From Parolsenella catena (GTDB lineage: Bacteria > Actinomycetota > Coriobacteriia > Coriobacteriales > Atopobiaceae): 64,000 nt of DNA. The stretch covers positions 248,001-312,000 of the forward strand of contig NZ_AP019367.1 in assembly GCF_003966955.1 (NCBI RefSeq), in the 5' to 3' direction. A program made the position numbers and the translations under genes. Below are positions 1 to 64,000 of this stretch, one piece after another (the first letter of the stretch is position 1; the number at the start of each line of letters is the position of its first letter). The notes under the pieces were generated by a model. That model saw only the letters and a list, made by a program, of their open reading frames with translations. It was not told the origin of the DNA and ran no database searches.

Positions 1-407
1 GGATCAACACCTTTGCGAACGCCGTGAGCTCTGGTTGGCTTAACTGGATTCTCTCGGTGCTGCTGATCGTGGGCTTTGCGTACTTCTACACCTCCATGGT
101 GTTCAACCCCGATGAGACGGCAGACACCCTTCGCAAGCAGGGTGGTTTCATCCCCGGCGTTCGTCCGGGCTCTGCCACGGCCGCTTACATCAAGAACGTG
201 CTGAACCACCTCACGCTTCCTGGTGCCATCTTCGTTGCCGTGGTTGCCGTTGTGCCCTCCGTCGTCTTCACGCTCACGGGCAACTCGCTTGTGCAGGCGT
301 TTGGCGGTACCTCGATCCTCATTATGGTTGGCGTTGCGCTCGACACCATCTCTCAGATTGAGAGCCAGCTTAAGACCACGAACTACGAGAACCTTCTGAT
401 CAAGTAG
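1..407 (+). CDS. secY: Protein translocase subunit SecY (C-terminal part)
   Basis: Partial gene that begins upstream of the window; the frame is open from base 3 and encodes the last 134 residues. SecY forms the channel of the Sec translocon in the cytoplasmic membrane. The fragment contains hydrophobic segments starting WLNWILSVLLIVGFAY and LPGAIFVAVVAVVPSVVF, then a final helix near SILIMVGVALDTISQIESQL, which fits the last transmembrane helices and the short cytosolic tail of SecY. The product is recognised from the conserved motif GFIPGVRPG and from position: adk and map follow in the order usual for the end of the spc ribosomal operon. A strong terminator lies directly downstream. Confidence 0.93.
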   Translation, partial: INTFANAVSSGWLNWILSVLLIVGFAYFYTSMVFNPDETADTLRKQGGFIPGVRPGSATAAYIKNVLNHLTLPGAIFVAVVAVVPSVVFTLTGNSLVQAFGGTSILIMVGVALDTISQIESQLKTTNYENLLIK

Positions 408-430
408 CTTCGTTTGCGTCTAAGCTTTGC

Positions 431-468
431 GGGGCCGTTGCCTTCGGGCGACGGCCCCGTTTGTTTTG
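431..468 (+). terminator. Rho-independent terminator after secY
   Basis: A 12-bp stem (431-442 with 447-458, one G-T wobble) is closed by a TTCG tetraloop and followed by GTTTGTTTT. It should separate the upstream spc operon from adk. Confidence 0.85.
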
Positions 469-530
469 CGGTAGTCTAGCGATAGCTCTGTTTTGATCCT
501 AGTGCGCGAAAGCGCAGAAAGAAGGTCCTC

Positions 531-1157
531 ATGAACATCGTTCTGCTCGGGGCGCCCGGCGCCGGCAAGGGCACGCAGGCCCAGAAGCTCGTCGAGGAGT
601 TCGGCGTTGCGCACATCTCCACGGGCGACCTGCTCCGCGCCGCCGTCAAGGCCGGCACCAAGCTCGGCGTCAAGGCCAAGTCCTACATGGACAACGGCCA
701 GCTCGTCCCCGACAAGCTCGTCGTCGACCTCGTGACCGAGCGCCTTGACGCCGATGACGCCCAGAAGGGCTTCATTCTCGACGGCTTCCCGCGCAACACG
801 GCCCAGGCCGTGACCCTTGACTCTGCCCTGGCCGAGATGGGCCGTAGCCTCGACGCCGCGCTGCTCGTCGACGTCAAGCCCGACGTCATCGTGAAGCGCC
901 TCTCCTCGCGTCGCACCTGCAAGGAGTGCGGCTACACGGCTCCCGCTGGTGTGGACAGCTGCCCCTCCTGCGGTGGCGAGATGTACCAGCGCGACGACGA
1001 CAAGCCCGAGACCATCCAGAAGCGCCTCGACGTCTACGAGAACCAGACGGCCCCGCTCGTCGAGTACTACCGCGGCAAGGAGCTGCTCAAGTCCGTTGAC
1101 GGCGATCGTCCGGTTGACGAGGTCTACGCCGACGTCAAGGAGCTCCTCGGTCTATGA
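531..1157 (+). CDS. adk: Adenylate kinase (zinc-type lid)
   Basis: Converts ATP and AMP into two ADP in the cytosol. The 208-residue protein has the P-loop GAPGAGKGT at residues 7-15, the AMP-binding stretch STGDLLR, and the DGFPRN motif near residue 84. The lid domain carries four cysteines (C130, C133, C144, C147) spaced C-x2-C and C-x2-C, the structural zinc site seen in Gram-positive adenylate kinases. The ATG is preceded by AGAAAGAAGG. The stop overlaps the start of map in an ATGA, so the two genes are translationally coupled. Confidence 0.97.
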   Translation: MNIVLLGAPGAGKGTQAQKLVEEFGVAHISTGDLLRAAVKAGTKLGVKAKSYMDNGQLVPDKLVVDLVTERLDADDAQKGFILDGFPRNTAQAVTLDSALAEMGRSLDAALLVDVKPDVIVKRLSSRRTCKECGYTAPAGVDSCPSCGGEMYQRDDDKPETIQKRLDVYENQTAPLVEYYRGKELLKSVDGDRPVDEVYADVKELLGL

Positions 1158-1951
1158 TCATCATCAAGACCCCAGCAGAGATTGAGCAGATGAAGCCGGC
1201 GGGCGCCCTGTCCAAGCTCGCGCTTCGTCGTGTCGGCGCGATGATTCGACCCGGCGTCGATACTCTTGAGCTCGATCGTGTTGCCGAGAGCATCATTCGC
1301 ATGCATGGCGGAACGCCCGCATTCAAGGGCTATGGTGGTTTTCCTGCGAGCATCTGCTGCTCTGTCAACAGCGAGATCGTCCATGGCATCCCGAGCTCCT
1401 CTCGCGTCCTGCAGGAGGGCGACATCGTTTCCATTGACACGGGAGCGGTGGTGAACGGCTGGGTTGGCGACAACGCATGGACGTTCTTCTGCGGAACGCC
1501 AAGCGTGGCCGACAAGGGCCTGTGCGAGGTCACGCGTGATTGCCTTAAGGCCGGCATCGAGGCCGCCGTGCCCGGCAACCGCATCGGCGACATCGGCCAT
1601 GCGGTGCAGAGCCTTGCGGAGGCAAACGGCTACAGCGTCGTGCGCGACTACGTTGGCCATGGGGTTGGACGGGCCATGCACGAGGAGCCCAACGTTGCCA
1701 ACTACGGCAAGAAGGGCCGTGGCGTTCGCCTCCAGGCGGGCATGGTCATCGCCATCGAGCCGATGATCTGCCTGGGCGGGTACGAGAGCCACGTCATGCC
1801 CAACCGCTGGACCGTCGTCACCAATGATGGGGGTGCCGCGGCCCACTACGAGAACACGATTGCCATCACGGAGGATGGTCCCGTCATCCTCACCCAGGAC
1901 CAGGACGGCCCGTGGTGCGCAATGGCGGGCGGTACTGCCGAGCAGGCCTAG
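1154..1951 (+). CDS. map: Methionine aminopeptidase, type I
   Basis: Removes the initiator methionine from nascent proteins. The 265-residue protein carries all metal ligands and catalytic histidines expected for the family: H77, D95 and D106 in the DTGxxxxGWVGD segment, H169 in GHGVG, E202 in IEPM and E233 in YENT. The start ATG overlaps the adk stop by four bases. The adk-map pair upstream of infA is a common arrangement in Gram-positive bacteria. There is no N-terminal zinc-finger extension, which separates it from the longer MapA forms of some actinobacteria. Confidence 0.96.
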   Translation: MIIIKTPAEIEQMKPAGALSKLALRRVGAMIRPGVDTLELDRVAESIIRMHGGTPAFKGYGGFPASICCSVNSEIVHGIPSSSRVLQEGDIVSIDTGAVVNGWVGDNAWTFFCGTPSVADKGLCEVTRDCLKAGIEAAVPGNRIGDIGHAVQSLAEANGYSVVRDYVGHGVGRAMHEEPNVANYGKKGRGVRLQAGMVIAIEPMICLGGYESHVMPNRWTVVTNDGGAAAHYENTIAITEDGPVILTQDQDGPWCAMAGGTAEQA

Positions 1952-1976
1952 GCCCGTTGTCGTATGAGTTGTGGAG

Positions 1977-2010
1977 AACCCGCGCTACGTGGACGTGGCG
2001 CGGGTTTTTC
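1977..2010 (+). terminator. Terminator between map and infA
   Basis: Stem AACCCGCGC / GCGCGGGTT (1977-1985 with 1998-2006), extended inside the loop by a short TACG/CGTG helix, followed by TTT. It probably insulates adk-map from the infA-rplQ group. Confidence 0.7.
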
Positions 2011-2018
2011 GATATGAT
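1990..2018 (+). promoter_or_regulatory. Possible infA promoter
   Basis: TGGACG (1990-1995) and TATGAT (2013-2018) are separated by 17 bp, with the infA start about 40 bp downstream. The -35 box lies inside the preceding terminator hairpin, so this is tentative. Confidence 0.35.
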
Positions 2019-2060
2019 GTTCAGTCGCTGTGTCATGTATCGAGGAGAAGGTAGCACGCA

Positions 2061-2279
2061 GTGAGCAAACAGGATGCAATCCAGCTTGAGGGCAAGGTGC
2101 TCGAGCCGCTGCCCAACGCGATGTTCAACGTTGAGCTTGAGAATGGGCACACCATTCTCTGCACCATCTCGGGAAAGATCAGGATGAACTACATCCGCAT
2201 CCTTCCCGGCGACAAGGTTGACGTGGAGATCTCCCCGTATGACCTGCAGCGTGGCCGCATCACCTACCGCTACAAGTAG
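2061..2279 (+). CDS. infA: Translation initiation factor IF-1
   Basis: Binds the 30S A site and supports IF-2 and IF-3 during initiation. The 72 residues form a single OB-fold and match the family length; recognisable parts include the N-terminal [24 protein letters not shown] and the C-terminal YRYK. Translation starts at GTG, preceded by GAGGAGAAGG ten bases upstream. It heads the cluster rpmJ-rpsM-rpsK-rpsD-rpoA-rplQ. Confidence 0.96.
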
Positions 2280-2393
2280 GGACTCGGCCTCCCGAGAGGG
2301 AAACCGCCCGCATCGCGGGCACACAGCCTTGGATATTCTCGCCAGCGGCTGGGCGTATATATAGGAAAGCAAGACACACCGAGAGGAAGAACG

Positions 2394-2507
2394 ATGAAAG
2401 TACGTCCTTCGGTCAAGAAGATGTGCGACAAGTGCAAGATCATCCGTCGCCACGGTAAGGTGTACGTGATCTGCGAGAACCCGCGCCACAAGCAGCGTCA
2501 GGGCTAG
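2394..2507 (+). CDS. rpmJ: 50S ribosomal protein L36
   Basis: A 37-residue protein beginning [15 protein letters not shown], preceded by the ribosome binding site GAGAGGAAG. It is the zinc-ribbon form of L36: C11, C14, C27 and H32 make the C-x2-C-x12-C-x4-H site. It lies between infA and rpsM, its usual position. The 114 bp between infA and rpmJ hold small GC-rich hairpins and no other recognisable gene. Confidence 0.96.
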
Positions 2508-2521
2508 GAGAGGAGCACAAG

Positions 2522-2893
2522 TTGGCCCGTATTAACGGCGTCGACCTCCCGCGTGAGAAGCGCGTTGAGATCGGACTTACCTACATCTACGGCATTGGCC
2601 GTACCGCCGCTTCCAAGATCTGCGCCGAGACCGGCGTTGATCCCAGCACCCACGTGCGCGATCTCACCGAGGATGAGGTCGCCAAGATGCGTGATTACAT
2701 TGATGCTAACTTCACGGTCGAGGGCGACCTCCGTCGTGAGCAGCGTCAGAACATTGCCCGCCTGATGGAGATCGGCTGCTACCGTGGCCTCCGTCACCGC
2801 AAGGGCCTCCCCGTCCGCGGTCAGCGCACGCACACCAACGCTCGCACCCGCAAGGGCAAGAAGCGTCAGGTCGGCGGCAAGAAGAAGAAGTAG
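2522..2893 (+). CDS. rpsM: 30S ribosomal protein S13
   Basis: Head protein of the small subunit that contacts the P-site tRNA and the 50S subunit. The 123 residues start at TTG ([16 protein letters not shown]) with GAGAGGAG upstream, only 14 bases after the rpmJ stop. The helix-two-turn-helix region [14 protein letters not shown] and the basic tail ending GGKKKK are typical. A TTG start in such a highly expressed gene is unusual, but the alignment of the N-terminus leaves no better choice. Confidence 0.96.
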
Positions 2894-2906
2894 GGGAGAC
2901 TGACTA

Positions 2907-3314
2907 ATGGCTACTGCTAAGAAGGGCGCCCAGGCTCGCGGGCGCATCAAGCGTGCCGACCGCAAGAACATCTCTGTCGGTCAGGCTCACATCAAGAGCA
3001 CCTTCAACAACACGATCATCTCGATCACCGACCCCCAGGGCAACGTGATCTCCTGGCGCTCCGCCGGTATGGTCGGCTTCAAGGGCTCCCGCAAGTCCAC
3101 GCCGTTCGCAGCCCAGATGGCTGCCGAGGCGTGCGCCAAGGAGGCCATGGAGCACGGCGTCCACAAGGTGTCCGTCTTCGTCAAGGGCCCGGGCTCGGGC
3201 CGCGAGACGGCCATCCGCTCCCTCCAGGCCGCTGGCCTCGAGGTTTCGAGCATCCAGGACAAGACCCCCATCGCGCACAACGGTTGCCGTCCGTGCAAGC
3301 GTCGCCGCGTGTAG
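2907..3314 (+). CDS. rpsK: 30S ribosomal protein S11
   Basis: Platform protein of the small subunit near the mRNA exit and the E site. The 135-residue protein contains the conserved stretch [15 protein letters not shown] and the C-terminal [10 protein letters not shown]. The start ATG follows AGGGGAGACTGACTA. It is co-transcribed with rpsM (13-bp gap) and rpsD. Confidence 0.97.
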
Positions 3315-3333
3315 GTAAGGAAGGAATCTAACT

Positions 3334-3927
3334 ATGGCAGTGGATAGGACTCCTGTCCTTAAGAGGTGCCGTCAGCTCGACATTGACCCGATCGTCATGG
3401 GCATCAACAAGAAGTCGAACCGTCAGCCCAAGCGTCAGCGTCGCCAGGAGAGCGAGTACGGCCGTCAGCTTCGCGAGAAGCAGAAGGCCAAGTTCATCTA
3501 CGGCGTGCTCGAGAAGCAGTTCCACATGTACTACGAGAAGGCTCTGAAGATCGAGGGCATCACCGGTGACAACCTGCTCACCATCCTCGAGAGCCGCCTC
3601 GACAACGTGGTGTTCCGCCTTGGCTTCGCCCGCACCCGCAAGGAGGCCCGCCAGACCGTCCGTCACGGCCACATCACCGTGAACGGCAAGCGCGTGGACA
3701 TCCCCTCCTACCGCGTGAAGGCCGGCGACGTCGTGGCTGTCGCCCCCAAGTACAAGGACCTGCTTCCCATCAAGGAGGCCCTGATTTCCTCCGAGCACAT
3801 GGCCGTGCCGGCGTGGCTCGAGGTCGACATCGAGAAGCTCCAGGGCACCGTCCTGCAGCTCCCCACGCGTGACCAGATCGACCTTGACATCGACGCCCAG
3901 CTCATCGTCGAGCTCTACTCCAAGTAG
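3334..3927 (+). CDS. rpsD: 30S ribosomal protein S4
   Basis: Primary 16S rRNA-binding protein and assembly initiator. The 197-residue protein has an S4 RNA-binding domain around residues 88-150 (RLDNVVFRLGFARTRKEARQTVRHGHITVNGK). Only one cysteine (C12) remains in the N-terminal arm, so this is the zinc-free form. The start follows AAGGAAGG. It is followed at 22 bp by rpoA, the arrangement found in Gram-positive alpha operons. Confidence 0.97.
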   Translation: MAVDRTPVLKRCRQLDIDPIVMGINKKSNRQPKRQRRQESEYGRQLREKQKAKFIYGVLEKQFHMYYEKALKIEGITGDNLLTILESRLDNVVFRLGFARTRKEARQTVRHGHITVNGKRVDIPSYRVKAGDVVAVAPKYKDLLPIKEALISSEHMAVPAWLEVDIEKLQGTVLQLPTRDQIDLDIDAQLIVELYSK

Positions 3928-3949
3928 TAGAGACCGGTTGGAGGTTTCT

Positions 3950-4891
3950 ATGTCCGATTTCATCCGTCCCAACGTGACGGTAGAAGAGGTCAGCGAGAAC
4001 GTTGCCCGCGTCATTGCCGAGCCGCTTGAGCACGGCTATGGTGACACGCTTGGCAACTCGCTCCGCCGCGTGCTGCTCTCCTCTCTCGAGGGCGCCGCTG
4101 TGGAGGCCATCCAGATCGACGGCGTGCAGCACGAGTTCACGACGGTCGAGGGCGTCTATGAGGACGTCACCGACATCGTCCTGAACGTCAAGGGCCTTGC
4201 GTTCAAGAGCCTTGGCGTCGGTGACGAGGCCACGGCCACCATCTCCATCGATGGCCCGGCCACGGTGACTGGCGGGGACTTTGACATCCCCTCCGAGTTT
4301 AACCTCGTCAATCCCGAGCACGTGATCTGCACCCTCGCCGAGGGCGCCCACCTCACGATGTCGATGCGCATCGGCATCGGGCGTGGCTATGTCTCTGGCG
4401 AGGACAACGAGCACGATGACGACCCGATTGGCCTCATTCACGTGGACTCGCTCTTCTCGCCCGTGCGCCGCTGCGCCAAGGCCGTTGAGCCCTGCCGCGT
4501 GGGCCAGCACACCGACTATGACAAGCTCGTCCTTGAGGTCGAGACCAACGGTGGTGTGTCTCCGCGTGAGGCCGTCGTCGAGGCCGCGAACATCATCAAC
4601 CAGCACATGACCGCGTTCATGTCCCTGGCCGATGAGGGCGAGCAGGCCGAGGAGCCGTCGATCTTCGCCGCTGGCCAGACCGACGACAACACCGAGCTCG
4701 ACAAGCAGATCGAGGACCTGGACCTGTCTGTGCGCTCCTACAATTGCCTGAAGCGCGCCGGCATCCACTCCGTCCGTCAGCTCGTCGAGTTCTCCGAGAA
4801 CGACCTGCTCAACATCCGCAACTTCGGCGTCAAGTCCATCGAGGAAGTCAAGGACAAGCTTGAGTCGATGGGCCTGAGCTTCAAGGCTTAA
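3950..4891 (+). CDS. rpoA: DNA-directed RNA polymerase subunit alpha
   Basis: Alpha dimer nucleates assembly of RNA polymerase; its C-terminal domain contacts UP elements and activators. The protein has 313 residues from ATG 3950, chosen because GGTTGGAGG precedes it and MSDFIRPNVTVEEVS matches the family N-terminus; a longer in-frame start at 3869 would lie inside rpsD. The N-terminal domain shows GYGDTLGNSLRRVLLSSLEGAAV, and the helix-hairpin-helix C-terminal domain shows LDLSVRSYNCLKRAGI and NFGVKSIEEVKDKL. Confidence 0.97.
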   Translation: MSDFIRPNVTVEEVSENVARVIAEPLEHGYGDTLGNSLRRVLLSSLEGAAVEAIQIDGVQHEFTTVEGVYEDVTDIVLNVKGLAFKSLGVGDEATATISIDGPATVTGGDFDIPSEFNLVNPEHVICTLAEGAHLTMSMRIGIGRGYVSGEDNEHDDDPIGLIHVDSLFSPVRRCAKAVEPCRVGQHTDYDKLVLEVETNGGVSPREAVVEAANIINQHMTAFMSLADEGEQAEEPSIFAAGQTDDNTELDKQIEDLDLSVRSYNCLKRAGIHSVRQLVEFSENDLLNIRNFGVKSIEEVKDKLESMGLSFKA

Positions 4892-4922
4892 GCGCCGCTA
4901 CATCACATAGGAGTAACTGACT

Positions 4923-5381
4923 ATGAGGCACTACAAGAAGAGCGGGATGAAGCTTGGCACCGACGCCAGCCACACCAAGGCTATGAAGAAGAGCCTGTGC
5001 CAGGCGCTGTTCGCCAACGACCGCATCAAGACGACCCTTCCGCGCGCCAAGGCCATCCGTGGCGACGTGGACCGCATCGTCACCTGGGCTAAGAGGGGCG
5101 ACCTGCACTCCCGTCGTCTCGCCATCGCCAAGCTTGGTGACAAGGAGCTCGTCCGCGAGGTCTTCGAGAAGGCCGCGCAGGGCATGTGGGAGGGCCGCAA
5201 TGGTGGCTACACCCGCATCATGAAGCTTGGTCCCCGCAAGGGTGACAACGCCGAGGTCGCCATCATCGAGATCGTGACCGAGCCCGTCGCCGCCAAGGCC
5301 CCCAAGGCCGAGGCCACGAAGGTCACCAAGGTCGAGGAGGCTCCCGCCGAGGAGCAGCCCGCCGAGGAGAAGGCCGAGTAG
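4923..5381 (+). CDS. rplQ: 50S ribosomal protein L17 with acidic tail
   Basis: Large-subunit protein near the exit tunnel. Residues 1-120 match bacterial L17 (RHYKKSGMKLGTDASHTKAMKKSL at the start, then the RAK-x-IRG segment). A C-terminal extension of about 30 residues rich in Ala, Lys, Glu and Pro (…EEAPAEEQPAEEKAE) goes beyond the usual end, as seen in several actinobacteria. Last gene of the ribosomal cluster; a strong terminator follows 33 bp downstream. Confidence 0.96.
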   Translation: MRHYKKSGMKLGTDASHTKAMKKSLCQALFANDRIKTTLPRAKAIRGDVDRIVTWAKRGDLHSRRLAIAKLGDKELVREVFEKAAQGMWEGRNGGYTRIMKLGPRKGDNAEVAIIEIVTEPVAAKAPKAEATKVTKVEEAPAEEQPAEEKAE

Positions 5382-5414
5382 ACCTGCTTCGTCCAAGCGA
5401 ACGCTCGCAAAGCA

Positions 5415-5446
5415 AAGGAGGGTCCGGATTTCCGGGCCCTCCTTTT
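5415..5446 (+). terminator. Terminator after rplQ
   Basis: A 13-bp stem with one G-T wobble (5415-5427 with 5432-5444), ATTT loop, then TTTTG. Ends the rpoA-rplQ transcript. Confidence 0.88.
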
Positions 5447-5466
5447 GTATGTCGGTATTGGTAAGC

Positions 5467-5531
5467 GGTGACAGTCTGCCCCCGTCCCTGGCTGTCACGT
5501 TGGCACGCGAGGACGGGGTCAGTCTGTCACC
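5467..5531. repeat. GACGGGG-type inverted repeat upstream of truA
   Basis: Two 21-bp arms (5467-5487 and 5511-5531) in inverted order, with the ends GGTGACAGTCTG and CAGTCTGTCACC and inner halves CCCGTCC/GGACGGG. A 23-bp spacer separates them. It belongs to the dispersed GGGGACGGG repeat family also seen at 31151, 33663, 37185, 49491 and 55537. Confidence 0.75.
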
Positions 5532-5580
5532 GGGCGATACCTGCTACCCTGAGGTGAGCACATGGCAGCAAGGAGTACGG

Positions 5581-6441
5581 ATGCAGCACACCATCGAACA
5601 TCGACCGCCCGAGCGTCCCTCGATCGAGGAACGCGCCACAGACCCTGCGACCCTCGACGCCACGCTCGTGCTCAAGCTCGGCTATCGTGGCGCTGACTTC
5701 TGCGGGTTTGCCGCGCAGCCTGGTCGCCGCACGGTGGCGGGCGAGGTGACGCGCTCCCTCGAGACGCTGCTGCGCCGCGAGGTAGGCCTCGCGTGCGCGG
5801 GCCGCACGGACGCCGGCGTGCACGCCATCGCCCAGTACGTGAGCGTGCCGGTGACGGCTTCCGAGCTCGCCATGCCGGCGAGGCGCCTCATGCACGGCCT
5901 CTCCGCCCTGCTGCCGGACGACATCTCGCCTGCCGCCCTCTACCGGGCTCCCAAGGGCTTCTCGGCGCGCTTTGACGCCCGCTCCAGGAGCTATCGATAT
6001 CGCATCGTGGCCGGTGAGGCTCGTCCCGTGCTCGCATGGGACCACGCCTGGTGGCTGCGAGGAGAGCTCGACGCTGCCGCCATGCACGATGCCGCCCAGC
6101 TGCTCGTGGGCGAGCATGACTTCAAGAGCTTCTGCAAGGCCACCTCTGCCGAGGGCAAGCCCACGCACCGCTGCGTCATGCGCTGCGACGTCAGCGAGGA
6201 GTGGGAGTGCGGGGAGCGTGTGGTCTGCATCGACGTGGTGGGCAACGCCTTCCTGCACTCGATGGTCCGCACCATGGCCGGCACGCTTGTGGAGGTCGGT
6301 CGAGGCCACAGGGGGGCCGCGTGGGTGGCAGATGCCCTGGCGGCGTGCGACCGCAAGGCGGCCGGCCCCTGCGCGCCCGCGAAGGGCCTCACGTTCGTGG
6401 GGGTAGACTATCCGCAGGAATTGCTTGTGCCCTGGGAGTAG
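5581..6441 (+). CDS. truA: tRNA pseudouridine(38-40) synthase TruA
   Basis: Isomerises uridines 38-40 in the anticodon arm of many tRNAs. The catalytic aspartate is D77 in AGRTDAGVHA; RSRSYRYRI and the late motif FLHSMVRTMAGTLVEVG also fit. The start at ATG 5581 follows AAGGAG with 6-bp spacing; in-frame starts at 5449 and 5554 exist, but the first overlaps the rplQ terminator and both would read through the inverted repeat. From ATG 5581 the protein has 286 residues. truA next to rplQ is a frequent neighbourhood in Gram-positive genomes. Confidence 0.94.
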   Translation: MQHTIEHRPPERPSIEERATDPATLDATLVLKLGYRGADFCGFAAQPGRRTVAGEVTRSLETLLRREVGLACAGRTDAGVHAIAQYVSVPVTASELAMPARRLMHGLSALLPDDISPAALYRAPKGFSARFDARSRSYRYRIVAGEARPVLAWDHAWWLRGELDAAAMHDAAQLLVGEHDFKSFCKATSAEGKPTHRCVMRCDVSEEWECGERVVCIDVVGNAFLHSMVRTMAGTLVEVGRGHRGAAWVADALAACDRKAAGPCAPAKGLTFVGVDYPQELLVPWE

Positions 6442-6472
6442 GGGGCGCTGCTCGGAGGCCAGGGAGGTCGCT

Positions 6473-7204
6473 ATGTACGAGAGGCCAGACGTTCCCAAGG
6501 ACAGCCCGAACCGCAACAAGGTGGCCGTCATCGTCCTGCTCGCCGTGGCGGTTGCGCTCGTGGGCCTCGTCATGGGCCTGTGGCGGCTTGCGAACGCCAA
6601 CTCGGCCTTGGGCAGCTCGGATGTTGGGCAGGCGCTCTCCTCGGCATCCTCGTCTCTGGGGGACGCCCAGGCGCTCGCCGAGGCCTCTGGGGCCACCGTG
6701 ACGGGGGACGAGGTGGAGACCGTGCTGTTCGTCGTGCTCGACGGCTCGGATTCGTCAAGCTGCGGCGCGACGTTCCTCGCCGCCATTGACTCCACGCAGG
6801 GGAGTGCCAAGCTCATCTTCCTGCCACGGGACGCGCTGCTCACCTCCGCGGACGGGTTGACGTCAGTTGCGGACACCTATGCCGCAGGTGGCCTCAGGGG
6901 GCTTGCCGAGTCGCTTGCCTCGGCCGCGGCCGTTCCCGTGAGCCATGCCATCACCATGACGCAGGACGGCTGGAACGCGTTTCTCGACACGGCGCAGCAG
7001 GGGAGCTCGGCGCTCAAGAGCAACGCGACCAGGCTGGTGGGTGGAATCGTGAGCAGTGACCTGGACGCCACGGGGCTGCTCGACATCGCCCAGCGTGCCG
7101 TGTCGCTTGGCGTGGGCTCGTCTGACATCGTTGATGCGCCCGTCACCGAGGACTACTTGCTGGACGCCGCGGGCCTCGCGCGCCTGGTTGGCGTGCTCGC
7201 CTAG
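6473..7204 (+). CDS. Membrane-anchored degenerate LCP-like protein
   Basis: A 243-residue protein with a short cytosolic head, one transmembrane helix at about residues 17-38 (VAVIVLLAVAVALVGLVMGLW) and an extracytoplasmic domain. Segments VETVLFVVLDGSD, AKLIFLPRDALLT, ADTYAAGGLRGLAESLA and the VPVSHAITMTQDGWNAFLDT stretch line up in order with LytR-CpsA-Psr (LCP) domains, which attach glycopolymers to peptidoglycan. PRD is kept, but the usual SDT is replaced by SSS and the arginine-rich parts are weak, so it may be catalytically inactive. Start chosen for AGGGAGG upstream. Assignment is by pattern only. Confidence 0.55.
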   Translation: MYERPDVPKDSPNRNKVAVIVLLAVAVALVGLVMGLWRLANANSALGSSDVGQALSSASSSLGDAQALAEASGATVTGDEVETVLFVVLDGSDSSSCGATFLAAIDSTQGSAKLIFLPRDALLTSADGLTSVADTYAAGGLRGLAESLASAAAVPVSHAITMTQDGWNAFLDTAQQGSSALKSNATRLVGGIVSSDLDATGLLDIAQRAVSLGVGSSDIVDAPVTEDYLLDAAGLARLVGVLA

Positions 7205-7339
7205 GGAGTTGGCCGTTGCACAAATGCGCAGATTAACTGGACGTAAGCCAGCCTAGCGCCGGGCGCGTCTGCCCGATGGTAGTCTCTCGTGTGGGCCAAC
7301 GCCGCCCACCGTCTGCATCGCTGCGTGAAAGAAGACTTG

Positions 7340-8419
7340 ATGGCACACATGGAGAAGAGGGTCCCCAAGGTCTCGGTCATCATACCGGCCTACAACGTGG
7401 ATCGCTTCATTGGGCGCGCCATCGAGAGCCTCCAGAACCAGACGATGCGCAACTTCGAGCTCATCGTCGTCGATGATGGCTCCACTGACCGCACCGGCCA
7501 GGTGGCCGACCGCATGGCCGAGCGCGACATCCGCATCGACGTCATCCACACCGAGAACCAGGGTGCTGCCGCCGCGCGCAACGTTGCCCTCGACCGCGCC
7601 CGTGGCGAGTTCGTGCACTTCGTGGACGGCGATGACTGGGTGGAGCCCACGATGCTCGCCGACCTCGTCGAGATTGCCGAGGCCGATGACCTCGACCTCG
7701 TGATCGCCGGCTTCTACATCGAGACCTATTACGGCAGCGCCGACCAGCACACCACCGAGCTCAAGAGCCAGCCCACCTGCCGCTATGCGAGCCAGCAGGA
7801 GTTCCGCAGCGGCGCGTGGCGCCTGTTCGACACCAACCTGCTCTACACGCCGTGGAACAAGCTGTTCCGCCGCTCCTACCTCGAGCGCATCCACGCCCGC
7901 TTCAAGCCCACGTTCTGGGACGACTTCCCCTTCGTGCTCGACGTCATCCGCGACATCGAGCGCGTTGCCGTGACCGAGCGCGCCTACTACCACTTCATCC
8001 GCCTGCGCGCGGAGAGCGAGACGGCCCGCTGGCGCCCGAACATGTACGAGAAGCGCGAGGAGGAGCACGGCTGGATGCTCGACCTCTACGAGCACTGGGG
8101 GCTGTCCGGCGATCCGGCGAGCGTGGAGATGGTGCAGCGCCGCTATGCCGAGCGCCTCGTGGGGTGCATCGAGAACGTGTGCAATCCCAGCTGCAAGCTC
8201 ACGGACGCCGAGAAGCGCGAGCAGGTGGAGCAGATGATCGGCAGCGAGCGCGCCCAGCTCGCGGTCTCCATTGCCCAGCCGCGCTCGAGGATGATGAAGC
8301 TCATGCTCATGCCCGTGAGGCGCAGGGATGCGGGCCTCGCCCTTGCGGAGGGCAGGTTCATCTCCTTCGTGAAGCGTCACAACACGAAGCTGTTCGCCAC
8401 GCTCAAGGCGAATCGCTAG
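7340..8419 (+). CDS. Family 2 glycosyltransferase
   Basis: Predicted inverting GT-A transferase using a nucleotide sugar, likely for cell-surface polysaccharide or teichoic-type polymer. The N-terminal domain shows VSVIIPAYN (11-19), the UDP-binding VVDDGSTD (43-50) and the metal-binding DGDD (96-99), followed by a C-terminal half of about 200 residues without transmembrane helices. The acceptor and sugar cannot be read from sequence. ATG 7340 is preceded by GAAAGAAG; a GTG at 7289 is less likely. A terminator follows immediately, so it seems to be a single-gene unit. Confidence 0.85.
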   Translation: MAHMEKRVPKVSVIIPAYNVDRFIGRAIESLQNQTMRNFELIVVDDGSTDRTGQVADRMAERDIRIDVIHTENQGAAAARNVALDRARGEFVHFVDGDDWVEPTMLADLVEIAEADDLDLVIAGFYIETYYGSADQHTTELKSQPTCRYASQQEFRSGAWRLFDTNLLYTPWNKLFRRSYLERIHARFKPTFWDDFPFVLDVIRDIERVAVTERAYYHFIRLRAESETARWRPNMYEKREEEHGWMLDLYEHWGLSGDPASVEMVQRRYAERLVGCIENVCNPSCKLTDAEKREQVEQMIGSERAQLAVSIAQPRSRMMKLMLMPVRRRDAGLALAEGRFISFVKRHNTKLFATLKANR

Positions 8420-8426
8420 ACACGCC

Positions 8427-8452
8427 GCCCCGCTTCCATGCGGGGCTTTTTT
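8427..8452 (+). terminator. Terminator after glycosyltransferase
   Basis: Stem GCCCCGC / GCGGGGC with a TTCCAT loop (8427-8446) followed by six T. Confidence 0.88.
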
Positions 8453-8472
8453 CTTGCCTCGAACTGAATACG

Positions 8473-8520
8473 TATGCATGAAAATGCATGGATAGTGGTC
8501 AAGTATTCATATTTACGTAA
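8473..8520. promoter_or_regulatory. Candidate ArgR (ARG box) operators
   Basis: TATGCATGAAAATGCATGG at 8473-8491 is an AT-rich palindrome that resembles actinobacterial ARG boxes (ATGCATG...TGCAT core). A weaker half-site with TATTCATATTTAC lies at 8504-8516. Both sit 10-55 bp upstream of the arg promoter. No argR gene lies in the window, so the regulator is inferred from the operon content and motif. Confidence 0.55.
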
Positions 8521-8526
8521 ACGTAA

Positions 8527-8555
8527 TCGACAGCGAGATGAGACGCGTCTATAAT
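8527..8555 (+). promoter_or_regulatory. arg operon promoter
   Basis: TCGACA (8527-8532), 17-bp spacer, perfect TATAAT (8550-8555). The argC start is 88 bp downstream of the -10 box. Confidence 0.75.
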
Positions 8556-8643
8556 CAGACGATATTGCGCCCGCCTTGGGTGGACGCGCCTGGCATATGC
8601 GCCCGGCGGCTGCCGGGCTTGAATGACGCGTGAGGAGCTTCGC

Positions 8644-9705
8644 ATGTCGTACAAGGTTGGTGTCATTGGTGCCGCGGGCTACGCGGGAGCCGAGCTCGTG
8701 AGGCTGCTTCTGCAACACCCCGAGTTCGACCTGACTGTCATCACGTCCAACGCCGACGCGGGCACGGCGCTCGCCGACGCCTACCCCGCGTTTGCCGGCG
8801 CGTCGGACCTCGCGTTCACGACGCACGACGACCCGGCCGTGCGTGAGTGCGACCTTATGTTCCTTGCCGTGCCGCACACCGCGGCCATGTCGCAGGTGCC
8901 GGCGCTGCTCGACGCCGGCGTGACGGTCGTGGACCTCTCCGCCGACTACCGCCTGTCTGACAAGGACGTCTACGAGCAGTGGTACGGTGCCACCCACACC
9001 TCGCCCGAGCTGCTCGCCACGCGCTCGTTCGGCCTTCCTGAGCTCTTTGGCGAGGACATCGAGCGCGCCCACGCGCTGCACGAGGTCGGCAAGCCCGCGC
9101 TCGTCGCCTGTGCCGGCTGCTATCCCACGGCCACCTCTCTTGCCTCCGCGCCCGCCGTCCGTGCCGGCTGGACGCAGGGCCTCGTCATCGTCGACGCCAA
9201 AAGCGGCGTCACGGGCGCGGGCAAGGGCTGCAGTGCCAAGACGCACTTCTGCAACGCCGACGAGGACGTGCAGGCCTACAACGTGGGCAGGCACCGCCAC
9301 ACGCCGGAGATCGAGCAGATTCTCGGCAAGCCGGGCGAGGTCGTGTTCACGCCGCACCTCGTGCCGCAGAAGCGCGGCCTGCTCTCGACCGTCTATCTGC
9401 AGCTCACCGACGAGGCGGCGGACATGAGCGTCGAGGACATGCTCGAGTGCTATCACGCCCTGTATGACGGCCGTCCTTTCGTGCAGGTGCTGCCGGCCGG
9501 CAAGCTTCCCCGCACGGCGAGCGTCGTGGGCACGAACGTGTGCCAGGTGGGCCTGGCCAAGAACGAGCGCACGCACACGCTCGTGGTCATTGGCGCCATC
9601 GACAACCTGTGCAAGGGCGCGGCGGGTCAGGGCGTCCAGTGCGCGAACCTCGTGTTTGGCCTGGACGAGAAGACCGGCCTCTCCAACGTGGGCATGCCCG
9701 TCTAG
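8644..9705 (+). CDS. argC: N-acetyl-gamma-glutamyl-phosphate reductase
   Basis: Third step of arginine biosynthesis: NADPH-dependent reduction of N-acetylglutamyl phosphate to the semialdehyde. The N-terminal Rossmann motif is GVIGAAGYAGAELVRLL; the catalytic cysteine is C159 in CAGCYPTA. Length (353 residues) is normal. ATG 8644 was chosen because GTGAGGAGC precedes it; an ATG 21 bp earlier lacks a ribosome binding site. First gene of argCJBD. Confidence 0.97.
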   Translation: MSYKVGVIGAAGYAGAELVRLLLQHPEFDLTVITSNADAGTALADAYPAFAGASDLAFTTHDDPAVRECDLMFLAVPHTAAMSQVPALLDAGVTVVDLSADYRLSDKDVYEQWYGATHTSPELLATRSFGLPELFGEDIERAHALHEVGKPALVACAGCYPTATSLASAPAVRAGWTQGLVIVDAKSGVTGAGKGCSAKTHFCNADEDVQAYNVGRHRHTPEIEQILGKPGEVVFTPHLVPQKRGLLSTVYLQLTDEAADMSVEDMLECYHALYDGRPFVQVLPAGKLPRTASVVGTNVCQVGLAKNERTHTLVVIGAIDNLCKGAAGQGVQCANLVFGLDEKTGLSNVGMPV

Positions 9706-9763
9706 CGCGCGTGCCGGAGAACCGCAGCGTCACCCATCAACCTCAAGATCTTCGAGGAGCACC

Positions 9764-11050
9764 ATGGAACAGACAATCGCGCCCAAGCTGAGCGTCATCG
9801 CCGATGGCGGCGTCGCAAGCCCCGCGGGCATCCACGCCGGCGGCATCCACGCCGGTTTTCGCAGGGACCCGCAGCGCTTCGACCTCGCGCTCGTCGAGGT
9901 TGACGAGTGCGCCGTTGCCGCGGGCGCCTTCACCACGAACAAGTTCTGCGCCGCGCCCGTGACCGTCTCGCGCGCCCACCTTGGCAAGGGTGGAAGCGCA
10001 CCCGTCCGCGCCGTCTGCATCAACTCGGGCAACGCCAACGCCGCCACGGGCGAGGAGGGCCTCGAGTGCGCGGAGACCACGTGCGCTCTGGTGGCCAAGA
10101 CGATCGGCTGCGAGCCCGAGCAGGTGCTCGTGGCCTCGACGGGCGTCATCGGCCAGCTGCTCGACGTCGCGCCGTTCGAGACGGGCGTGCCGGCCCTTCA
10201 CGACAAGATCTGCGCCCAGGCAACCGACGAGAGCCTGCGCCTCTCCGGCGGCCATGACGCCGCGCGTGCCATCATGACCACCGACACGCACCCCAAGGAG
10301 TACGCCGTCTCCTACGAGGCGGGCGGCTCGCTCGCGGGCAGCACCGTCACGGTGGGCGGCATGTGCAAGGGCTCGGGCATGATCATGCCCAACATGGCCA
10401 CGATGATCGCCATCATCTCCACGAACGCCCCCGTGAGCGCCGCGGCGCTGCACGAGGTGCTGCTCGGCGTGGTCAAGAAGACGTTCAACAAGGTGACGGT
10501 TGACTCCGACACCTCCACGAACGACACCTGCATCGCGATCGCCACGGGCAAGGCCGCGGCCGACGCCGCGCCCATCGAGCCGGGCACGCCCGAGGCGGCA
10601 GAGCTCGCCTGCGCCGTGAACGCCGTGTGCCAGCACCTCGCCAGGGAGATCGCGGCCGACGGCGAGGGCGCCTCCAAGCTCGTGACCGTCACGGTTGCCG
10701 GCGCCGCCACAGACGAGGATGCCGACACGGCAGCCCGCGCCATCGCGAACTCGCCGCTCGTCAAGACCGCCATCTACGGCCACGACTGCAACTGGGGCCG
10801 CATCGCCATGGCACTTGGGAAGTGCGGCGTTGCGTTCGACCAGCGCGACGTCGACATCGACATCATGGGCATGCCCGTCTGCCGCGACGGCCTCACTGTG
10901 GCCTTCGACGAGGACGAGGCCCTGCGGCGCTTCGAGGAGCCCGAGATCACGATCTGGGCGGACCTCGGCGCCGGCGCGTGCGAGACCACCGTCTGGACCT
11001 GTGACCTCACGCACGAGTACGTCAAGATCAACGGCGAGTACCGCACGTAG
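9764..11050 (+). CDS. argJ: Bifunctional ornithine acetyltransferase / N-acetylglutamate synthase
   Basis: Transfers the acetyl group from N-acetylornithine to glutamate, closing the cyclic arginine pathway; many members also use acetyl-CoA. The 428-residue precursor is self-cleaved between A202 and T203 in the PNMATM motif, making T203 the N-terminal nucleophile of the beta chain. Other family signatures are INSGNANA and TVDSDTSTND. GAGGAG stands 8 bp before the ATG. Its presence, with no argE in the window, points to the cyclic pathway. Confidence 0.96.
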   Translation: MEQTIAPKLSVIADGGVASPAGIHAGGIHAGFRRDPQRFDLALVEVDECAVAAGAFTTNKFCAAPVTVSRAHLGKGGSAPVRAVCINSGNANAATGEEGLECAETTCALVAKTIGCEPEQVLVASTGVIGQLLDVAPFETGVPALHDKICAQATDESLRLSGGHDAARAIMTTDTHPKEYAVSYEAGGSLAGSTVTVGGMCKGSGMIMPNMATMIAIISTNAPVSAAALHEVLLGVVKKTFNKVTVDSDTSTNDTCIAIATGKAAADAAPIEPGTPEAAELACAVNAVCQHLAREIAADGEGASKLVTVTVAGAATDEDADTAARAIANSPLVKTAIYGHDCNWGRIAMALGKCGVAFDQRDVDIDIMGMPVCRDGLTVAFDEDEALRRFEEPEITIWADLGAGACETTVWTCDLTHEYVKINGEYRT

Positions 11051-11106
11051 GGATGGGGGGCGCTTCCCCTCGCCATTCTCGCCTCCCCTCCAGCTAGGAG
11101 TTTTGC

Positions 11107-12060
11107 ATGAAGTACGCAGTCGACACGAGCAAGCGCGCGAAGGACACCGACGAGCGCACCGGCCAGGTGCTGTTCGAGGCGCTGCCGTGGATCAAGAACA
11201 TTACGGGCAAGACCGTCGTTGTGAAGTACGGCGGCGCGGCCATGGTTGACGAGAAGCTGCGCGCCGACGTCATGAGCGACATCGTGCTGCTCAAGATCCT
11301 GGGCGTGAACGTCGTCATCGTCCACGGCGGCGGCAAGGCCATCAACAGGGCGTTCGACGCGCTCAACTTCCCGGTGGAGTTCAAGGACGGCCAGCGCGTC
11401 ACCACGCCGGCGGCCATGGACGTGGTGCGCCAGGTGCTCGTGGGCGAGGTCAACCAGGACCTCGTCACGGCCATCAACCGCCACGGCAACCTTGCCGTGG
11501 GCGTCGCCGGCTCCGATGCGGGCACCATCGTGTGCTCCACGCTCAACCCCGAGCTTGGCCGCGTGGGCAAGATCGAGCACGTTGACACCACCTACCTCGA
11601 GACGCTCATCAAGAGCGACTACATCCCAGTGGTGGCCACGGTGGGCATCGGCGAGGACGGCGGCTATTACAACATCAACGCCGATGTCGCCGCCGGCCAC
11701 GTGGCGGCGGCCATCGGAGCGCAGAAGATCGTCTACCTCACGGACGTCGACGGCGTCTACATGGACTTCTCCGACAAGAACTCGCTCATCTCCAACATGA
11801 GCCTGCGCGAGATGGAGGACATGCTCGCCTCGGGCACCGTGGACAAGGGCATGATTCCCAAGCTCGAGAGCTGCTGCTATGCCCTTCACGCGGGCGTGTT
11901 CCGCTCCCACGTCATCAACGGCAAGACGCCCCACTCGCTGCTCATCGAGCTGCTCACCGACAAGGGCATCGGCACGACGATGCACTCGACCGAGGAGGCG
12001 CTCAAGTACGACGAGCACCCGCTCGGCACGCTCGCGAGCCGTCTGGCCGTGAACAACTAG
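11107..12060 (+). CDS. argB: Acetylglutamate kinase
   Basis: Phosphorylates N-acetylglutamate, the step subject to arginine feedback in cyclic pathways. The 317-residue amino-acid-kinase fold shows VVKYGGAAM, the VIVHGGGKAI phosphate-binding loop, and VGVAGSDAG. The long N-terminal arm before residue 30 resembles that of arginine-sensitive hexameric enzymes, so feedback control is likely though not shown. TAGGAG precedes the ATG. Confidence 0.96.
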   Translation: MKYAVDTSKRAKDTDERTGQVLFEALPWIKNITGKTVVVKYGGAAMVDEKLRADVMSDIVLLKILGVNVVIVHGGGKAINRAFDALNFPVEFKDGQRVTTPAAMDVVRQVLVGEVNQDLVTAINRHGNLAVGVAGSDAGTIVCSTLNPELGRVGKIEHVDTTYLETLIKSDYIPVVATVGIGEDGGYYNINADVAAGHVAAAIGAQKIVYLTDVDGVYMDFSDKNSLISNMSLREMEDMLASGTVDKGMIPKLESCCYALHAGVFRSHVINGKTPHSLLIELLTDKGIGTTMHSTEEALKYDEHPLGTLASRLAVNN

Positions 12061-12107
12061 CACGAGCTGCGCGACACCTGCCGCGCATGACCGGAAAGGA
12101 TTTTCGC

Positions 12108-13367
12108 ATGTCCCTAGACGATGCCAAGAAGCTTGACGACGCCTATGTGATGCACACGTTCGGCCGCTCTCCCGTGGAGTTCGTGGGCGGTCACGGCATG
12201 TACGCCGTTGCCGACGACGGTCGTGAGTACCTGGACTTCCTTGGCGGCATCGCCGTGAACTGCCTGGGATACGGGCACCCGGTTCTCGAGGCGGCCGTGA
12301 CCGAGCAGGCCGGCAAGCTGCTGCACATCTCCAACTACTTCCACATCGAGCACCGTGGTGAGGTGGCGCGCCGCATCGCGCAGCTCGCCAACGCCGGACA
12401 GGGCGCGCCCAAGGACGCGAGCCCTGACGAGCCGCAGCAGTGGCGCACGTTCTTTGGCAACTCCGGCGCCGAGGCCAACGAGTGCGCCATCAAGCTCGCG
12501 CGCCTGTGGGCCAAGCGCGGCGGCAACGGCGGCTTTGACATCGTATGCCTCAACAAGAGCTTCCACGGCCGCACGATGGAGACGATCGCCGCCACGATGC
12601 AGGGCTGGGCGCAAGACCCGTTCCAGCCGCTGCCCGGTGGCTTCCTGGCCATCGACGCGAACGACGTCGACGCCCTGCGTGCCGTGTTCGAGCAGCGTGG
12701 CTCCAACATCTGTGCCGTCATGCTCGAGCCCATCCAGGGCGAGTCTGGCGTGCATCCCATGACGCCCGGGTTCATGGCCGAGGTGCGCAGGCTCACGAGC
12801 GAGCACGGCGCCCTCATGATGTGCGACGAGGTGCAGACGGGCCTGTTCCGCACGGGCCACGCGCTTGCCTTCCAGGGCTATGACGTGGTGCCCGACGTCT
12901 TCACGCTCGCCAAGGCCATCGCCGGTGGCGTGCCGATGGGCGCCTGCGTGGCAAAGGCGGAGATCTCCGAGGCGTTCAAGCCCGGCGACCACGGCTCCAC
13001 GTTCGGCGGCGGCCCGCTTGCCTGCGCGGCGGCCGACGCCGTGCTCGCCGAGCTCACCTGCGGCACCGCGCCCGAGGGCGTGCCCGGCGAGGGCTACCTG
13101 CCCCACGTGCGCGAGGTCGGTGCCTACCTGGCCGAGAAGCTTGCGTCCCTGCCGCACGTCACCGAGGTCCGCGGCGCCGGCCTCATGCTGGGTGCGGAGC
13201 TCGAGGAGGGCCTGCCCGATGCCCACGAGCTCGTGGCCAAGGCGCTCGAGAAGGGTGCGATCATCAACGCGACCGGCCCCACGACGCTGCGCTTCCTGCC
13301 GCCCCTGGTGTGCACGAAGGCAGACGTCGACGCGCTGTGCGAGATCCTTTCCGAGGTCCTGGCGTAG
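12108..13367 (+). CDS. argD: Acetylornithine aminotransferase
   Basis: PLP-dependent class III aminotransferase converting N-acetylglutamate semialdehyde to N-acetylornithine. The PLP lysine is K269 in FTLAKAIAGG; FFGNSGAEANE and MLEPIQGESG are typical. Start ATG 12108 follows AAAGGA at 7 bp; an alternative in-frame ATG at 12087 would overlap that site. Last gene of argCJBD; argF, argG and argH are not in the window. Confidence 0.95.
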   Translation: MSLDDAKKLDDAYVMHTFGRSPVEFVGGHGMYAVADDGREYLDFLGGIAVNCLGYGHPVLEAAVTEQAGKLLHISNYFHIEHRGEVARRIAQLANAGQGAPKDASPDEPQQWRTFFGNSGAEANECAIKLARLWAKRGGNGGFDIVCLNKSFHGRTMETIAATMQGWAQDPFQPLPGGFLAIDANDVDALRAVFEQRGSNICAVMLEPIQGESGVHPMTPGFMAEVRRLTSEHGALMMCDEVQTGLFRTGHALAFQGYDVVPDVFTLAKAIAGGVPMGACVAKAEISEAFKPGDHGSTFGGGPLACAAADAVLAELTCGTAPEGVPGEGYLPHVREVGAYLAEKLASLPHVTEVRGAGLMLGAELEEGLPDAHELVAKALEKGAIINATGPTTLRFLPPLVCTKADVDALCEILSEVLA

Positions 13368-13387
13368 GGTCTGGCCCATATGACAGC

Positions 13388-13423
13388 GAGCGGCCCCGCG
13401 GACGTGTGTCCGCGGGGCCGCTC
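13388..13423. terminator. Bidirectional terminator-like hairpin between argD and galT
   Basis: A perfect 15-bp GC-rich stem (13388-13402 with 13409-13423) between convergent operons. The T-tract is short, so efficiency is uncertain. Confidence 0.65.
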
Positions 13424-13463
13424 TCGTTGAGGGTGATGGTTGGGGCACCTGCGGTCGAGGTGC

Positions 13464-15032
13464 CTACAGGCTGTCGAGGAAGCGCCGTTGGGCGGTCCGG
13501 CCCGCCTCGTCCCACTTGAAGACGCCGGCGTTCTCGAGCACGCGCCCAAAGACGGCGCCGACCTCCTCGTGCAGGACGTCGAGCGCACCCTCGGGCGTGA
13601 GCTCGGCGGCGCGGCGGGCGTAGACGTCGCGGGCCCAGGTGGCGTGGCTTGCCGTGAGCTCGTCTGCCTCGAGGGCGTCAAGGTCACCCGCGAGCAGGTG
13701 CCCGCGCACGGCCTCGAGCTCGGGCACGAGGCGCGGCGGCAGGATTGCCAGCCCCATGACCTCGATGAGGCCGATGTTCTCGCGCTTGATGTGGTGATAC
13801 TCCGCATGCGGGTGGAACACCCCCAGCGGGTGCTCGCTGGTCGTGACGTTGCAGCGCAGGGCGAGGTAGGCCTCGTAGCGCTCGCCGACGCGCCGGATGA
13901 CCGGCGTCACGGTGTTGTGCGGCGTGCCGTTCTCGTCGCGGGCGATGACGCCGGCCGCGACGTCGCTCCAGGACCTCCAGGCGTCAATGACGTGCACGCA
14001 GGCGCCGAGCAGCTCGTCTCGGCTGGCTGCGGTCAGGCGCAGGACGGACAGCGGCCACTCGAGGACCTCGCCGCCCACGTTGGGGTGTGCGGCCATCGCG
14101 AACGTCTCGGCCGTGGCGGCGCGCATCATGGGGAACTCGTGGGCGCCTCCCTGGAAGTGGTCGTGCGAGAGGATCGAGCCGCCCACGATGGGCAGGTCGG
14201 CGTTCGACCCGATGAAGTAGTGGGGCACCGTGTCGACGAAGTCGAGCAGGCAGCCGAGCGTGGCGCGGTCGATGTGCATGGGCCGGTGGTGCGCGCTCAT
14301 CGCGATGCAGTGCTCGTTGAAGTAGGCGTACGGGCTGTACTGCAGCCCCCAGCGCTCGCCGCCAAGCTCAAGAGGGATGATGCGCAGGTTCTGGCGCGCC
14401 GGGTGGGCGCCGCCCGGCGCGCTCGCGGCGCGTCCCGGGTAGCCCTCGTTCTCGATGCACAGCTGGCAGGCCGGGTACTTCTCGCCGTCGTTGGCGGCGA
14501 CGCCCGCCGCGGCAATCTCTCGCGGGTCCTTCTCGGGCTTGGAGAGGTTGATCGTGATCTCGAGGTCTCCCCAGTGCGTGGGCGTGGACCACTTGACGTT
14601 TCGCGCGATGGCGGAGCGGCGCACGTAGCCGGCGTCGCAGCACAGCTGATAGAACCAGTCCGTGGCGGCCTTGGGGTCATGCGCGGCAAGCTCGTGGAAG
14701 CGTGCCGAGACCTGCGAGGGCCTGGGCATGAGCAGGCCCATGACGCGGCAGGACGCGCGGTCACGGCCGCTTGCGGTGTCGTCTGCGACGCCGTTGGCCA
14801 CGGCGGCCTCGGAGATTGCGGCCAGCGTGGCGTCGAGGTCAAACGCATCGCCTGGCGCGGGCGTCCCCAGAATCCAGCCTGGTGCCGGGGCCGGGCCCGT
14901 GGCGCCTGCGCACTCAAGGATGGCGTTGTAGGCCCACACGCGATCATCTGTCCCCGTGAGGCCGTGCGCCGCGGCGTAGTCTGCGAGTCCCTGGGCGGCG
15001 CCACGCAGCTGCTCGCTCGTGACTACAGCCAT
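13464..15032 (-). CDS. galT: UDP-glucose--hexose-1-phosphate uridylyltransferase (GalT type 2)
   Basis: Leloir-pathway enzyme exchanging UMP between UDP-glucose and galactose-1-phosphate. At 522 residues it is the long Gram-positive (type 2) form, not the 350-residue E. coli type. Family motifs include SAHHRPMHIDR and GGSILSHDHFQGG, the histidine-rich nucleotidyl-transfer region. Its start overlaps the 3' end of galK by 10 bp, so translation is coupled. Third gene of galM-galK-galT. Confidence 0.93.
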   Translation of the reverse strand: MAVVTSEQLRGAAQGLADYAAAHGLTGTDDRVWAYNAILECAGATGPAPAPGWILGTPAPGDAFDLDATLAAISEAAVANGVADDTASGRDRASCRVMGLLMPRPSQVSARFHELAAHDPKAATDWFYQLCCDAGYVRRSAIARNVKWSTPTHWGDLEITINLSKPEKDPREIAAAGVAANDGEKYPACQLCIENEGYPGRAASAPGGAHPARQNLRIIPLELGGERWGLQYSPYAYFNEHCIAMSAHHRPMHIDRATLGCLLDFVDTVPHYFIGSNADLPIVGGSILSHDHFQGGAHEFPMMRAATAETFAMAAHPNVGGEVLEWPLSVLRLTAASRDELLGACVHVIDAWRSWSDVAAGVIARDENGTPHNTVTPVIRRVGERYEAYLALRCNVTTSEHPLGVFHPHAEYHHIKRENIGLIEVMGLAILPPRLVPELEAVRGHLLAGDLDALEADELTASHATWARDVYARRAAELTPEGALDVLHEEVGAVFGRVLENAGVFKWDEAGRTAQRRFLDSL

Positions 15033-16228
15033 GCGGCATACGCCCCCTCGTCAGTGACGCGATAGCGACGGCTCGCGCCCTCGCCGAGCCAGGCGTCCAT
15101 CTTGCGCGTGAACTCGTCGACGAGCTCGAGCGGGACGAACGCCTGGATCGTGCCGCCAAAGCCGCCGCCGTGGATGCGCACGGCGCCACGCCCCTTGAGG
15201 ACGTGCTCGGCCAGGCCAAGGGCGTACATCGCGGGCTGCTCGGGGCCCAGCGAGGCGACGACGTTTTGCAGATACATCGCGGAGCTCGCCCCGCTCTCGC
15301 GCGTGAGCTCGAGGAACGCCTGCATGTCGCCGATGTTGAGCTGGCGCCAGCGCTCGTCGACGAGCGCGTTCTCGTGCCAGTAGTGGATGCAGCGCAGGAT
15401 GGCGCGGTCGCCGAACTCATCGCGCAGGGCCGGCAGCTGGGCGTCGAACGCCTCTCGGTCCACCTCGCACAGACGCGCATGGCCAAGGCGGGCCGCAACG
15501 GCCTGCATCTCGCCGGGCACGGCGGCGTAGTCGTCCGTCGAGGCGGCGTGGTCTGCCCCCACCTTCACGAGGCAGAGGGCATAGCCAAAGTCCTCGAAGC
15601 TAAGCTCGAGCTTCTTGGTCTTGGGCTCGCCGGCGTTCTCGAAGTCCATGAACGCCAGGCCGCCCAGGCACACGGCCGCCTGGTCCATGAGGCCGCAGGG
15701 CTTGCCGTAGTAGTTATTCTCCGTGCGCTGCGATGCCTGGGCGAGCGCCACGGGCTCGGCGGGCTCGACGTCCCAGAGCGCCTCCATCGTGCGCCCCAGG
15801 GCCGCCTCGATGGCCGCAGAGCTGGACAGGCCGCCGCCGGAGGGCACGGTGCAGGTGAGTGCGAGGTCAAAGCCCGCTGGCTTGCCACCGCGCTCAGCAA
15901 CCTCGTGGGCCATGCCGCGAACGAGCGAGGCCGTGGTGCCGCGTTCCTGTTCGCGGGCCTCGAGCGAGTCGAGCGAAAGCTCGAAGGCGGGGTAGCCCTC
16001 CGAGGCCACGCGCACGACGTCCGTGCCGTTGGCGCACGCGAGCCCGTCGACGGAGACGTCGAGCGCGGCGGCGATGACATGGCCGCCCTCATGGTCCGTG
16101 TGGTTGCCGGCGATCTCGGAGCGGCCGGGCGCGTGGACGTAGAGCGCCTTGGCGCCCACCGGCCCGAAGGCGTCCTCGAACAGGCTCGTGACGTGGCCGA
16201 GAAGCTCGGGCGCAACGCTTGCTGTCAT
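15023..16228 (-). CDS. galK: Galactokinase
   Basis: Phosphorylates alpha-galactose at C1 with ATP (GHMP kinase family). The signature PGRSEIAGNHTDHEGG is the galactokinase motif, with S in place of the usual V or T; GGGLSSSAAIE is the ATP-binding glycine/serine loop and GGGFGGTIQAFVP the C-terminal motif 3. The 401 residues match the family. It lies 27 bp downstream of galM and overlaps galT. Confidence 0.95.
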   Translation of the reverse strand: MTASVAPELLGHVTSLFEDAFGPVGAKALYVHAPGRSEIAGNHTDHEGGHVIAAALDVSVDGLACANGTDVVRVASEGYPAFELSLDSLEAREQERGTTASLVRGMAHEVAERGGKPAGFDLALTCTVPSGGGLSSSAAIEAALGRTMEALWDVEPAEPVALAQASQRTENNYYGKPCGLMDQAAVCLGGLAFMDFENAGEPKTKKLELSFEDFGYALCLVKVGADHAASTDDYAAVPGEMQAVAARLGHARLCEVDREAFDAQLPALRDEFGDRAILRCIHYWHENALVDERWRQLNIGDMQAFLELTRESGASSAMYLQNVVASLGPEQPAMYALGLAEHVLKGRGAVRIHGGGFGGTIQAFVPLELVDEFTRKMDAWLGEGASRRYRVTDEGAYAAWL

Positions 16229-16255
16229 GATGGTTCCTTTCTGCGTGGGCGCGCC

Positions 16256-17326
16256 TCAGCGCGTCGAGAAGCGGTAGACGATGGTCTGGCCGTAGGGGCG
16301 GCCGGGCTCGCAGACGGGGTGGTTCCACTCCGCGTGATGCATGTTGTCGGGCCAGTACTCCGGCTCGAAGGCAAAGCCGTCGCGCGGGGTGTAGGAGGCC
16401 CCGTCCTTGGCGTTCTCGTCGCCAAGCCAGTTGCCCGTGTAGAGGTGGGCGCCGGGCGTCGTGACGAGGGCGTCGAGGACGCGTCCGCTGGCCGGGTCCT
16501 CCGCGTGCAGGGCGTGGCGCGGGGCCGCCCCTTCTGCGAACCCGTTGATGCAGAAGCAGTGGTCATAGCCGCGGGCGCGGGCGAGCTGCTCGTCGTCTGC
16601 CCCGACGTCTTGCTCGAGCGGCTTTGCCGTACGGAAGTCGAACGGCGTGCCGGCGACCGGGCGAACCTCGCCGGCCGAAACGCTGTCCTCGCGAATGGGC
16701 AGGAAGTCCGTGGCGTCGAGCGAGACGAGCTGCGCGTCCACGCTGCCCGCATCGTGCCCGGCGAGGTTGAAGTAGGTGTGGCTCGTCATGTTCACGAACG
16801 TGGGCGCGTCCGTCTCGCAGGCGTAGCGAATGGTGAGGTCGCTGCCGGCCTCCGTTGTCGCGAGCGTGTAGGTGGCCGAGAAGGTGCGCCTGCCGGGCAG
16901 CCCGAGCTCCCCGTCCTCGAGGGTGGTCGAGAAGGTGACGGAGCATGAGCGGGGCTCTGCCTCGGCGTGCCAGACGCGCTTGTGCAGGCCGTGGTCGAGA
17001 TCCGTGTGCAGGTTGTTGCGCTTGTCCGGCCCATCGTTTTGCGGCAGCTGGTACCTGACGCCGCCGATGGTGACCTCGCCGCCGTCCGTGCGGTTGGCCG
17101 ACGGCCCGATCGTGGCACCGTAGCAGGCGGGGTTGTCGAGGTATCCCCCGAGCGAGCCAAACCCGAGGACCACGTCCGCGGGTGTGCCCTCGCGGTCCGG
17201 GACGGTGACGCCCAGAAGCGTTGCCCCAAAGTCCATGACGCGAACGAGCGCATTGCCGTCCGCGAGCTCGAACGCCGAGACGGGCGTGCCGTCCGGCGCG
17301 GTGCCAAACGATTGCTTGCTAACCAT
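16256..17326 (-). CDS. galM: Aldose 1-epimerase (mutarotase)
   Basis: Interconverts alpha and beta anomers of galactose so galactokinase can use it. The 356-residue beta-sandwich protein shows PSANRTDGG, NNLHTDLDHGLHK with one active-site histidine, and SHTYFNLAGHD with the second. The glutamate base is probably in FEPEYWPDN. Start at 17326 is supported by AGGGAGAAG directly upstream; an in-frame ATG 57 bp earlier has no such site. First gene of the gal operon, divergent from the LacI-type regulator. Confidence 0.93.
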   Translation of the reverse strand: MVSKQSFGTAPDGTPVSAFELADGNALVRVMDFGATLLGVTVPDREGTPADVVLGFGSLGGYLDNPACYGATIGPSANRTDGGEVTIGGVRYQLPQNDGPDKRNNLHTDLDHGLHKRVWHAEAEPRSCSVTFSTTLEDGELGLPGRRTFSATYTLATTEAGSDLTIRYACETDAPTFVNMTSHTYFNLAGHDAGSVDAQLVSLDATDFLPIREDSVSAGEVRPVAGTPFDFRTAKPLEQDVGADDEQLARARGYDHCFCINGFAEGAAPRHALHAEDPASGRVLDALVTTPGAHLYTGNWLGDENAKDGASYTPRDGFAFEPEYWPDNMHHAEWNHPVCEPGRPYGQTIVYRFSTR

Positions 17327-17399
17327 GCTTCTCCCTGACAGCTCCGCTCGGCGAGGGAAGGTTGGCCTCTCGCCGAAAGCCAATAACTCGTGCTATCTC

Positions 17400-17415
17400 A
17401 GTATGTTAACGTACT
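17400..17415. promoter_or_regulatory. Candidate LacI-family operator at the gal promoter
   Basis: AGTATGTTAACGTACT is a 16-bp near-perfect palindrome centred on GTTAAC, 74 bp upstream of galM. A second AT-rich near-palindrome (TTAATATATTGA, 17532-17543) lies just before the regulator gene and could serve autoregulation. LacI-type proteins bind 14-18 bp palindromes, which fits, but the sites differ from one another. Confidence 0.5.
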
Positions 17416-17565
17416 CATATCGCCGACGGGGCGGAACCACCACTCCCGTGGCCGTGCGCAAATCGTCCGCGAGTGGCGCCCTCGGGGCACGGGCCTGCGC
17501 GACGCCTCCGCTTGGCTATGATGGCTGCTGGTTAATATATTGATATGCGTGGGAGGCCGTTTGAC

Positions 17566-18609
17566 ATGGCGAGGACGCACAATGGCGAGGCGAGCGGTGC
17601 CGCAGACACGCGGAAGGCCGTCAGCATGGCAGACGTGGCGCGCGTCGCCGGCGTGTCCCAGCAGACCGTCTCGCGCGTTGTGAACGACATGCCCAACGTG
17701 AGCGACAAGACGCGCGAGCGCGTCAAGGCCGCCATGGACGAGCTCGGGTTTCGTCCGAGCTATGCCGGTAGGTCGCTGCGTGGCGGCAGGTACCGCTCCG
17801 TTGGCCTGTGCGTCAACGACGTCACCGAGGTCGGCAACCTCACGATGCTCGACGGCGTTGCTGCCGCGGCCCGCGAGCACGGGTATGCCGTGACGCTCAT
17901 GGAGGTGAGCAAGGGGGAGAACTGGTCGCTTGCCGGGGCTGTGCGCTCGATGTCCGTTCTTCCGGTTGACGGGGTCATCCTCGGCATGAGCCGCCTTGCG
18001 CCGGACTTTGAGCAGTTCGTGCCGCTCGCGGCGCTGCCCTGCGTCATCGTCTCCATGTACGCCCACCCGCGCTGCACGACCGTTGACTCGGACCAGTACG
18101 GCTGCTCGCTCATGCTCATGGACCATCTCCTGTCGCGCGGGCACCGCAAGATTCGCTACGTCGCCGGGCCGGAGTACTCCGTTGACGAGAGCTTTCGCCA
18201 GGCCGGCTGGAGGGACGCGCTCGCGGGAGCGGGGCTCGAGGCCGTCGAACCCCTCCGTGGTGACTGGACTGCCGACAGCGGCTATGAGATCGCGTGCCGC
18301 ATGCTCGATGAGGACGACGACTTCACGGCCGTCTACGCAGCAAACGACCAGATGGCAAACGGCGTCATGTGCGCGCTGCGCGACCGTGGCCTGCGCGTGC
18401 CGCAGGACGTGAGCGTCGTGGGCGTCGACGACTCCCTTGCGGACTACGTGCCGAGAAGCGAGCTCACGACCGTCCGCTTCGACATGGCCGCGCGCGGGCA
18501 CACCGCGTTCGACTATGCTGTGCCGGAGCGACCGGACGGCCCCACCACGGCCATAAGGATCCCCGGGACGCTTGTCGAGAGGAACAGCGTGGCCCAGGCC
18601 CGCCGTTAG
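17566..18609 (+). CDS. LacI-family transcriptional regulator (probable gal repressor)
   Basis: 347-residue DNA-binding protein. The N-terminal helix-turn-helix is VSMADVARVAGVSQQTVSRV followed by the hinge LGFRPSYAGRSLRGG; the rest is a periplasmic-binding-protein-like sugar domain ending with VVGVDDS and an E-x-T-T-V segment. Divergent from galMKT, which makes control of galactose use the simplest role. ATG 17566 has GGGAGG 10 bp upstream; ATG 17545 is possible. Confidence 0.85.
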   Translation: MARTHNGEASGAADTRKAVSMADVARVAGVSQQTVSRVVNDMPNVSDKTRERVKAAMDELGFRPSYAGRSLRGGRYRSVGLCVNDVTEVGNLTMLDGVAAAAREHGYAVTLMEVSKGENWSLAGAVRSMSVLPVDGVILGMSRLAPDFEQFVPLAALPCVIVSMYAHPRCTTVDSDQYGCSLMLMDHLLSRGHRKIRYVAGPEYSVDESFRQAGWRDALAGAGLEAVEPLRGDWTADSGYEIACRMLDEDDDFTAVYAANDQMANGVMCALRDRGLRVPQDVSVVGVDDSLADYVPRSELTTVRFDMAARGHTAFDYAVPERPDGPTTAIRIPGTLVERNSVAQARR

Positions 18610-18724
18610 CCTTCCCATTCCGCAGCGTTGCGCGCCGTCCGTCCCCGCGGGCCTGCAGCGGCGGCGCCGATGAGGGAGTGGCCTCTCATGCCAGACTTCC
18701 GAAGGACCCATGTGGGTGGAAGAA

Positions 18725-18758
18725 AAACGGGTGTCCGCCGCAGTGGCGGACACCCGTT
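18725..18758. terminator. Bidirectional terminator between lacI-type gene and asnS
   Basis: Perfect 14-15 bp stem (AAACGGGTGTCCGCC / GGCGGACACCCGTTT). Flanked by an A-run on the left, which gives a T-run for transcripts from the minus strand (asnS). Confidence 0.85.
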
Positions 18759-18784
18759 TGCGTCAACGAAGATACGCTTGTGGC

Positions 18785-20224
18785 CTAGAAGTCGGCGTTG
18801 CCCACCGTGCGGGGGTGGGGCAGGACGTCGCGGATGTTGCCCACGCCCGTGAGGTACATGACGAGACGCTCGAAGCCCAGGCCGTAGCCGGCGTGCTTGC
18901 AGGAGCCGTAGCGGCGCAGGTCAAGGTAGTACTTGTACTGCTCGGGGTTCATGCCCAGCTCGTGGATGCGGCGCTCCAGCACGTCAAGGCGCTCCTCGCG
19001 CTGCGAGCCGCCGATGATCTCGCCGATGCCCGGGACGAGGCAGTCCGCGGCGGCCACGGTCTTGCCGTCATCGTTCATGCGCATGTAGAAGGCCTTGATC
19101 TGGGCCGGGTAGTCGGTCACGAACGTCGGGCGCTTGAAGTGCTCCTCGGTGAGGAAGCGCTCATGCTCGGTCTGCAGGTCGATGCCCCAGCTCACGGGGT
19201 AGTCGAACTTGTGGCCGTCTGCCACGGCCTTCTCGAGGATCTTTACGGCCTCGGTGTAGGAGACGCGGGCGAAGTCGCTCGTGGCAACGTGGTGCAGGCG
19301 GTCGAGCAGGCCCTTGTCCACGAACTTGTTGAGCATGGCCAGCTCGTCGGGGCACTTCTCCATCACGGTGGTGAGCACGTACTTGAGCATGGCCTCGGCG
19401 TTGTCCATGTAGTCGTTGAGGTCGGCGAAGGCCATCTCGGGCTCGATCATCCAGAACTCGGCGGCGTGGCGCGTCGTGTTGGAGTTCTCGGCGCGGAAGG
19501 TGGGGCCAAACGTGTAGACGTCACCGAAGGCCATGGCGAAGTTCTCGGCGTTGAGCTGGCCGGAGACCGTGAGGCTCGCATGCTTGCCGAAGAAGTCCTG
19601 GCTCCAGTCCACGTCGCCGGCAGTGAGGGCGCCACCGCTCTTCTCGGCGGCCTCGGCGCTCACGAGCGGCGGGTTCTTGGGGTCGAGCGTGGTGACGCGG
19701 AACATCTCGCCGGCACCCTCGCAGTCGCTCGTGGTGATGAGTGGCGTGTTGACGTAGACGAAGTCGCGCTCCTGGAAGAAGCTGTGGATGGCGGCGGCGG
19801 CCACGGAGCGGATGCGGAACACGGCGCGGAACAGGTTCGTGCGCGGGCGCAGGTGCTGCTGCGTGCGCAGGAACTCGACCGTGGCGCGCTTCTTCTGCAG
19901 CGGGTAGTCGGCGGCGCAGGTGCCCTCGACCGTGATGGTCTGGGCCGTGAGCTCGAAGGGCTGCTGGGCGTCGGGCGTGAGCTTGAGCGTGCCGGTGCAC
20001 ACGAGCGCGTTATAGCCCGAGAGGTGCGAGATCTCGTCATAGTTGGCGAGCGCCTCGCGGTTCATGACGACCTGAAGGTCCTTGAAGCAGCTGCCGTCGT
20101 TGAGCGTGACGAAGCCAAAGTTCTTCATGTCGCGGACGGACTTGGTCCAGCCGGCGACGGTGACGGCCTGTCCGCCGAGCTCCTCCGAGCGGCGGTACAG
20201 CTCGACGATCTTGGTGCGATCCAT
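18785..20224 (-). CDS. asnS: Asparaginyl-tRNA synthetase
   Basis: Charges tRNA-Asn. The 479-residue class IIb enzyme has an N-terminal OB-fold anticodon domain ([24 protein letters not shown]), then the catalytic domain with motif 2 around [25 protein letters not shown] and motif 3 [13 protein letters not shown]. The AENSNTxRHxxEF sequence separates AsnRS from AspRS. Start at 20224 follows AAAAGGGAGAAG on the minus strand. The 244 bp between asnS and the next gene show no T-box hallmark; a TATAAT at 20428 probably serves the HAD gene. Confidence 0.95.
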
Positions 20225-20468
20225 GTCTTCTCCCTTTTGCGAGCGGCCGATGCGGGCGGCCTTCGCCCGTGGTCCGGCCGTATGAAATCCGAGAGAAGAT
20301 GATAGCAGCTACGAGCGCGTTGGCACGTTTGCCCGCAGCTGCGGCGGGAGCCCGACCATGCACCACGCGAGGCATGGAGCCTGAGTGCATGGGTGGCCTT
20401 TCCGCGGTGTTTCTCGGGCCCACCGAATATAATCCCCTGCTGGTAATTGCGTTAAGAGGGGTAATGAC

Positions 20469-21284
20469 ATGGCAACAGGACTTGAGGGCAACATCCGCCT
20501 CGTGGCGACGGACCTCGATGGCACGCTGCTCATCGGCGGCAGGAATCTGCCGCGGCCGGAGGCGTTTCCCGTCATCGAGCGCGTCTGTGATGCCGGCGTG
20601 CTGTTCCTGGCCGCGAGCGGCCGGCAGTACGCGAGCCTGCGTCACCTCTTCGAGCCCGTGGCCGATCGCATCGGTTATCTGTGCGAGAACGGTGGCGAGG
20701 TCATCTGGCAGGGCGAGACGCTCGTGCGCCACACGATGCCCCGCGAGCTTGCCCTGGACATCTGCCGCCTCATCGAAGAGACGCCCGGAGCCCGCTACGT
20801 GCTGTCCGGCGAGCGCCACAGCTATGGCAGCGACCCTGCGCTCGTTGACTACATGGCCCGCGAGAAGGGCTACGACATCAGCGTCATCGAGCGTCCCGAC
20901 GAGGTGCGCGAGGCGTTCATCAAGGTGAGCTTCATGGTGGACCCGTCTCGCAATGACGAGATGCGCGCCATGTTCGAGGAGTGCTACGGCGAGCAGTGCG
21001 AGGTCGTGACCTCGGGCGCCGAGTGGATCGACGTCATCATGCGCGACGTCAACAAGGGCACGGCCATCCGCGAGCTTGGCGAGGTCCTCGACATCCCCCT
21101 GGCGGACATGGCCGCCTTCGGCGACGCCGAGAACGACCGCCAGATGCTCGAGGCCGTTGGCCACCCCTATCTCATGGACCCGTGCTTTGACTCCATGCTC
21201 GACCTGGCGCCGCGCTGTCGCCGCGTCCCGACGGTGGAGGGCGAGCTCGAGCGCCTGCTCGAGAAGGCCGTCCGTCGCGCCTAG
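20469..21284 (+). CDS. Cof-type HAD hydrolase
   Basis: 271-residue haloacid-dehalogenase phosphatase, class IIB cap. Motif I is DLDGTLL with nucleophile D15 and acid D17, motif II an AASGR segment, motif IV GDAENDRQML. Such proteins dephosphorylate sugar phosphates, flavin or PLP precursors; the substrate cannot be told here. The ribosome binding site is GAGGGG and a TATAAT lies 36 bp upstream of the start. Confidence 0.85.
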   Translation: MATGLEGNIRLVATDLDGTLLIGGRNLPRPEAFPVIERVCDAGVLFLAASGRQYASLRHLFEPVADRIGYLCENGGEVIWQGETLVRHTMPRELALDICRLIEETPGARYVLSGERHSYGSDPALVDYMAREKGYDISVIERPDEVREAFIKVSFMVDPSRNDEMRAMFEECYGEQCEVVTSGAEWIDVIMRDVNKGTAIRELGEVLDIPLADMAAFGDAENDRQMLEAVGHPYLMDPCFDSMLDLAPRCRRVPTVEGELERLLEKAVRRA

Positions 21285-21321
21285 CGCGCCTCGTGCGGAA
21301 CGGGTGCCGTCCCTCGTTTTG

Positions 21322-22350
21322 CTAGCGGCCTTCGCGCTCGAAGAAGGCGAGGGCGTTGGCGTAGCAGAGCTTTCTCGTGATGGCGCTGCCAAAGCGATGC
21401 TCGAGAAGTCCCTGGAACGCGGGCATCTTGTCCGCGCCGTCGAGAAGCGAGGGCACGGCGGCGCCGTCAAGGTCTCCGCCGAGTGCCACGACGTCCTCAC
21501 CGCCGAGGTCAAGCCAGTGCTCGATGTGGGCCGCCACCTCGTCGAACGAGACGTCCGCGGCATGTCCCTCGAGGACCTCGTTCGAGAGGAACTTGTCGCA
21601 GTAGTTGAGGCCCACGACGCCGCCACGCTCGCGAATCTCGGCGAACTGACGGTCGGTGAGGTTGCGGCGGTGGCCACAGACGGCGCGGGAGTTCGAGTGG
21701 CTCGCCACGAAGGGGCGTGTGCTCAGGCGGCAGACGTCATCGAAGCACTCGTCATTGAGGTGCGAGACGTCCAGCACCACGCGGTTGCGCTCCATCTCCG
21801 CGATTGCGCGCGCGCCGAGCTCGCTCACGTGCTCGTGCGTGTCGTGGCCGCTCGCGAGCGGACCCGCGGCGTTCCAGCTGATGGAGGCCATGAGCAGCCC
21901 GTCTGCGGCATAGCGCTCGACGAGGCCGAGGTCGGCGGCGAACATGCGGGCGTTCTCGATCGTGTGGACGGCCGCCACGTGCGGCTCGCCGCTGTTCTCG
22001 AGCACATCGCGGAGCTGGGATGCCGACGCCACGGCGACAACGCGCCCGGCGTTGCGCTCAACCTCGTGCGTGAGGTGGGACATGACGCCCTCGTGGAAGC
22101 CCGTGGCCTGCTCGGGCGAGAGGGCGTCGGGCACGTAGCAGGCAAAGCACTGCGCCCACGGCGTGGCGCCGACCTTGTCGAGCGAGATGTGGCAGTGGCT
22201 GCTCGCGAGGTCTCGGCACGCGGATGGGTCGTCCGCGTCTCCGGGCCCGTAGAAGTCCATGCCGCACGTCTGCTTGATGTCATCCGGGAGGAACTGCCAG
22301 GCCAGGCGGTCTGCCGTGTCGCAGTGCATGTCAAAGACGGGATAGCTCAT
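21322..22350 (-). CDS. Membrane dipeptidase (peptidase M19 family)
   Basis: Zinc dipeptidase related to renal dipeptidase, hydrolysing dipeptides (often including D-residues). The 342-residue sequence starts MSYPVFDMHCDTADRL, giving the H-x-D metal site, and contains the histidine segment ASHSNSRAVCGHRRNLTD and the aspartate segment ALGGDLDGA. No signal peptide is visible, so it is probably cytosolic. The start at 22350 has AAAGGAG upstream on the minus strand. Confidence 0.9.
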   Translation of the reverse strand: MSYPVFDMHCDTADRLAWQFLPDDIKQTCGMDFYGPGDADDPSACRDLASSHCHISLDKVGATPWAQCFACYVPDALSPEQATGFHEGVMSHLTHEVERNAGRVVAVASASQLRDVLENSGEPHVAAVHTIENARMFAADLGLVERYAADGLLMASISWNAAGPLASGHDTHEHVSELGARAIAEMERNRVVLDVSHLNDECFDDVCRLSTRPFVASHSNSRAVCGHRRNLTDRQFAEIRERGGVVGLNYCDKFLSNEVLEGHAADVSFDEVAAHIEHWLDLGGEDVVALGGDLDGAAVPSLLDGADKMPAFQGLLEHRFGSAITRKLCYANALAFFEREGR

Positions 22351-22366
22351 CGTGTGCTCCTTTTGT

Positions 22367-22405
22367 CCGGACGCGCCCGCGAGCTTGCGCCGCGGGCGCG
22401 TCCGG
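22367..22405. terminator. Strong hairpin between tetR and dipeptidase
   Basis: Perfect 15-bp GC stem (22367-22381 with 22391-22405). It lacks a T-tract on either strand, so it may be a terminator, an attenuating structure or mRNA stabiliser. Confidence 0.5.
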
Positions 22406-22424
22406 CTCGATGCCTGTGACAGTT

Positions 22425-22982
22425 TTACTCCACGGGCGCGCTCTCGCCAAACAGCGGCAGGATGGCGTTGAGGTAGTCGGTTGCGAGGTCGTGTGGCGTG
22501 GCGGCAAAGTCGTTCCACGCCCACCAGCGCACCATGCCCACGAAGCTCGCGGCTATGTGGTGCAGCAGAAACGAGCGGTTCATGCGTGCGGTCGCACCCC
22601 TGGGGCAGGCGGGGACGGCGGCGTCCGCGCGGGCGACGATGGCGTGGCGCAGGCAGTCGGCGAAGCGCTCGGAGCCCTCGTCGACGATGAAGGCGTGCAG
22701 GCCGCCCCTGCGGTCGAGGAGGTTCTCCAACACGCGCTCGGTCTGGGCGAGCGGCGAGACGGACGTGGCCGCGCCCATGTCGAGCGCGTGGTCGCATAGG
22801 GCGCAGACCTGGGCTTCGAGCAGGTCGTCCTTGCCGTGGAACTGCGCGTAGAACGTGGCGCGTCCCACGCCGGAGCGCTCGAGGATGTCCTGGACCGTGG
22901 TCCTCGCATAGCCCTGCTCGTCGATGAGCTCGACGAACGCGGCCTCTATGGCTTCACGGGTGCGCTGGCGTCTCTTGTCCAT
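22425..22982 (-). CDS. TetR-family regulator at the end of the lar operon
   Basis: 185-residue regulator. The N-terminal helix-turn-helix reads RTREAIEAAFVELIDEQGYARTTVQDI followed by SGVGRATFYAQFHGKDDLL, the typical TetR recognition helix with TFYxxF. The C-terminal ligand domain resembles the TetR_C 33/Dha-type helical domain only loosely. It begins 2 bp after larC and is thus co-transcribed with larEBC; control of the lar operon or of the divergent importer is an inference from that position. Confidence 0.85.
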   Translation of the reverse strand: MDKRRQRTREAIEAAFVELIDEQGYARTTVQDILERSGVGRATFYAQFHGKDDLLEAQVCALCDHALDMGAATSVSPLAQTERVLENLLDRRGGLHAFIVDEGSERFADCLRHAIVARADAAVPACPRGATARMNRSFLLHHIAASFVGMVRWWAWNDFAATPHDLATDYLNAILPLFGESAPVE

Positions 22983-22984
22983 CC

Positions 22985-24346
22985 CTATGCCTCTCGCGCG
23001 TCGCCGCTGCGTGCGTTAATCGCGGCCGCCTGCGTGGCGTGGAACACGTCTTGGAACGACGCGCCCGCGCGCTCGCATGCCTCGATGACCGAGGAGTACT
23101 CGGGATAGGCCCGCACGCGGCCGTCCGGCATCACGACGAGCTTTGTGGCGACGCGCCCATAGGGCGTTTCGATGCCGTCAGGCGTGCGCGGGAGGGCGTG
23201 ACGGCGCATGTCCATGGAGCGGATGCCGATGGTCGTGGTGTTCTCGAAGATGATGCGCTCGAGCGCAGGCGCGAGCTCCCCGTTGCAGACGACCTCGAGC
23301 TGGTGGCCCGGGCGCCCCTTCTTCATGACGATCGGGATGGCGTGCGCCTCGCGCGCGCCGGCGGCCATGAGCAGCTCGATGACGCGGCCGAGCGCCTCGC
23401 CGGTGCAGTCGTCGAGGTCGCTCTCGAGTTTCGTGACGGTGCTGCGGTCGCCGTCGCCCGCGTCGTCGCTGCCCGCGGATGCGATGAGGACGGCGCGCAG
23501 CACGCCCGAGCAGTTCTCGTAGGCGCGCTTGCCTGCGCCGTAGCCCACGCGCTCGATGGCGTAGCTCGCGGGAAGGGCGTTGCCCGTGCGCAGCGCGGCG
23601 ACGATGGCGGCACCCGTGGGCGTCACGAGCTCGCCGGTGACGGGCGCGGGCACAAGCGCGATGCCGGCGGCCTGGCACAGGTTCACCACGGCGGGCACGG
23701 GAACGGGCATGATGCCGTGGGCGCAGCGGATCGTGCCGTGTCCCTCGGCAAGCGAGGGCACGATGACCTCGGTGACGCCCAGGTCGTCGAGGCAGATGGC
23801 CGCCGAGCAGATGTCGACGATGGAGTCGACGGCTCCCACCTCGTGAAACATCACGGTCTCGGGCGTGGCGCCGTGCGCCTTCGCCTCGGCCTCGGCGAGC
23901 TTCCCGAACACGGCGTGGACGAGCCCCTTGGCGCGCTCGCTCATGGCCGAGGCGTCGATGATCGCGCAGACGTCCGCGAGCGAGCGGTGCTCGTGGTGAT
24001 GATGGTGCGCGTGATCGTGCTCCGCCGAGCGCTCGTGATCGTGTGCGTGTTCGTGATCGTGCACGTGCGCGTGCCCGTGCTCGTGATCGCTGGCGTCGAG
24101 GTGGCCGTAGAGCCATGCCATGTCATGGTCATGGTTCTCGTGCGCGGCGTCGAGGCGAACGTCAAAGTCGCAGGCGTCCAGCCCGCTTTTCCTCACGCGG
24201 GTTACGGCTACGTCAAAGCCGTGGGCGGGTAGCGTGGAAAGCGTCCCGCGCAGGCGCTGCTCGCTCGCGCCGAGGTCGAGCAGCGCCGCGACGGTCATGT
24301 CTCCGCTGATGCCGGAACTGCAGTCAAGGTAGAGGGTCTTGCCCAT
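22985..24346 (-). CDS. larC: Nickel insertase LarC (pyridinium-3,5-bisthiocarboxylate mononucleotide nickel chelatase)
   Basis: Inserts nickel into the pincer nucleotide that activates lactate racemase LarA, at the cost of CTP in characterised homologues. The 453-residue protein begins LYLDCSSGISGDM, and has VMFHEVGAVDSIVDI, PVTGELVTPTGAA, KLESDLDDCTGE and MKKGRPGH motifs of the family. Residues 69-120 form an insert with over twenty histidines, likely to hold nickel. In Lactiplantibacillus plantarum larC is read by a programmed frameshift (larC1/larC2); here it is one continuous frame. It lies 7 bp after larB. Confidence 0.92.
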   Translation of the reverse strand: MGKTLYLDCSSGISGDMTVAALLDLGASEQRLRGTLSTLPAHGFDVAVTRVRKSGLDACDFDVRLDAAHENHDHDMAWLYGHLDASDHEHGHAHVHDHEHAHDHERSAEHDHAHHHHHEHRSLADVCAIIDASAMSERAKGLVHAVFGKLAEAEAKAHGATPETVMFHEVGAVDSIVDICSAAICLDDLGVTEVIVPSLAEGHGTIRCAHGIMPVPVPAVVNLCQAAGIALVPAPVTGELVTPTGAAIVAALRTGNALPASYAIERVGYGAGKRAYENCSGVLRAVLIASAGSDDAGDGDRSTVTKLESDLDDCTGEALGRVIELLMAAGAREAHAIPIVMKKGRPGHQLEVVCNGELAPALERIIFENTTTIGIRSMDMRRHALPRTPDGIETPYGRVATKLVVMPDGRVRAYPEYSSVIEACERAGASFQDVFHATQAAAINARSGDAREA

Positions 24347-24353
24347 GGTGCTC

Positions 24354-25109
24354 CTATCGCTGGGCGTCCGCCGGGCGGGCGTCGTGGGTCTGCGCCGGGG
24401 CTCGCCCCGGCAGGTGGTTGATGAGGCTCGCCTGGTAGCCGGCGCCGAACCCGTTGTCGATGTTCACGACGCTCACGCCACTTGCGCATGAGTTGAGCAT
24501 CGAGAGCAAGGCGGACAGGCCGCCGAGGTTGGCGCCGTAGCCCACGCTCGTGGGAACGGCGATGACGGGACACGAGACGAGCCCGCCGATGACGCTTGCG
24601 AGCGCCCCCTCCATGCCGGCCACGGCCACGATGACCTGCGCGCGGGCGAGCTGGTCGGCGTGGGCAAGCAGCCGGTGAAGGCCGGCCACGCCCACGTCGC
24701 ACACGCGCTCGACGCGGTTGCCGAGAAACTCGGCCGTGAGCGCGGCCTCCTCGGCCACCGGCAGGTCGCTCGTGCCCGCGCAGGCCACGACGATGGTGCC
24801 GTTGCCGCTCTGCACGGGCATGCCGCCCGCGATGGCGATGCGGGCGTCGGCGTGGTACTCGAGGGGCGTGTCGCTCTCCATGAGCTCGCGGGCCCGCTCG
24901 AACTTCTCGGCGGACAGGCGCGTGACGAGCACGTGGCGCTGGCCTGCGGCGATGAGCGCGTCCACGATGCCGGCGACCTGCTCGGCCGTTTTGCCCTCGC
25001 CGTAGACGACCTCGCCCGCGCCGCACCTGGCGCCTCGTGTGAGGTCGAGCTGCGCATACCCGATGTCTGCCACTTTGGGTGTGACGGTTGACCCCGGCAC
25101 CTTTGTCAT
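24354..25109 (-). CDS. larB: Pyridinium-3,5-biscarboxylic acid mononucleotide synthase LarB
   Basis: Carboxylates and hydrolyses nicotinic acid adenine dinucleotide to give the biscarboxylated mononucleotide, first step to the nickel-pincer cofactor. The 251-residue protein has a C-terminal PurE-like domain (VACAGTSDLPVAEEA, VAVAGMEGALASVIGGL, PTSVGYGAN). Start at 25109 (MTKVPGST) lies 5 bp after the larE stop with AGAAGG upstream. Expected length for the family is about 250. Confidence 0.92.
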   Translation of the reverse strand: MTKVPGSTVTPKVADIGYAQLDLTRGARCGAGEVVYGEGKTAEQVAGIVDALIAAGQRHVLVTRLSAEKFERARELMESDTPLEYHADARIAIAGGMPVQSGNGTIVVACAGTSDLPVAEEAALTAEFLGNRVERVCDVGVAGLHRLLAHADQLARAQVIVAVAGMEGALASVIGGLVSCPVIAVPTSVGYGANLGGLSALLSMLNSCASGVSVVNIDNGFGAGYQASLINHLPGRAPAQTHDARPADAQR

Positions 25110-25114
25110 CTCCG

Positions 25115-25780
25115 CTACGCCTTCTCTCGGGCGAGTGCGGCGGCCTCGGCCGGGCTCGGATCGATGTTGCCGTCCGTGCGCACACGGTCTGCCGCGTCGG
25201 GGTGGGAGGCCATGAACTTGTCGACCGTCTTTTTCAGCGATTCGGGCGTGATGGCCTCGCCCCTGTCGAAGTAGGCGCCGTAGCAGGCGTAGCTTGGCTT
25301 GTTGGCCGTGGGCAGCCCCAGCTTGGCGGAGTTCTCGCGCACCTGGTCCTTCGTGAGGCCGGCCTCGCGCAGCGGCGAGCGCACGCCAAGCTCGTGGATA
25401 GCGCGGAATCCCGGCCTGCGGTCCTCGCGGTCGCTTGCGTTCGTGCCGTCGAGCAGGACGGTGCGGCCGTCTGCACGCATGTGCTCGAGGATGGTGCCGA
25501 ACACCATGGACTTGCAGTGGTAGCAGCGGTCCCAGGGGTTGGCGCGCAGATCCTCGTGGCCGTCCCAGATGTTGATGGGGATGATTTCCTGCTCGGCGCC
25601 GAGCATCTTGGCGATCGTCACTGAGTCGTCGGTGTCTCGCGTGATCTGAAGGTCGTCGAGGATTGTGTAGGCCTTGACGTCGTAGCCCTCGCGGAGGAGC
25701 TCTGCGAGCAGGTAGCACGAGTCGACGCCACCGGAGTAGGCGAGGCCGTAGCGAATGTTCTTGTCGAGGTCGAACTGCAT
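25115..25780 (-). CDS. larE: Pyridinium-3,5-bisthiocarboxylic acid mononucleotide synthase LarE (three-cysteine type, short)
   Basis: PP-loop ATPase that adenylates and thiolates the LarB product. ATP-binding SGGVDS is at 16-21; DGTNASDREDRRPG and LREAGLTKDQVRE match LarE. Cysteines C86 and C89 (RCYHCK) plus C166 (SYACYG, where the sacrificial cysteine of L. plantarum LarE sits) make the three-cysteine set reported for LarE enzymes that use a [4Fe-4S] cluster catalytically. At 221 residues it is about 50 shorter than the L. plantarum protein, the deficit being at the C-terminus. AGGAGG supports the start at 25780. First gene of larEBC-tetR. Confidence 0.88.
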   Translation of the reverse strand: MQFDLDKNIRYGLAYSGGVDSCYLLAELLREGYDVKAYTILDDLQITRDTDDSVTIAKMLGAEQEIIPINIWDGHEDLRANPWDRCYHCKSMVFGTILEHMRADGRTVLLDGTNASDREDRRPGFRAIHELGVRSPLREAGLTKDQVRENSAKLGLPTANKPSYACYGAYFDRGEAITPESLKKTVDKFMASHPDAADRVRTDGNIDPSPAEAAALAREKA

Positions 25781-25808
25781 GGACGATGCCTCCTGCATGC
25801 TAGTTACG

Positions 25809-25844
25809 GAACAGTCTGTTCAATCCGTTCGGATACCATTGAAC
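25809..25844. promoter_or_regulatory. Palindromes between larE and the divergent importer
   Basis: GAACAGTCTGTTC (25809-25821) is a perfect palindrome around a central T, and GTTCAAT (25818-25824) is repeated inverted as ATTGAAC at 25838-25844 with a 13-bp spacer. They lie in the 148-bp region between the two divergent start codons. Probable operator for the lar TetR or a metal regulator; not a match to the E. coli NikR box. Confidence 0.5.
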
Positions 25845-25928
25845 GATAGTACTCTTCTGTTCGACAAGACAGACCTTTTATTTCTATGCGTTTGCGCCGT
25901 CGTGACGCGCGCGAGGGAGGAGTTTCAA

Positions 25929-27566
25929 GTGAGCGATGCGAATGTGACGAGGCGTGCCTTCGTGGGCGGCGGCATGGCGGCGGCGCTTGCCGCGTGCGGC
26001 CTTGCGGGCTGCGGCAACGGGGGTGGGCGCGCGGGCGCCGTGACCGCCTCGGACGTGGACGCCACCCATCAGGTCACGATCGCGATGAGCACCGAGAACG
26101 AGCCGGACGCCGGGTTTGACCCCTGCGTCGACTGGGGCTGCGGCGAGCACGTGCACGAGCCCCTTATCCAGTCGACCCTCATCGTCACCGACGAGGACAT
26201 GAACTTCGCAGGCGACCTCGCGACGGACTGGTCATGCTCGCCTGACAAGCTCACCTGGACGTTCAAGATCCGCGACGACGCCACGTTCTCGGACGGCCAG
26301 GCACTCACGGCCGCGGACGTCGCGTTCACCATCAACACGATCCGCGGCTCCAAGAACGCCCAGGCGGACCTCTCCATGGTCGCCGACGCCACGGCGCCCG
26401 ACGATACGACGGCGCTCATCACGCTCTCCAAGCCCTGCAACACGCTGCTATACACGCTTGCCAACATGGGCATCGTGCCCGAGCACGCCTATGGCTCCGA
26501 CTATGGCGCCAACCCCATAGGCTCGGGGCGCTACAAGCTTGTGCAGTGGGATCGCGGCCAGCAGGCCATTCTCGAGGCCAACCCGAGTTACTACGGCGAG
26601 AAGCCCAACATCGAGCGCGTTGTCGTCGTGTTCATGGCCGAGGACGCTGCCCTGGCCGCCGCGCGCGCCGGCCAGGTCGACATGGCCTACACCTCTGCCA
26701 CGCTTGCCGACCAGGCGATCGAGGGCTACTCGCTCGAGGCCTACGACACCGTGGACTCCCGCGGGATCCAGCTGCCCGTCATCCCGGCGGGCTCCGAGCG
26801 TGCCGACGGTGACGCCACCTACCCGGCGGGCAATGACGTGACATGCAACGTCGAGGTGCGCCGCGCCATCAATCTGGGCGTCGACCGCCAGGCGATCGTG
26901 GACGACGTCCTGGGCGGCTACGGCAAGGTTGCCTACAGCATCGGCGACGGCATGCCGTGGGCAAGCGACGACATGCGTTGCGACTATGACCCCAAGGCTG
27001 CCAAGGCCCAGCTCGAGGGGGCGGGCTGGGCGCTCGGCGAGGACGGCGTGTACGCGCGTGAGGGCTTGCGCTGCTCGCTTGACCTCTACTATCCCGCCAG
27101 CGACTCGGTGCGCCAGTCCATGGCCAACGCCTTCGCGAATCAGATGGCCCAGATCGGCATCGAGGTCAACGCGCACGGCGGCGGCTGGGACGACCTCTAC
27201 CCCCATGAGTTCAGCGACCCCATCACCTGGGGCTGGGGCTCCAACTCGCCCTCTGACGTCTACGAGCTCAGCCACAGCTCGGGCACGATGAACTACTCGT
27301 GCTACTCGGACGCTACCGTGGACGCCTACCTCGACGAGGCGCTCGCCGCCGATGACGTCGAGGCGTCCTACCCGCTGTGGCAGCAGTCCGAGTGGGATGG
27401 CGTGGGCGGCATCGCGCCCGCCGGCGACGCCACGTGGGTGTGGCTCGCCAACGTGAGCCACCTGTACTGGAAGCGCGACGGCCTCACCGTGGCCCGCCAG
27501 AAGCTGCAGCCCCACGGTCATGGCTGGTCCGTGCTCAACAACGTCGACCGTTGGAGCTGGCAGTAG
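25929..27566 (+). CDS. ABC importer substrate-binding lipoprotein, nickel/peptide type
   Basis: 545-residue family 5 solute-binding protein (Dpp/Opp/NikA fold). The start at GTG 25929 is preceded by GGGAGGAG. The N-terminus has a twin-arginine-like TRRAF (7-11) and a lipobox LAGC with C28, so the protein is exported and lipid-anchored. HVHEPL near residue 77 and a C-terminal PHGHGW are histidine sites that could bind a metal chelate. Nickel rather than peptide is proposed from the divergent larEBC operon and the histidine-rich ATPase; peptide transport is the alternative. Confidence 0.8.
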   Translation: MSDANVTRRAFVGGGMAAALAACGLAGCGNGGGRAGAVTASDVDATHQVTIAMSTENEPDAGFDPCVDWGCGEHVHEPLIQSTLIVTDEDMNFAGDLATDWSCSPDKLTWTFKIRDDATFSDGQALTAADVAFTINTIRGSKNAQADLSMVADATAPDDTTALITLSKPCNTLLYTLANMGIVPEHAYGSDYGANPIGSGRYKLVQWDRGQQAILEANPSYYGEKPNIERVVVVFMAEDAALAAARAGQVDMAYTSATLADQAIEGYSLEAYDTVDSRGIQLPVIPAGSERADGDATYPAGNDVTCNVEVRRAINLGVDRQAIVDDVLGGYGKVAYSIGDGMPWASDDMRCDYDPKAAKAQLEGAGWALGEDGVYAREGLRCSLDLYYPASDSVRQSMANAFANQMAQIGIEVNAHGGGWDDLYPHEFSDPITWGWGSNSPSDVYELSHSSGTMNYSCYSDATVDAYLDEALAADDVEASYPLWQQSEWDGVGGIAPAGDATWVWLANVSHLYWKRDGLTVARQKLQPHGHGWSVLNNVDRWSWQ

Positions 27567-27569
27567 CCG

Positions 27570-28625
27570 ATGGGAAGGGGGCTGTTGGAGAGAGGGTCTG
27601 CGGAGGCGGGCCCGACGGGGGCGAGGCCGACAAGGGCCCTGCCGAGATGGGCGAGGGCGCTGCTGCGCCTCGCGGCACTGCTCGTGGCCACGAGCGTCGT
27701 GACGTTTGCGCTCGTGGGGGCCTCGCCCGTTGACCCGGTGAGGGCCAACGTGGGGCAGGCGTCCTACGCCCACATGAGTGTTGGGCAGCGCGAGGAGCTC
27801 GAGCAGTACTGGGGTTCCTCGACGCCCATATGGCAACGCTACGCCCACTGGGCGGCAGGCGCCCTTCGCGGCGACCTTGGGGAGAGCCTGCGCTTCGCTC
27901 GGCCCGTGACGCAGGTCGTGGGGGAGCGCTTCGCGAGCTCGGCCGCGCTCATGCTTGCCGCCTGGCTGCTCGCCGGGGCCGGTGGACTCGCGCTCGGGAT
28001 CGCGATGGGGATACGAGAGGGCGGCGCCCTTGACCGCGTGGCCCTTGGCGCGTGCTACCTGCTCTCCTCCACGCCGGCCTTCTGGCTGGGCCTTCTGGCC
28101 CTCATGGTCTTCTGCGTGTGGCTCGGGTGGTTTCCGCTGGGATTCTCGGTGCCTGTGGGCGTGGCGGCCTCGCAGGTGAGCTGGGCTGACAGGCTCCACC
28201 ACCTCGTGCTTCCGGCCCTGGTGCTTGCCGTGTCCAACATGCCCGGCATCGCTCTGCACACGCGCGAGAAGACGATTGACGTCATGGCGAGTGACTACGT
28301 GCGCTTTGCGCGCAGCCGAGGCGAGTCTGGCCTCGCGCTGCTCGCCCGTCATGGGTTGAGAAACCTCGTCGTGCCCGCGCTCACGATCGAGCTGTCAAGC
28401 GTGAGCGAGGTCTTTGGCGGCTCGGTGCTCGTGGAGCAGGTGTTCTCCTACCCCGGCCTTGGCCAGGCGGCCGTCACGGCGGGCCTTGGCGGGGATGCGC
28501 CGCTGCTCGTGGCCATCGCGCTCGTCTCGGCGCTCGTCGTGTTCGCGGGCAACGCCCTCGCGGACGTGCTCTATGGCGTCATCGACCCGCGCGTGCGTGG
28601 GCGGGAGGCGAGGTCCCGTGGGTAG
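27570..28625 (+). CDS. ABC importer permease 1 (NikB/DppB type)
   Basis: 351-residue membrane protein with six predicted helices. The N-terminal first helix (LLRLAALLVATSVVTFALVGASPVDPV) followed by a long extracytoplasmic loop and the EAA-like segment RFARSRGESGLALLARHGLRN are typical of DppB/NikB permeases. ATG is 3 bp after the stop of the binding protein gene; its last bases overlap the next permease. Confidence 0.85.
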   Translation: MGRGLLERGSAEAGPTGARPTRALPRWARALLRLAALLVATSVVTFALVGASPVDPVRANVGQASYAHMSVGQREELEQYWGSSTPIWQRYAHWAAGALRGDLGESLRFARPVTQVVGERFASSAALMLAAWLLAGAGGLALGIAMGIREGGALDRVALGACYLLSSTPAFWLGLLALMVFCVWLGWFPLGFSVPVGVAASQVSWADRLHHLVLPALVLAVSNMPGIALHTREKTIDVMASDYVRFARSRGESGLALLARHGLRNLVVPALTIELSSVSEVFGGSVLVEQVFSYPGLGQAAVTAGLGGDAPLLVAIALVSALVVFAGNALADVLYGVIDPRVRGREARSRG

Positions 28626-29553
28626 CGCGGTCAACGGGTCCCAGGCACGCATGGCGCGTTCCGGCTGCTGTGACGGGGGCGGATATCATGGCGAGGACGG
28701 TTCTCGCACCGTGTTCCACGCGCCCGAGCGGGGTCGCCTGGGCAACCGACGACTCATGCTCGCCGGCCTCGTGGGGGCCTGCGCGCTGCTCGCGCTCGTC
28801 GTGGTCGCGGGCAGGTACCTTGCGGGTGCCGCCGTGGCGAGCGACTTTGCGGCCAAGAACCTCGCACCGTGCGCCGCACACCCCTTTGGCACGGACTGGA
28901 TGGGTCGAGACATGCTCGCCCGTACGCTTGCAGGCCTTTCCACCTCGGTGTTCGTGGGTCTGCTCGCGGCGGCGTGCTCGGGCGTCATCGCGTTTGCGCT
29001 CGCCTGCGTGGCGGCACTCGGCGGCAGTGTGGCAGACGCCGCCGTGTCGTGGCTCGTGGACCTCGTGATGGGCATCCCGCACATCGTGCTGCTCATCCTC
29101 GTGAGTTATGCGCTTGGCCGCGGCGCCGTGGGCGTCACGGTTGGCGTGGCCCTCACGCACTGGCCGAGCCTCGCGCGTGTCCTGCGAGCAGAGATCGTGC
29201 AGCTGCGCGAGCAGCCCTGGCTTTCCTCGGCGCGCGCCGCGGGCGCCACGCCCTGGCAAGTCGTGCGCGGTCACGTGCTGCCGGCGGTGCTTCCGCAGCT
29301 GCTCGTGGGTGTCGTTCTGATGTTCCCGCACGCGATCCTGCATGAGGCGTCCATCACGTTCCTCGGATTTGGCCTCTCGCCGGACGAGCCCGCCGTGGGC
29401 GTGATCCTGTCGGAGTCCATGCAGTACCTCTCCGCGGGGTACTGGTGGCTCGCGGCGCTGCCCGGCGCGGCGCTGCTTGTCGTCGTTCTCGCGTTCGCAT
29501 GCTTGGGCTCGCTGGCACGCGCCCTCGCGTCGGCGCGTTCGTCACAGAGATAG
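28618..29553 (+). CDS. ABC importer permease 2 (NikC/DppC type)
   Basis: 311-residue permease. The start is most likely GTG 28618, overlapping the previous stop by 8 bp, with GGGAGG upstream; ATG 28651 is possible. Motifs HPFGTDWMGRDMLARTLAG, the ARAAGATPWQVVRGHVLP (EAA loop) and the ASITFLGFGLSPDEP segment are characteristic of DppC/NikC proteins. Forms the channel with permease 1. Confidence 0.85.
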   Translation: MGSAVNGSQARMARSGCCDGGGYHGEDGSRTVFHAPERGRLGNRRLMLAGLVGACALLALVVVAGRYLAGAAVASDFAAKNLAPCAAHPFGTDWMGRDMLARTLAGLSTSVFVGLLAAACSGVIAFALACVAALGGSVADAAVSWLVDLVMGIPHIVLLILVSYALGRGAVGVTVGVALTHWPSLARVLRAEIVQLREQPWLSSARAAGATPWQVVRGHVLPAVLPQLLVGVVLMFPHAILHEASITFLGFGLSPDEPAVGVILSESMQYLSAGYWWLAALPGAALLVVVLAFACLGSLARALASARSSQR

Positions 29554-29562
29554 GGGAGGCTC

Positions 29563-30516
29563 ATGGACGCTTTGCAGACGGGTGGCCACGCCGTGGCTCA
29601 CGTGACTGGCGAGCTGCACCACCATCACAGCCATGCGGGCTCCTCGCATCATGCCGACGGGCACCACCTGCTTGCCGTGGAGCACCTGAGCGTGGCGTTT
29701 GACGGCTACGATCCGACCGCCCCGTACTTCTCCGGCGCTCGCTGTCGCAGCGAGGTGCTGCACGACCTCACGCTCTCCGTGCACGAGGGCGAGCTCCTGG
29801 CCGTCGTGGGGGCGAGCGGCTCGGGAAAGACGGTGCTCGCAGACGCCCTCATGGGCCAGTACGAGACGAACGCCGAGGTGACGGGCTCCATCTGGTTTGA
29901 CGGCATCGCGCAGGATGCGGCGTCGCTCGCGCGGCTGCGCGGGCATGGGGTCTCGCTCGTTCCGCAGGGTGTGGACAACCTCGACCCGCTCATGCGCGTG
30001 GGCGAGCAGGTCCGTGGCGTGCCTCGCGGCTCCTCGCGTGCCGAGCGAAGGGCGGACGCCGCGCGCAGGCTGGTCCGCCAGCGAGAGCTGTTTGCCTCGT
30101 ATGGGCTGGGCGAGCAGGTCGAGCGCCTCTACCCCTACCAGCTCTCCGGCGGCATGGCGCGGCGCGTGCTGCTCATGTGCGCGCTCATGGAGGAGCCGTG
30201 CCTCATCATCGCCGACGAGCCCACGCCGGGCCTCGACCTTGACCTCGCGGCGCACGCCCTCGACGACCTGCGTGCCTTTGCGGACGCGGGCGGCGGCGTG
30301 CTGCTCATCACGCACGACATCGAGCTTGCGCTGCGCGTTGCGGACCGCGTGGCGGTATTCCGGGACGGGACGGTCGTGGAGGAGACGGGCGTGGAGAGCT
30401 TCTCGGCCCCGGAGCTGCTGAGGCATCCCTTCTCGCGTGCCCTGTGGCATGCGCTGCCGGGCCATGACTTTGCGACGTTTGGTACGGTTGGCGACGATGC
30501 GGAGGTGACCCGATGA
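29563..30516 (+). CDS. ABC importer ATPase 1 with histidine-rich N-terminus (NikD/DppD type)
   Basis: 317-residue ATPase. Walker A is GASGSGKT at 83-90, signature LSGGMARR, Walker B CLIIADEP, and switch histidine in LLITHD. Eleven histidines occur within the first 35 residues (HHHHSH, HHADGHH), which is not usual for Dpp/Opp ATPases and suggests metal binding at the cytosolic face, next to LarC with its own histidine tract. The stop overlaps the start of the second ATPase (ATGA). Confidence 0.85.
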   Translation: MDALQTGGHAVAHVTGELHHHHSHAGSSHHADGHHLLAVEHLSVAFDGYDPTAPYFSGARCRSEVLHDLTLSVHEGELLAVVGASGSGKTVLADALMGQYETNAEVTGSIWFDGIAQDAASLARLRGHGVSLVPQGVDNLDPLMRVGEQVRGVPRGSSRAERRADAARRLVRQRELFASYGLGEQVERLYPYQLSGGMARRVLLMCALMEEPCLIIADEPTPGLDLDLAAHALDDLRAFADAGGGVLLITHDIELALRVADRVAVFRDGTVVEETGVESFSAPELLRHPFSRALWHALPGHDFATFGTVGDDAEVTR

Positions 30517-31145
30517 GCCTCGAGGCACAAGACGTCTCCTTTCGCTACCCGTGCGGGCGCGAGCTGTACCGAGGCCTGAGCCTTTCGGTGGGGCCGGGGG
30601 AACGCGTGGCGCTCACGGCCCCGTCTGGCCGGGGAAAGACGACGCTGTGCCGGCTGCTTGCCGGCTACCTGGAGCCTTCGGTTGGACGTGTGCTCGCAGA
30701 CGGCGAGCCCGTGCGTCCCGTTGCGCGCCTGCGGGGCGAGGCGAGCCCCGTGCAGCTGCTGCCCCAGCATCCCGAGCTGGCATTTGACCCGCGGGTGCGG
30801 CTTGGGCAGAGCCTGGGGGAGGTTGCCGGTGCGGGCGAGGCGTGCGCGCGTGCGCGCGCGGACGAGCTTCTCGGCTCGTTTGGCGTGCGCGGGGAGTGGC
30901 TCGCGCGGCGCCCGCACGAGCTGAGCGGTGGCGAGCTCATGCGCCTCGCCATGGTGCGCGCGCTGTCCGTGCGGCCTCGCTACCTCATTGCCGACGAGTC
31001 CACGGCCATGCTCGACGCCGTGACGCAGGCCGAGCTGTGGCATGTGCTTCTCGGCCTTCAGGAGCGCGATGGGTGGGGCCTCGTGCTTGTCTCGCACTCC
31101 CCGGCGCTCGTTGGCCGTGTGGCCACGAGGCGTGTGGAGCTGTAG
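30513..31145 (+). CDS. ABC importer ATPase 2 (NikE/DppF type, short)
   Basis: 210-residue ATPase with Walker A APSGRGKT (36-43), signature LSGGELMRL and Walker B YLIADEST; the aspartate-glutamate pair and the switch histidine (LVSHS) are kept. It lacks the C-terminal oligopeptide-binding extension of DppF, as NikE does. Last gene of the five-gene importer; a cluster of dispersed repeats follows. Confidence 0.85.
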   Translation: MSLEAQDVSFRYPCGRELYRGLSLSVGPGERVALTAPSGRGKTTLCRLLAGYLEPSVGRVLADGEPVRPVARLRGEASPVQLLPQHPELAFDPRVRLGQSLGEVAGAGEACARARADELLGSFGVRGEWLARRPHELSGGELMRLAMVRALSVRPRYLIADESTAMLDAVTQAELWHVLLGLQERDGWGLVLVSHSPALVGRVATRRVEL

Positions 31146-31150
31146 TGCTG

Positions 31151-31243
31151 CGGTGACAAAGACGGCCCCGTCCCGCCACCGTCATCTCGCCGCGCGGTGA
31201 CAAGAACGGCCCCGTCCCAAGGTGTCGCCGGGGACGGGGTCGT
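31151..31243. repeat. Tandem and inverted GGGGACGGG-family repeats
   Basis: CGGTGACAAAGACGGCCCCG at 31151 recurs as CGGTGACAAGAACGGCCCCG at 31195 (period 44), each followed by TCCC. An inverted copy of the core, GGGGACGGGGTCGTT, starts at 31230. The region lies between convergent genes. Confidence 0.8.
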
Positions 31244-31266
31244 TGCGTTGAGCCTTGTTTGAGATG

Positions 31267-32280
31267 TTAGGCCGTGAGCGCGGGGTCGTTCTCGGCGGGC
31301 TCTCGACGGGCCGTGGCCTGCTCCCAGTCGCGCGTGCCCTTGAAGACGTCGCTCTTGTAGGGATTCACGCCGAGCTTCTTGGCGCGATAGACGATGTAGA
31401 TGATGGCCGCCACGTTTGCCACGAGTGCGAGTGCGGAGACCACGAGCGCGGACGTGGGGTTGAGCGTGGAGTGCGTCACGAAGACGCTCTCCTCCTGGAA
31501 GTAGGGGAACACCTGCGCGAACATGCACCAGATGGCCAGCGTGAAGGCGCGGTTCTGGATCCAGCCGCCCTTGTTCCAGAAGAAGTTGGCCACGGTGGGG
31601 GCCAGCAGCAGCGCAAAGCCGCAGAACCAGGAGTGCGTGGGCAGGCAGTTGTACGTGTAGCAGAAGTTCCAGATGTCATAGGCGATGATGTAGACCCACG
31701 TCATGTCGGGCCAGAGCATGTCCGCCTCGTCCTTGGACGCGTAGACGCTCCACCAGCCGGTCATGCAGAAGATGTTGATGATGCCGGCGATGCCGTTGAA
31801 CACGTTGTTCCATCCGGCGAGCTGCGTGGCGCCCTCGGACGTGACCCAGGTGGTCTCGCCGAGCGCGAAGAAGTGGTAGGCGCTCTCGAAGTCGGAGCAC
31901 ACCGCGATCAGGATGTTGATGGCCACGATGACGAACGGCCAGGCACGGAACCAGTGGGCGCGGCCGAGCCTGCCCCACTTGTACTTGATGACCATGAAGC
32001 CCAGGCAGCCGGCGAGTGCCGCGTAGACCTTGGCGTAGTGGAACCAGCTGTTCTGGTAGACGTGCGTGGGGTTGTTGAGCGCCCACTCGGCTCCCTGTGC
32101 CACGCCGATGCCGATGGCCACGCAGTAGACGGTCATGGCGATGGGAAGGGCGCCGAACATGATGAGCCCGCCAACCTTGGAGCGGCGCGCGAACTCGTTG
32201 GCGAGGATGAGGCCAACGAACACGAGGACCCAGCCAAGCCACTGGAACGGTGCGTTGGTGCCGTAGACATCGAAGAGCAT
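31267..32280 (-). CDS. DUF5692 family integral membrane protein
   Basis: 337-residue polytopic protein with about nine to ten hydrophobic helices, beginning MLFDVYGTNAPFQWLGWVLVF and rich in Trp and Tyr (for example WVYIIAYDIWNFCYTYNC and the THSWFCGFALLLAPTVANFFWN stretch). I recognise it as the uncharacterised DUF5692 family; no catalytic motif can be named. The start at 32280 has GGGAGG upstream. A terminator isolates it from the gene upstream, so it is probably transcribed alone. Confidence 0.75.
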   Translation of the reverse strand: MLFDVYGTNAPFQWLGWVLVFVGLILANEFARRSKVGGLIMFGALPIAMTVYCVAIGIGVAQGAEWALNNPTHVYQNSWFHYAKVYAALAGCLGFMVIKYKWGRLGRAHWFRAWPFVIVAINILIAVCSDFESAYHFFALGETTWVTSEGATQLAGWNNVFNGIAGIINIFCMTGWWSVYASKDEADMLWPDMTWVYIIAYDIWNFCYTYNCLPTHSWFCGFALLLAPTVANFFWNKGGWIQNRAFTLAIWCMFAQVFPYFQEESVFVTHSTLNPTSALVVSALALVANVAAIIYIVYRAKKLGVNPYKSDVFKGTRDWEQATARREPAENDPALTA

Positions 32281-32343
32281 CGTTTCCTCCCTCTCTTGTC
32301 GTGCCACGGGCAGGCGTTGGGCGTCGCTCGCAGCGCATGAAAA

Positions 32344-32377
32344 ACGGGTCACGGCAACTCCCCATGCCGTGACCCGT
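32344..32377 (-). terminator. Terminator upstream of the DUF5692 gene
   Basis: 13-bp perfect stem ACGGGTCACGGCA / TGCCGTGACCCGT; on the minus strand it is followed by TTTT. It ends transcripts from the small membrane protein gene. Confidence 0.85.
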
Positions 32378-32451
32378 CCATCTTATGTGAAATGTGCTGT
32401 TGCTGGGCTCATGGCCCGGCGAGGGGCCCGTATGGCGCGCCGGGCGAGGCC

Positions 32452-32859
32452 CTAGCGGTCGAGCTCCTTGACGACCCTGCCGGACGCGACGAAGCCGGCG
32501 ACGGAGAGCACGAGCGATGCGTAGACGATGAGGCTCGTGGGCTGCGCGAGCGAGGCGGGGTTCGACATGGCCGACGAGCCGATGTTGAGCGCGTCGATGA
32601 CGATGGCGAACACGCTCAGGACGCGGAAGCCGCCGATCTTGCGCGGGTTGTTGGCGCCGCGGATGCCGAGGCCCGCGTAGACGACGTAGACGAGGCCCTC
32701 GAAGAACAGCACCATGCTGAGCGTGAAGGCGGTGCTCCTCGCGGAGTCATCGAGTGAGCCCGCGCCGGCGAGCATGACGCCGCCCACGACGTAGAACAGC
32801 ACGGCGACGGCGAACAACAGGAAGCTGATGATCTTGACGGTCTTCTGAGACGAGGACAT
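32452..32859 (-). CDS. Small four-helix membrane protein of unknown function
   Basis: 135-residue protein with hydrophobic segments at about residues 9-31, 44-65, 76-93 and 106-124, and charged loops containing RGANNPRKIGG. No family recognised. On the minus strand AAAGGCCTCCC precedes the ATG. The 152 bp upstream contain TTGACC and AT-rich stretches that may hold divergent promoters for this gene and the FKBP gene. Confidence 0.7.
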   Translation of the reverse strand: MSSSQKTVKIISFLLFAVAVLFYVVGGVMLAGAGSLDDSARSTAFTLSMVLFFEGLVYVVYAGLGIRGANNPRKIGGFRVLSVFAIVIDALNIGSSAMSNPASLAQPTSLIVYASLVLSVAGFVASGRVVKELDR

Positions 32860-33011
32860 GGGAGGCCTTTCGTTGCGACTGTGTTGGTTCGATTGACCTC
32901 ACAACTATACCCAACTGGGCGTTTGTCTCGCCTTGGGTGTTATGCTTGCACGGTTGTTTTCTCCCGGTTGGCCCGTGCGTGGCCACCGGACGACTGGAAT
33001 GAGAGGGACGC

Positions 33012-33440
33012 ATGTCCAACATCGGCAAGAAGGTCAAGGTCAACTACCGCGGCACGCTCGACGACGGCACCCAGTTTGACAGCAGCTATGACCGTGGCGA
33101 GACGCTCGATTTCACCTGCGGCGCACACCAGATGATCCCCGGCTTTGACTACGCCGTGGCCGACATGACCGTGGGCGAGAAGAAGACCGTCCACCTGGCC
33201 CCGAGCGAGGCCTATGGCGAGCACGACGACAACCTCGTCTTCACGATCCGCCGCGAGCAGACCCAGGGCATGGAGCGCGCGGCCGTGGGCGACCAGGTGG
33301 GCCTGCACGGCCCCGGCGGCCAGCTCGTGCCCGCCCGCATCGTCGAGGTGACGCCCTCCAAGCTCGTCGTGGACGCAAACCACGAGCTTGCCGGCAAGCC
33401 GCTCAACTTCGAGATCGAGCTCGTCGCCGTCGAGGACTAG
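33012..33440 (+). CDS. FKBP-type peptidyl-prolyl isomerase (SlyD-like)
   Basis: 142-residue cytosolic protein. The FKBP core (KVNYRGTLDDGTQFDSSYDRGETLDF) is interrupted at the SlyD position by an insert-in-flap region (MTVGEKKTVHLAPSEAYGEHDD … LVVDANHELAGKPLNFEIELV). The NHELAGKPLNFE signature is diagnostic of SlyD-type isomerases, which act as chaperones. The histidine-rich nickel-binding tail of E. coli SlyD is missing. Confidence 0.92.
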   Translation: MSNIGKKVKVNYRGTLDDGTQFDSSYDRGETLDFTCGAHQMIPGFDYAVADMTVGEKKTVHLAPSEAYGEHDDNLVFTIRREQTQGMERAAVGDQVGLHGPGGQLVPARIVEVTPSKLVVDANHELAGKPLNFEIELVAVED

Positions 33441-33618
33441 CGACGCCGCCGCTTGTGTGGAGCAGCTGTGGTTGGATTGTGGCGCCGGCGTGGCGGCTCC
33501 GTGACGGTGCCGTGAAGCCGCCTGGCCCCGCGTTTAGCCGCCCCGGGGAGGGTATGAAATCAGTACCTTCCTTCCTTTCGCCCCTCCGCGCCCCCACGCG
33601 AAGGGGCATCCCAAAAGA

Positions 33619-33656
33619 AAAGCCTCCCGCAGCGACTCGCGGGAGGCTTTTTTTCG
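33619..33656 (+). terminator. Terminator after the FKBP gene
   Basis: Stem AAGCCTCCCGC / GCGGGAGGCTT (33620-33630 with 33639-33649) with a long T-run. The 180 bp before it, from 33441, hold no gene I can support. Confidence 0.88.
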
Positions 33657-33662
33657 TGCCGG

Positions 33663-33722
33663 ACCAAAGGGGACGGGTCCCTTTGGTCCCGAGGGGAGCC
33701 AAAGTAACCCGTCCCCTTTGGT
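33663..33722. repeat. GGGGACGGG-family inverted repeat
   Basis: ACCAAAGGGGACGGGT (33663-33678) pairs perfectly with its inverse at 33707-33722; a further CTTTGGTCCC lies in the spacer. It abuts the 3' end of the P-type ATPase gene. Confidence 0.85.
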
Positions 33723-33724
33723 CC

Positions 33725-35686
<1,962 letters not shown>

Positions 35687-35715
35687 GGTGTGCTCCAAGT
35701 CATTTGATGAACGTA

Positions 35716-35730
35716 TGAGCAACCGTTCAT
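35716..35730. promoter_or_regulatory. ArsR/SmtB-type operator upstream of the P-type ATPase
   Basis: TGAGCAACCGTTCAT, identical to the site at 36053-36067. ArsR/SmtB operators have the form TGAAC-n-GTTCA. Confidence 0.7.
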
Positions 35731-35794
35731 GCGTTTGTGCGAGAAGAACCCCTGCCGCAGGCGTTCGCGCGCGGCAGGGGTGGGGATGCGTCTG

Positions 35795-36013
35795 CTAGAG
35801 GATGATCTCGCAGTCGGGCTCGGCGTCTGCCGTGTAGTCGACGACGCGCTGGAGGACCTCGTCGAACTCGGCGTCGTCGGCCTCGAGCGTGAGCTTCTGC
35901 GTCATGAAGTTCACCGAGACGGACGTGACGCCATCGAGCTTGGCAAGCCCGTCCTGCAGCTCGCGGGCGCAGTTGGCGCAGTCGATCTCATCGAGCTTGA
36001 ATGCCTTCTTCAT
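35795..36013 (-). CDS. HMA-domain metallochaperone
   Basis: 72-residue single ferredoxin-like HMA domain. The metal loop is DCANCA near residue 12, with an aspartate just before the first cysteine as in zinc/cadmium-type domains rather than copper chaperones. GAGGAGG supports the start at 36013; the longer frame reaching 36085 has no ribosome binding site and would run through operator DNA. It sits between the ArsR gene and the P-type ATPase that lacks its own HMA domain, so it likely hands metal to that pump. Confidence 0.88.
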   Translation of the reverse strand: MKKAFKLDEIDCANCARELQDGLAKLDGVTSVSVNFMTQKLTLEADDAEFDEVLQRVVDYTADAEPDCEIIL

Positions 36014-36052
36014 GGGGTCCTCCTCGGGCTCCGGGTTGCTCGTTCGAACATC

Positions 36053-36067
36053 TGAGCAACCGTTCAT
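36053..36067. promoter_or_regulatory. ArsR/SmtB-type operator upstream of the HMA gene
   Basis: TGAGCAACCGTTCAT, exact copy of 35716-35730. Confidence 0.7.
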
Positions 36068-36086
36068 ATGTCTTATGGACTTCATT

Positions 36087-36106
36087 ATATGAACGCACGC
36101 TCATAT
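36087..36106. promoter_or_regulatory. Second operator upstream of the HMA gene
   Basis: ATATGAACGCACGCTCATAT has perfect ATATGA/TCATAT ends; in reverse orientation it reads TGAGC-GTG-CGTTCAT, matching the other two sites at 12 of 15 positions. Confidence 0.7.
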
Positions 36107-36132
36107 GTCAACGAGAACGACGCGAAACACCG

Positions 36133-36199
36133 CGAGCGCTGCAAACGAGTCACTAAATGGCCTCCAGGGGCCTCAGAAGTGACCCGTTTGCAGCGCTCG
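36133..36199. repeat. Long interrupted palindrome downstream of arsR
   Basis: 15-bp perfect arms CGAGCGCTGCAAACG (36133-36147) and CGTTTGCAGCGCTCG (36185-36199), continued inward by GTCACT/AGTGAC and GGCC/GGCC. It may be the arsR terminator or a dispersed palindrome; no clear T-run is present. Confidence 0.7.
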
Positions 36200-36224
36200 G
36201 CATCTGGGCGAGGGCGACGCCGCG

Positions 36225-36593
36225 CTACTCGCAGATGTGGCTGAGGCCCACGTTGAGCATCGTGTAGACGTGGTCGTCGGCAAGGGAGTAGACGATGTTG
36301 CGGCCGTCTCGCTCGAACTTCACGAGGTGGGCCTGCTTGAGCGTGCGCAGCTGGTGCGAGACGGCGCTCTGCGTGGTGCCTGTCTCGTCGGCGATGTCTG
36401 CCACGCACAGCTCGCGCCCCATGAGCGTGAACAGGATCTTGATGCGCGTCGTGTCCGAGAAGACCTTGAACAGGTCGGCGAGGTCATAGAGCAGCTCCTC
36501 CTCGGGGATGTTCTCGGGGGCCTCGCCCACGGGGATGTGGCAGCCGCCCGCCTCGCATGCAAGCTCGTGGGTGTGGTCTTCTGTCTCTGCCAT
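36225..36593 (-). CDS. ArsR/SmtB-family metal-sensing repressor
   Basis: 122-residue winged-helix sensor. The DNA-binding helix is TQSAVSHQLRTLKQAHLV. Two metal sites can be read: a CadC-like set with C13 and C18 in the N-terminal arm and C63 in ELCVAD, and the SmtB/CzrA alpha-5 site D106-x-H108-x10-H119-x2-E122. Both point to Zn/Cd/Pb sensing. It is upstream of the HMA gene and the P-type ATPase, whose operators it probably binds. Start at 36593 follows GCGAGG. Confidence 0.9.
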   Translation of the reverse strand: MAETEDHTHELACEAGGCHIPVGEAPENIPEEELLYDLADLFKVFSDTTRIKILFTLMGRELCVADIADETGTTQSAVSHQLRTLKQAHLVKFERDGRNIVYSLADDHVYTMLNVGLSHICE

Positions 36594-36648
36594 GCTGTGA
36601 CCTCGCTTCTCTTGGGGGCATCGGGAATGGGCTTGCCTGTCCTGTGGG

Positions 36649-37119
36649 CTAGTCTGCCACGGTGACCTGACGGTAGGTGACGCCGCAGGTGTCAAGGATG
36701 CGCTTGGAGATGAGGTTGTCCTGCGTGCCCTCGTACTTGTCGCCCAGGTAGACTACCTCGCCGATGCCTGCCTGCACGAGGGTCTTGGCGCACTCGTGGC
36801 AGGGGAACAGCGTGACGTAGACCGTGGCGCCCTGCAGGTCCTTGTTGGAGCCGCGGTAGTTGAGGATGGCGTTGGCCTCGGCGTGTATCACGTAGCTGTG
36901 CTTGTCGAGCAGCGGGTCGTCCGCGGTCTCCCAGGGGAACTCGTCGTCGTTGAGGGCCGAGGGCGTGCCGTTGTAGCCCACGGACAGGATGCGGTGGTTT
37001 GCGTCGGCGATGCAGGCGCCCACCTGCGTGTTGGGGTCCTTGCTGCGCATGGCCGCCGCCATGGCAACGCGCATGAAGAACTCGTCCCAGCTTATGACGT
37101 CTGTCCTCTTGCCTGGCAT
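36649..37119 (-). CDS. dCMP/cytidine deaminase family protein (ComEB-like)
   Basis: Zinc-dependent deaminase, 156 residues. Metal and catalytic residues are in HAEANAIL (H, E) and PCHECAK (two cysteines). Length and the opening SWDEFFMRVAMAAAMRSKDPNTQVGA match dCMP deaminases, which feed dUMP to thymidylate synthesis. Start at 37119 follows GGGGAGCC. The gene lies 55 bp upstream of arsR on the same strand but is probably unrelated in function. Confidence 0.88.
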   Translation of the reverse strand: MPGKRTDVISWDEFFMRVAMAAAMRSKDPNTQVGACIADANHRILSVGYNGTPSALNDDEFPWETADDPLLDKHSYVIHAEANAILNYRGSNKDLQGATVYVTLFPCHECAKTLVQAGIGEVVYLGDKYEGTQDNLISKRILDTCGVTYRQVTVAD

Positions 37120-37184
37120 GATGGCTCCCCTCGGTTGAGTGCCTCCAACGATGACGCATCTCACCTGCACGTTCAAGTGACGGG

Positions 37185-37250
37185 CGGCGACAGCCCGCCC
37201 CGTCCCCGTCTGTCGTGGCGAGATTTGGGGACGGCGTCAGGCTGTCGCCG
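37185..37250. repeat. GGGGACGG-family inverted repeat
   Basis: CGGCGACAGCCCGCCCCGTC (37185) pairs with GGGGACGGCGTCAGGCTGTC (37227) apart from a small bulge. Its right arm overlaps the last codons of the YgjP-type gene. Confidence 0.7.
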
Positions 37251-37890
37251 GTGGCTGGCGGAGGCGGGCGCGGATGGCCCGCTCGTTGCCTATGGCGCGC
37301 GCGACGATGGCGTGGAAGCGGGCGTTGTGGGAGGGCTCGATGAGGTGCGCCAGCTCGTGGGCGACCACGTAGTCAAGGCACTCGGGCGGGTAGGCGGCAA
37401 GCCTCACGTTGATGCGGATCGAGCCGCGGGCGGGCGTGCACGAGCCCCACCTGCTGCTCATGGCCCTCAGCTGCCACGAGCTCGCATGCGCCCCCACGAG
37501 CGGCTCCATGCGCGCGATGACCCCGGGCAGCGCGCGTTCGACCTCGCGGCGCCACAGCTCGTCGAGCTCTGCGGCCGTGGGCGTGTGGCCGTCTGCCGTG
37601 CGATGCTCGCAACCCCACAGGGCATAGGCGGGCGAGGGGGCCGCCTCGCGGCTCTCGACCTGCCGCTCCGCCTTGCGCGAGACGCGCTCGGCGATCCAGC
37701 CCGCGTGTGCGTCGAGAAACTCCTGCGCCCGCGCGCGAGACGTGCGCCACGGTACGCTCGCCACGACGCTGCCGTCCCCGCGCACGCGCAGGTTGAGGTT
37801 GCGCACCAGCTTGCGCGTCACGCAAACGGGGACGGCGCCTAGGCGCTCGTCCCCGCAACGTACGTACAGTGTGTAGCTCGTGCTGTCCAA
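37237..37890 (-). CDS. YgjP/SprT-type metallopeptidase (DUF45)
   Basis: 217-residue putative zinc peptidase. The active site HELAH in VVAHELAHLIEPSHNARFH supplies two histidines and the catalytic glutamate, with a third ligand in the downstream H-N-x-x-F-H. MSSRWGSCTPARGSIRIN is the family's conserved core. The start is uncertain: TTG at 37890 gives an N-terminus like other members and avoids overlap with xpt, but no good ribosome binding site is seen. Cellular role unknown. Confidence 0.8.
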   Translation of the reverse strand: MDSTSYTLYVRCGDERLGAVPVCVTRKLVRNLNLRVRGDGSVVASVPWRTSRARAQEFLDAHAGWIAERVSRKAERQVESREAAPSPAYALWGCEHRTADGHTPTAAELDELWRREVERALPGVIARMEPLVGAHASSWQLRAMSSRWGSCTPARGSIRINVRLAAYPPECLDYVVAHELAHLIEPSHNARFHAIVARAIGNERAIRARLRQPPATA

Positions 37891-37924
37891 GTGACGCCCC
37901 GCGGCTGCCGTGCCGGCGCTCGCG

Positions 37925-38503
37925 CTAGGCGAACTCGATCTCGCCGGTCTCGGCGTCCATGGACTGGACGATGGCGAGGCTCTCCACCTGGTAGCCCTCC
38001 TCGCGCAGCGCCTTGCCACCCGGCTGGAAGCCCTTCTCGATGGCGATGCCGATGCCCTCGACGATGACGCCGGCCTCCTCGCAGATCTCGAGCAGGCCGT
38101 TGAGTGCGCAGCCCATGGCGAGGAAGTCGTCGAGGATGATGACGTGCTCGCCGCGCTCAAGGAAGCGCTTGGCCACGATGACCTCGTAGGTGCGGCCCTT
38201 CGTGTAGCTGCGGATCTGCGTGCGGTACTGCTCGCCGTCGAGGTTCTTGGACTCGGTCTTGCGGGCGAACACGACGGGCACGTTGCCAAAGTGCGTGGAG
38301 GCAACGCACGCGATGCCTATGCCGGAGGACTCGATGGTCAGGATCTTGTCGACCTGCTTGCCGGCGAACAGGCGCGCCCACTCGGCGCCCATCTTGTCAT
38401 AGAGGGAGACGTCGCACCTGTGGTTGAGGAAGCTGTCCACCTTTAGGACGTTGCCCTCGCGAACGATGCCGTCCTGGCGAATGCGGTCCTCGAGCTCCTT
38501 CAT
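37925..38503 (-). CDS. xpt: Xanthine phosphoribosyltransferase
   Basis: Converts xanthine and PRPP to XMP in purine salvage. The 192 residues contain the PRPP loop [17 protein letters not shown] and the [14 protein letters not shown] segment, like B. subtilis Xpt. AGGAGG precedes the ATG at 38503. The 252 bp between xpt and the divergent FAD-oxidase gene were read for a purine riboswitch; conserved loop sequences were not found. A GGTTTTCGAACC palindrome lies at 38573-38584. Confidence 0.93.
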
Positions 38504-38755
38504 GCGGCGGTTCCTCCTGACGTCGTAGTGGGCATGCGGCAACCCCTGCCGCGCGCCCATGAGGTTTTCGAACCATTATGCCGCCTTTTGGGGCCAATGC
38601 ACGCGAGCTTCTTGTATCTCATGGCTCTTCTTCCTGAAACGCCGCGGCAACACGCGCAGATTATCGTTGGGCCAACCATTTGAGGGGCAGGGCAGGGTCC
38701 GTCTCGACCACGTTGGACGTAACGCTGCCGCCCCGCTCGCGGAGAGGTTCTGCGC

Positions 38756-40387
38756 ATGACGCTTATCAAGCCGCTTGGCCCGGAGCTCAAGGAGTACGTG
38801 CGCGACGAGTCGCGCACCGTCGGGCATGCCGAGACCATCTCATTTCCCACCAGCGAGGATCAGGTGCGAGACGTGCTGCGCGAGCTGCATGCGAGCGGCA
38901 CGCCCGTCACGGTGCAGGGCGCGCGCACGGGCCTTGCCGCGGGCGCCGTGCCCCAGGGCGGGCACGTGCTCAACCTGAGCCGCATGGATGCCGTCCTCGG
39001 CCTGCGCCGCGGCGAGGACGGCACCTACCACCTGCGCGTGCAGTCGGGCGTGGTGCTCGCGAACCTGCGCAAGGCGCTCGCGAACAAGTCCGTGCCCACG
39101 AACGGCTGGGACGAGGAGAGCCTTGCCGCGCTTGACGAGCTCTATGCTGATCCCGAGCAGTTCTTCCCCACGGACCCCACCGAGACGAGCGCCTGCATCG
39201 GCGGTATGGTGGCCTGCAACGCCTCCGGTGCGCGCAGCTACGGCTACGGCCCGGTGCGTCCACACGTGAGCGCCTTGCGCGTGGTGCTGGCCGACGGCGA
39301 CGTTGTGGCGCTGCGCCGCGGCGAGGCGCGGGCGCACGGCCGCTCGCTGCGGCTTGTGACCGAGGCGGGGCGCTCGCTCTCCCTCGACCTGCCCACCTAC
39401 GAGATGCCTCACACCAAGAACGCCTCGGGCTACTACGTCGCCGACGACATGGATGCCCTCGACCTGTTCGTGGGCAGCGACGGCACGCTTGGCGTCGTGA
39501 CCGAGGTCGAGCTTGCGCTCATGCCGGCGCCGGCCGTCGTGTGGGGCGTGAGCTGCTTCTTCGAGACCGAGACCGCCGCGCTCGACTTCACGGTGGCCGT
39601 GCGCCCGGCGCTGGCGCATGCCGTGGCCATCGAGTACTTCGATGCCGGGGCGCTCTCGATCCTGCGCTCCCAGCGCGAGAGCAGCGCCGCGTTCGCGAGC
39701 TTGCCCGCCGTGGAGGGGCGCTTCGCCTGCTGCGTCTACGTGGAGCTGGACTGCGACGACGAGGACGAGGCGTGCGCCGAGCTGTATGCCATCGGGGACG
39801 CCATGCGCGCGGTTGGCGCGGACGAGGCGGACACCTGGGTGGCGCGCACGGACGTCGACCGCGAGTGCCAGCGCTTCTTCCGCCACGCAGTGCCGGAGAG
39901 CGTGAACATGCTCATCGACGAGCGCCGCCGCACGAACCCCGCGATCACGAAGCTTGGCAGCGACATGTCCGTCCCCGACGAGCGCCTCCACGACGTCATC
40001 GAGCTCTACCGCACCACGCTCGCCGAGGCGGGCCTTCAGAGCGCTGCGTGGGGTCACATCGGCAACAACCACCTGCACGTGAACGTGCTTCCGAGAGGCG
40101 ACGCCGACTTTGCCGCGGGCAAGGAACTGTTCTGCTCGTGGGCGGCCGAGGTCACGCGCATGGGCGGCGCGGTGTCTGCCGAGCACGGTGTGGGCAAGAT
40201 CAAGCGCGGCTTCCTCGAGACCATGTACGGCCCGGAGCACGTCCGTGAGATGGCTCGGCTCAAGCGCGAGCTCGACCCGGCCGGCCAGCTGGGTCGCGGC
40301 AACCTGTTTGGCGAGGAGCTGCTTGGCGCCATGGCCGGCGACGCGCCGTCGGGCGCCGCGTGCGAGAAGGGCGGTGAGCGCGCATGA
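38756..40387 (+). CDS. FAD-linked oxidase, probable electron-confurcating lactate dehydrogenase subunit
   Basis: 543-residue flavoprotein. The N-terminal FAD_binding_4 (PCMH) domain has TVQGARTGLAAGAVPQGGHVLNLS and GGMVACNASGARSYGYG; the C-terminal domain has WGHIGNNHLHVN and the AEHGVGKIKRGFLETMYGPE segment typical of GlcD/D-lactate dehydrogenases. It overlaps etfB by four bases and forms an operon with etfB and ferredoxin-fused etfA, the same set as the lactate dehydrogenase complex LctDBC of Acetobacterium woodii. Another 2-hydroxyacid cannot be excluded. GGAGAGG lies upstream of the ATG. Confidence 0.8.
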   Translation: MTLIKPLGPELKEYVRDESRTVGHAETISFPTSEDQVRDVLRELHASGTPVTVQGARTGLAAGAVPQGGHVLNLSRMDAVLGLRRGEDGTYHLRVQSGVVLANLRKALANKSVPTNGWDEESLAALDELYADPEQFFPTDPTETSACIGGMVACNASGARSYGYGPVRPHVSALRVVLADGDVVALRRGEARAHGRSLRLVTEAGRSLSLDLPTYEMPHTKNASGYYVADDMDALDLFVGSDGTLGVVTEVELALMPAPAVVWGVSCFFETETAALDFTVAVRPALAHAVAIEYFDAGALSILRSQRESSAAFASLPAVEGRFACCVYVELDCDDEDEACAELYAIGDAMRAVGADEADTWVARTDVDRECQRFFRHAVPESVNMLIDERRRTNPAITKLGSDMSVPDERLHDVIELYRTTLAEAGLQSAAWGHIGNNHLHVNVLPRGDADFAAGKELFCSWAAEVTRMGGAVSAEHGVGKIKRGFLETMYGPEHVREMARLKRELDPAGQLGRGNLFGEELLGAMAGDAPSGAACEKGGERA

Positions 40388-41166
40388 GGTCCGTCGTCTG
40401 CATGAAGGCCGTTCCCTCCACCACCGAGGTCCGCATGGACCCCAAGACCAACACGATCATCCGCGACGGCAGGCAGTCCGTCGCCAACCCCTTTGACACG
40501 GCGGCGCTCGAGGTGGCGCTTGCGCTCAAGGACGAGCTTGGCGGGCGTGTCTCCGTGCTCTCCATGGGAATCCCGGACACGTGTCGGCTGCTGCGCGACG
40601 CCATCGCCCGCGGCGCCGACGACGCGCTGCTGCTCTCTGACCGTGCGTTTGCCGGTGCCGACACGCTCGCCACGTCCTATACGCTGTCGATGGGCCTCGA
40701 TGAGCTGGGCGATGCCGACCTCGTGCTGTGCGGCAAAATGGCGGTTGACGGCGACACGGCCCAGATTGGCCCCGAGCTTGGTGGCATCCTCGGCGTGCCG
40801 TGCGTCACGGGCGTCTCCGAGGTGCTCGAGGCGAGCGACCACCGCGTGGTCGTGCGGCACGACACCGATGAGGGCACCGAGGTGGCCGAGGTGCCGCTGC
40901 CGGCCGTGCTCACCGTGACGAAGGACATCGCGACGCTGCGCATGCCAAGCATCGCGGGCGTGCGCGCGGCGGCGGGTGCCGAGGTGCGTGTGCTCGACGC
41001 GGCAACGCTGGGTGCTGACCCGGCGTGCTGCGGGCTGGCGGGCTCGCCCACGCAGGTGGTTCGCTCGTTCGTGCCCGAGCGCAGCCACGAGGCAGCGACG
41101 ATAGCGGGCACGCCCGCCGAGCAGGCCGCGGCGCTGCTCGAGGTCTTCGAGGAGGTCGCGCGATGA
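40384..41166 (+). CDS. etfB: Electron transfer flavoprotein beta subunit
   Basis: 260-residue EtfB. Family features include MRSVVCMKAVPSTTEVRMD at the start, NPFDTAALEVAL, and the AMP/FAD-loop region CGKMAVDGDTAQIGPELGG. In bifurcating complexes this subunit holds the FAD where NADH and ferredoxin electrons meet. Starts in an ATGA overlap with the FAD-oxidase and ends in an ATGA overlap with etfA, so the three proteins are made in step. Confidence 0.9.
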   Translation: MRSVVCMKAVPSTTEVRMDPKTNTIIRDGRQSVANPFDTAALEVALALKDELGGRVSVLSMGIPDTCRLLRDAIARGADDALLLSDRAFAGADTLATSYTLSMGLDELGDADLVLCGKMAVDGDTAQIGPELGGILGVPCVTGVSEVLEASDHRVVVRHDTDEGTEVAEVPLPAVLTVTKDIATLRMPSIAGVRAAAGAEVRVLDAATLGADPACCGLAGSPTQVVRSFVPERSHEAATIAGTPAEQAAALLEVFEEVAR

Positions 41167-42365
41167 GCGGACTGGTTGTCGACGCTGAGAAGTGCGTGGG
41201 ATGCGGGCGCTGCGTGCGTACCTGCGCCAATGACGGCATCGAGGTCGTGGAGCGGCGCGCCCGCGTGCTCGATGGGTGCGTGAGCTGCGGCATGTGCGTT
41301 GACGCGTGTCCCGTGGGCGCGCTTGCCGTCGAGCGAGACGAATCTGGCGCGGACACGTCCGGCTACCGCGACATCTGGGTGTTCTCGCAGGTGGGCGCAG
41401 ATGGCGTGGTGCTGCCGGTGGCGCTCGAGCTCGTGGGCAAGGGCCGCGAGCTCGCCGACGAGCGGGGCTGCAGGCTCGTGGCGGTCCTGGGCGAGCACTC
41501 GGACGCCGACGACGCGAATGCGCGTGCGCTCGCGGCGGCCGGCGCGGACGAGGTCCTGCGCACGTGCGACGACCGCCTTGCCCATACGGACGTGGAGTGC
41601 TATGCAGCCTGGCTGTGCGCCCTCGCGCTCGAGCGCAGGCCCGAGGTCATCCTCTATGGGGCCACGAACTTTGGACGCGAGCTCGCGCCGCGCGTGGCCG
41701 TGACGCTGCAGACGGGCCTCACGGCGGACTGTACGATTCTCGAGATGGACCGCGAGCGCGGCCTGCTCCAACAGACGCGCCCGGCGTTTGGCGGCAACCT
41801 CATGGCCACGATCGTGTGTCCCAACCACCGCCCGCAGATGGCGACCGTGCGGCCTGGCATCTTTCCGGCGCCTGAGCCCCGCGAGGTGGGCGAGGCGAAC
41901 GTGACCGACGTCCTGCTCGACGCCGCGGTCTATGGCCGCGTGAACGTGCTATCGCGCGAGAAGGTCGGGCAGGGCGCCTCGATCGCGGACGCGCCGGCGC
42001 TCGTTGTGGTGGGCCGAGGCATCGGGAGCAAGAAGGCGCTCGCGCGCGTGTGCCGGCTCGCCGAGCTTCTCGGCGAGCGTCTTGGGTGTGTGTGCGAGAT
42101 CGGCTGCACGAGGCCGGTCGTGGAGGCGGGATGGCTCGACTACTCGCACCAGGTGGGGCAGACGGGCGTCTCGGTGGCGCCGCGGCTGCTCGTGAGTCTG
42201 GGCGTCTCCGGTGCCATTCAGCACCTTGCGGGCATCTCCGGGGCCGAGACGGTCGTTGCCGTGAACGAGGATGCGGATGCCCCGATCTTTGGCGCCGCCA
42301 ACTACAAGGTGGTGGGCGACTGCATGACCGTGGTCGACGAGCTCATCGCCCAACTGGAGAAGTAG
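41163..42365 (+). CDS. etfA: Electron transfer flavoprotein alpha subunit with N-terminal ferredoxin domain
   Basis: 400-residue fusion. Residues 1-60 are a 2[4Fe-4S] ferredoxin with C11, C14, C17, C21 and C39, C42, C45, C49. Residues 65-395 are EtfA, including YGATNFGRELAPRVAV and the FAD-binding C-terminal domain (VVVGRGIG, GQTG, GVSGAIQH). An N-terminal ferredoxin domain is the mark of LctC-type EtfA in flavin-based electron-confurcating lactate dehydrogenases, where lactate oxidation by NAD is driven by reduced ferredoxin. Confidence 0.92.
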   Translation: MSGLVVDAEKCVGCGRCVRTCANDGIEVVERRARVLDGCVSCGMCVDACPVGALAVERDESGADTSGYRDIWVFSQVGADGVVLPVALELVGKGRELADERGCRLVAVLGEHSDADDANARALAAAGADEVLRTCDDRLAHTDVECYAAWLCALALERRPEVILYGATNFGRELAPRVAVTLQTGLTADCTILEMDRERGLLQQTRPAFGGNLMATIVCPNHRPQMATVRPGIFPAPEPREVGEANVTDVLLDAAVYGRVNVLSREKVGQGASIADAPALVVVGRGIGSKKALARVCRLAELLGERLGCVCEIGCTRPVVEAGWLDYSHQVGQTGVSVAPRLLVSLGVSGAIQHLAGISGAETVVAVNEDADAPIFGAANYKVVGDCMTVVDELIAQLEK

Positions 42366-42368
42366 GGC

Positions 42369-42397
42369 GCGGCCCAAAGGGCTCCGACCCCTTTGGG
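42369..42397 (+). terminator. Hairpin after etfA
   Basis: Stem GGCCCAAAGG / CCTTTGGGCC. Sequence resembles the CCAAAGGGG part of the dispersed repeat family; T-tract absent, so terminator activity is uncertain. Confidence 0.5.
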
Positions 42398-42418
42398 CCT
42401 GAGTGCTGCATGGGGGGC

Positions 42419-42488
42419 GGGGGGCGAGGCGCGAGCGAGGCTAAGGGAGATCGCGAAGCGATATGTCCGAGCGAACGCCTTGCCCCCC
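42419..42488 (+). ncRNA. Structured element with conserved 44-nt core, copy 1
   Basis: A 13-bp stem (42419-42431 with 42476-42488, one G-T wobble) encloses a 44-nt core that includes GGCTAAGGGAGATCGCGAAG and an inner hairpin ATCGC-GAA-GCGAT. The same core, two mismatches in 45 nt, lies at 43473-43516 on a stem of different sequence. It sits between the 3' ends of etfA and the GntR gene. RNA nature is inferred from conserved core with changed but still paired arms. Confidence 0.55.
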
Positions 42489-42507
42489 CCGCATCCTCGG
42501 GAAGCCC

Positions 42508-43299
42508 TTAGATCGTCTTTGCGAAGTCGATCCCGTTGCTCGTGTAGGCAACCTCGAGGTGGAAGCGGTCCGCGCGGGCGATGCCGACGCTCGCGAGCAG
42601 TGGTCTGCCGCTGATGTCGAGCGCACGCGTGAACACGCGGATGCCCGGGGTTCCTGCGTCCGTCTCGAGCAGGCTTGCCTCGCGTCGGTCGAGGATGACG
42701 GCCTCGATGCGCTCCTCCGTGCGCTCGGGCAGGGCGTGCGTGCTCTCGGCTATGCGCGTGTAGATGGACGTGTGGAGCAGGTCAGCCTCCTCGAGGCGTG
42801 GCAGCGCCCTCACGGGGCAGAAGGCGAGCTCGTGGATGACCGGCCGGCCGTCCGCAAGGCGTAGGCGGTTCACCTCCCAGAGCGGCTCGCCCTCCTCCAC
42901 GTTGAGGCTGCGCGCCGTTGCCGCGCTTGCGCATATCCTGCTCAGGCCGAGAAACCTCGAGGTCACCACCGCACCGCTGCGCTCGAGGTTTCCTGACGTG
43001 CTTGCCTTGAGGAAGAGCGCGTCGAGCCCGCCTCGGCTCATGGCGCCGTTCACGAACGTGCCCTGGCCTCGTCTTCTGCGCACGTAGCCCTCCTCGACGA
43101 GGTCCTTGAAGCATCGCCTCACCGTGGCGCGCGAGAGTCCGAGGGCGCAGCACAGCTCGGCCTCCGTGGGCAACGGCGCGGACGCGTCGAGCGCCTCCGT
43201 CGCGATGAGCTGCAGGATGCGATGCTTGAGCTGGCGATACAGCGGCGTGGGCGACCCATGGTCAAGCGGGCTTGCCGACAACGTCTCCAGTATGTTCAC
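42508..43299 (-). CDS. GntR-family regulator with UTRA domain (HutC type)
   Basis: 263-residue repressor-like protein. The winged-helix domain (PLYRQLKHRILQLI, TEAELCCALGLSRATVRRCFKDLVEEGYV, RGQGTFV) covers residues 15-85; a UTRA ligand-binding domain follows (LWEVNRLRLADGRPVIHELAF). GTG 43299 is chosen because GGGAGG stands 5 bp upstream; an ATG 60 bp earlier lacks one. Ligand unknown. Adjacent lactate dehydrogenase and nfn genes are possible targets. Confidence 0.85.
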   Translation of the reverse strand: MNILETLSASPLDHGSPTPLYRQLKHRILQLIATEALDASAPLPTEAELCCALGLSRATVRRCFKDLVEEGYVRRRRGQGTFVNGAMSRGGLDALFLKASTSGNLERSGAVVTSRFLGLSRICASAATARSLNVEEGEPLWEVNRLRLADGRPVIHELAFCPVRALPRLEEADLLHTSIYTRIAESTHALPERTEERIEAVILDRREASLLETDAGTPGIRVFTRALDISGRPLLASVGIARADRFHLEVAYTSNGIDFAKTI

Positions 43300-43450
43300 G
43301 AGCGCCTCCCGTCCCCCAAGCCTGTCAGCCAAATTGTACCTATCAACAAGACAATTCAAGCCAAGGCGCCCCCTCGGAGGCGAAAGGCCCCAACATGCGA
43401 GAAGGACGCCTGTAGTCCACCCGTTTCGTGATTGCCTTTCACTCCGTCAG

Positions 43451-43538
43451 CCGTCTGGGGCGGGTCGTGGTAGGCGCGAGGCTAAGGGAGATCGCGAAGC
43501 GATCTGTCCGAGCGAATGCCATGGCCCGCCCCAGACGG
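43451..43538 (+). ncRNA. Structured element with conserved 44-nt core, copy 2
   Basis: A 22-bp stem with three G-T wobbles (43451-43472 with 43517-43538) encloses a 44-nt core nearly identical to that at 42432-42475; the inner hairpin is AGATCGC-GAA-GCGATCT. The outer stem shares no extended sequence with copy 1 but stays paired. It lies upstream of the GntR gene and just downstream of the nfnB terminator. Confidence 0.55.
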
Positions 43539-43550
43539 GTCCTCGAACGC

Positions 43551-43594
43551 AAAAAAGGCCGCCCCCGGAACCCAACGGATCCCAGGGGCGGCCT
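43551..43594 (-). terminator. Terminator after nfnB
   Basis: Read on the minus strand: GGCCGCCCC…GGGGGCGGCC stem followed by TTTTTT. The stem is 43558-43566 with 43584-43592 approximately. Confidence 0.85.
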
Positions 43595-43614
43595 CACAAG
43601 CGACCAAAGGGGCC

Positions 43615-45024
43615 TTACGCCTCCAGCGCCTCCATCATGGAGTGGGCGGCCTTCTTGCCGGCGCCCATGGCCAGGATGACCGTGGCGGCACCGGTGACGA
43701 TGTCACCGCCGGCCCAGATGCGCGGGTCGGACGTGCGGCCGTTCTCGTCGGCCTCGATGTAGCCCCACTTGTTGAGGGCCACGTCCTCGGCGGCGAGCTT
43801 CGGGAACGGGTTGGCGTTCGTGCCGATGGCCGTGACGGCCACGTCGCACGGAATCTCGAACTCGGAGCCCTCGACCGGATGCGGACGGCGACGGCCGCTC
43901 TCGTCGGGCTCGCCAAGCTCCATGCGCTCGAGCTTGACCTTGGAGACGAAGCCGTTCTCGTCGGCCTCGAACTCCAGCGGCGAGACGAGCGGCAGGATCT
44001 GGACGCCCTCCTGCTTGGCGTGGTGGAGCTCCGCCTTACGAGCGGGCATCTCCTCCTCGGTGCGGCGGTAGGCCAGCGTCACGGTGTCGGCGCCGAGACG
44101 GAGCGCGGTGCGGGCCGCATCCATGGCGACGTTGCCGCCACCAAAGACGACGACGTTCTTGCCGTGCTTGGTGGGGGTGTCGAACTCGGGGAACTTCTCG
44201 GCCTTCATGAGGTTCACGCGCGTGAGGTACTCGTTGGCGCAGAACACGCCGGGGAGGTTCTCGCCCGGAACGTTCAGGAACTTGGGCAGGCCGGCGCCCA
44301 CGGCGAGGTACATGGCGTCGAAGCCCTGCTCCTCGAAGAGCTCCTTGGCGTCGGTGATGCGGCCCACGACGCTGTTGTACTCGAACTTGACGCCGAGCTT
44401 CTCCAGGCCGTCAATCTCGCGCTTGACGATCTTCTTGGGCAGACGGAACTCGGGGATGCCGTAGGTCAGCACGCCGCCGCCGGTGAAGAAGGCCTCGAAG
44501 ACCGTGACCTCATAGCCGTTGCGGGCGAGCTCGCCGGCGCAGGCGATGCCGGAGGGGCCGGAGCCCACGACGGCGACCTTCTTGCCGTTGGACGGCTTGA
44601 TCTCGGGGTCATGGGCGAGCTCGGTGGCGTTGTCGCCGAGGAAGCGCTCGAGCTGGCCGATGGCGATGGCGCGGTCCTTGTTGTTGAGGACGCAGTTGCC
44701 CTCGCACTGGTTCTCCTGCGGGCAGACGCGGCCGCAGACGGAGGGAAGCAGGCTCGCCTCGCGAATGATGTCGAGGCCGCCGCCGAAGTTACCCTCGCGG
44801 ATCTTCTCGATGAAGCCAGGGATGTTGATGTTGACCGGGCAGCCCTGGACGCACTTGGGGTTCTTGCAGTCGAGGCAGCGGTTGGCCTCGGCCACGGCGT
44901 CGGCCATGGAGTAGCCACGGTCGACGGGACGGAAGTCCTGCGCGCGCTCCTCGGGAAGCTCCTCGACGTAGGGGGTGCGGGGAGCCTTCATGTTGGGCTT
45001 GTACTTACCGTTTACCTGTGGCAT
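43615..45024 (-). CDS. nfnB: NADH-dependent ferredoxin:NADP+ oxidoreductase large subunit (NfnB / GltD-like)
   Basis: 469-residue flavoprotein of the glutamate synthase small-subunit fold. Two [4Fe-4S] sites are in CLDCKNPKCVQGCPV and CGRVCPQENQCEGNC; the FAD-binding VVGSGPSGIACAG and NADPH-binding VFGGGNVAMDAAR follow. Often annotated gltA/gltD, but the partner gene is the NfnA-type FAD/[2Fe-2S] subunit and no glutamate synthase large subunit is nearby, so transhydrogenation (NADH, ferredoxin, NADPH) is favoured. Overlaps nfnA by 13 bp. Confidence 0.9.
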   Translation of the reverse strand: MPQVNGKYKPNMKAPRTPYVEELPEERAQDFRPVDRGYSMADAVAEANRCLDCKNPKCVQGCPVNINIPGFIEKIREGNFGGGLDIIREASLLPSVCGRVCPQENQCEGNCVLNNKDRAIAIGQLERFLGDNATELAHDPEIKPSNGKKVAVVGSGPSGIACAGELARNGYEVTVFEAFFTGGGVLTYGIPEFRLPKKIVKREIDGLEKLGVKFEYNSVVGRITDAKELFEEQGFDAMYLAVGAGLPKFLNVPGENLPGVFCANEYLTRVNLMKAEKFPEFDTPTKHGKNVVVFGGGNVAMDAARTALRLGADTVTLAYRRTEEEMPARKAELHHAKQEGVQILPLVSPLEFEADENGFVSKVKLERMELGEPDESGRRRPHPVEGSEFEIPCDVAVTAIGTNANPFPKLAAEDVALNKWGYIEADENGRTSDPRIWAGGDIVTGAATVILAMGAGKKAAHSMMEALEA

Positions 45025-45851
45025 GCGCAGCTCTCCTCCTTGTAGGCCTCCATGGCCTGGCCCTCTTCCGTGCGATACGAACCCTGGCGGGCGCGCAGGT
45101 CGTTCCAGTCGACCTGGGTGGCGTCAAAGTCCGGGCCGTCGACGCAGGCGAACTTCGTCTTGCCGCCGACCTCGACGCGGCAGCAGCCGCACATGCCGGT
45201 GCCGTCAACCATGATGGGGTTGAGGCTGGCGACGATGGGCAGGCCGTACTTCTCGGCCGTGAGGGCGGAGAACTTCATCATGGGAACGGGGCCGACGCAG
45301 AAGGCGGCGTCAACGGCCTTCTCCTGGCAGAGACGCTCGAGTGGGGCGGTCACGACGCCCTTCTCGCCCTCGGAGCCGTCGTCGGTGGTGATGTAGAGGC
45401 CCTCGAGCGGCAGCGCCTTGAACTGGTCGGTGAGGATGAGCAGGTCCTTGGTGCGGGCGCCCATGATGACCGAGACCTTCTTGCCCTGCTCGCAGAACGT
45501 GCGGGCAACGGGGTAGGCGATGGCCAGGCCCACGCCGCCGCCGAGCACGACTACGCGGTCGCCCTCGAGCTCGGTGGGGTTGCCGAGCGGGCCGGTGACG
45601 TCCTGGAGCTCGTCACCCTCGTTGTAGGTCGAGAGCATCTCGGTCGTCTTGCCGATGACCATGAAGATGAACTCGATCCAGCCCTCCTCGGCGTTCCAGC
45701 CGGCGAGCGTGAACGGGACGCGCTCGCCCTGCTCGTTCGCGCGGACCATCAGGAACTGGCCGGCATGGGCCTTCTTGGCCATCTGCGGCGCCTCCACGCG
45801 GAACTCGAACACCTTCTCCGAGAACTGCGTCTTTTTGAGGATCTTGTACAT
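45012..45851 (-). CDS. nfnA: NADH-dependent ferredoxin:NADP+ oxidoreductase small subunit (NfnA)
   Basis: 279-residue ferredoxin-reductase-like subunit. FAD site VPFTLAGWN, NAD site VVVLGGGVGLAIAYPVA, and a C-terminal [2Fe-2S] cluster region DGTGMCGCCRV…KFACVDGPDFDA. In characterised NfnAB this subunit oxidises NADH and splits electrons by flavin-based bifurcation. First gene of nfnAB on the minus strand; AGGAGA precedes the ATG. Confidence 0.9.
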   Translation of the reverse strand: MYKILKKTQFSEKVFEFRVEAPQMAKKAHAGQFLMVRANEQGERVPFTLAGWNAEEGWIEFIFMVIGKTTEMLSTYNEGDELQDVTGPLGNPTELEGDRVVVLGGGVGLAIAYPVARTFCEQGKKVSVIMGARTKDLLILTDQFKALPLEGLYITTDDGSEGEKGVVTAPLERLCQEKAVDAAFCVGPVPMMKFSALTAEKYGLPIVASLNPIMVDGTGMCGCCRVEVGGKTKFACVDGPDFDATQVDWNDLRARQGSYRTEEGQAMEAYKEESCACHR

Positions 45852-45977
45852 GCAGATCTCCTCTCCTGTCTTGCTTCCTGCGCCTGAGTGCCGGCCTTAG
45901 CCCCGAGCCGGCGTGCGTTGGCGCGTGTTTGCACACACGGCGTAATTCTATCGCGCTGCATGCGTTCGGATATCGGA

Positions 45978-45991
45978 ATTGTCTTGACAAT
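45978..45991. promoter_or_regulatory. Palindrome upstream of nfnA
   Basis: ATTGTCTTGACAAT, a perfect 14-bp palindrome 127 bp upstream of nfnA in an AT-rich patch of the 320-bp space between nfnA and pth. A redox regulator operator is possible, but it does not match the Rex consensus well. The rest of the space holds only the pth terminator. Confidence 0.4.
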
Positions 45992-46100
45992 AATGCCTGT
46001 GACCTGCGGGTGTTTGGCTAAATGACCATGCGGCAGAGGTCAACTTTTTGGCCGGCGGCGCGCTGACCTGCGACGGCGCCCGGACGTTGTGCCGGGGGAG

Positions 46101-46137
46101 AAAAAAGCCCGCGAGCAGCGTCATGCCGCTCGCGGGC
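46101..46137 (-). terminator. Terminator after pth
   Basis: Stem GCCCGCGAG / CTCGCGGGC (46107-46115 with 46129-46137) followed on the minus strand by six T. Confidence 0.88.
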
Positions 46138-46171
46138 GAATACCTACCGTTCACGGCTCAGCGGCCGTGCG

Positions 46172-46789
46172 CTACCTGCTGCCGGGCTTGCCAGCGCCGT
46201 TCACGCGGTCGCGGGCAAAGACGACGCCGTGCTCGAGGCACATCTCGGCGGCGTCCGCGGCGTCGATGGCGGCGCGCCGCACGTCCTCCATCTCGACGTT
46301 GCGGTACTCCTTGAGCACCCAGTCCACGACGGGCATGCGTCCCGGGGGCATGCCGATGCCAACGCGTATGCGCGAGAAGTCCCTGCTCCCGAGCTTGTTG
46401 ATGATGGACTTGAGGCCGTTGTGGCCGGCGTGGCCGCCGCCCACCTTCACGCGGACGTCGCCGGGGTCGAGGTCTAGCTCGTCATGGATGACGAGCAGCT
46501 CCTCGGGTGCCACCCTGTACTCGCGGCAGAGCTTGGAGATGGGTCCGCCGCTCGTGTTCATGAAGTCCTGCGGCATGGCGAGGATGACCTCGCGCGGGCC
46601 CTCCTGGCCGCGGACGCGCACGACGGCGACCTTGGCGCCGCACTGGCTCTTCCAGTAGCCGGCGCCCAGGCGCTCCCCGAGCTCCTCTACGGCGCGGAAT
46701 CCCGCGTTGTGGCGGGTGTTCTCGTACTCCTCGCCTGGGTTGCCGAGACCCGCGACGAGGCGAATCTCCTGTGGCTGTGCTGCTGGCAT
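46172..46789 (-). CDS. pth: Peptidyl-tRNA hydrolase
   Basis: Rescues tRNAs from peptidyl-tRNAs released prematurely. The 205-residue sequence opens LVAGLGNPGEEYENTRHNAGF with catalytic H27, and contains PQDFMNTSG and the VIHDELDLDPG aspartate. Start 46789 (MPAAQPQE) has AAGGAC upstream. Next to prs and glmU, a common grouping in Gram-positives. Confidence 0.95.
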   Translation of the reverse strand: MPAAQPQEIRLVAGLGNPGEEYENTRHNAGFRAVEELGERLGAGYWKSQCGAKVAVVRVRGQEGPREVILAMPQDFMNTSGGPISKLCREYRVAPEELLVIHDELDLDPGDVRVKVGGGHAGHNGLKSIINKLGSRDFSRIRVGIGMPPGRMPVVDWVLKEYRNVEMEDVRRAAIDAADAAEMCLEHGVVFARDRVNGAGKPGSR

Positions 46790-46814
46790 GCGCTGTCCTT
46801 GTCGTCGTTCATGG

Positions 46815-46850
46815 AGAAGGCCGCACGCTTGAGCAAGCGCGCGGCCTTCG
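46815..46850 (-). terminator. Hairpin between prs and pth
   Basis: 14-bp stem with one mismatch (46817-46830 with 46835-46848), loop GAGC. Only a weak T-tract follows on the minus strand. Confidence 0.5.
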
Positions 46851-46869
46851 GCTCTACGTTGGCTTTGTC

Positions 46870-47862
46870 CTAGAGGTTGAAGCGGCCGCCGACCATGCCG
46901 GAGACGCTCGTCTCGGTGAAGACGTGGTAGATGCACTCGGCGATCTCGTTGGCGACGGAGATCGTGTTGATCTTGCCCGTGAGGTTCTCCTCGGGCTGGG
47001 GCACGGAGTCGGTGACGACGCACTCCTCGATCGGGGCGTCGTTCAGGCGCTCCACGGCGGGGCCGGAGAAGATGCCGTGGGTGGCGCACACGTGGATGTC
47101 GCCGGCGCCCATGGCCTTGAGCTCGCGGATGGCGGCGCACAGGGTGCCGGCCGTGTCGATCATGTCGTCGTTGATGATGCAGGTCTTGCCCTTGATGTCG
47201 CCGATGATGCCCATGACCTCGGCCTGGTTGTGGTGCGGACGGCCCTTGTGGGCGATGGCGAGGTCGCAGCCGAGCATGTCGGAGAGCTTCTTGCAGGCCT
47301 TGGCACGGCCCACGTCGGGGGAGACGACGACGGTGTTCTCCCAGTCGAAGTTCTTGCTCTTGAAGTACTCGCCGAACAGCGGCAGGGCCGTGAGGTGGTT
47401 CACGGGGACGTCGAAGAAGCCCTCGATCTGGCCCTGGTGCAGGTCGAGCGTGATGACGCGGTCCACGCCGGCCGTCTCGAGCAGGTTGGCGACGAGGCGT
47501 GCGGTGATGGGCTCGCGCGGGCCGGCCTTGCGGTCCTGGCGGGCGTAGGCGTAGTGGGGGATGACTGCGGTGACGGAGCGGGCCGAGGCGCGGTGCGCGG
47601 CGTCGGCGACGATGAGCGTCTCCATCATGAGGTCGTTGACGTTCTTGCCCACGATGGACTGGACGAAGAACACGTCGCAGCCGCGGACCGTCTCGTCAAA
47701 GCGAGCGTAGATCTCGCCGTTGGCGAACTGCTCGAGCACGAGGCCATCCACCTCGACGCCCAGGATCTTGGCGATGTCCGCCGCGAGCTTGGGGTTGCTC
47801 GTGCCGCTGTAGATCCTCAAGCGCTTCTTGATGGGTACGAGCTGGTCGAGATCTTCGTACAT
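46870..47862 (-). CDS. prs: Ribose-phosphate pyrophosphokinase
   Basis: Makes PRPP from ribose-5-phosphate and ATP for purine, pyrimidine, NAD and histidine synthesis. The 330 residues contain FANGEIYARFDETVRG, PHYAYARQDRK, the divalent-cation site VDRVITLDLHQGQIEGFF, and the PRPP loop IINDDMIDTAGTL. The ATG at 47862 follows AAAGGGCGG on the minus strand. PRPP also feeds xpt elsewhere in the window. Confidence 0.96.
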   Translation of the reverse strand: MYEDLDQLVPIKKRLRIYSGTSNPKLAADIAKILGVEVDGLVLEQFANGEIYARFDETVRGCDVFFVQSIVGKNVNDLMMETLIVADAAHRASARSVTAVIPHYAYARQDRKAGPREPITARLVANLLETAGVDRVITLDLHQGQIEGFFDVPVNHLTALPLFGEYFKSKNFDWENTVVVSPDVGRAKACKKLSDMLGCDLAIAHKGRPHHNQAEVMGIIGDIKGKTCIINDDMIDTAGTLCAAIRELKAMGAGDIHVCATHGIFSGPAVERLNDAPIEECVVTDSVPQPEENLTGKINTISVANEIAECIYHVFTETSVSGMVGGRFNL

Positions 47863-47974
47863 CTGGTTGCCGCCCTTTCGTCGAGCCTTCGCTGCCGTGG
47901 TGTGCGCCGCGCCTGCCAAAGATGGGGGTTGGCGGTGGCGACGAGTCGCACGCTCATCATGGTACTTCATGAAG

Positions 47975-48002
47975 GTCGCCGCGAGTGCGTGCCCGCGGCG
48001 AC
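47975..48002 (-). terminator. Hairpin after glmU
   Basis: GTCGCCGCG / CGCGGCGAC stem with a 10-nt loop, just beyond the glmU stop on the minus strand. No T-run; modest support. Confidence 0.45.
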
Positions 48003-48009
48003 TGGTTGC

Positions 48010-49419
48010 TTATTTCTGTGCGCGGAGCGCCTCGAAGTGCTTGTGCGCCCAGCCCTCGATGTTCTTCTGGCGCGCGCGGCCCACGGACAGCGCGTCTGCC
48101 GGCACCGGCTCGGTGACGACGGAGCCTGCCGCCACGAGCGCGCCGTCGCCAATCTCACCGGGGGCCACGATCATGGTGTCGGAGCCCACGAAGACGTCGT
48201 TGCCGATGTGGGTCTTGTGCTTGTGGACGCCGTCGTAGTTGCAGGTGATGGAGCCCGCGCCCATGTTGACGCCGCTGCCCATGGTCGTGTCGCCGATGTA
48301 GGAGAGGTGCGGGACCTTGCTGCCCTCGCCAATCGTGGACTTCTTGATCTCCACGTGCGTGCCGGCCTTGGAGCCGTTGAGCATATGCGTGCCGGGGCGC
48401 AGGTAGGCGCGCGGGCCGCAGTCCACGGCGTTCTCGAGCTTGGCGTCGATGGCGACCGTCTCGTCGATGACGCAGCCGTCGCCGGCGCTCGTGTTCGTGA
48501 GGCGCGTGTTGGGGCCAAGCTGGCAGTCGGCGCCCACGTGGCACTCGCCGATGAGGTGGGTCTGGGGCCACACGACGGTGTCGCGGCCGATGGTGCAGTC
48601 CGGGCCGATCCAGGCCTGGGCGGGGTCGATGAACGTGACACCCTGGTCCATGAGCTGCTCGTTGATGCGGTCGCGGGCGATTGCCGTGAGCTGGGCGAGC
48701 TGGGCGCGGGAGTTCACGCCGAGGCCCTCGCGGTAGTCGTCGCAGTGGAAGGCGCGAACGGCCTGGCCGTGGGACTTGAGAATCTCGAGCATGTCGGGCA
48801 GGTAGTACTCGCCCTGGGCGTTGTCGCATCCGACCTCGCCGATGTGGGCGGCGAGCAGCGCGCCGTCGAAGGCGTAGCAGCCGGCGTTGCACTCGGTGAG
48901 GGAGGCCGCCTGCTCGGGCGTGCAGTCCTTCTGCTCGATGTTGCGCTCGATCGTGCCGTCGGCGGCGAGCACGATGCGGCCGTAGCCGAACGGGTCGGGC
49001 GGGGTGATCGTGAAGGCCGTGGCAGCCGCCTTGCCGTCCGAGACGGACTCGGCGAAGGCGCGGATGGTCTCGGCGGTGACGAGCGGCAGGTCGCCGTTGA
49101 GCACCACGACGGGGCCGGCGTCGATGCCGGTGGCCTCCAGGGCGACCTTGACGGCGTGGCCGGTGCCGAGGCGCTCGGTCTGCTCCACGCACTCGACGCG
49201 GGCGTCCGAGTCTGCGTAGGCGGCCTCGGCGATGGCGCGGACCTCGTCTGCGTGGCTGCCCACGACGATGACGACGCGGTCGCAGCCGCCGGCGATGGCG
49301 GCGTCTGCCACCCAGCGGATCATGGGCTTGCCGAGGATCTTGTGGGAGACCTTGGCGTGGTTCGACTTCATGCGGGTGCCCTCGCCGGCGGCGAGGATGA
49401 TGGCGGTGGCGTTTGCCAT
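48010..49419 (-). CDS. glmU: Bifunctional UDP-N-acetylglucosamine pyrophosphorylase / glucosamine-1-phosphate N-acetyltransferase
   Basis: Makes UDP-GlcNAc for peptidoglycan. The N-terminal uridylyltransferase domain has LAAGEGTRMKSN at 9-20 and VLNGDLPL; the C-terminal half is a left-handed beta-helix of hexapeptide repeats (VWPQTHLIGECHVGADCQLG, VEIKKSTIGEGSKV, HLSYIGDTTMGSGVNMGAG). 469 residues from the ATG at 49419 (GGAAGG upstream) match the family; longer in-frame extensions lie in repeat DNA. Confidence 0.95.
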   Translation of the reverse strand: MANATAIILAAGEGTRMKSNHAKVSHKILGKPMIRWVADAAIAGGCDRVVIVVGSHADEVRAIAEAAYADSDARVECVEQTERLGTGHAVKVALEATGIDAGPVVVLNGDLPLVTAETIRAFAESVSDGKAAATAFTITPPDPFGYGRIVLAADGTIERNIEQKDCTPEQAASLTECNAGCYAFDGALLAAHIGEVGCDNAQGEYYLPDMLEILKSHGQAVRAFHCDDYREGLGVNSRAQLAQLTAIARDRINEQLMDQGVTFIDPAQAWIGPDCTIGRDTVVWPQTHLIGECHVGADCQLGPNTRLTNTSAGDGCVIDETVAIDAKLENAVDCGPRAYLRPGTHMLNGSKAGTHVEIKKSTIGEGSKVPHLSYIGDTTMGSGVNMGAGSITCNYDGVHKHKTHIGNDVFVGSDTMIVAPGEIGDGALVAAGSVVTEPVPADALSVGRARQKNIEGWAHKHFEALRAQK

Positions 49420-49490
49420 GGTGTGCCTTCCGTTTGAGCGGGCTTGCAACGCGTCCGATGATAGCGCAGGCGTGTGGAGCCGCTGAGAGC

Positions 49491-49555
49491 GCCAAAGGGG
49501 ACGGGTTCGTTTGGTCCCCCTGGCCGCACCAAAGGGGACGGGTCCGTTTGGTCCC
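49491..49555. repeat. Tandem GGGGACGGG-family repeats upstream of glmU
   Basis: CCAAAGGGGACGGGTTCGTT at 49492 and CCAAAGGGGACGGGTCCGTT at 49529 (period 37), both followed by TGGTCCC. Confidence 0.85.
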
Positions 49556-49563
49556 GCCGACAC

Positions 49564-49587
49564 CTGCGCGTCGTGCGTGACGCGCAG
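49564..49587. repeat. Short perfect hairpin next to tRNA-Gln
   Basis: CTGCGCGTC (49564-49572) and GACGCGCAG (49579-49587), 6-nt loop. Confidence 0.6.
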
Positions 49588-49614
49588 GCCCCCGGTCCGT
49601 TCGGCACAAAAAGA

Positions 49615-49709
49615 CCAGCGCGTCGCTGGGGTACTAGGATTCGAACCTAGGTAACGGGAATCAAAATCCCGGGTCCTAACCACTGGACGATACCCCAGCG
49701 ACGCGCTGG
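49615..49709 (-). promoter_or_regulatory. 12-bp extension of the tRNA-Gln acceptor helix with T-run
   Basis: On the minus strand CCAGCGCGTCGC directly precedes the tRNA and GCGACGCGCTGG directly follows from the discriminator base, so the acceptor helix is extended by 12 perfect pairs; TCTTTTTG comes next. The arrangement would terminate transcription like an intrinsic terminator with the tRNA as its loop. Confidence 0.6.
49626..49697 (-). tRNA. tRNA-Gln (UUG)
   Basis: 72-nt cloverleaf read on the minus strand: acceptor TGGGGTA / TACCCCA with discriminator G, D-stem GTCC/GGAC, anticodon stem CGGGA/TCCCG with loop TTTTGAT (anticodon TTG), T-stem CTAGG/CCTAG with loop TTCGAAT. U1-A72 is usual for tRNA-Gln. 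CCA is not encoded. Confidence 0.97.
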
Positions 49710-49801
49710 CGCGCATAAGTGTAGCAGCTCGCGACCCCGCGGCGGCGCGAGACGCGGACGACGGGCAAGACGGGACGGGCGAAACCGTTCCCGCCGCCCC
49801 G

Positions 49802-50656
49802 CTAGACGAGAAGGTAGCGCTCGATGAAGTTCGCGAGGCCGTCCTGCTCGTTCGTGAACGGCAGCGTGTAGTCCGCCGCCTCGCGGGCGACCTCGGTGGC
49901 GTTGCCCATGGCGATGCCGAGGCCCGCGGCGCGCAGCATCTCGACATCGTTGCCCGAGTCGCCGATGGTGCACACGTTGTCGATCGTGCAGCCCAGGCGC
50001 CCCGCCACGGTGGCAAGGCCCCCCGCCTTGCTCACGCCGGGCACGTTGTACTCGACGTTGTTGGGCCCGCAGGGGTTGGACGTGAGGTTGAGCTCGTCTC
50101 CGATGGCGATGAAGTCGTCGTCGCGCCACGGCGCGGCGTAGCGCACGCCCACCTTCACGACGCCCCAGCGGTTGGCCTCGATGAGCGCGGGTACGTCGTA
50201 GCAGGTGAGGGGCTCCTTCCAGCGCTCCTTGCCGCGGACGCGCACGTACTCGTCTCTGCTGATGCAGTCGCCCAGGCGCGTGCCGTAGGGGTCGTCGAGG
50301 CACAGGTAGATGACGACGCCGGGCTGCTTGAGCCTGCGGATGAGTTCGGCGGCCGTCCTGGGGTCGATGACGTCGTGGCGCAAGAACTCGCCGGTCGTGC
50401 GGTCGCGGATGACCGAGCCGCACGCGCAGACGGTGTAGTGGAACTCGTCCATGCCCAACACGCTCTGGCAGAGGCGCTGCCAGGTGCGTCCCGTCGTGGG
50501 GACGGGTTCGATGCCGCGCTCGATGAGCGCGCGTACCGCCGCCCTCGTGCGGGGCGAGACGCTCTTGTCGTCTCGCAGGAACGTTCCGTCCAGGTCGAAT
50601 CCGAACACCTTGATGTCGCGCGCCCTCGCCGCGACCTCGTCTTCCGTGAGCCCCAT
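49802..50656 (-). CDS. Cof-type HAD hydrolase
   Basis: 284-residue HAD phosphatase, class IIB. Motif I FGFDLDGTFL, motif II PTTGR, motif III lysine in the KAGGLATVAGRLG segment, motif IV IGDSGNDVEML. Substrate unknown; related proteins act on sugar phosphates. Start is uncertain: ATG 50656 has GGCGGC upstream, and ATG 50692 would add 12 residues (MGRANDEENGGS). Unrelated in sequence to the HAD protein at 20469 beyond the family motifs. Confidence 0.85.
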   Translation of the reverse strand: MGLTEDEVAARARDIKVFGFDLDGTFLRDDKSVSPRTRAAVRALIERGIEPVPTTGRTWQRLCQSVLGMDEFHYTVCACGSVIRDRTTGEFLRHDVIDPRTAAELIRRLKQPGVVIYLCLDDPYGTRLGDCISRDEYVRVRGKERWKEPLTCYDVPALIEANRWGVVKVGVRYAAPWRDDDFIAIGDELNLTSNPCGPNNVEYNVPGVSKAGGLATVAGRLGCTIDNVCTIGDSGNDVEMLRAAGLGIAMGNATEVAREAADYTLPFTNEQDGLANFIERYLLV

Positions 50657-50722
50657 GCTGCCGCCGTTCTCCTCGTCGTTAGCTCTCCCCATGATAGCGG
50701 CCCAAAGTTGCCTGGCCCCTTT

Positions 50723-50768
50723 GGAACGAGGGGGCGGGCGCCCGGAGCGGTGGCGGCCCCCTCGTTCC
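50723..50768. repeat. Perfect inverted repeat upstream of the leu promoter
   Basis: GGAACGAGGGGGC (50723-50735) and GCCCCCTCGTTCC (50756-50768), 20-nt spacer. Just upstream GGCCCAAAG…CCCCTTTGG (50702-50723) resembles the repeat family. Confidence 0.7.
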
Positions 50769-50796
50769 GGTCCCGCGCCGCCCGCCGAACTTGCGC

Positions 50797-50824
50797 TTGC
50801 GCCGGCGGGCGCGTCTGCTACAGT
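50797..50824 (+). promoter_or_regulatory. leu operon promoter
   Basis: TTGCGC (50797-50802), 16-bp spacer, TACAGT (50819-50824). It would place the start of transcription about 20 bp before the leader peptide. Confidence 0.5.
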
Positions 50825-50851
50825 GGGGCAACTGTTGACGGAGGAGACCGG

Positions 50852-50920
50852 ATGAGCCAGAGCGTCACCAACAACGCAGCGCTTCTAGGCCTAGTGCTAC
50901 TACCTGCGGGTACGCGCTAG
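50852..50920 (+). CDS. leuL: leu operon leader peptide
   Basis: 22-residue peptide [20 protein letters not shown] followed by TR, with five leucines in seven codons (CTT CTA GGC CTA GTG CTA CTA). CTA is a rare leucine codon in this GC-rich genome, so ribosomes should stall here when Leu-tRNA is short. GGAGGAG lies 5 bp before the ATG. Together with the terminator downstream it forms a classic translation-coupled attenuator. Confidence 0.9.
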
Positions 50921-50944
50921 GGCCAGTCCCTTTAGTCTTTTTTG

Positions 50945-51001
50945 GCACCCACGCGTCCCGTGTCTTGGCACGGATCCTCGCGTGGGGTGTTTTCTTTTTT
51001 C
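50945..51001 (+). terminator. leu operon attenuator terminator
   Basis: CACCCACGCG (50947-50956) pairs with CGCGTGGG(G)TG (50979-50989); an inner CCGTG/CACGG stem stabilises it; TTTTCTTTTTT follows. It sits 25 bp after the leader stop and 80 bp before leuA. Confidence 0.85.
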
Positions 51002-51081
51002 TCGGCCAGCACATGGGCCTGAGTGCTCCCGCGACGCATCCCGTGCCCCCGGCGCGCGACGCACAACGTGAAGGAGCAGCC

Positions 51082-52617
51082 ATGACACGCAAGATTGCCA
51101 TCTTTGACACCACCCTGCGCGACGGGGAGCAGTCTCCCGGCGCGTCCATGAACACTGAGGAGAAGCTCGTCATCGCACGCCAGCTCGTGCGCATGAACGT
51201 CGACGTCATCGAGGCGGGATTCCCCATCTCGAGTCCCGGTGACTTCAAGAGCGTCTCCGAGATTGGCAGAATCGCCGGTGGCGCCTGCACCGTCTGCGGC
51301 CTCACGCGCGCCGTGGACAAGGACATCGAGGTCGCGGCCGAGGCGCTCAAGACGGCCGGGCGCCCGCGCATCCACACCGGCCTGGGGGTCTCGCCCTCTC
51401 ACCTGCGCGACAAGCTCCACCTCACCGAGGAGCAGGCCATCGAGCGCGCCGTCCATGCCGTGAGCTACGCCCGCAAGTTCGTGGACGACGTCGAGTTCTA
51501 CGCCGAGGACGCCGGCCGCTCCGACCAGGAGTTCCTCGTGCGCATCGTCCAGGCGGCCGTGCGCGCCGGCGCCACCGTCGTCAACATCCCGGACACCACG
51601 GGCTACAACATGCCCTGGAACTTCGGCACGCGCATCGCAGACCTGCGCGAGCGCGTCGACGGCATCGAGGACGTCACCATCTCCGTCCACACGCACAACG
51701 ACCTGGGCATGGCCACGGCGCTGGCCCTCGACGCCGTCATGAACGGCGCCACGCAGATCGAGTGCACCATCAACGGCCTGGGCGAGCGAGCCGGCAACAC
51801 CTCGCTCGAGGAGGTCGTCATGGCCATCAAGATGCATGGCGAGGCGCTCGACGCCCACACGGACGTCGTGACGCGGGAGCTCACGCGCGCCAGCAAGCTC
51901 GTGAGCTCCATCACGGGCATCAACGTGCAGCCCAACAAGGCCATCGTGGGCGCGAACGCCTTCGCGCACTCCTCGGGCATCCACCAGGACGGCGTGCTCA
52001 AGGCCCGCGACACCTATGAGATCATCGACCCGGCCGACGTGGGCGCCGCCGGCTCCGAGATCATCCTCTCGGCCCGCTCCGGCCACGCGGCGCTGCGCCA
52101 CCGCCTCGGCGAGCTGGGCTACACGTTCGCCGACGAGGACTTCGACGACGTCTACAACCGCTTCCTGGAGATCGCCGACCAGAAGAAGGAGGTCTTCGAC
52201 GAGGACCTCGAGGCCATGGTCCAGGAGCGCCAGCGTGACGTGAAGGCCGTCTACACGCTCGACGCGCTGCAGGTCTCCTGCGGAGACCCCCTCGTGCCCA
52301 CGGCCACGGCCACGATCACCGACGAGGTGGGCGCCACCCACGTCGTGTGCGCCACGGGCAGCGGCCCGGTTGACGCCGCGTACAAGGCCATCGACAAGGT
52401 CGTGGCCGTGCACGGCGACCTGTCCGAGTTCAACGTCAAGGCCATCACGCGCGGCATCGACGCCATCGGCGAGGTCACGGTGCGCATCACGGCCGACGAC
52501 GGCAAGATCTACACCGGCCGCGGCGCGGACAACGACATCATCGTGAGCTCCGCGAAGGCCTACGTGAACGCCGTGAACCGCATGATTCAGACCACCCGCT
52601 CCAAGGAGGGCAAGTAA
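51082..52617 (+). CDS. leuA: 2-isopropylmalate synthase
   Basis: First committed step to leucine: condenses 2-ketoisovalerate and acetyl-CoA. The 511-residue protein has the catalytic TIM barrel ([43 protein letters not shown]) and a C-terminal LeuA dimer domain (residues about 380-505) where leucine binds as feedback inhibitor. AAGGAGCAGCC precedes the ATG 51082; upstream in-frame codons lie in the attenuator. Confidence 0.96.
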
Positions 52618-53883
<1,266 letters not shown>

Positions 53884-53912
53884 CCCGGCCCAACGAACCA
53901 GAAGGGAATCAC

Positions 53913-54419
53913 ATGCAGTTCAAGGGAACCGTATTCCGCTATGGCCGCGACATCGACACCGACGTCATCATCCCGGCCCGCTACCTCAACACGTCCGACC
54001 CCGCCGAGCTCGCCAAGCACTGCCTCGAGGACCTCGACAAGACGTTCGTCTCGCGCGTGAAGCCCGGCGACATCGTCGTGGCCGACGAGAACTTCGGCTG
54101 CGGGTCGAGCCGCGAGCACGCCCCCGTGTGCATCAAGGCCGCCGGCGTCTCGTGCGTCATCGCCAAGAGCTTCGCGCGCATCTTCTACCGCAACTCGATC
54201 AACATGGGCCTGCCCATCCTCGAGTGCCCGGAGGCCTGCGACGCCATCTCCGACGGCGACGTCGTGAGCGTGGACGCAGACACCGGCACCATCACGAACG
54301 AGACGACCGGCGCCGTCTTCCACGCGCAGCCGTTCCCGCCGTTCATCCAGGAGATCATCAACGCGGGCGGCCTCGTGGCACGCACGAAGGCAAAGCTCGC
54401 CGCACGGAAGGAGGCCTAG
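53913..54419 (+). CDS. leuD: 3-isopropylmalate dehydratase small subunit
   Basis: 168-residue swivel domain partner of LeuC. Motifs [17 protein letters not shown], the [13 protein letters not shown] loop that contacts substrate, and [15 protein letters not shown] are all present. AGAAGG precedes the ATG at 53913. Short type matching the LeuC above. Confidence 0.95.
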
Positions 54420-54422
54420 GCC

Positions 54423-55535
54423 ATGGCCGAGAAGACCTACAGGATCTGCTGCCTGCCGGGTGACGGCATTGGCCCGGAGATCATCGCCGAGGGCAAGAAG
54501 GTGCTGGCCGCGGTGGGCGAGCGCGCCGGCGTCGAGTTTGCGTTCGAGGACCACCTGATTGGCGGCGCCGCCATCGACGCCTGCGCAGACCCGCTGCCCG
54601 CAGAGACGCTCGACGCCGCGCGCGCGAGCGACGCGGTGCTGCTCGCGAGCGTGGGCGGTCCCAAGTGGGACTCCACCGACCCTGCCGCCCCGCGCCCGGA
54701 GCAGGGCCTGCTGCGCATCCGCAAGGAGCTGGGCCTGTACACCAACCTGCGCCCGGTCAAGATCTATGACGCGCTCGCCGGCGCCTCGACGCTGCGCCCC
54801 GAGGTCATCAGGGGCGTGGACATGGTGCTCGTCCGCGAGCTTACGGGCGGCATCTACTTTGGTAGCCACGAGCGCTTCTACGACGAGGGCGGCGCGGGCG
54901 TGGGCGGCGCGGCCGGCCAGCGCGCGGTTGACGTCATGGAGTACCGCGAGTACGAGGTGGAGCGCATCGCCCGTCAGGCGTTCGAGGCAGCCCGCAAGCG
55001 CCGTGGCAAGGTCACGAGCGTGGACAAGCGCAACGTGCTCGAGACGAGCCGCATGTGGCGCGAGGTCGTGCATCGCGTCCACGACGAGCAGTACCCGGAC
55101 GTGGAGCTCGAGGACCTTCTCGTGGACAACACGGCCATGCAGCTCATCAACCGCCCGGCCGACTTTGACGTCGTGGTGACCGAGAATATGTTCGGCGACA
55201 TCCTGTCCGACGAGGCCGCCCAGATCACGGGCTCGCTCGGCATGCTTGCTTCGGCATCGCTCGGCGACGGCGTGAGCCTGTTCGAGCCGAGCGCCGGCTC
55301 CGCGCCCGACATCGCGGGCCAGGGCATCGCCAACCCGCTCGCGCAGATTCTCTCGGCCGCGATGCTGCTCACCTACGCGCTCGACATGGGCGAGCAGGCC
55401 GCCTGGATCGAGGACGCCGTGGCCCGCGTGCTCGACGAGGGCTGGCGCACCCGCGACATCGCCGACGAGGGCACGCCCGCCGACCACATCCTCGGCACCG
55501 CCGAGATGGGCGACAGGGTCGTCGCCGCCCTGTAG
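54423..55535 (+). CDS. leuB: 3-isopropylmalate dehydrogenase
   Basis: NAD-dependent oxidative decarboxylation to 2-ketoisocaproate. The 370 residues include LPGDGIGPEI, the substrate-binding arginines in LRIRKELGLYTNLRPVK, the catalytic ELTGGIYFG, and the metal-binding VTENMFGDILSDEAAQITGSLG with GSAPDIAGQGIANP. Last gene of leuACDB, 3 bp after leuD with GGAGG within the leuD end. Confidence 0.96.
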   Translation: MAEKTYRICCLPGDGIGPEIIAEGKKVLAAVGERAGVEFAFEDHLIGGAAIDACADPLPAETLDAARASDAVLLASVGGPKWDSTDPAAPRPEQGLLRIRKELGLYTNLRPVKIYDALAGASTLRPEVIRGVDMVLVRELTGGIYFGSHERFYDEGGAGVGGAAGQRAVDVMEYREYEVERIARQAFEAARKRRGKVTSVDKRNVLETSRMWREVVHRVHDEQYPDVELEDLLVDNTAMQLINRPADFDVVVTENMFGDILSDEAAQITGSLGMLASASLGDGVSLFEPSAGSAPDIAGQGIANPLAQILSAAMLLTYALDMGEQAAWIEDAVARVLDEGWRTRDIADEGTPADHILGTAEMGDRVVAAL

Positions 55536-55536
55536 T

Positions 55537-55600
55537 GCCATTGGGTGCCATTGGGGACGGGTTCCTCTGTCATGCCATTGGGGACGGGTTCGTTTGTCAC
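55537..55600. repeat. Tandem GGGGACGGG-family repeats after leuB
   Basis: TGCCATTGGGGACGGGTTCC (55546) and TGCCATTGGGGACGGGTTCG (55573), period 27, each followed by TCTGTCA or TTTGTCA; a partial third TGCCATTGG starts at 55537. Confidence 0.85.
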
Positions 55601-55603
55601 ATG

Positions 55604-55642
55604 CGAGCGCCCGGCTGGCCGCGCTGCCAGTCGGGCGCTTTT
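55604..55642 (+). terminator. Terminator after leuB
   Basis: Stem AGCGCCCG(G)CTGG…CCAGTCGGGCGCT (55606-55639) followed by TTTT. Confidence 0.75.
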
Positions 55643-55680
55643 CGTGAGCGGGGGGCGTACCCCTGTTCACGCCTGTTCGT

Positions 55681-56865
55681 TTACTTGACGGGGATGGTGA
55701 CGTCGCCCACGGTAACGGAGACGATATCGGAGGGCTCGCGCAACTGGGTAAAGGTGTAGGAGCTCGAGACGCTCGTTATGCCGTTAGCGTTCTCGCTCGA
55801 GGTGGCGCCGCCGCGCGTGGCGTCCTCGGTCGTGCCGTCCGCGAACGTGACGGTGATGGGGAGCCCGAAGATCTTCTCGAACTCGGCCGAGACCTGTGGT
55901 GACTCTTCGCCGCCCTCCCAGCCCTGGAGATCTGCCTGGTAGGCGACCGTGTAGTCAACGGTGACGCCGATGGGGGAGACCTGGACCTTGTCGATGGTTG
56001 CGTCGTTGCCTGCGAACGTCGTCTGCCCGGCGGCGAGATTGACGGTGGCGTCCTCGTAGTTGAGCTCGAACGTGAGGTCCCACGTGCCCGACGCGAGGTT
56101 CTCTCCCGACTTGACGTGTGCGCGGTACTCCTCGGGGGCGAAGCTCTCGATGTCGCTGAGGTGAACGTGGCAGGTCTGGCCGTTGAGGCTCGAGGCGCTG
56201 CCAAAGTCCACGTGGTCGAACTGCCTGACGTAGCGCAGCGTCGTGTTGGAGCTGACGTCGGGGTTGTAGATGAAGCTCGAGCCCGCGATTGAGGTTGCGC
56301 CGTCGATCGTCACGTCGTCGCTCGAGAACATGAGCGCGAGGATCTTGTTGTCGGTGTTCTCGCTCGCCCTTCCCATCATGAGACCGGTGACGTCGAAGGG
56401 CTGGCCGTCGTCGCGGGTGATGTCGAAGACGACGGTGCAGCCGTTGGCGTCGCCGATGACGGCCTGGGCCGTGATGGTCACGCCGTTGCTCGTGGCGGAA
56501 GCCCCGATGGGACGGCCGATCTTGTCGATGATCTCGGTCTGGGCGGGCGCCGTGCCAAAGACGTCGGCGAAGACCTGGGAGGGTGCGGGCAGGACGCCTG
56601 CGGCCACGGCAACGGTGCCGCCACCCACGGCGATCGCGAGCGCCGCGGCGACGGCCGCGATGCGGGCCCAGCCATGGTGGCGGTGATGCCTGGGCATGCG
56701 TAGGACCTGGGCGGTCTCGGCAGGCGTTGCGGGCCTCTCAGCCGAGGCCTTGGTGGTGCGGGCGCCCGTTTTGGCCTTGAGGCTCTCTACCAGGCGCTTC
56801 TTCTCGTTGTCGGAAAAGCTCAGGTTGTCCAGGGCCTCGGTGTAGCTATGCAAAGTCGAAGACAT
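55681..56865 (-). CDS. Membrane anti-sigma factor with DUF4179 domain
   Basis: 394-residue single-pass membrane protein. The cytosolic head of about 66 residues (YTEALDNLSFSDNEKKRLVESL) is followed by a transmembrane helix (IAAVAAALAIAVGGGTVAVAAGV, residues about 68-90) and a large extracytoplasmic region of DUF4179 type. Its gene overlaps the 3' end of the ECF sigma gene by 20 bp, the usual sigma/anti-sigma pairing. Signal sensed is unknown. Function is inferred from architecture and pairing. Confidence 0.8.
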   Translation of the reverse strand: MSSTLHSYTEALDNLSFSDNEKKRLVESLKAKTGARTTKASAERPATPAETAQVLRMPRHHRHHGWARIAAVAAALAIAVGGGTVAVAAGVLPAPSQVFADVFGTAPAQTEIIDKIGRPIGASATSNGVTITAQAVIGDANGCTVVFDITRDDGQPFDVTGLMMGRASENTDNKILALMFSSDDVTIDGATSIAGSSFIYNPDVSSNTTLRYVRQFDHVDFGSASSLNGQTCHVHLSDIESFAPEEYRAHVKSGENLASGTWDLTFELNYEDATVNLAAGQTTFAGNDATIDKVQVSPIGVTVDYTVAYQADLQGWEGGEESPQVSAEFEKIFGLPITVTFADGTTEDATRGGATSSENANGITSVSSSYTFTQLREPSDIVSVTVGDVTIPVK

Positions 56866-57445
56866 CGTCGTCTCCCTTCAGCGTTTCTCGGAGCTGGGCT
56901 CGGGCGCGCGAGAGTCGCTTTGCGATCGCGGCCTCGCTGGCGCCTGTGATCGCGGAGATGGCTTGCATGGGGTAGCCCTCGTAGTAGTGCAGGTAGATGG
57001 CAATGCGCATGTCTTGCGGCAGGGCCATGACCGCGTCGAGCACGCGCGACTGGGCGGCGTGGGCCTCGTCCTCCGTCTGTGCGGGTTGGGCGGCGGGCTC
57101 GGGCACGTCTTCGAGGGCTACCTGCTGCCGCGACGCCGCCCGCCTCAGCTGGTCCTTGCACAGGTTGATGGCCACGCGGATGACCCAGGCGCGCTCGTGA
57201 TCCTCTGAGCGGAAGGGCTGCTCTTGCGCGAGCGCCTTGAGGAGGACCTCCTGGCAGATGTCCTCGGCATCCGCGTAGTTGTGCAGGTAGGTGTAACTCA
57301 CGCGAAGTATCGTGTCTGCGTAGCTCTCCACCAACCGTTCCGGCGTGAGCGGTAACGCGGCCGTCTTCGGGCATGCGGGGGTGACGCTGGTTCTTGCACC
57401 TTGCACGAGACCTCCCTTCAATGCCACGGCTGTATCCATTGTCAT
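56846..57445 (-). CDS. ECF-type RNA polymerase sigma factor
   Basis: 199-residue sigma-70 family protein with region 2 (ILRVSYTYLHNYADAEDICQEVLLKAL, then AWVIRVAINLCKDQLRR) and region 4 (LPQDMRIAIYLHYYEGYPMQAIS and ASEAAIAKRLSRARAQLR). No region 3. About 32 extra residues precede region 2; the true start could be the internal M3. The overlapping anti-sigma gene suggests a two-gene operon that may regulate itself. Confidence 0.9.
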   Translation of the reverse strand: MTMDTAVALKGGLVQGARTSVTPACPKTAALPLTPERLVESYADTILRVSYTYLHNYADAEDICQEVLLKALAQEQPFRSEDHERAWVIRVAINLCKDQLRRAASRQQVALEDVPEPAAQPAQTEDEAHAAQSRVLDAVMALPQDMRIAIYLHYYEGYPMQAISAITGASEAAIAKRLSRARAQLRETLKGDDDVFDFA

Positions 57446-57566
57446 GCTCCTCGTCTGTGTTGGCTGGCGGGACTGGCGCCGAGTCCCCTTTGTCTACAAC
57501 ACGGGCGAGGAGACAAAACCTGACAAGGAATGTGGGAAAAGAGCGGTTTGTGAGGGCTTGTTTTGC

Positions 57567-57687
57567 TAAGTGAGCGGGCATGCGCCGGCAGCCTGAGTAG
57601 ACCACCGGCGCATGCTGAGAAAACCGCAGGTAAACGGTTTGTCGTTTTTGGCTATACCTGGCGGGAGCCAGTTTGCCCGCTCACTTA
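57567..57687. repeat. Nested palindromic element overlapping the mgtA stop
   Basis: Outer arms TAAGTGAGCGGGCA (57567-57580) and TGCCCGCTCACTTA (57674-57687) are perfect. Inside, CATGCGCCGG (57579-57588) pairs with CCGGCGCATG (57605-57614). The right arm includes the mgtA stop codon. It may end mgtA transcription or be a small mobile palindrome. Confidence 0.8.
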
Positions 57688-60459
57688 GAGCAGACTGCCG
57701 TTTCGGCGGACGTAGCGGCGCTTGGCGAGCATAGCGAGCGCCGCGTAACCCGCGACCATCGTGGCGAGAATCGGCCAGAACGTGGCCGGGAGCGCGCAGA
57801 AGTCGAGCGCGGCGCCGAGCGGGGTCACCGGCAGCACACAGGCAACGGCGATGCCCGTCGCGCCCAGGGCGCACAGCGGCAAGCTCGCGCGGCTACCCAC
57901 GAACGGGACCTTCTCGGTGCGAATGAGATGCACCACGAGCGTCTGCGTCCACATGCTCTCGACGAACCAGCCCGCCTGGAAGGTGCCGACGAACAGCGCC
58001 TGGCCCGCGGCGTCGAGCGTGCCCCAGGCGCCGCCCGCGACGGCGGGGCACACGAAGAAGAAGAGCGCCGCGAAGGTGAGGATGTCGAAGACCGAGCTCA
58101 GCGGGCCAAACGCGACCATGAAGCGGCGCACGGACGCGGTGTCCCAGCGCCGCGGGGTGCGGATGGCGTCCTCGTCGACGTTGTCCCAGGGGATGGCCGT
58201 GCAGGTGAGGTCGTAGATCAGGTTGAGCAGGAGGAGCTGGACGGCCGTCATGGGCAGGAACGGCAGCAGCGCCGCCGCCACGAGGACGCTCGCGATGTTG
58301 CCGAAGTTCGAGCTGACGGTCATCTTCACGTACTTGATCACGTTCGCGTAGGTGCGACGCCCGCACTCGATGCCGCGCTCGAGGACCATGAGGTCCTTCT
58401 CGAGCAGGATGATGTCGGCGGCCTCGCGGGCCACGTCCACGGCGGAGTCAACGGAGATGCCGCAGTCGCTCTCGCGCATGGCGGCGGCATCGTTCACGCC
58501 GTCTCCCATGTAGGCTACGGCGTGCCCCAGGCCGCGCAGCGTGCGCACGACACGAGCCTTCTGAGCTGGGGAAAGTTTGGCGAAGATGTTCGTGCGCTGC
58601 ACGGCGTCGGCGAGCTCGCCATCGTTCATCGCCTCGACGTCCACGCCGGTGAGCACGTGCTCGGCGTCGATGCCGATGGCGCGGCAGACGTGGGCGGCCA
58701 CGCGCGGCGAGTCTCCGGTAAGCACCTTCGTGGCCACGCCGTGGGCCGCGAGCGCACGGATGGCTGCGGCCGAGCTCTCCTTGGGCGGGTCGAGGAAGGC
58801 GAGGTAGCCGATGAGCACCATGTTGCGCTCGTCTGCGACCGTGAGCGTGGCGGCGCCGGCGGGCTCGTTCTTGCGCGCCACGCCGAGCACGCGCATGCCC
58901 TCATCGGCCAGGGCCTCGCCTCGGCGCACGACCTGGGTGCGCAGCTCGTCAGTGAGTGGGAGCACCTGGCCATCGACCTCGACGCTCGAGCAGACGGCGA
59001 GAACCTCCTCGAGCGCTCCCTTGGTCACCATGCGCGTGTGGCCGGCGGCGTCTCCCACCACGACGGACAAGCGCCTGCGCTCGAAGTCGAACGGCAGCTC
59101 GTCGATGCCGTGGTAGCGCTCCGCGAGCTCCTCGGCCGTGGTGGTGCTGCCGACCGTGGCATTCACCTCGTCGGTTCCCTCGGCAAGCGCCCGCTCGACG
59201 ATGGCGTTGTCGATGAGGTTCTTCACGCCGGTTGAGAAGTAACTGTTGAGGAACGCGTAACGCAGCACGCGCGCGTCCTCGCGGCCGTTGACGTCGAGGT
59301 GGCGCTCGAGCACGATGCGGTCCTCGGTGAGCGTGCCGGTCTTGTCGGTGCACAGGACGTCGATGGCGCCGAGGTCCTGGATGGCGTCGAGCCGCTTGAC
59401 GATGACGTGGTGGCGGGAGAGGTCGACGGCGCCCTTGCCCAGGCAAGTGGTGACGAGCATGGGCAGCATCTCCGGGGTGAGCCCCACGGCGACGGACAGC
59501 GAGAAGAGCAGCGCGGAGACCCAGTCGCCCTTCGTGGCGCCCGAGACAACGAACACCACGGGCAGCATGGCGAGCATGAGACGCATGAGCAGGCGGCTCG
59601 TGGACTTGATGCCTGCGTCGAACGAGGTCTCGCGCTTGCGGCCGGCGAGCGTGCCGGTGGCCTCGCCGAACATCGTGCGCGCGCCGGTCGCTACAACGAT
59701 GCCGCGTGCGTTGCCCGAGATGACGGTGGAGCCCATGAACGCGAGGCTTTCGAGGTCGGTGAGGGCGGGGGCGCTGGCAGCGGCCGTGGCGCTGGCGTCT
59801 GCGGCCAGGCTTGCGCGCTTCTCGACGGGCTCGGACTCGCCGGTGAGCGAGGCCTGGCTCACGAAGAGGTCGCGGGCGGAGAAAATGCGCAGGTCGGCAG
59901 GGACGACGTCGCCCGAGGAGAGGTGCACGACGTCGCCGATGACGATCTCGTCGATGGGTGTCTCGTTGCCGCCGTCGCCATCACGCTCGACCTCGGCGCA
60001 GGACTCGACCATCTCGGCCAGCGCCTCGGCGGCCACGGTGCTCTTCTCGTCCTGAATGAAGCGGAGCACGCCCGAGACGAGCACCATCGTGCCAATGATG
60101 AGCGGGGTGGAAAGGTCTCGGTCGGCGCCGGTGGCGAAGATCCAGTCCGTGAGGACCGAGACCGCCGCGATGAACACGAGGATGTAGGTGAAGGGGTCCG
60201 CGAACGCGGCGAGCAGGCGAAGCGGCAGCGGGCGCTTGGTGGCCTGGGCCACGGCGTTTGCCCCGTAGAACTCGCGGGCGGCATCTACCCGCTCGGCAGC
60301 GAGGCCCTCCTCGGAGCTGTTGAGCTCGCGGAAGAGCTCGGGCATGGTGGCGGTTGCGGCGTGGCGCAGCCACTGCTGCTGGCCGGCCGCCTGGTTGCCC
60401 CTCCTTGCGGGGCTCTGGCTGTTCTTGTCCACGCGAACGAAGAGGTTGCGCATCGTCAT
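57685..60459 (-). CDS. mgtA: Magnesium-importing P-type ATPase
   Basis: 924-residue P3B-type ATPase. Actuator TGES (SLTGESEPVEKR), phosphorylation site CTDKTGTLTEDRI, ATP-binding DPPKESSAAAIRAL, hinge MGDGVNDAAAMRESDCGISVDSAVDVAREAADIILLEKDL. The last motif with VNDAAAM and DILLEKDL is typical of MgtA/MgtB rather than Ca or K/Na pumps. The N-terminal tail is rich in Gln and basic residues. GCGAGG precedes the ATG at 60459. Preceded by a 235-nt leader with a small ORF. Confidence 0.93.
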   Translation of the reverse strand: MTMRNLFVRVDKNSQSPARRGNQAAGQQQWLRHAATATMPELFRELNSSEEGLAAERVDAAREFYGANAVAQATKRPLPLRLLAAFADPFTYILVFIAAVSVLTDWIFATGADRDLSTPLIIGTMVLVSGVLRFIQDEKSTVAAEALAEMVESCAEVERDGDGGNETPIDEIVIGDVVHLSSGDVVPADLRIFSARDLFVSQASLTGESEPVEKRASLAADASATAAASAPALTDLESLAFMGSTVISGNARGIVVATGARTMFGEATGTLAGRKRETSFDAGIKSTSRLLMRLMLAMLPVVFVVSGATKGDWVSALLFSLSVAVGLTPEMLPMLVTTCLGKGAVDLSRHHVIVKRLDAIQDLGAIDVLCTDKTGTLTEDRIVLERHLDVNGREDARVLRYAFLNSYFSTGVKNLIDNAIVERALAEGTDEVNATVGSTTTAEELAERYHGIDELPFDFERRRLSVVVGDAAGHTRMVTKGALEEVLAVCSSVEVDGQVLPLTDELRTQVVRRGEALADEGMRVLGVARKNEPAGAATLTVADERNMVLIGYLAFLDPPKESSAAAIRALAAHGVATKVLTGDSPRVAAHVCRAIGIDAEHVLTGVDVEAMNDGELADAVQRTNIFAKLSPAQKARVVRTLRGLGHAVAYMGDGVNDAAAMRESDCGISVDSAVDVAREAADIILLEKDLMVLERGIECGRRTYANVIKYVKMTVSSNFGNIASVLVAAALLPFLPMTAVQLLLLNLIYDLTCTAIPWDNVDEDAIRTPRRWDTASVRRFMVAFGPLSSVFDILTFAALFFFVCPAVAGGAWGTLDAAGQALFVGTFQAGWFVESMWTQTLVVHLIRTEKVPFVGSRASLPLCALGATGIAVACVLPVTPLGAALDFCALPATFWPILATMVAGYAALAMLAKRRYVRRNGSLL

Positions 60460-60477
60460 GGCGCACCTCGCAATCCC

Positions 60478-60520
60478 GGGATACGAGAAGGGCCCCGGCT
60501 AGACGCCTGGGCCCTGGAGG
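60478..60520 (-). promoter_or_regulatory. Hairpin in the mgtA leader
   Basis: On the minus strand GGGCCCAGGC and GCCGGGGCCC form a stem with one mismatch and a GTCTA loop, followed by TTCTCGTATC. A GCACATGATGTGC palindrome lies just upstream (60519-60531). Candidate attenuation structure before mgtA. Confidence 0.45.
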
Positions 60521-60552
60521 CACATCATGTGCGACCGCGCGACGGCCTGCGG

Positions 60553-60648
60553 CTACGCGCGACGAGCGACCGCCATCCCGAGGGCGGGCGCCTCCTCCAC
60601 GGACTGTGGGACTTGGGTTCTGTGACTGTGACTGGAACCTTCGGACAT
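60553..60648 (-). CDS. Possible mgtA leader peptide
   Basis: 31-codon ORF (MSEGSSHSHRTQVPQSVEEA followed by PALGMAVARRA) with a strong GGGAGG 7 bp upstream, located 45 nt after the predicted mgtA transcription start and ending 93 nt before mgtA. Leader peptides upstream of mgtA are known in Salmonella (mgtL), but this one is not similar in sequence. It contains acidic and proline pairs (VEEAP) that could matter for magnesium-sensitive translation. Existence supported by ribosome binding site and position only. Confidence 0.5.
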   Translation of the reverse strand: MSEGSSHSHRTQVPQSVEEAPALGMAVARRA

Positions 60649-60701
60649 GACGCACCTCCCTGGTGCCTGGGGCAGGGCCCGTACTGATGGCCTGCGGGAT
60701 A

Positions 60702-60730
60702 ATAACAAATCTCGCCTGGCATGTTTGTAA
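60702..60730 (-). promoter_or_regulatory. mgtA promoter
   Basis: Minus strand: TTACAA (60730-60725), 17-bp spacer, TGTTAT (60707-60702), in a locally AT-rich patch. From here to 60964 no gene is supported; an AAAAAAC/GTTTTTT hairpin lies at 60847-60867. Confidence 0.55.
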
Positions 60731-60964
60731 TGACTTTGCAAGGCTGTTCCGCGAACGGTATGGCGCGGTTCTCGTTCATGTGCCCTTCACAACCAGCTGT
60801 GTCTTGACGGTAGTGTTTACCTGGTACTTTATTGCTCAGACGCTCGAAAAAACGTGTCAGGTTTTTTGTCAGATTTCTGTTGGGCTCGCTCGGGTGCCAT
60901 TCCTTGCCGGTAACCGGGCGGTCGCGGGGAGGCGCGGTCGCCCCTGCAGAATTAGCAGACACGC

Positions 60965-61082
60965 AAGTACGCAGATTATTTGCGATGCCGCGGGTATTCA
61001 GCCGCCTTGAGCGACAAAACGGAACGTAATGGCTCGCACATGGCCGGAGATTCTGGCGACATCTCAGCGAATCTGCGTACTT
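60965..61082. repeat. AAGTACGCAGATT inverted pair, left
   Basis: AAGTACGCAGATT at 60965-60977 and its inverse AATCTGCGTACTT at 61070-61082, 92 bp apart, ending 17 bp before the nuclease gene. The same pair lies on the other side of the gene. Confidence 0.9.
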
Positions 61083-61099
61083 AGGACATCCGTTGCGAT

Positions 61100-62176
61100 T
61101 TGACTGGGGCGGTCGTGGATCTCACTCTTGCAGGTATCTCGGCCTTTCGCTTCTATCGTGTCCCGCCGCAGGTTCTGGCGCTGCTTCCGCCGGTTGCCCA
61201 AGCTCGGGACTATGGGAGGCGTGGGCTATATGGTCATCCTCTCGTGGGGGAGGCACTTGGCGGCACGCCCCTGACCTGCCTTGCGACGGCTCGGAGACAG
61301 TCCACTGGCGCTCGTTGGATTAACTGGACACTCGTTCAGGGGGAGCTCCCCTTTGGGCACGTCCTTGACACGGACTTTTCGATTGGGGTTACAAGTCCCG
61401 CGCTGACTCTGATTACCCTGGGAAGGAAGCTGTCGGTTACACGGCTGGCCATGGCTGCATACGAGCTGACCGGTTATTTCTCCGTGTTCTGCCCATCGGA
61501 CGAAATGGAGGAGGCGCTGGCCTCAAATGCCGGGATGCTAAGGGATTCTGGTGTTCGCTCGTGGCATCGCGTTCCTAGAGAGGACGGGCGGCGTGGCGAC
61601 CTTTGGCAAAGGGCTCCGCTTGCGGACTTAGACGAGCTTGCGTCGTTTGCTCGGGTGAATGCCAAGCTTCGGGGCGCGGGGAAGCTGGCGGAGGCGCTAT
61701 CTCTCGTGAACGGGGTCGTGGCTTCTCCGTTTGAGGCGCGCCTGTCGGCTCTCCTCACGTTTCCTCGACGTCTTGGTGGATGCGCTCTCGAAGGTTTTGA
61801 GAACAATCGGAAGGTCGTTCTTGATGCCACGGGAAGGACTCTCTCCAACAAGAATGCTTGCTACGTCGATCTTTATCATCCCGGAGCTCCTGGAGGTCGT
61901 CCGCTTGCGGTTGAGTGCCAGGGCGGGGCAATCCATACGCTGGCGCGGGTGGCACTTGATGACGCCGATAGGCAGGTTGCCCTGCGGGGAATGGGCATCG
62001 ACGTGATCCCCGTCACATATCGTCAGGTTAGGGACGTGGAAAACTATCATGCGCTTGCCCGGCTTATCACGGGACTCTGCGGTCGGAAGCTACCGAGTAG
62101 AACCAGCCAGTTTGTTCGAGCGGAAAATGCCCTTCGCCATGAAATCTTGGGAGATTGGGCTCACATGTTTGATTGA
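61100..62176 (+). CDS. Predicted PD-(D/E)XK nuclease-like protein (DUF559/Vsr-like C-terminal domain)
   Basis: 358-residue protein without a firmly known function. The C-terminal part fits a Vsr/DUF559-type nuclease: E212 in SPFEARL, D257 in YVDLYHP, and E272-x-Q274 in AVECQGG, with a final RGMGIDVIPVTYRQV strand. The N-terminal part (DLTLAGISAFRFYR) resembles the DNA-binding or regulator-like region found with such nucleases in Coriobacteria. GC content and codon use (many NNT/NNA) are below those of neighbours. Start is TTG 61100, with GTG 61115 as alternative. Two inverted-repeat pairs flank the gene. Confidence 0.6.
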   Translation: MTGAVVDLTLAGISAFRFYRVPPQVLALLPPVAQARDYGRRGLYGHPLVGEALGGTPLTCLATARRQSTGARWINWTLVQGELPFGHVLDTDFSIGVTSPALTLITLGRKLSVTRLAMAAYELTGYFSVFCPSDEMEEALASNAGMLRDSGVRSWHRVPREDGRRGDLWQRAPLADLDELASFARVNAKLRGAGKLAEALSLVNGVVASPFEARLSALLTFPRRLGGCALEGFENNRKVVLDATGRTLSNKNACYVDLYHPGAPGGRPLAVECQGGAIHTLARVALDDADRQVALRGMGIDVIPVTYRQVRDVENYHALARLITGLCGRKLPSRTSQFVRAENALRHEILGDWAHMFD

Positions 62177-62198
62177 TTGGGCTCTAGAGGGACGCTGG

Positions 62199-62328
62199 GG
62201 GCTAAGTACGCAGATTGAAGCCGCTGCTCCGATGGGGTCGTCTCCTTCGGGAGCCCCCGTGGGGGATTCCAGTGATGATTTGGTATAAGTCGGTAGGCGT
62301 TCCGCCAATCAATCTGCGTACTTAGCCC
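62199..62328. repeat. AAGTACGCAGATT inverted pair, right
   Basis: GGGCTAAGTACGCAGATTGA (62199-62218) and its perfect 20-bp inverse (62309-62328). Core 13-mers are at 62204-62216 and 62311-62323, 94 bp apart. An inner hairpin with TTCG loop lies near 62250. Confidence 0.9.
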
Positions 62329-62439
62329 TGTTGATGGCGGGTGATCTTTTGCGGGTCATTACCAATGTGTCCGCACGGTCCCTTAATACGAAGATGCTAG
62401 GATAGCGGCGTTTTGAGAGCGAGCGAGATGGGGAGCAGC

Positions 62440-63603
62440 ATGAACATCACAGACAACATCGCCTACGTGGGCGTGAACGACCATGACATCGACCTGTTCG
62501 AGGGCCAGTACGACGTGCGCAAGAACGGCATGTCGTACAACTCCTACGTGGTCTTTGGCTCCGAGAAGGTCGTCGTGACCGACTCGGTTGACGCGCGCTT
62601 CGTTGACGAGTGGCTGGGCAGCCTCGAGGCCGCGCTCGCCGGCCGCACACCCGACTACCTCGTGGTCCACCACATGGAGCCCGACCACTCGGCCGGCATC
62701 GCCACCTTCATGGAGCGCTATCCCCAGGCAACCGTCGTGGCGTCTGCCATGGCGTTCAAGATGATGGCCGCCTACTTTGGCACGGACTTCGCGGGCCGCA
62801 GGGTCATCGTGAAGGAGGGCTCCACGCTCGAGCTCGGCGACCGCTCGCTCACGTTTGTGGGCGCGCCCAACGTGCACTGGCCCGAGGTCATGTTCTCCTA
62901 CGTGCCCGAGGACAAGGTCCTGTTCTCCGCCGACGGCTTTGGCAAGTTCGGCGCGCTTGACGTCGAGGACCCGGAGGGCTGGGCCTGCGAGGCGCGCCGC
63001 TACTACTTTGGCATCGTGGGCAAGTTCGGCAAGAACGTGCAGGCCGTGCTCAAGAAGGCCGCCGGCCTTGACATCGAGCACATCTGCCCGCTGCACGGTC
63101 CTGTGCTGTCCGAGAACCTCGGCTACTACCTGGGCCTCTACAACGCCTGGTCTTCCTACGAGCCGGAAGGCGAGGGCGTGACGATCGCCTACTCCTCCGT
63201 CTACGGCCACACGAGGGACGCCGCGCTGGCGCTCGCCGAGGCACTCGAGAAGCGCGGCCAGACCGTCGCCGTGTTCGACCTCGCCCGCGATGACATGGCC
63301 GAGGCCGTGGAGTCCGCCTTCCAGTACGATCGCCTCGTGCTTGCGAGCATCACCTACGCGGGCGGCATCTTCCCCCACATGAGCACCTTCATCCACACGC
63401 TGGCCGAGCATGCCTACCAGAGGCGCACGGTGGCGCTCGTTGAGTCCGGCACGTGGGCGCCCATGGCCGCCAAGGTCATGCGCGGCGAGCTCGAGGGCAT
63501 GAAGGACATCGCGGTGGCCGAGAACGTCGTGACGGTGCGCGGCGCGCTCGATGACGCCTCGCGCGCCCAGATCGAGGCGCTGGCTGACGAGCTCTCGAAG
63601 TAG
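62440..63603 (+). CDS. Flavodiiron protein (FprA family)
   Basis: Reduces oxygen or nitric oxide to protect anaerobes. The N-terminal metallo-beta-lactamase-like diiron domain has H78-x-E80-x-D82-H83, followed by further ligands in APNVHWPEVMF, FSADGF and ICPLHGPVL. The C-terminal flavodoxin domain starts near residue 248 with AYSSVYGHTRDAA. 387 residues is the plain class A form without rubredoxin. ATG 62440 is preceded by GGGGAGC. Confidence 0.92.
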   Translation: MNITDNIAYVGVNDHDIDLFEGQYDVRKNGMSYNSYVVFGSEKVVVTDSVDARFVDEWLGSLEAALAGRTPDYLVVHHMEPDHSAGIATFMERYPQATVVASAMAFKMMAAYFGTDFAGRRVIVKEGSTLELGDRSLTFVGAPNVHWPEVMFSYVPEDKVLFSADGFGKFGALDVEDPEGWACEARRYYFGIVGKFGKNVQAVLKKAAGLDIEHICPLHGPVLSENLGYYLGLYNAWSSYEPEGEGVTIAYSSVYGHTRDAALALAEALEKRGQTVAVFDLARDDMAEAVESAFQYDRLVLASITYAGGIFPHMSTFIHTLAEHAYQRRTVALVESGTWAPMAAKVMRGELEGMKDIAVAENVVTVRGALDDASRAQIEALADELSK

Positions 63604-63613
63604 GGACGTGACC

Positions 63614-64000
63614 GTGAGCGAGAAGACCGCTTCCGCCGCCGCCCTCTCGAGGCCCATGCGCCTGCTGTGCATAGGCCTGCTCGTGCTTCTCGGGTTCTCG
63701 CTGGGATGCTCGGAGTTCGTCGTCATCGGCATCGAGGTCAACATCGCGGACGCCTTCTCGGTGACGCTTGCGCAGGCGGGCGAGCTCATCAGCATGTTCG
63801 CGATCACGTATGCGGCGTGCACGCCCGTGCTTGCCATCGTGACCGGGCGCTTCAGGCGCTTCCAGCTGCTCGTGACCTATGCGGCGATCTTCTGTGCGGC
63901 CAACCTCGTGCAGGCGCTGGCGCCCACGTTTGCGGTGCTTTTGCTCTCGCGCGTGCTCATTGGCGCGGTGTCGGGGGCGTTCCTCGCCGTGGGCGTCACG
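63614..64000 (+). CDS. Major facilitator superfamily transporter (N-terminal part)
   Basis: Gene runs off the window; 129 codons are visible from GTG 63614 (TAGGGAC upstream; GTG 63608 possible). The sequence opens MSEKTASAAALSRP, then hydrophobic helices LLCIGLLVLLGFSLGCSEF and MFAITYAACTPVLAIV, then the loop GRFRRFQ (motif A position) and two more helices. The pattern SEFVVIGIEVNIADAF followed by VTLAQAGELIS fits DHA1-type drug or sugar efflux proteins of the AraJ/YdhP kind. Substrate unknown. Confidence 0.8.
   Translation, partial: MSEKTASAAALSRPMRLLCIGLLVLLGFSLGCSEFVVIGIEVNIADAFSVTLAQAGELISMFAITYAACTPVLAIVTGRFRRFQLLVTYAAIFCAANLVQALAPTFAVLLLSRVLIGAVSGAFLAVGVT

Follow-up and report, generated by a model that had tools for sequence, protein, structure and literature searches.

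Integron attC sites are read as a folded single strand, with a conserved structure and a variable sequence. Among the repetitive extragenic palindromes (REPs), the GTAG- and CGTC-tagged groups lie downstream of genes and frequently form inverted dimers (PMC3733652). The two hairpins described here lie in a 64,000 bp stretch of the Parolsenella catena genome (contig NZ_AP019367.1, positions 248,001 to 312,000 of the forward strand), hereafter the window. They are members of an apparently undescribed dispersed hairpin family that occurs in gut Coriobacteriia and in at least two other bacterial phyla; a literature search of open-access papers, with most subscription papers outside it, gave no description of the family. 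The parts of the two copies are:

42419 to 42431, + strand: left arm of copy 1, pairing over 13 bp with the right arm, one G.T
42432 to 42475, + strand: core of copy 1, 44 nt, CGAGCGAGGCTAAGGGAGATCGCGAAGCGATATGTCCGAGCGAA
42450 to 42462, + strand: inner hairpin of copy 1, ATCGC-GAA-GCGAT
42476 to 42488, + strand: right arm of copy 1
43451 to 43472, + strand: left arm of copy 2, 22 bp, three G.T
43473 to 43516, + strand: core of copy 2, 44 nt, with CTGTCCGAGC
43490 to 43504, + strand: inner hairpin of copy 2, GATCGC-GAA-GCGATC
43517 to 43538, + strand: right arm of copy 2

Positions 42435-42479 and 43476-43520 are identical at 43 of 45 sites, with one A/C and one C/T mismatch, and the full cores (42432-42475 and 43473-43516) differ at three positions. 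The 20-mer shared by the copies occurs exactly twice in the window and in none of 100 dinucleotide shuffles. In copy 1 the 13-bp stem is followed by a small interruption, after which pairing resumes further out. The + strand of copy 2 folds with -69.5 kcal/mol (z -7.5), which none of 200 shuffles equalled; the fold of copy 1 (-48.5, z -2.5, equalled by 3 of 200 shuffles) is less striking. Recomputation thus returned the 43/45 identity, the 44-nt cores, the 13-bp and 22-bp stems and the G-T wobbles of an earlier note on this DNA, and the inner hairpin with a GAA loop that it described is present in both copies. That note had further called the stems unrelated and the core exactly 44 nt long. 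The stems do differ in sequence and remain paired, but some of the innermost pairs are common to copies 1 and 2, so that the stems are not wholly unrelated; they are members of one repeat family. The core length holds for both window copies and is confined to their subtype, in which additional sequence is inserted 5' in the core; it is not a general rule. In agreement with the statement that no named motif was known, a search of Rfam 15 in gathering mode gave tRNAs only and no family for the hairpins, and in E-value mode all matches fell below the gathering scores of their families. A resemblance to skipping-rope RNA was considered and dropped, there being no Rfam match.

The general form of the core was found by reading the weaker matches of a covariance model, built from three copies, in other genera of the same family. 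It consists of GCGAGTTC-[hairpin]-CTGTYYGAGC on top of a long stem, the conserved tip being GCGAGTT, a hairpin of lineage-specific sequence and CTGTYYGAGC. The family motif [C/A]TGTYYGAGC corresponds to the 3' portion of the copy 1 core. The covariance search over Coriobacteriia that the earlier note had proposed thus recovered a dispersed repeat family, and its proviso that the idea would fall if related genomes held no further copies with complementary arms did not apply, as such copies were found.

A loose pattern matched 208 of 396 genomes of the class Coriobacteriia, a figure that includes many single chance matches lying inside genes and having no stem (reversed-pattern control). Tens of genomes of the class have roughly 10-30 matches each, mostly genuine where inspected. 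Many Atopobiaceae-like and Eggerthellaceae genomes carry 4-30 copies each, the named carriers including Gordonibacter, Enteroscipio, Ellagibacter and Paraeggerthella, and copy number is uneven between related genomes. The genome of the window (G000) has at least five copies: the two in the window, those at 962472 and 1451541, and a further one, differing by a single base in the motif, near 1464870. A longer-core subtype with similar arms and additional tip sequence was seen in Gordonibacter (L113, 1690-1821), and halves of it appear to be fused to ordinary-type halves elsewhere in that genome.

Outside the class, one Omnitrophica MAG and one Bdellovibrionales MAG carry the exact type-A core. 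The single copy in the latter (40% GC) sits on top of an AT-rich palindrome of about 37 bp, which makes a stray Coriobacteriia contig unlikely. A stricter pattern matched 12 of 237 Omnitrophota genomes, three of them with 19-24 matches (about 20-24 copies). These three copy-rich genomes have inner hairpins of their own, such as CACAAAAAT...ATTTTTGTG or CAGCTCC...GGAGCTG, while the constant ends are unchanged. Two patterns gave no match among the 2.9 million viral contigs of IMG/VR, and matches on plasmids were due to chance only; carriage by phages or plasmids was therefore rejected.

The reading preferred here, with a probability of a little under one half (about 0.48), is that the family consists of REP/MITE-like, non-autonomous mobile hairpins that are recognised through their tip, in the form of a folded single strand, and that settle in a fixed orientation at gene ends. 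The placement of the copies bears on this reading and on its main rival. The genes around the two window copies are:

41163 to 42365, + strand: electron-transfer flavoprotein alpha-like (etfA-like) gene, convergent with gntR, product predicted from the sequence
42508 to 43299, - strand: GntR/HutC-type regulator gene (gntR), ORF start possibly at 43359
43555 to 43595, - strand: ordinary terminator (hairpin and T-run) of the gltA-like gene, distinct from copy 2
43615 to 45024, - strand: glutamate synthase small-subunit-like (gltA-like) gene, product predicted from the sequence

Copy 1 lies between the convergent ends of the etfA-like gene and gntR, antisense to gntR, and 8 nt separate the outer end of its stem from the stop codon of that gene. 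Copy 2 is found 76 nt beyond the stop codon of the gltA-like gene. In the one genome of the same genus that was compared (G001), one copy matches copy 1 in lying between the same two convergent genes, and a second one lies 75 nt beyond the gltA-like stop. The G001 arms are unlike those of the window yet paired, and those of the copy 1 orthologue form a perfect stem of 16 bp. The orthologue of the window gntR is accompanied in G001 by a further GntR gene in tandem (L002). In the window a separate, perfect 11-bp hairpin without a T-run, GGCCCAAAGGG..CCCTTTGGGCC, follows right after the etfA-like stop codon (42371-42399).

A simple codon-usage gene finder, whose gene calls on the window look sensible, was used to place 101 copies from Coriobacteriia and 55 that came from other phyla, with few exceptions from Omnitrophota; gene products were named from their sequences. 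When a stop codon was found within 40 nt, gene and core ran antisense to each other in 51 of 56 cases in Coriobacteriia (51:5) and in 25 of 26 in Omnitrophota (25:1). The median distance from stem to stop codon was 13 nt in Coriobacteriia and, less exactly measured, about 22 nt in Omnitrophota. Copies occur singly or, often, as inverted pairs with a spacing of about 100 bp. Rods of about 200 nt in G072 consist of units nested within each other. At three convergent sites the orientation of the element is opposite in G000 and G001. Orientation by replication strand, hinted at by the G367 contigs, disagreed with positions in G201 and G167 as judged by eye and was discarded, and a trpS site common to different families was, by a rough estimate, no more than chance.

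The spacing from the stop codon also counts for the main rival, a serious one that is held to be possible but somewhat unlikely. According to it the hairpins are a functional RNA module at gene 3' ends, not mobile and kept by selection, in which the hairpin would end or protect the mRNA and the conserved tip, in gene sense GCTCARACAG-hairpin-GAACTCGC, would bind a conserved factor. Many copies are vertically kept at the same gene across related species, with arms that are rewritten but paired, as such a module would be. A T-run in gene sense, seen as an A-rich left flank (at least five A in 9 nt on the relevant side), accompanies 19 of 153 arms, compared with 2 of 153 for a T-rich right flank. 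Most copies are thus without a T-run in gene sense, separate terminators adjoin some of them, and many related genomes and orthologous genes lack the hairpin, all of which speaks against the module.

The wobble pairs indicate which strand folds. Counting was restricted to interior mismatches flanked by pairs; a reversed bias in the outer arms, obtained in a first count, vanished with this restriction. On the core strand the inner stem has 54 G.T against 3 A.C (24 against 3 as distinct sites), the next pairs outward have 15:4, and beyond pair 18 the ratio is 25:27 with no strand preference; the Omnitrophota total is 29:9. Because G.T far exceeds A.C near the core, it is apparently the core strand that folds by itself, whether as RNA or as single-stranded DNA. 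In Coriobacteriia the strand constraint fades outward from the core, and the tip forms a single unit with the inner stem. A plain terminator is disfavoured by the antisense orientation of the folded strand relative to the adjacent gene, and wobbles on this strand weaken the gene-sense hairpin that the 3'-end module requires. The earlier suggestion of selection on RNA structure, or of a protein-recognised hairpin, is upheld in so far as a folded strand is under selection; the data do not single out a transcribed RNA, since a folded DNA strand fits them as well.

A structured RNA made from the core strand, which could be a small RNA, an antisense RNA or a block to antisense transcripts running into genes at their 3' ends, would account for the inner stem having G.U and not A.C on that strand. 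It would also fit the conserved internal loop and hairpin, and one pair downstream of ispG at which C-G was exchanged for T-A via T.G on the core strand. Nevertheless it is improbable: the intergenic copies in codirectional settings (41 and 40) have no upstream gene reading the core strand, no promoter consensus was found in 42300-43700, and there is no T-run on that side.

The arms change in concert. In the copies downstream of ispG in 29 genomes of one genus, 15 of 27 pairs have changed on both sides and 97% of the cells pair; downstream of folE in 30 genomes of the same genus the figures are 13 of 20 pairs and 96%. These percentages are somewhat favourable, the sequences having been picked by eye among intact copies, and the slid controls gave at most 54% pairing. 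At an orthologous site in Gordonibacter both arms were altered jointly, including a matched change in length. The claim that the arms vary while pairing is kept is supported, and a simple duplication, against which the earlier note had also argued, is excluded. Covariation and the wobble asymmetry would also be expected of a functional RNA. The double changes from C-G to G-C and the matched length changes suggest occasional copying of one arm from its partner.

The same changes are what would be expected if template switching within a palindrome corrected the arms in a functionless family that decays by deletion. Deletion products were seen, and the outer arms have no strand preference (25:27); chimeric and partly deleted copies exist (L200, L203, L167). 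This account is very unlikely, as it leaves unexplained both the fixed tip with the strand asymmetry of the inner stem and the fact that orientation and distance from the stop codon are strict in two phyla. Last, the idea of an operator at the GntR gene, or of a simple tandem duplication there, brought to mind by two similar copies bracketing gntR in the window and in G001, is already refuted and was dropped: the hairpin pair is not tied to that gene, since copies with differing arms follow trpS, ispG, folE, leuS-like and many other unrelated genes in many genomes, and copy 1 itself sits between convergent gene ends.

The preferred reading of a mobile hairpin draws on the multi-copy spread, the uneven copy number, the same core in other phyla, the nesting, the inverted pairs resembling REP doublets and the 51:5 and 25:1 placement. 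The wobble bias of the inner stem, the joint changes of the arms at orthologous sites and the excess of A-rich left flanks also count in its favour. Counted against it are the vertical retention, the lack of a clean insertion, the lack of cores beside Y1 genes and the zero result in IMG/VR. Within G590, G367 and G072 the arms of different copies are alike for 25-40 nt, as recent copying would leave, in G469, G094 and G106 for only about 5-10 nt, and in G426 there is almost no likeness beyond the first two bases outside the core. With arm likeness varying by genome and near nil in G426, the constant unit is the tip. The intergenic regions of genus g33 (L166-L224) are rich in other repeats, such as CGTCCTTCTCGC-like motifs and TTGTGTGCAAAATCTTTGAT palindromes.

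Of 15 copy-rich genomes tested, 13 contain Y1/RAYT transposase genes; no Y1 gene was detected in G201 and G426, although copies are present there. None of 20 Y1 loci inspected had a core nearby, and a RAYT/Y1 transposase as partner was rejected as having no support from these neighbourhoods. Many of the Y1/RAYT genes are flanked by another palindrome, GGGGACAG..CTGTCCCC (loci L417-L429), and a similar one follows folE in G112 and G097 (L202, L207). The genome of the window has two IS200-like Y1 genes with identical scores (G000:C1:123848 and 1230614). Among the orthologous sites compared, with one genome per species, there was no clean new insertion with an empty site; absences were imprecise, being deletion-like or changes of the whole intergenic region. 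No parent transposon with shared terminal inverted repeats was found. For lack of a clean empty site, mobility is argued from distribution, nesting and within-genome similarity.

In the proposed mechanism the tip and inner stem would be recognised as a folded single strand, either single-stranded DNA or an RNA copy, by an enzyme of the host or of a transposon, and the element would land at gene ends with a single orientation. Part of the outer arms would derive from a palindrome or terminator already at the site; templated correction between the arms, together with selection for a stable gene-end hairpin, would keep them complementary, and a settled element could serve as the 3'-end hairpin of the adjacent gene. 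A more specific version, that of a mini mobile element common to the phyla, is doubtful. Here only the folded tip of about 34 nt would be mobile. A single-strand-recognising enzyme would place it, always oriented alike, on the apex of a palindrome or terminator at a gene end, and it could nest within itself.

REP-like hairpins are usually known by a conserved stem or tag; here the stem varies and only the tip is fixed, and at least three phyla share the same tip. This predicts that the internal loop of the tip is recognised by an enzyme or an RNA-binding protein. The family accounts for many gene-end hairpins in gut Coriobacteriia and forms a natural series for asking how palindromic arms remain paired.

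Compared with known systems, the family is REP-like in the broad sense. Like REPs, BIMEs and REPINs, it consists of short extragenic palindromes that are dispersed, lie for the most part downstream of genes, frequently form inverted pairs and have a patchy distribution across phyla (PMC3733652). It differs from REPs and REPINs in that there is no GTAG tag at the foot of the hairpin, the outer ends being variable and identity outside the core being at background in several genomes. Moreover, the arms are unique to each copy with a fixed tip, the stems are longer, placement at stop codons is strictly antisense and the local RAYT genes carry other palindromes. With the CGTC REPs it shares dispersed palindromes without a dedicated transposase (PMC3733652), but in the flanks checked there is no constant CGTC end, and the organisation of stem and loop differs. 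The MITEs NEMIS, ERIC, RUP and Nezha are likewise short non-coding repeats near genes that form stable hairpins; in the present family most genomes appear to lack conserved terminal inverted repeats, and the fixed part is central while the ends vary. Intrinsic terminators resemble it as GC-rich hairpins right after stop codons; the family differs from them in its complex conserved tip, its nested rods of up to 200 nt and the restriction of a T-run to a minority of copies. Compared by description, from general knowledge, integron attC sites have their conserved region at the base, whereas here it is apical, and the hairpins of the family are dispersed with no cassette array seen.
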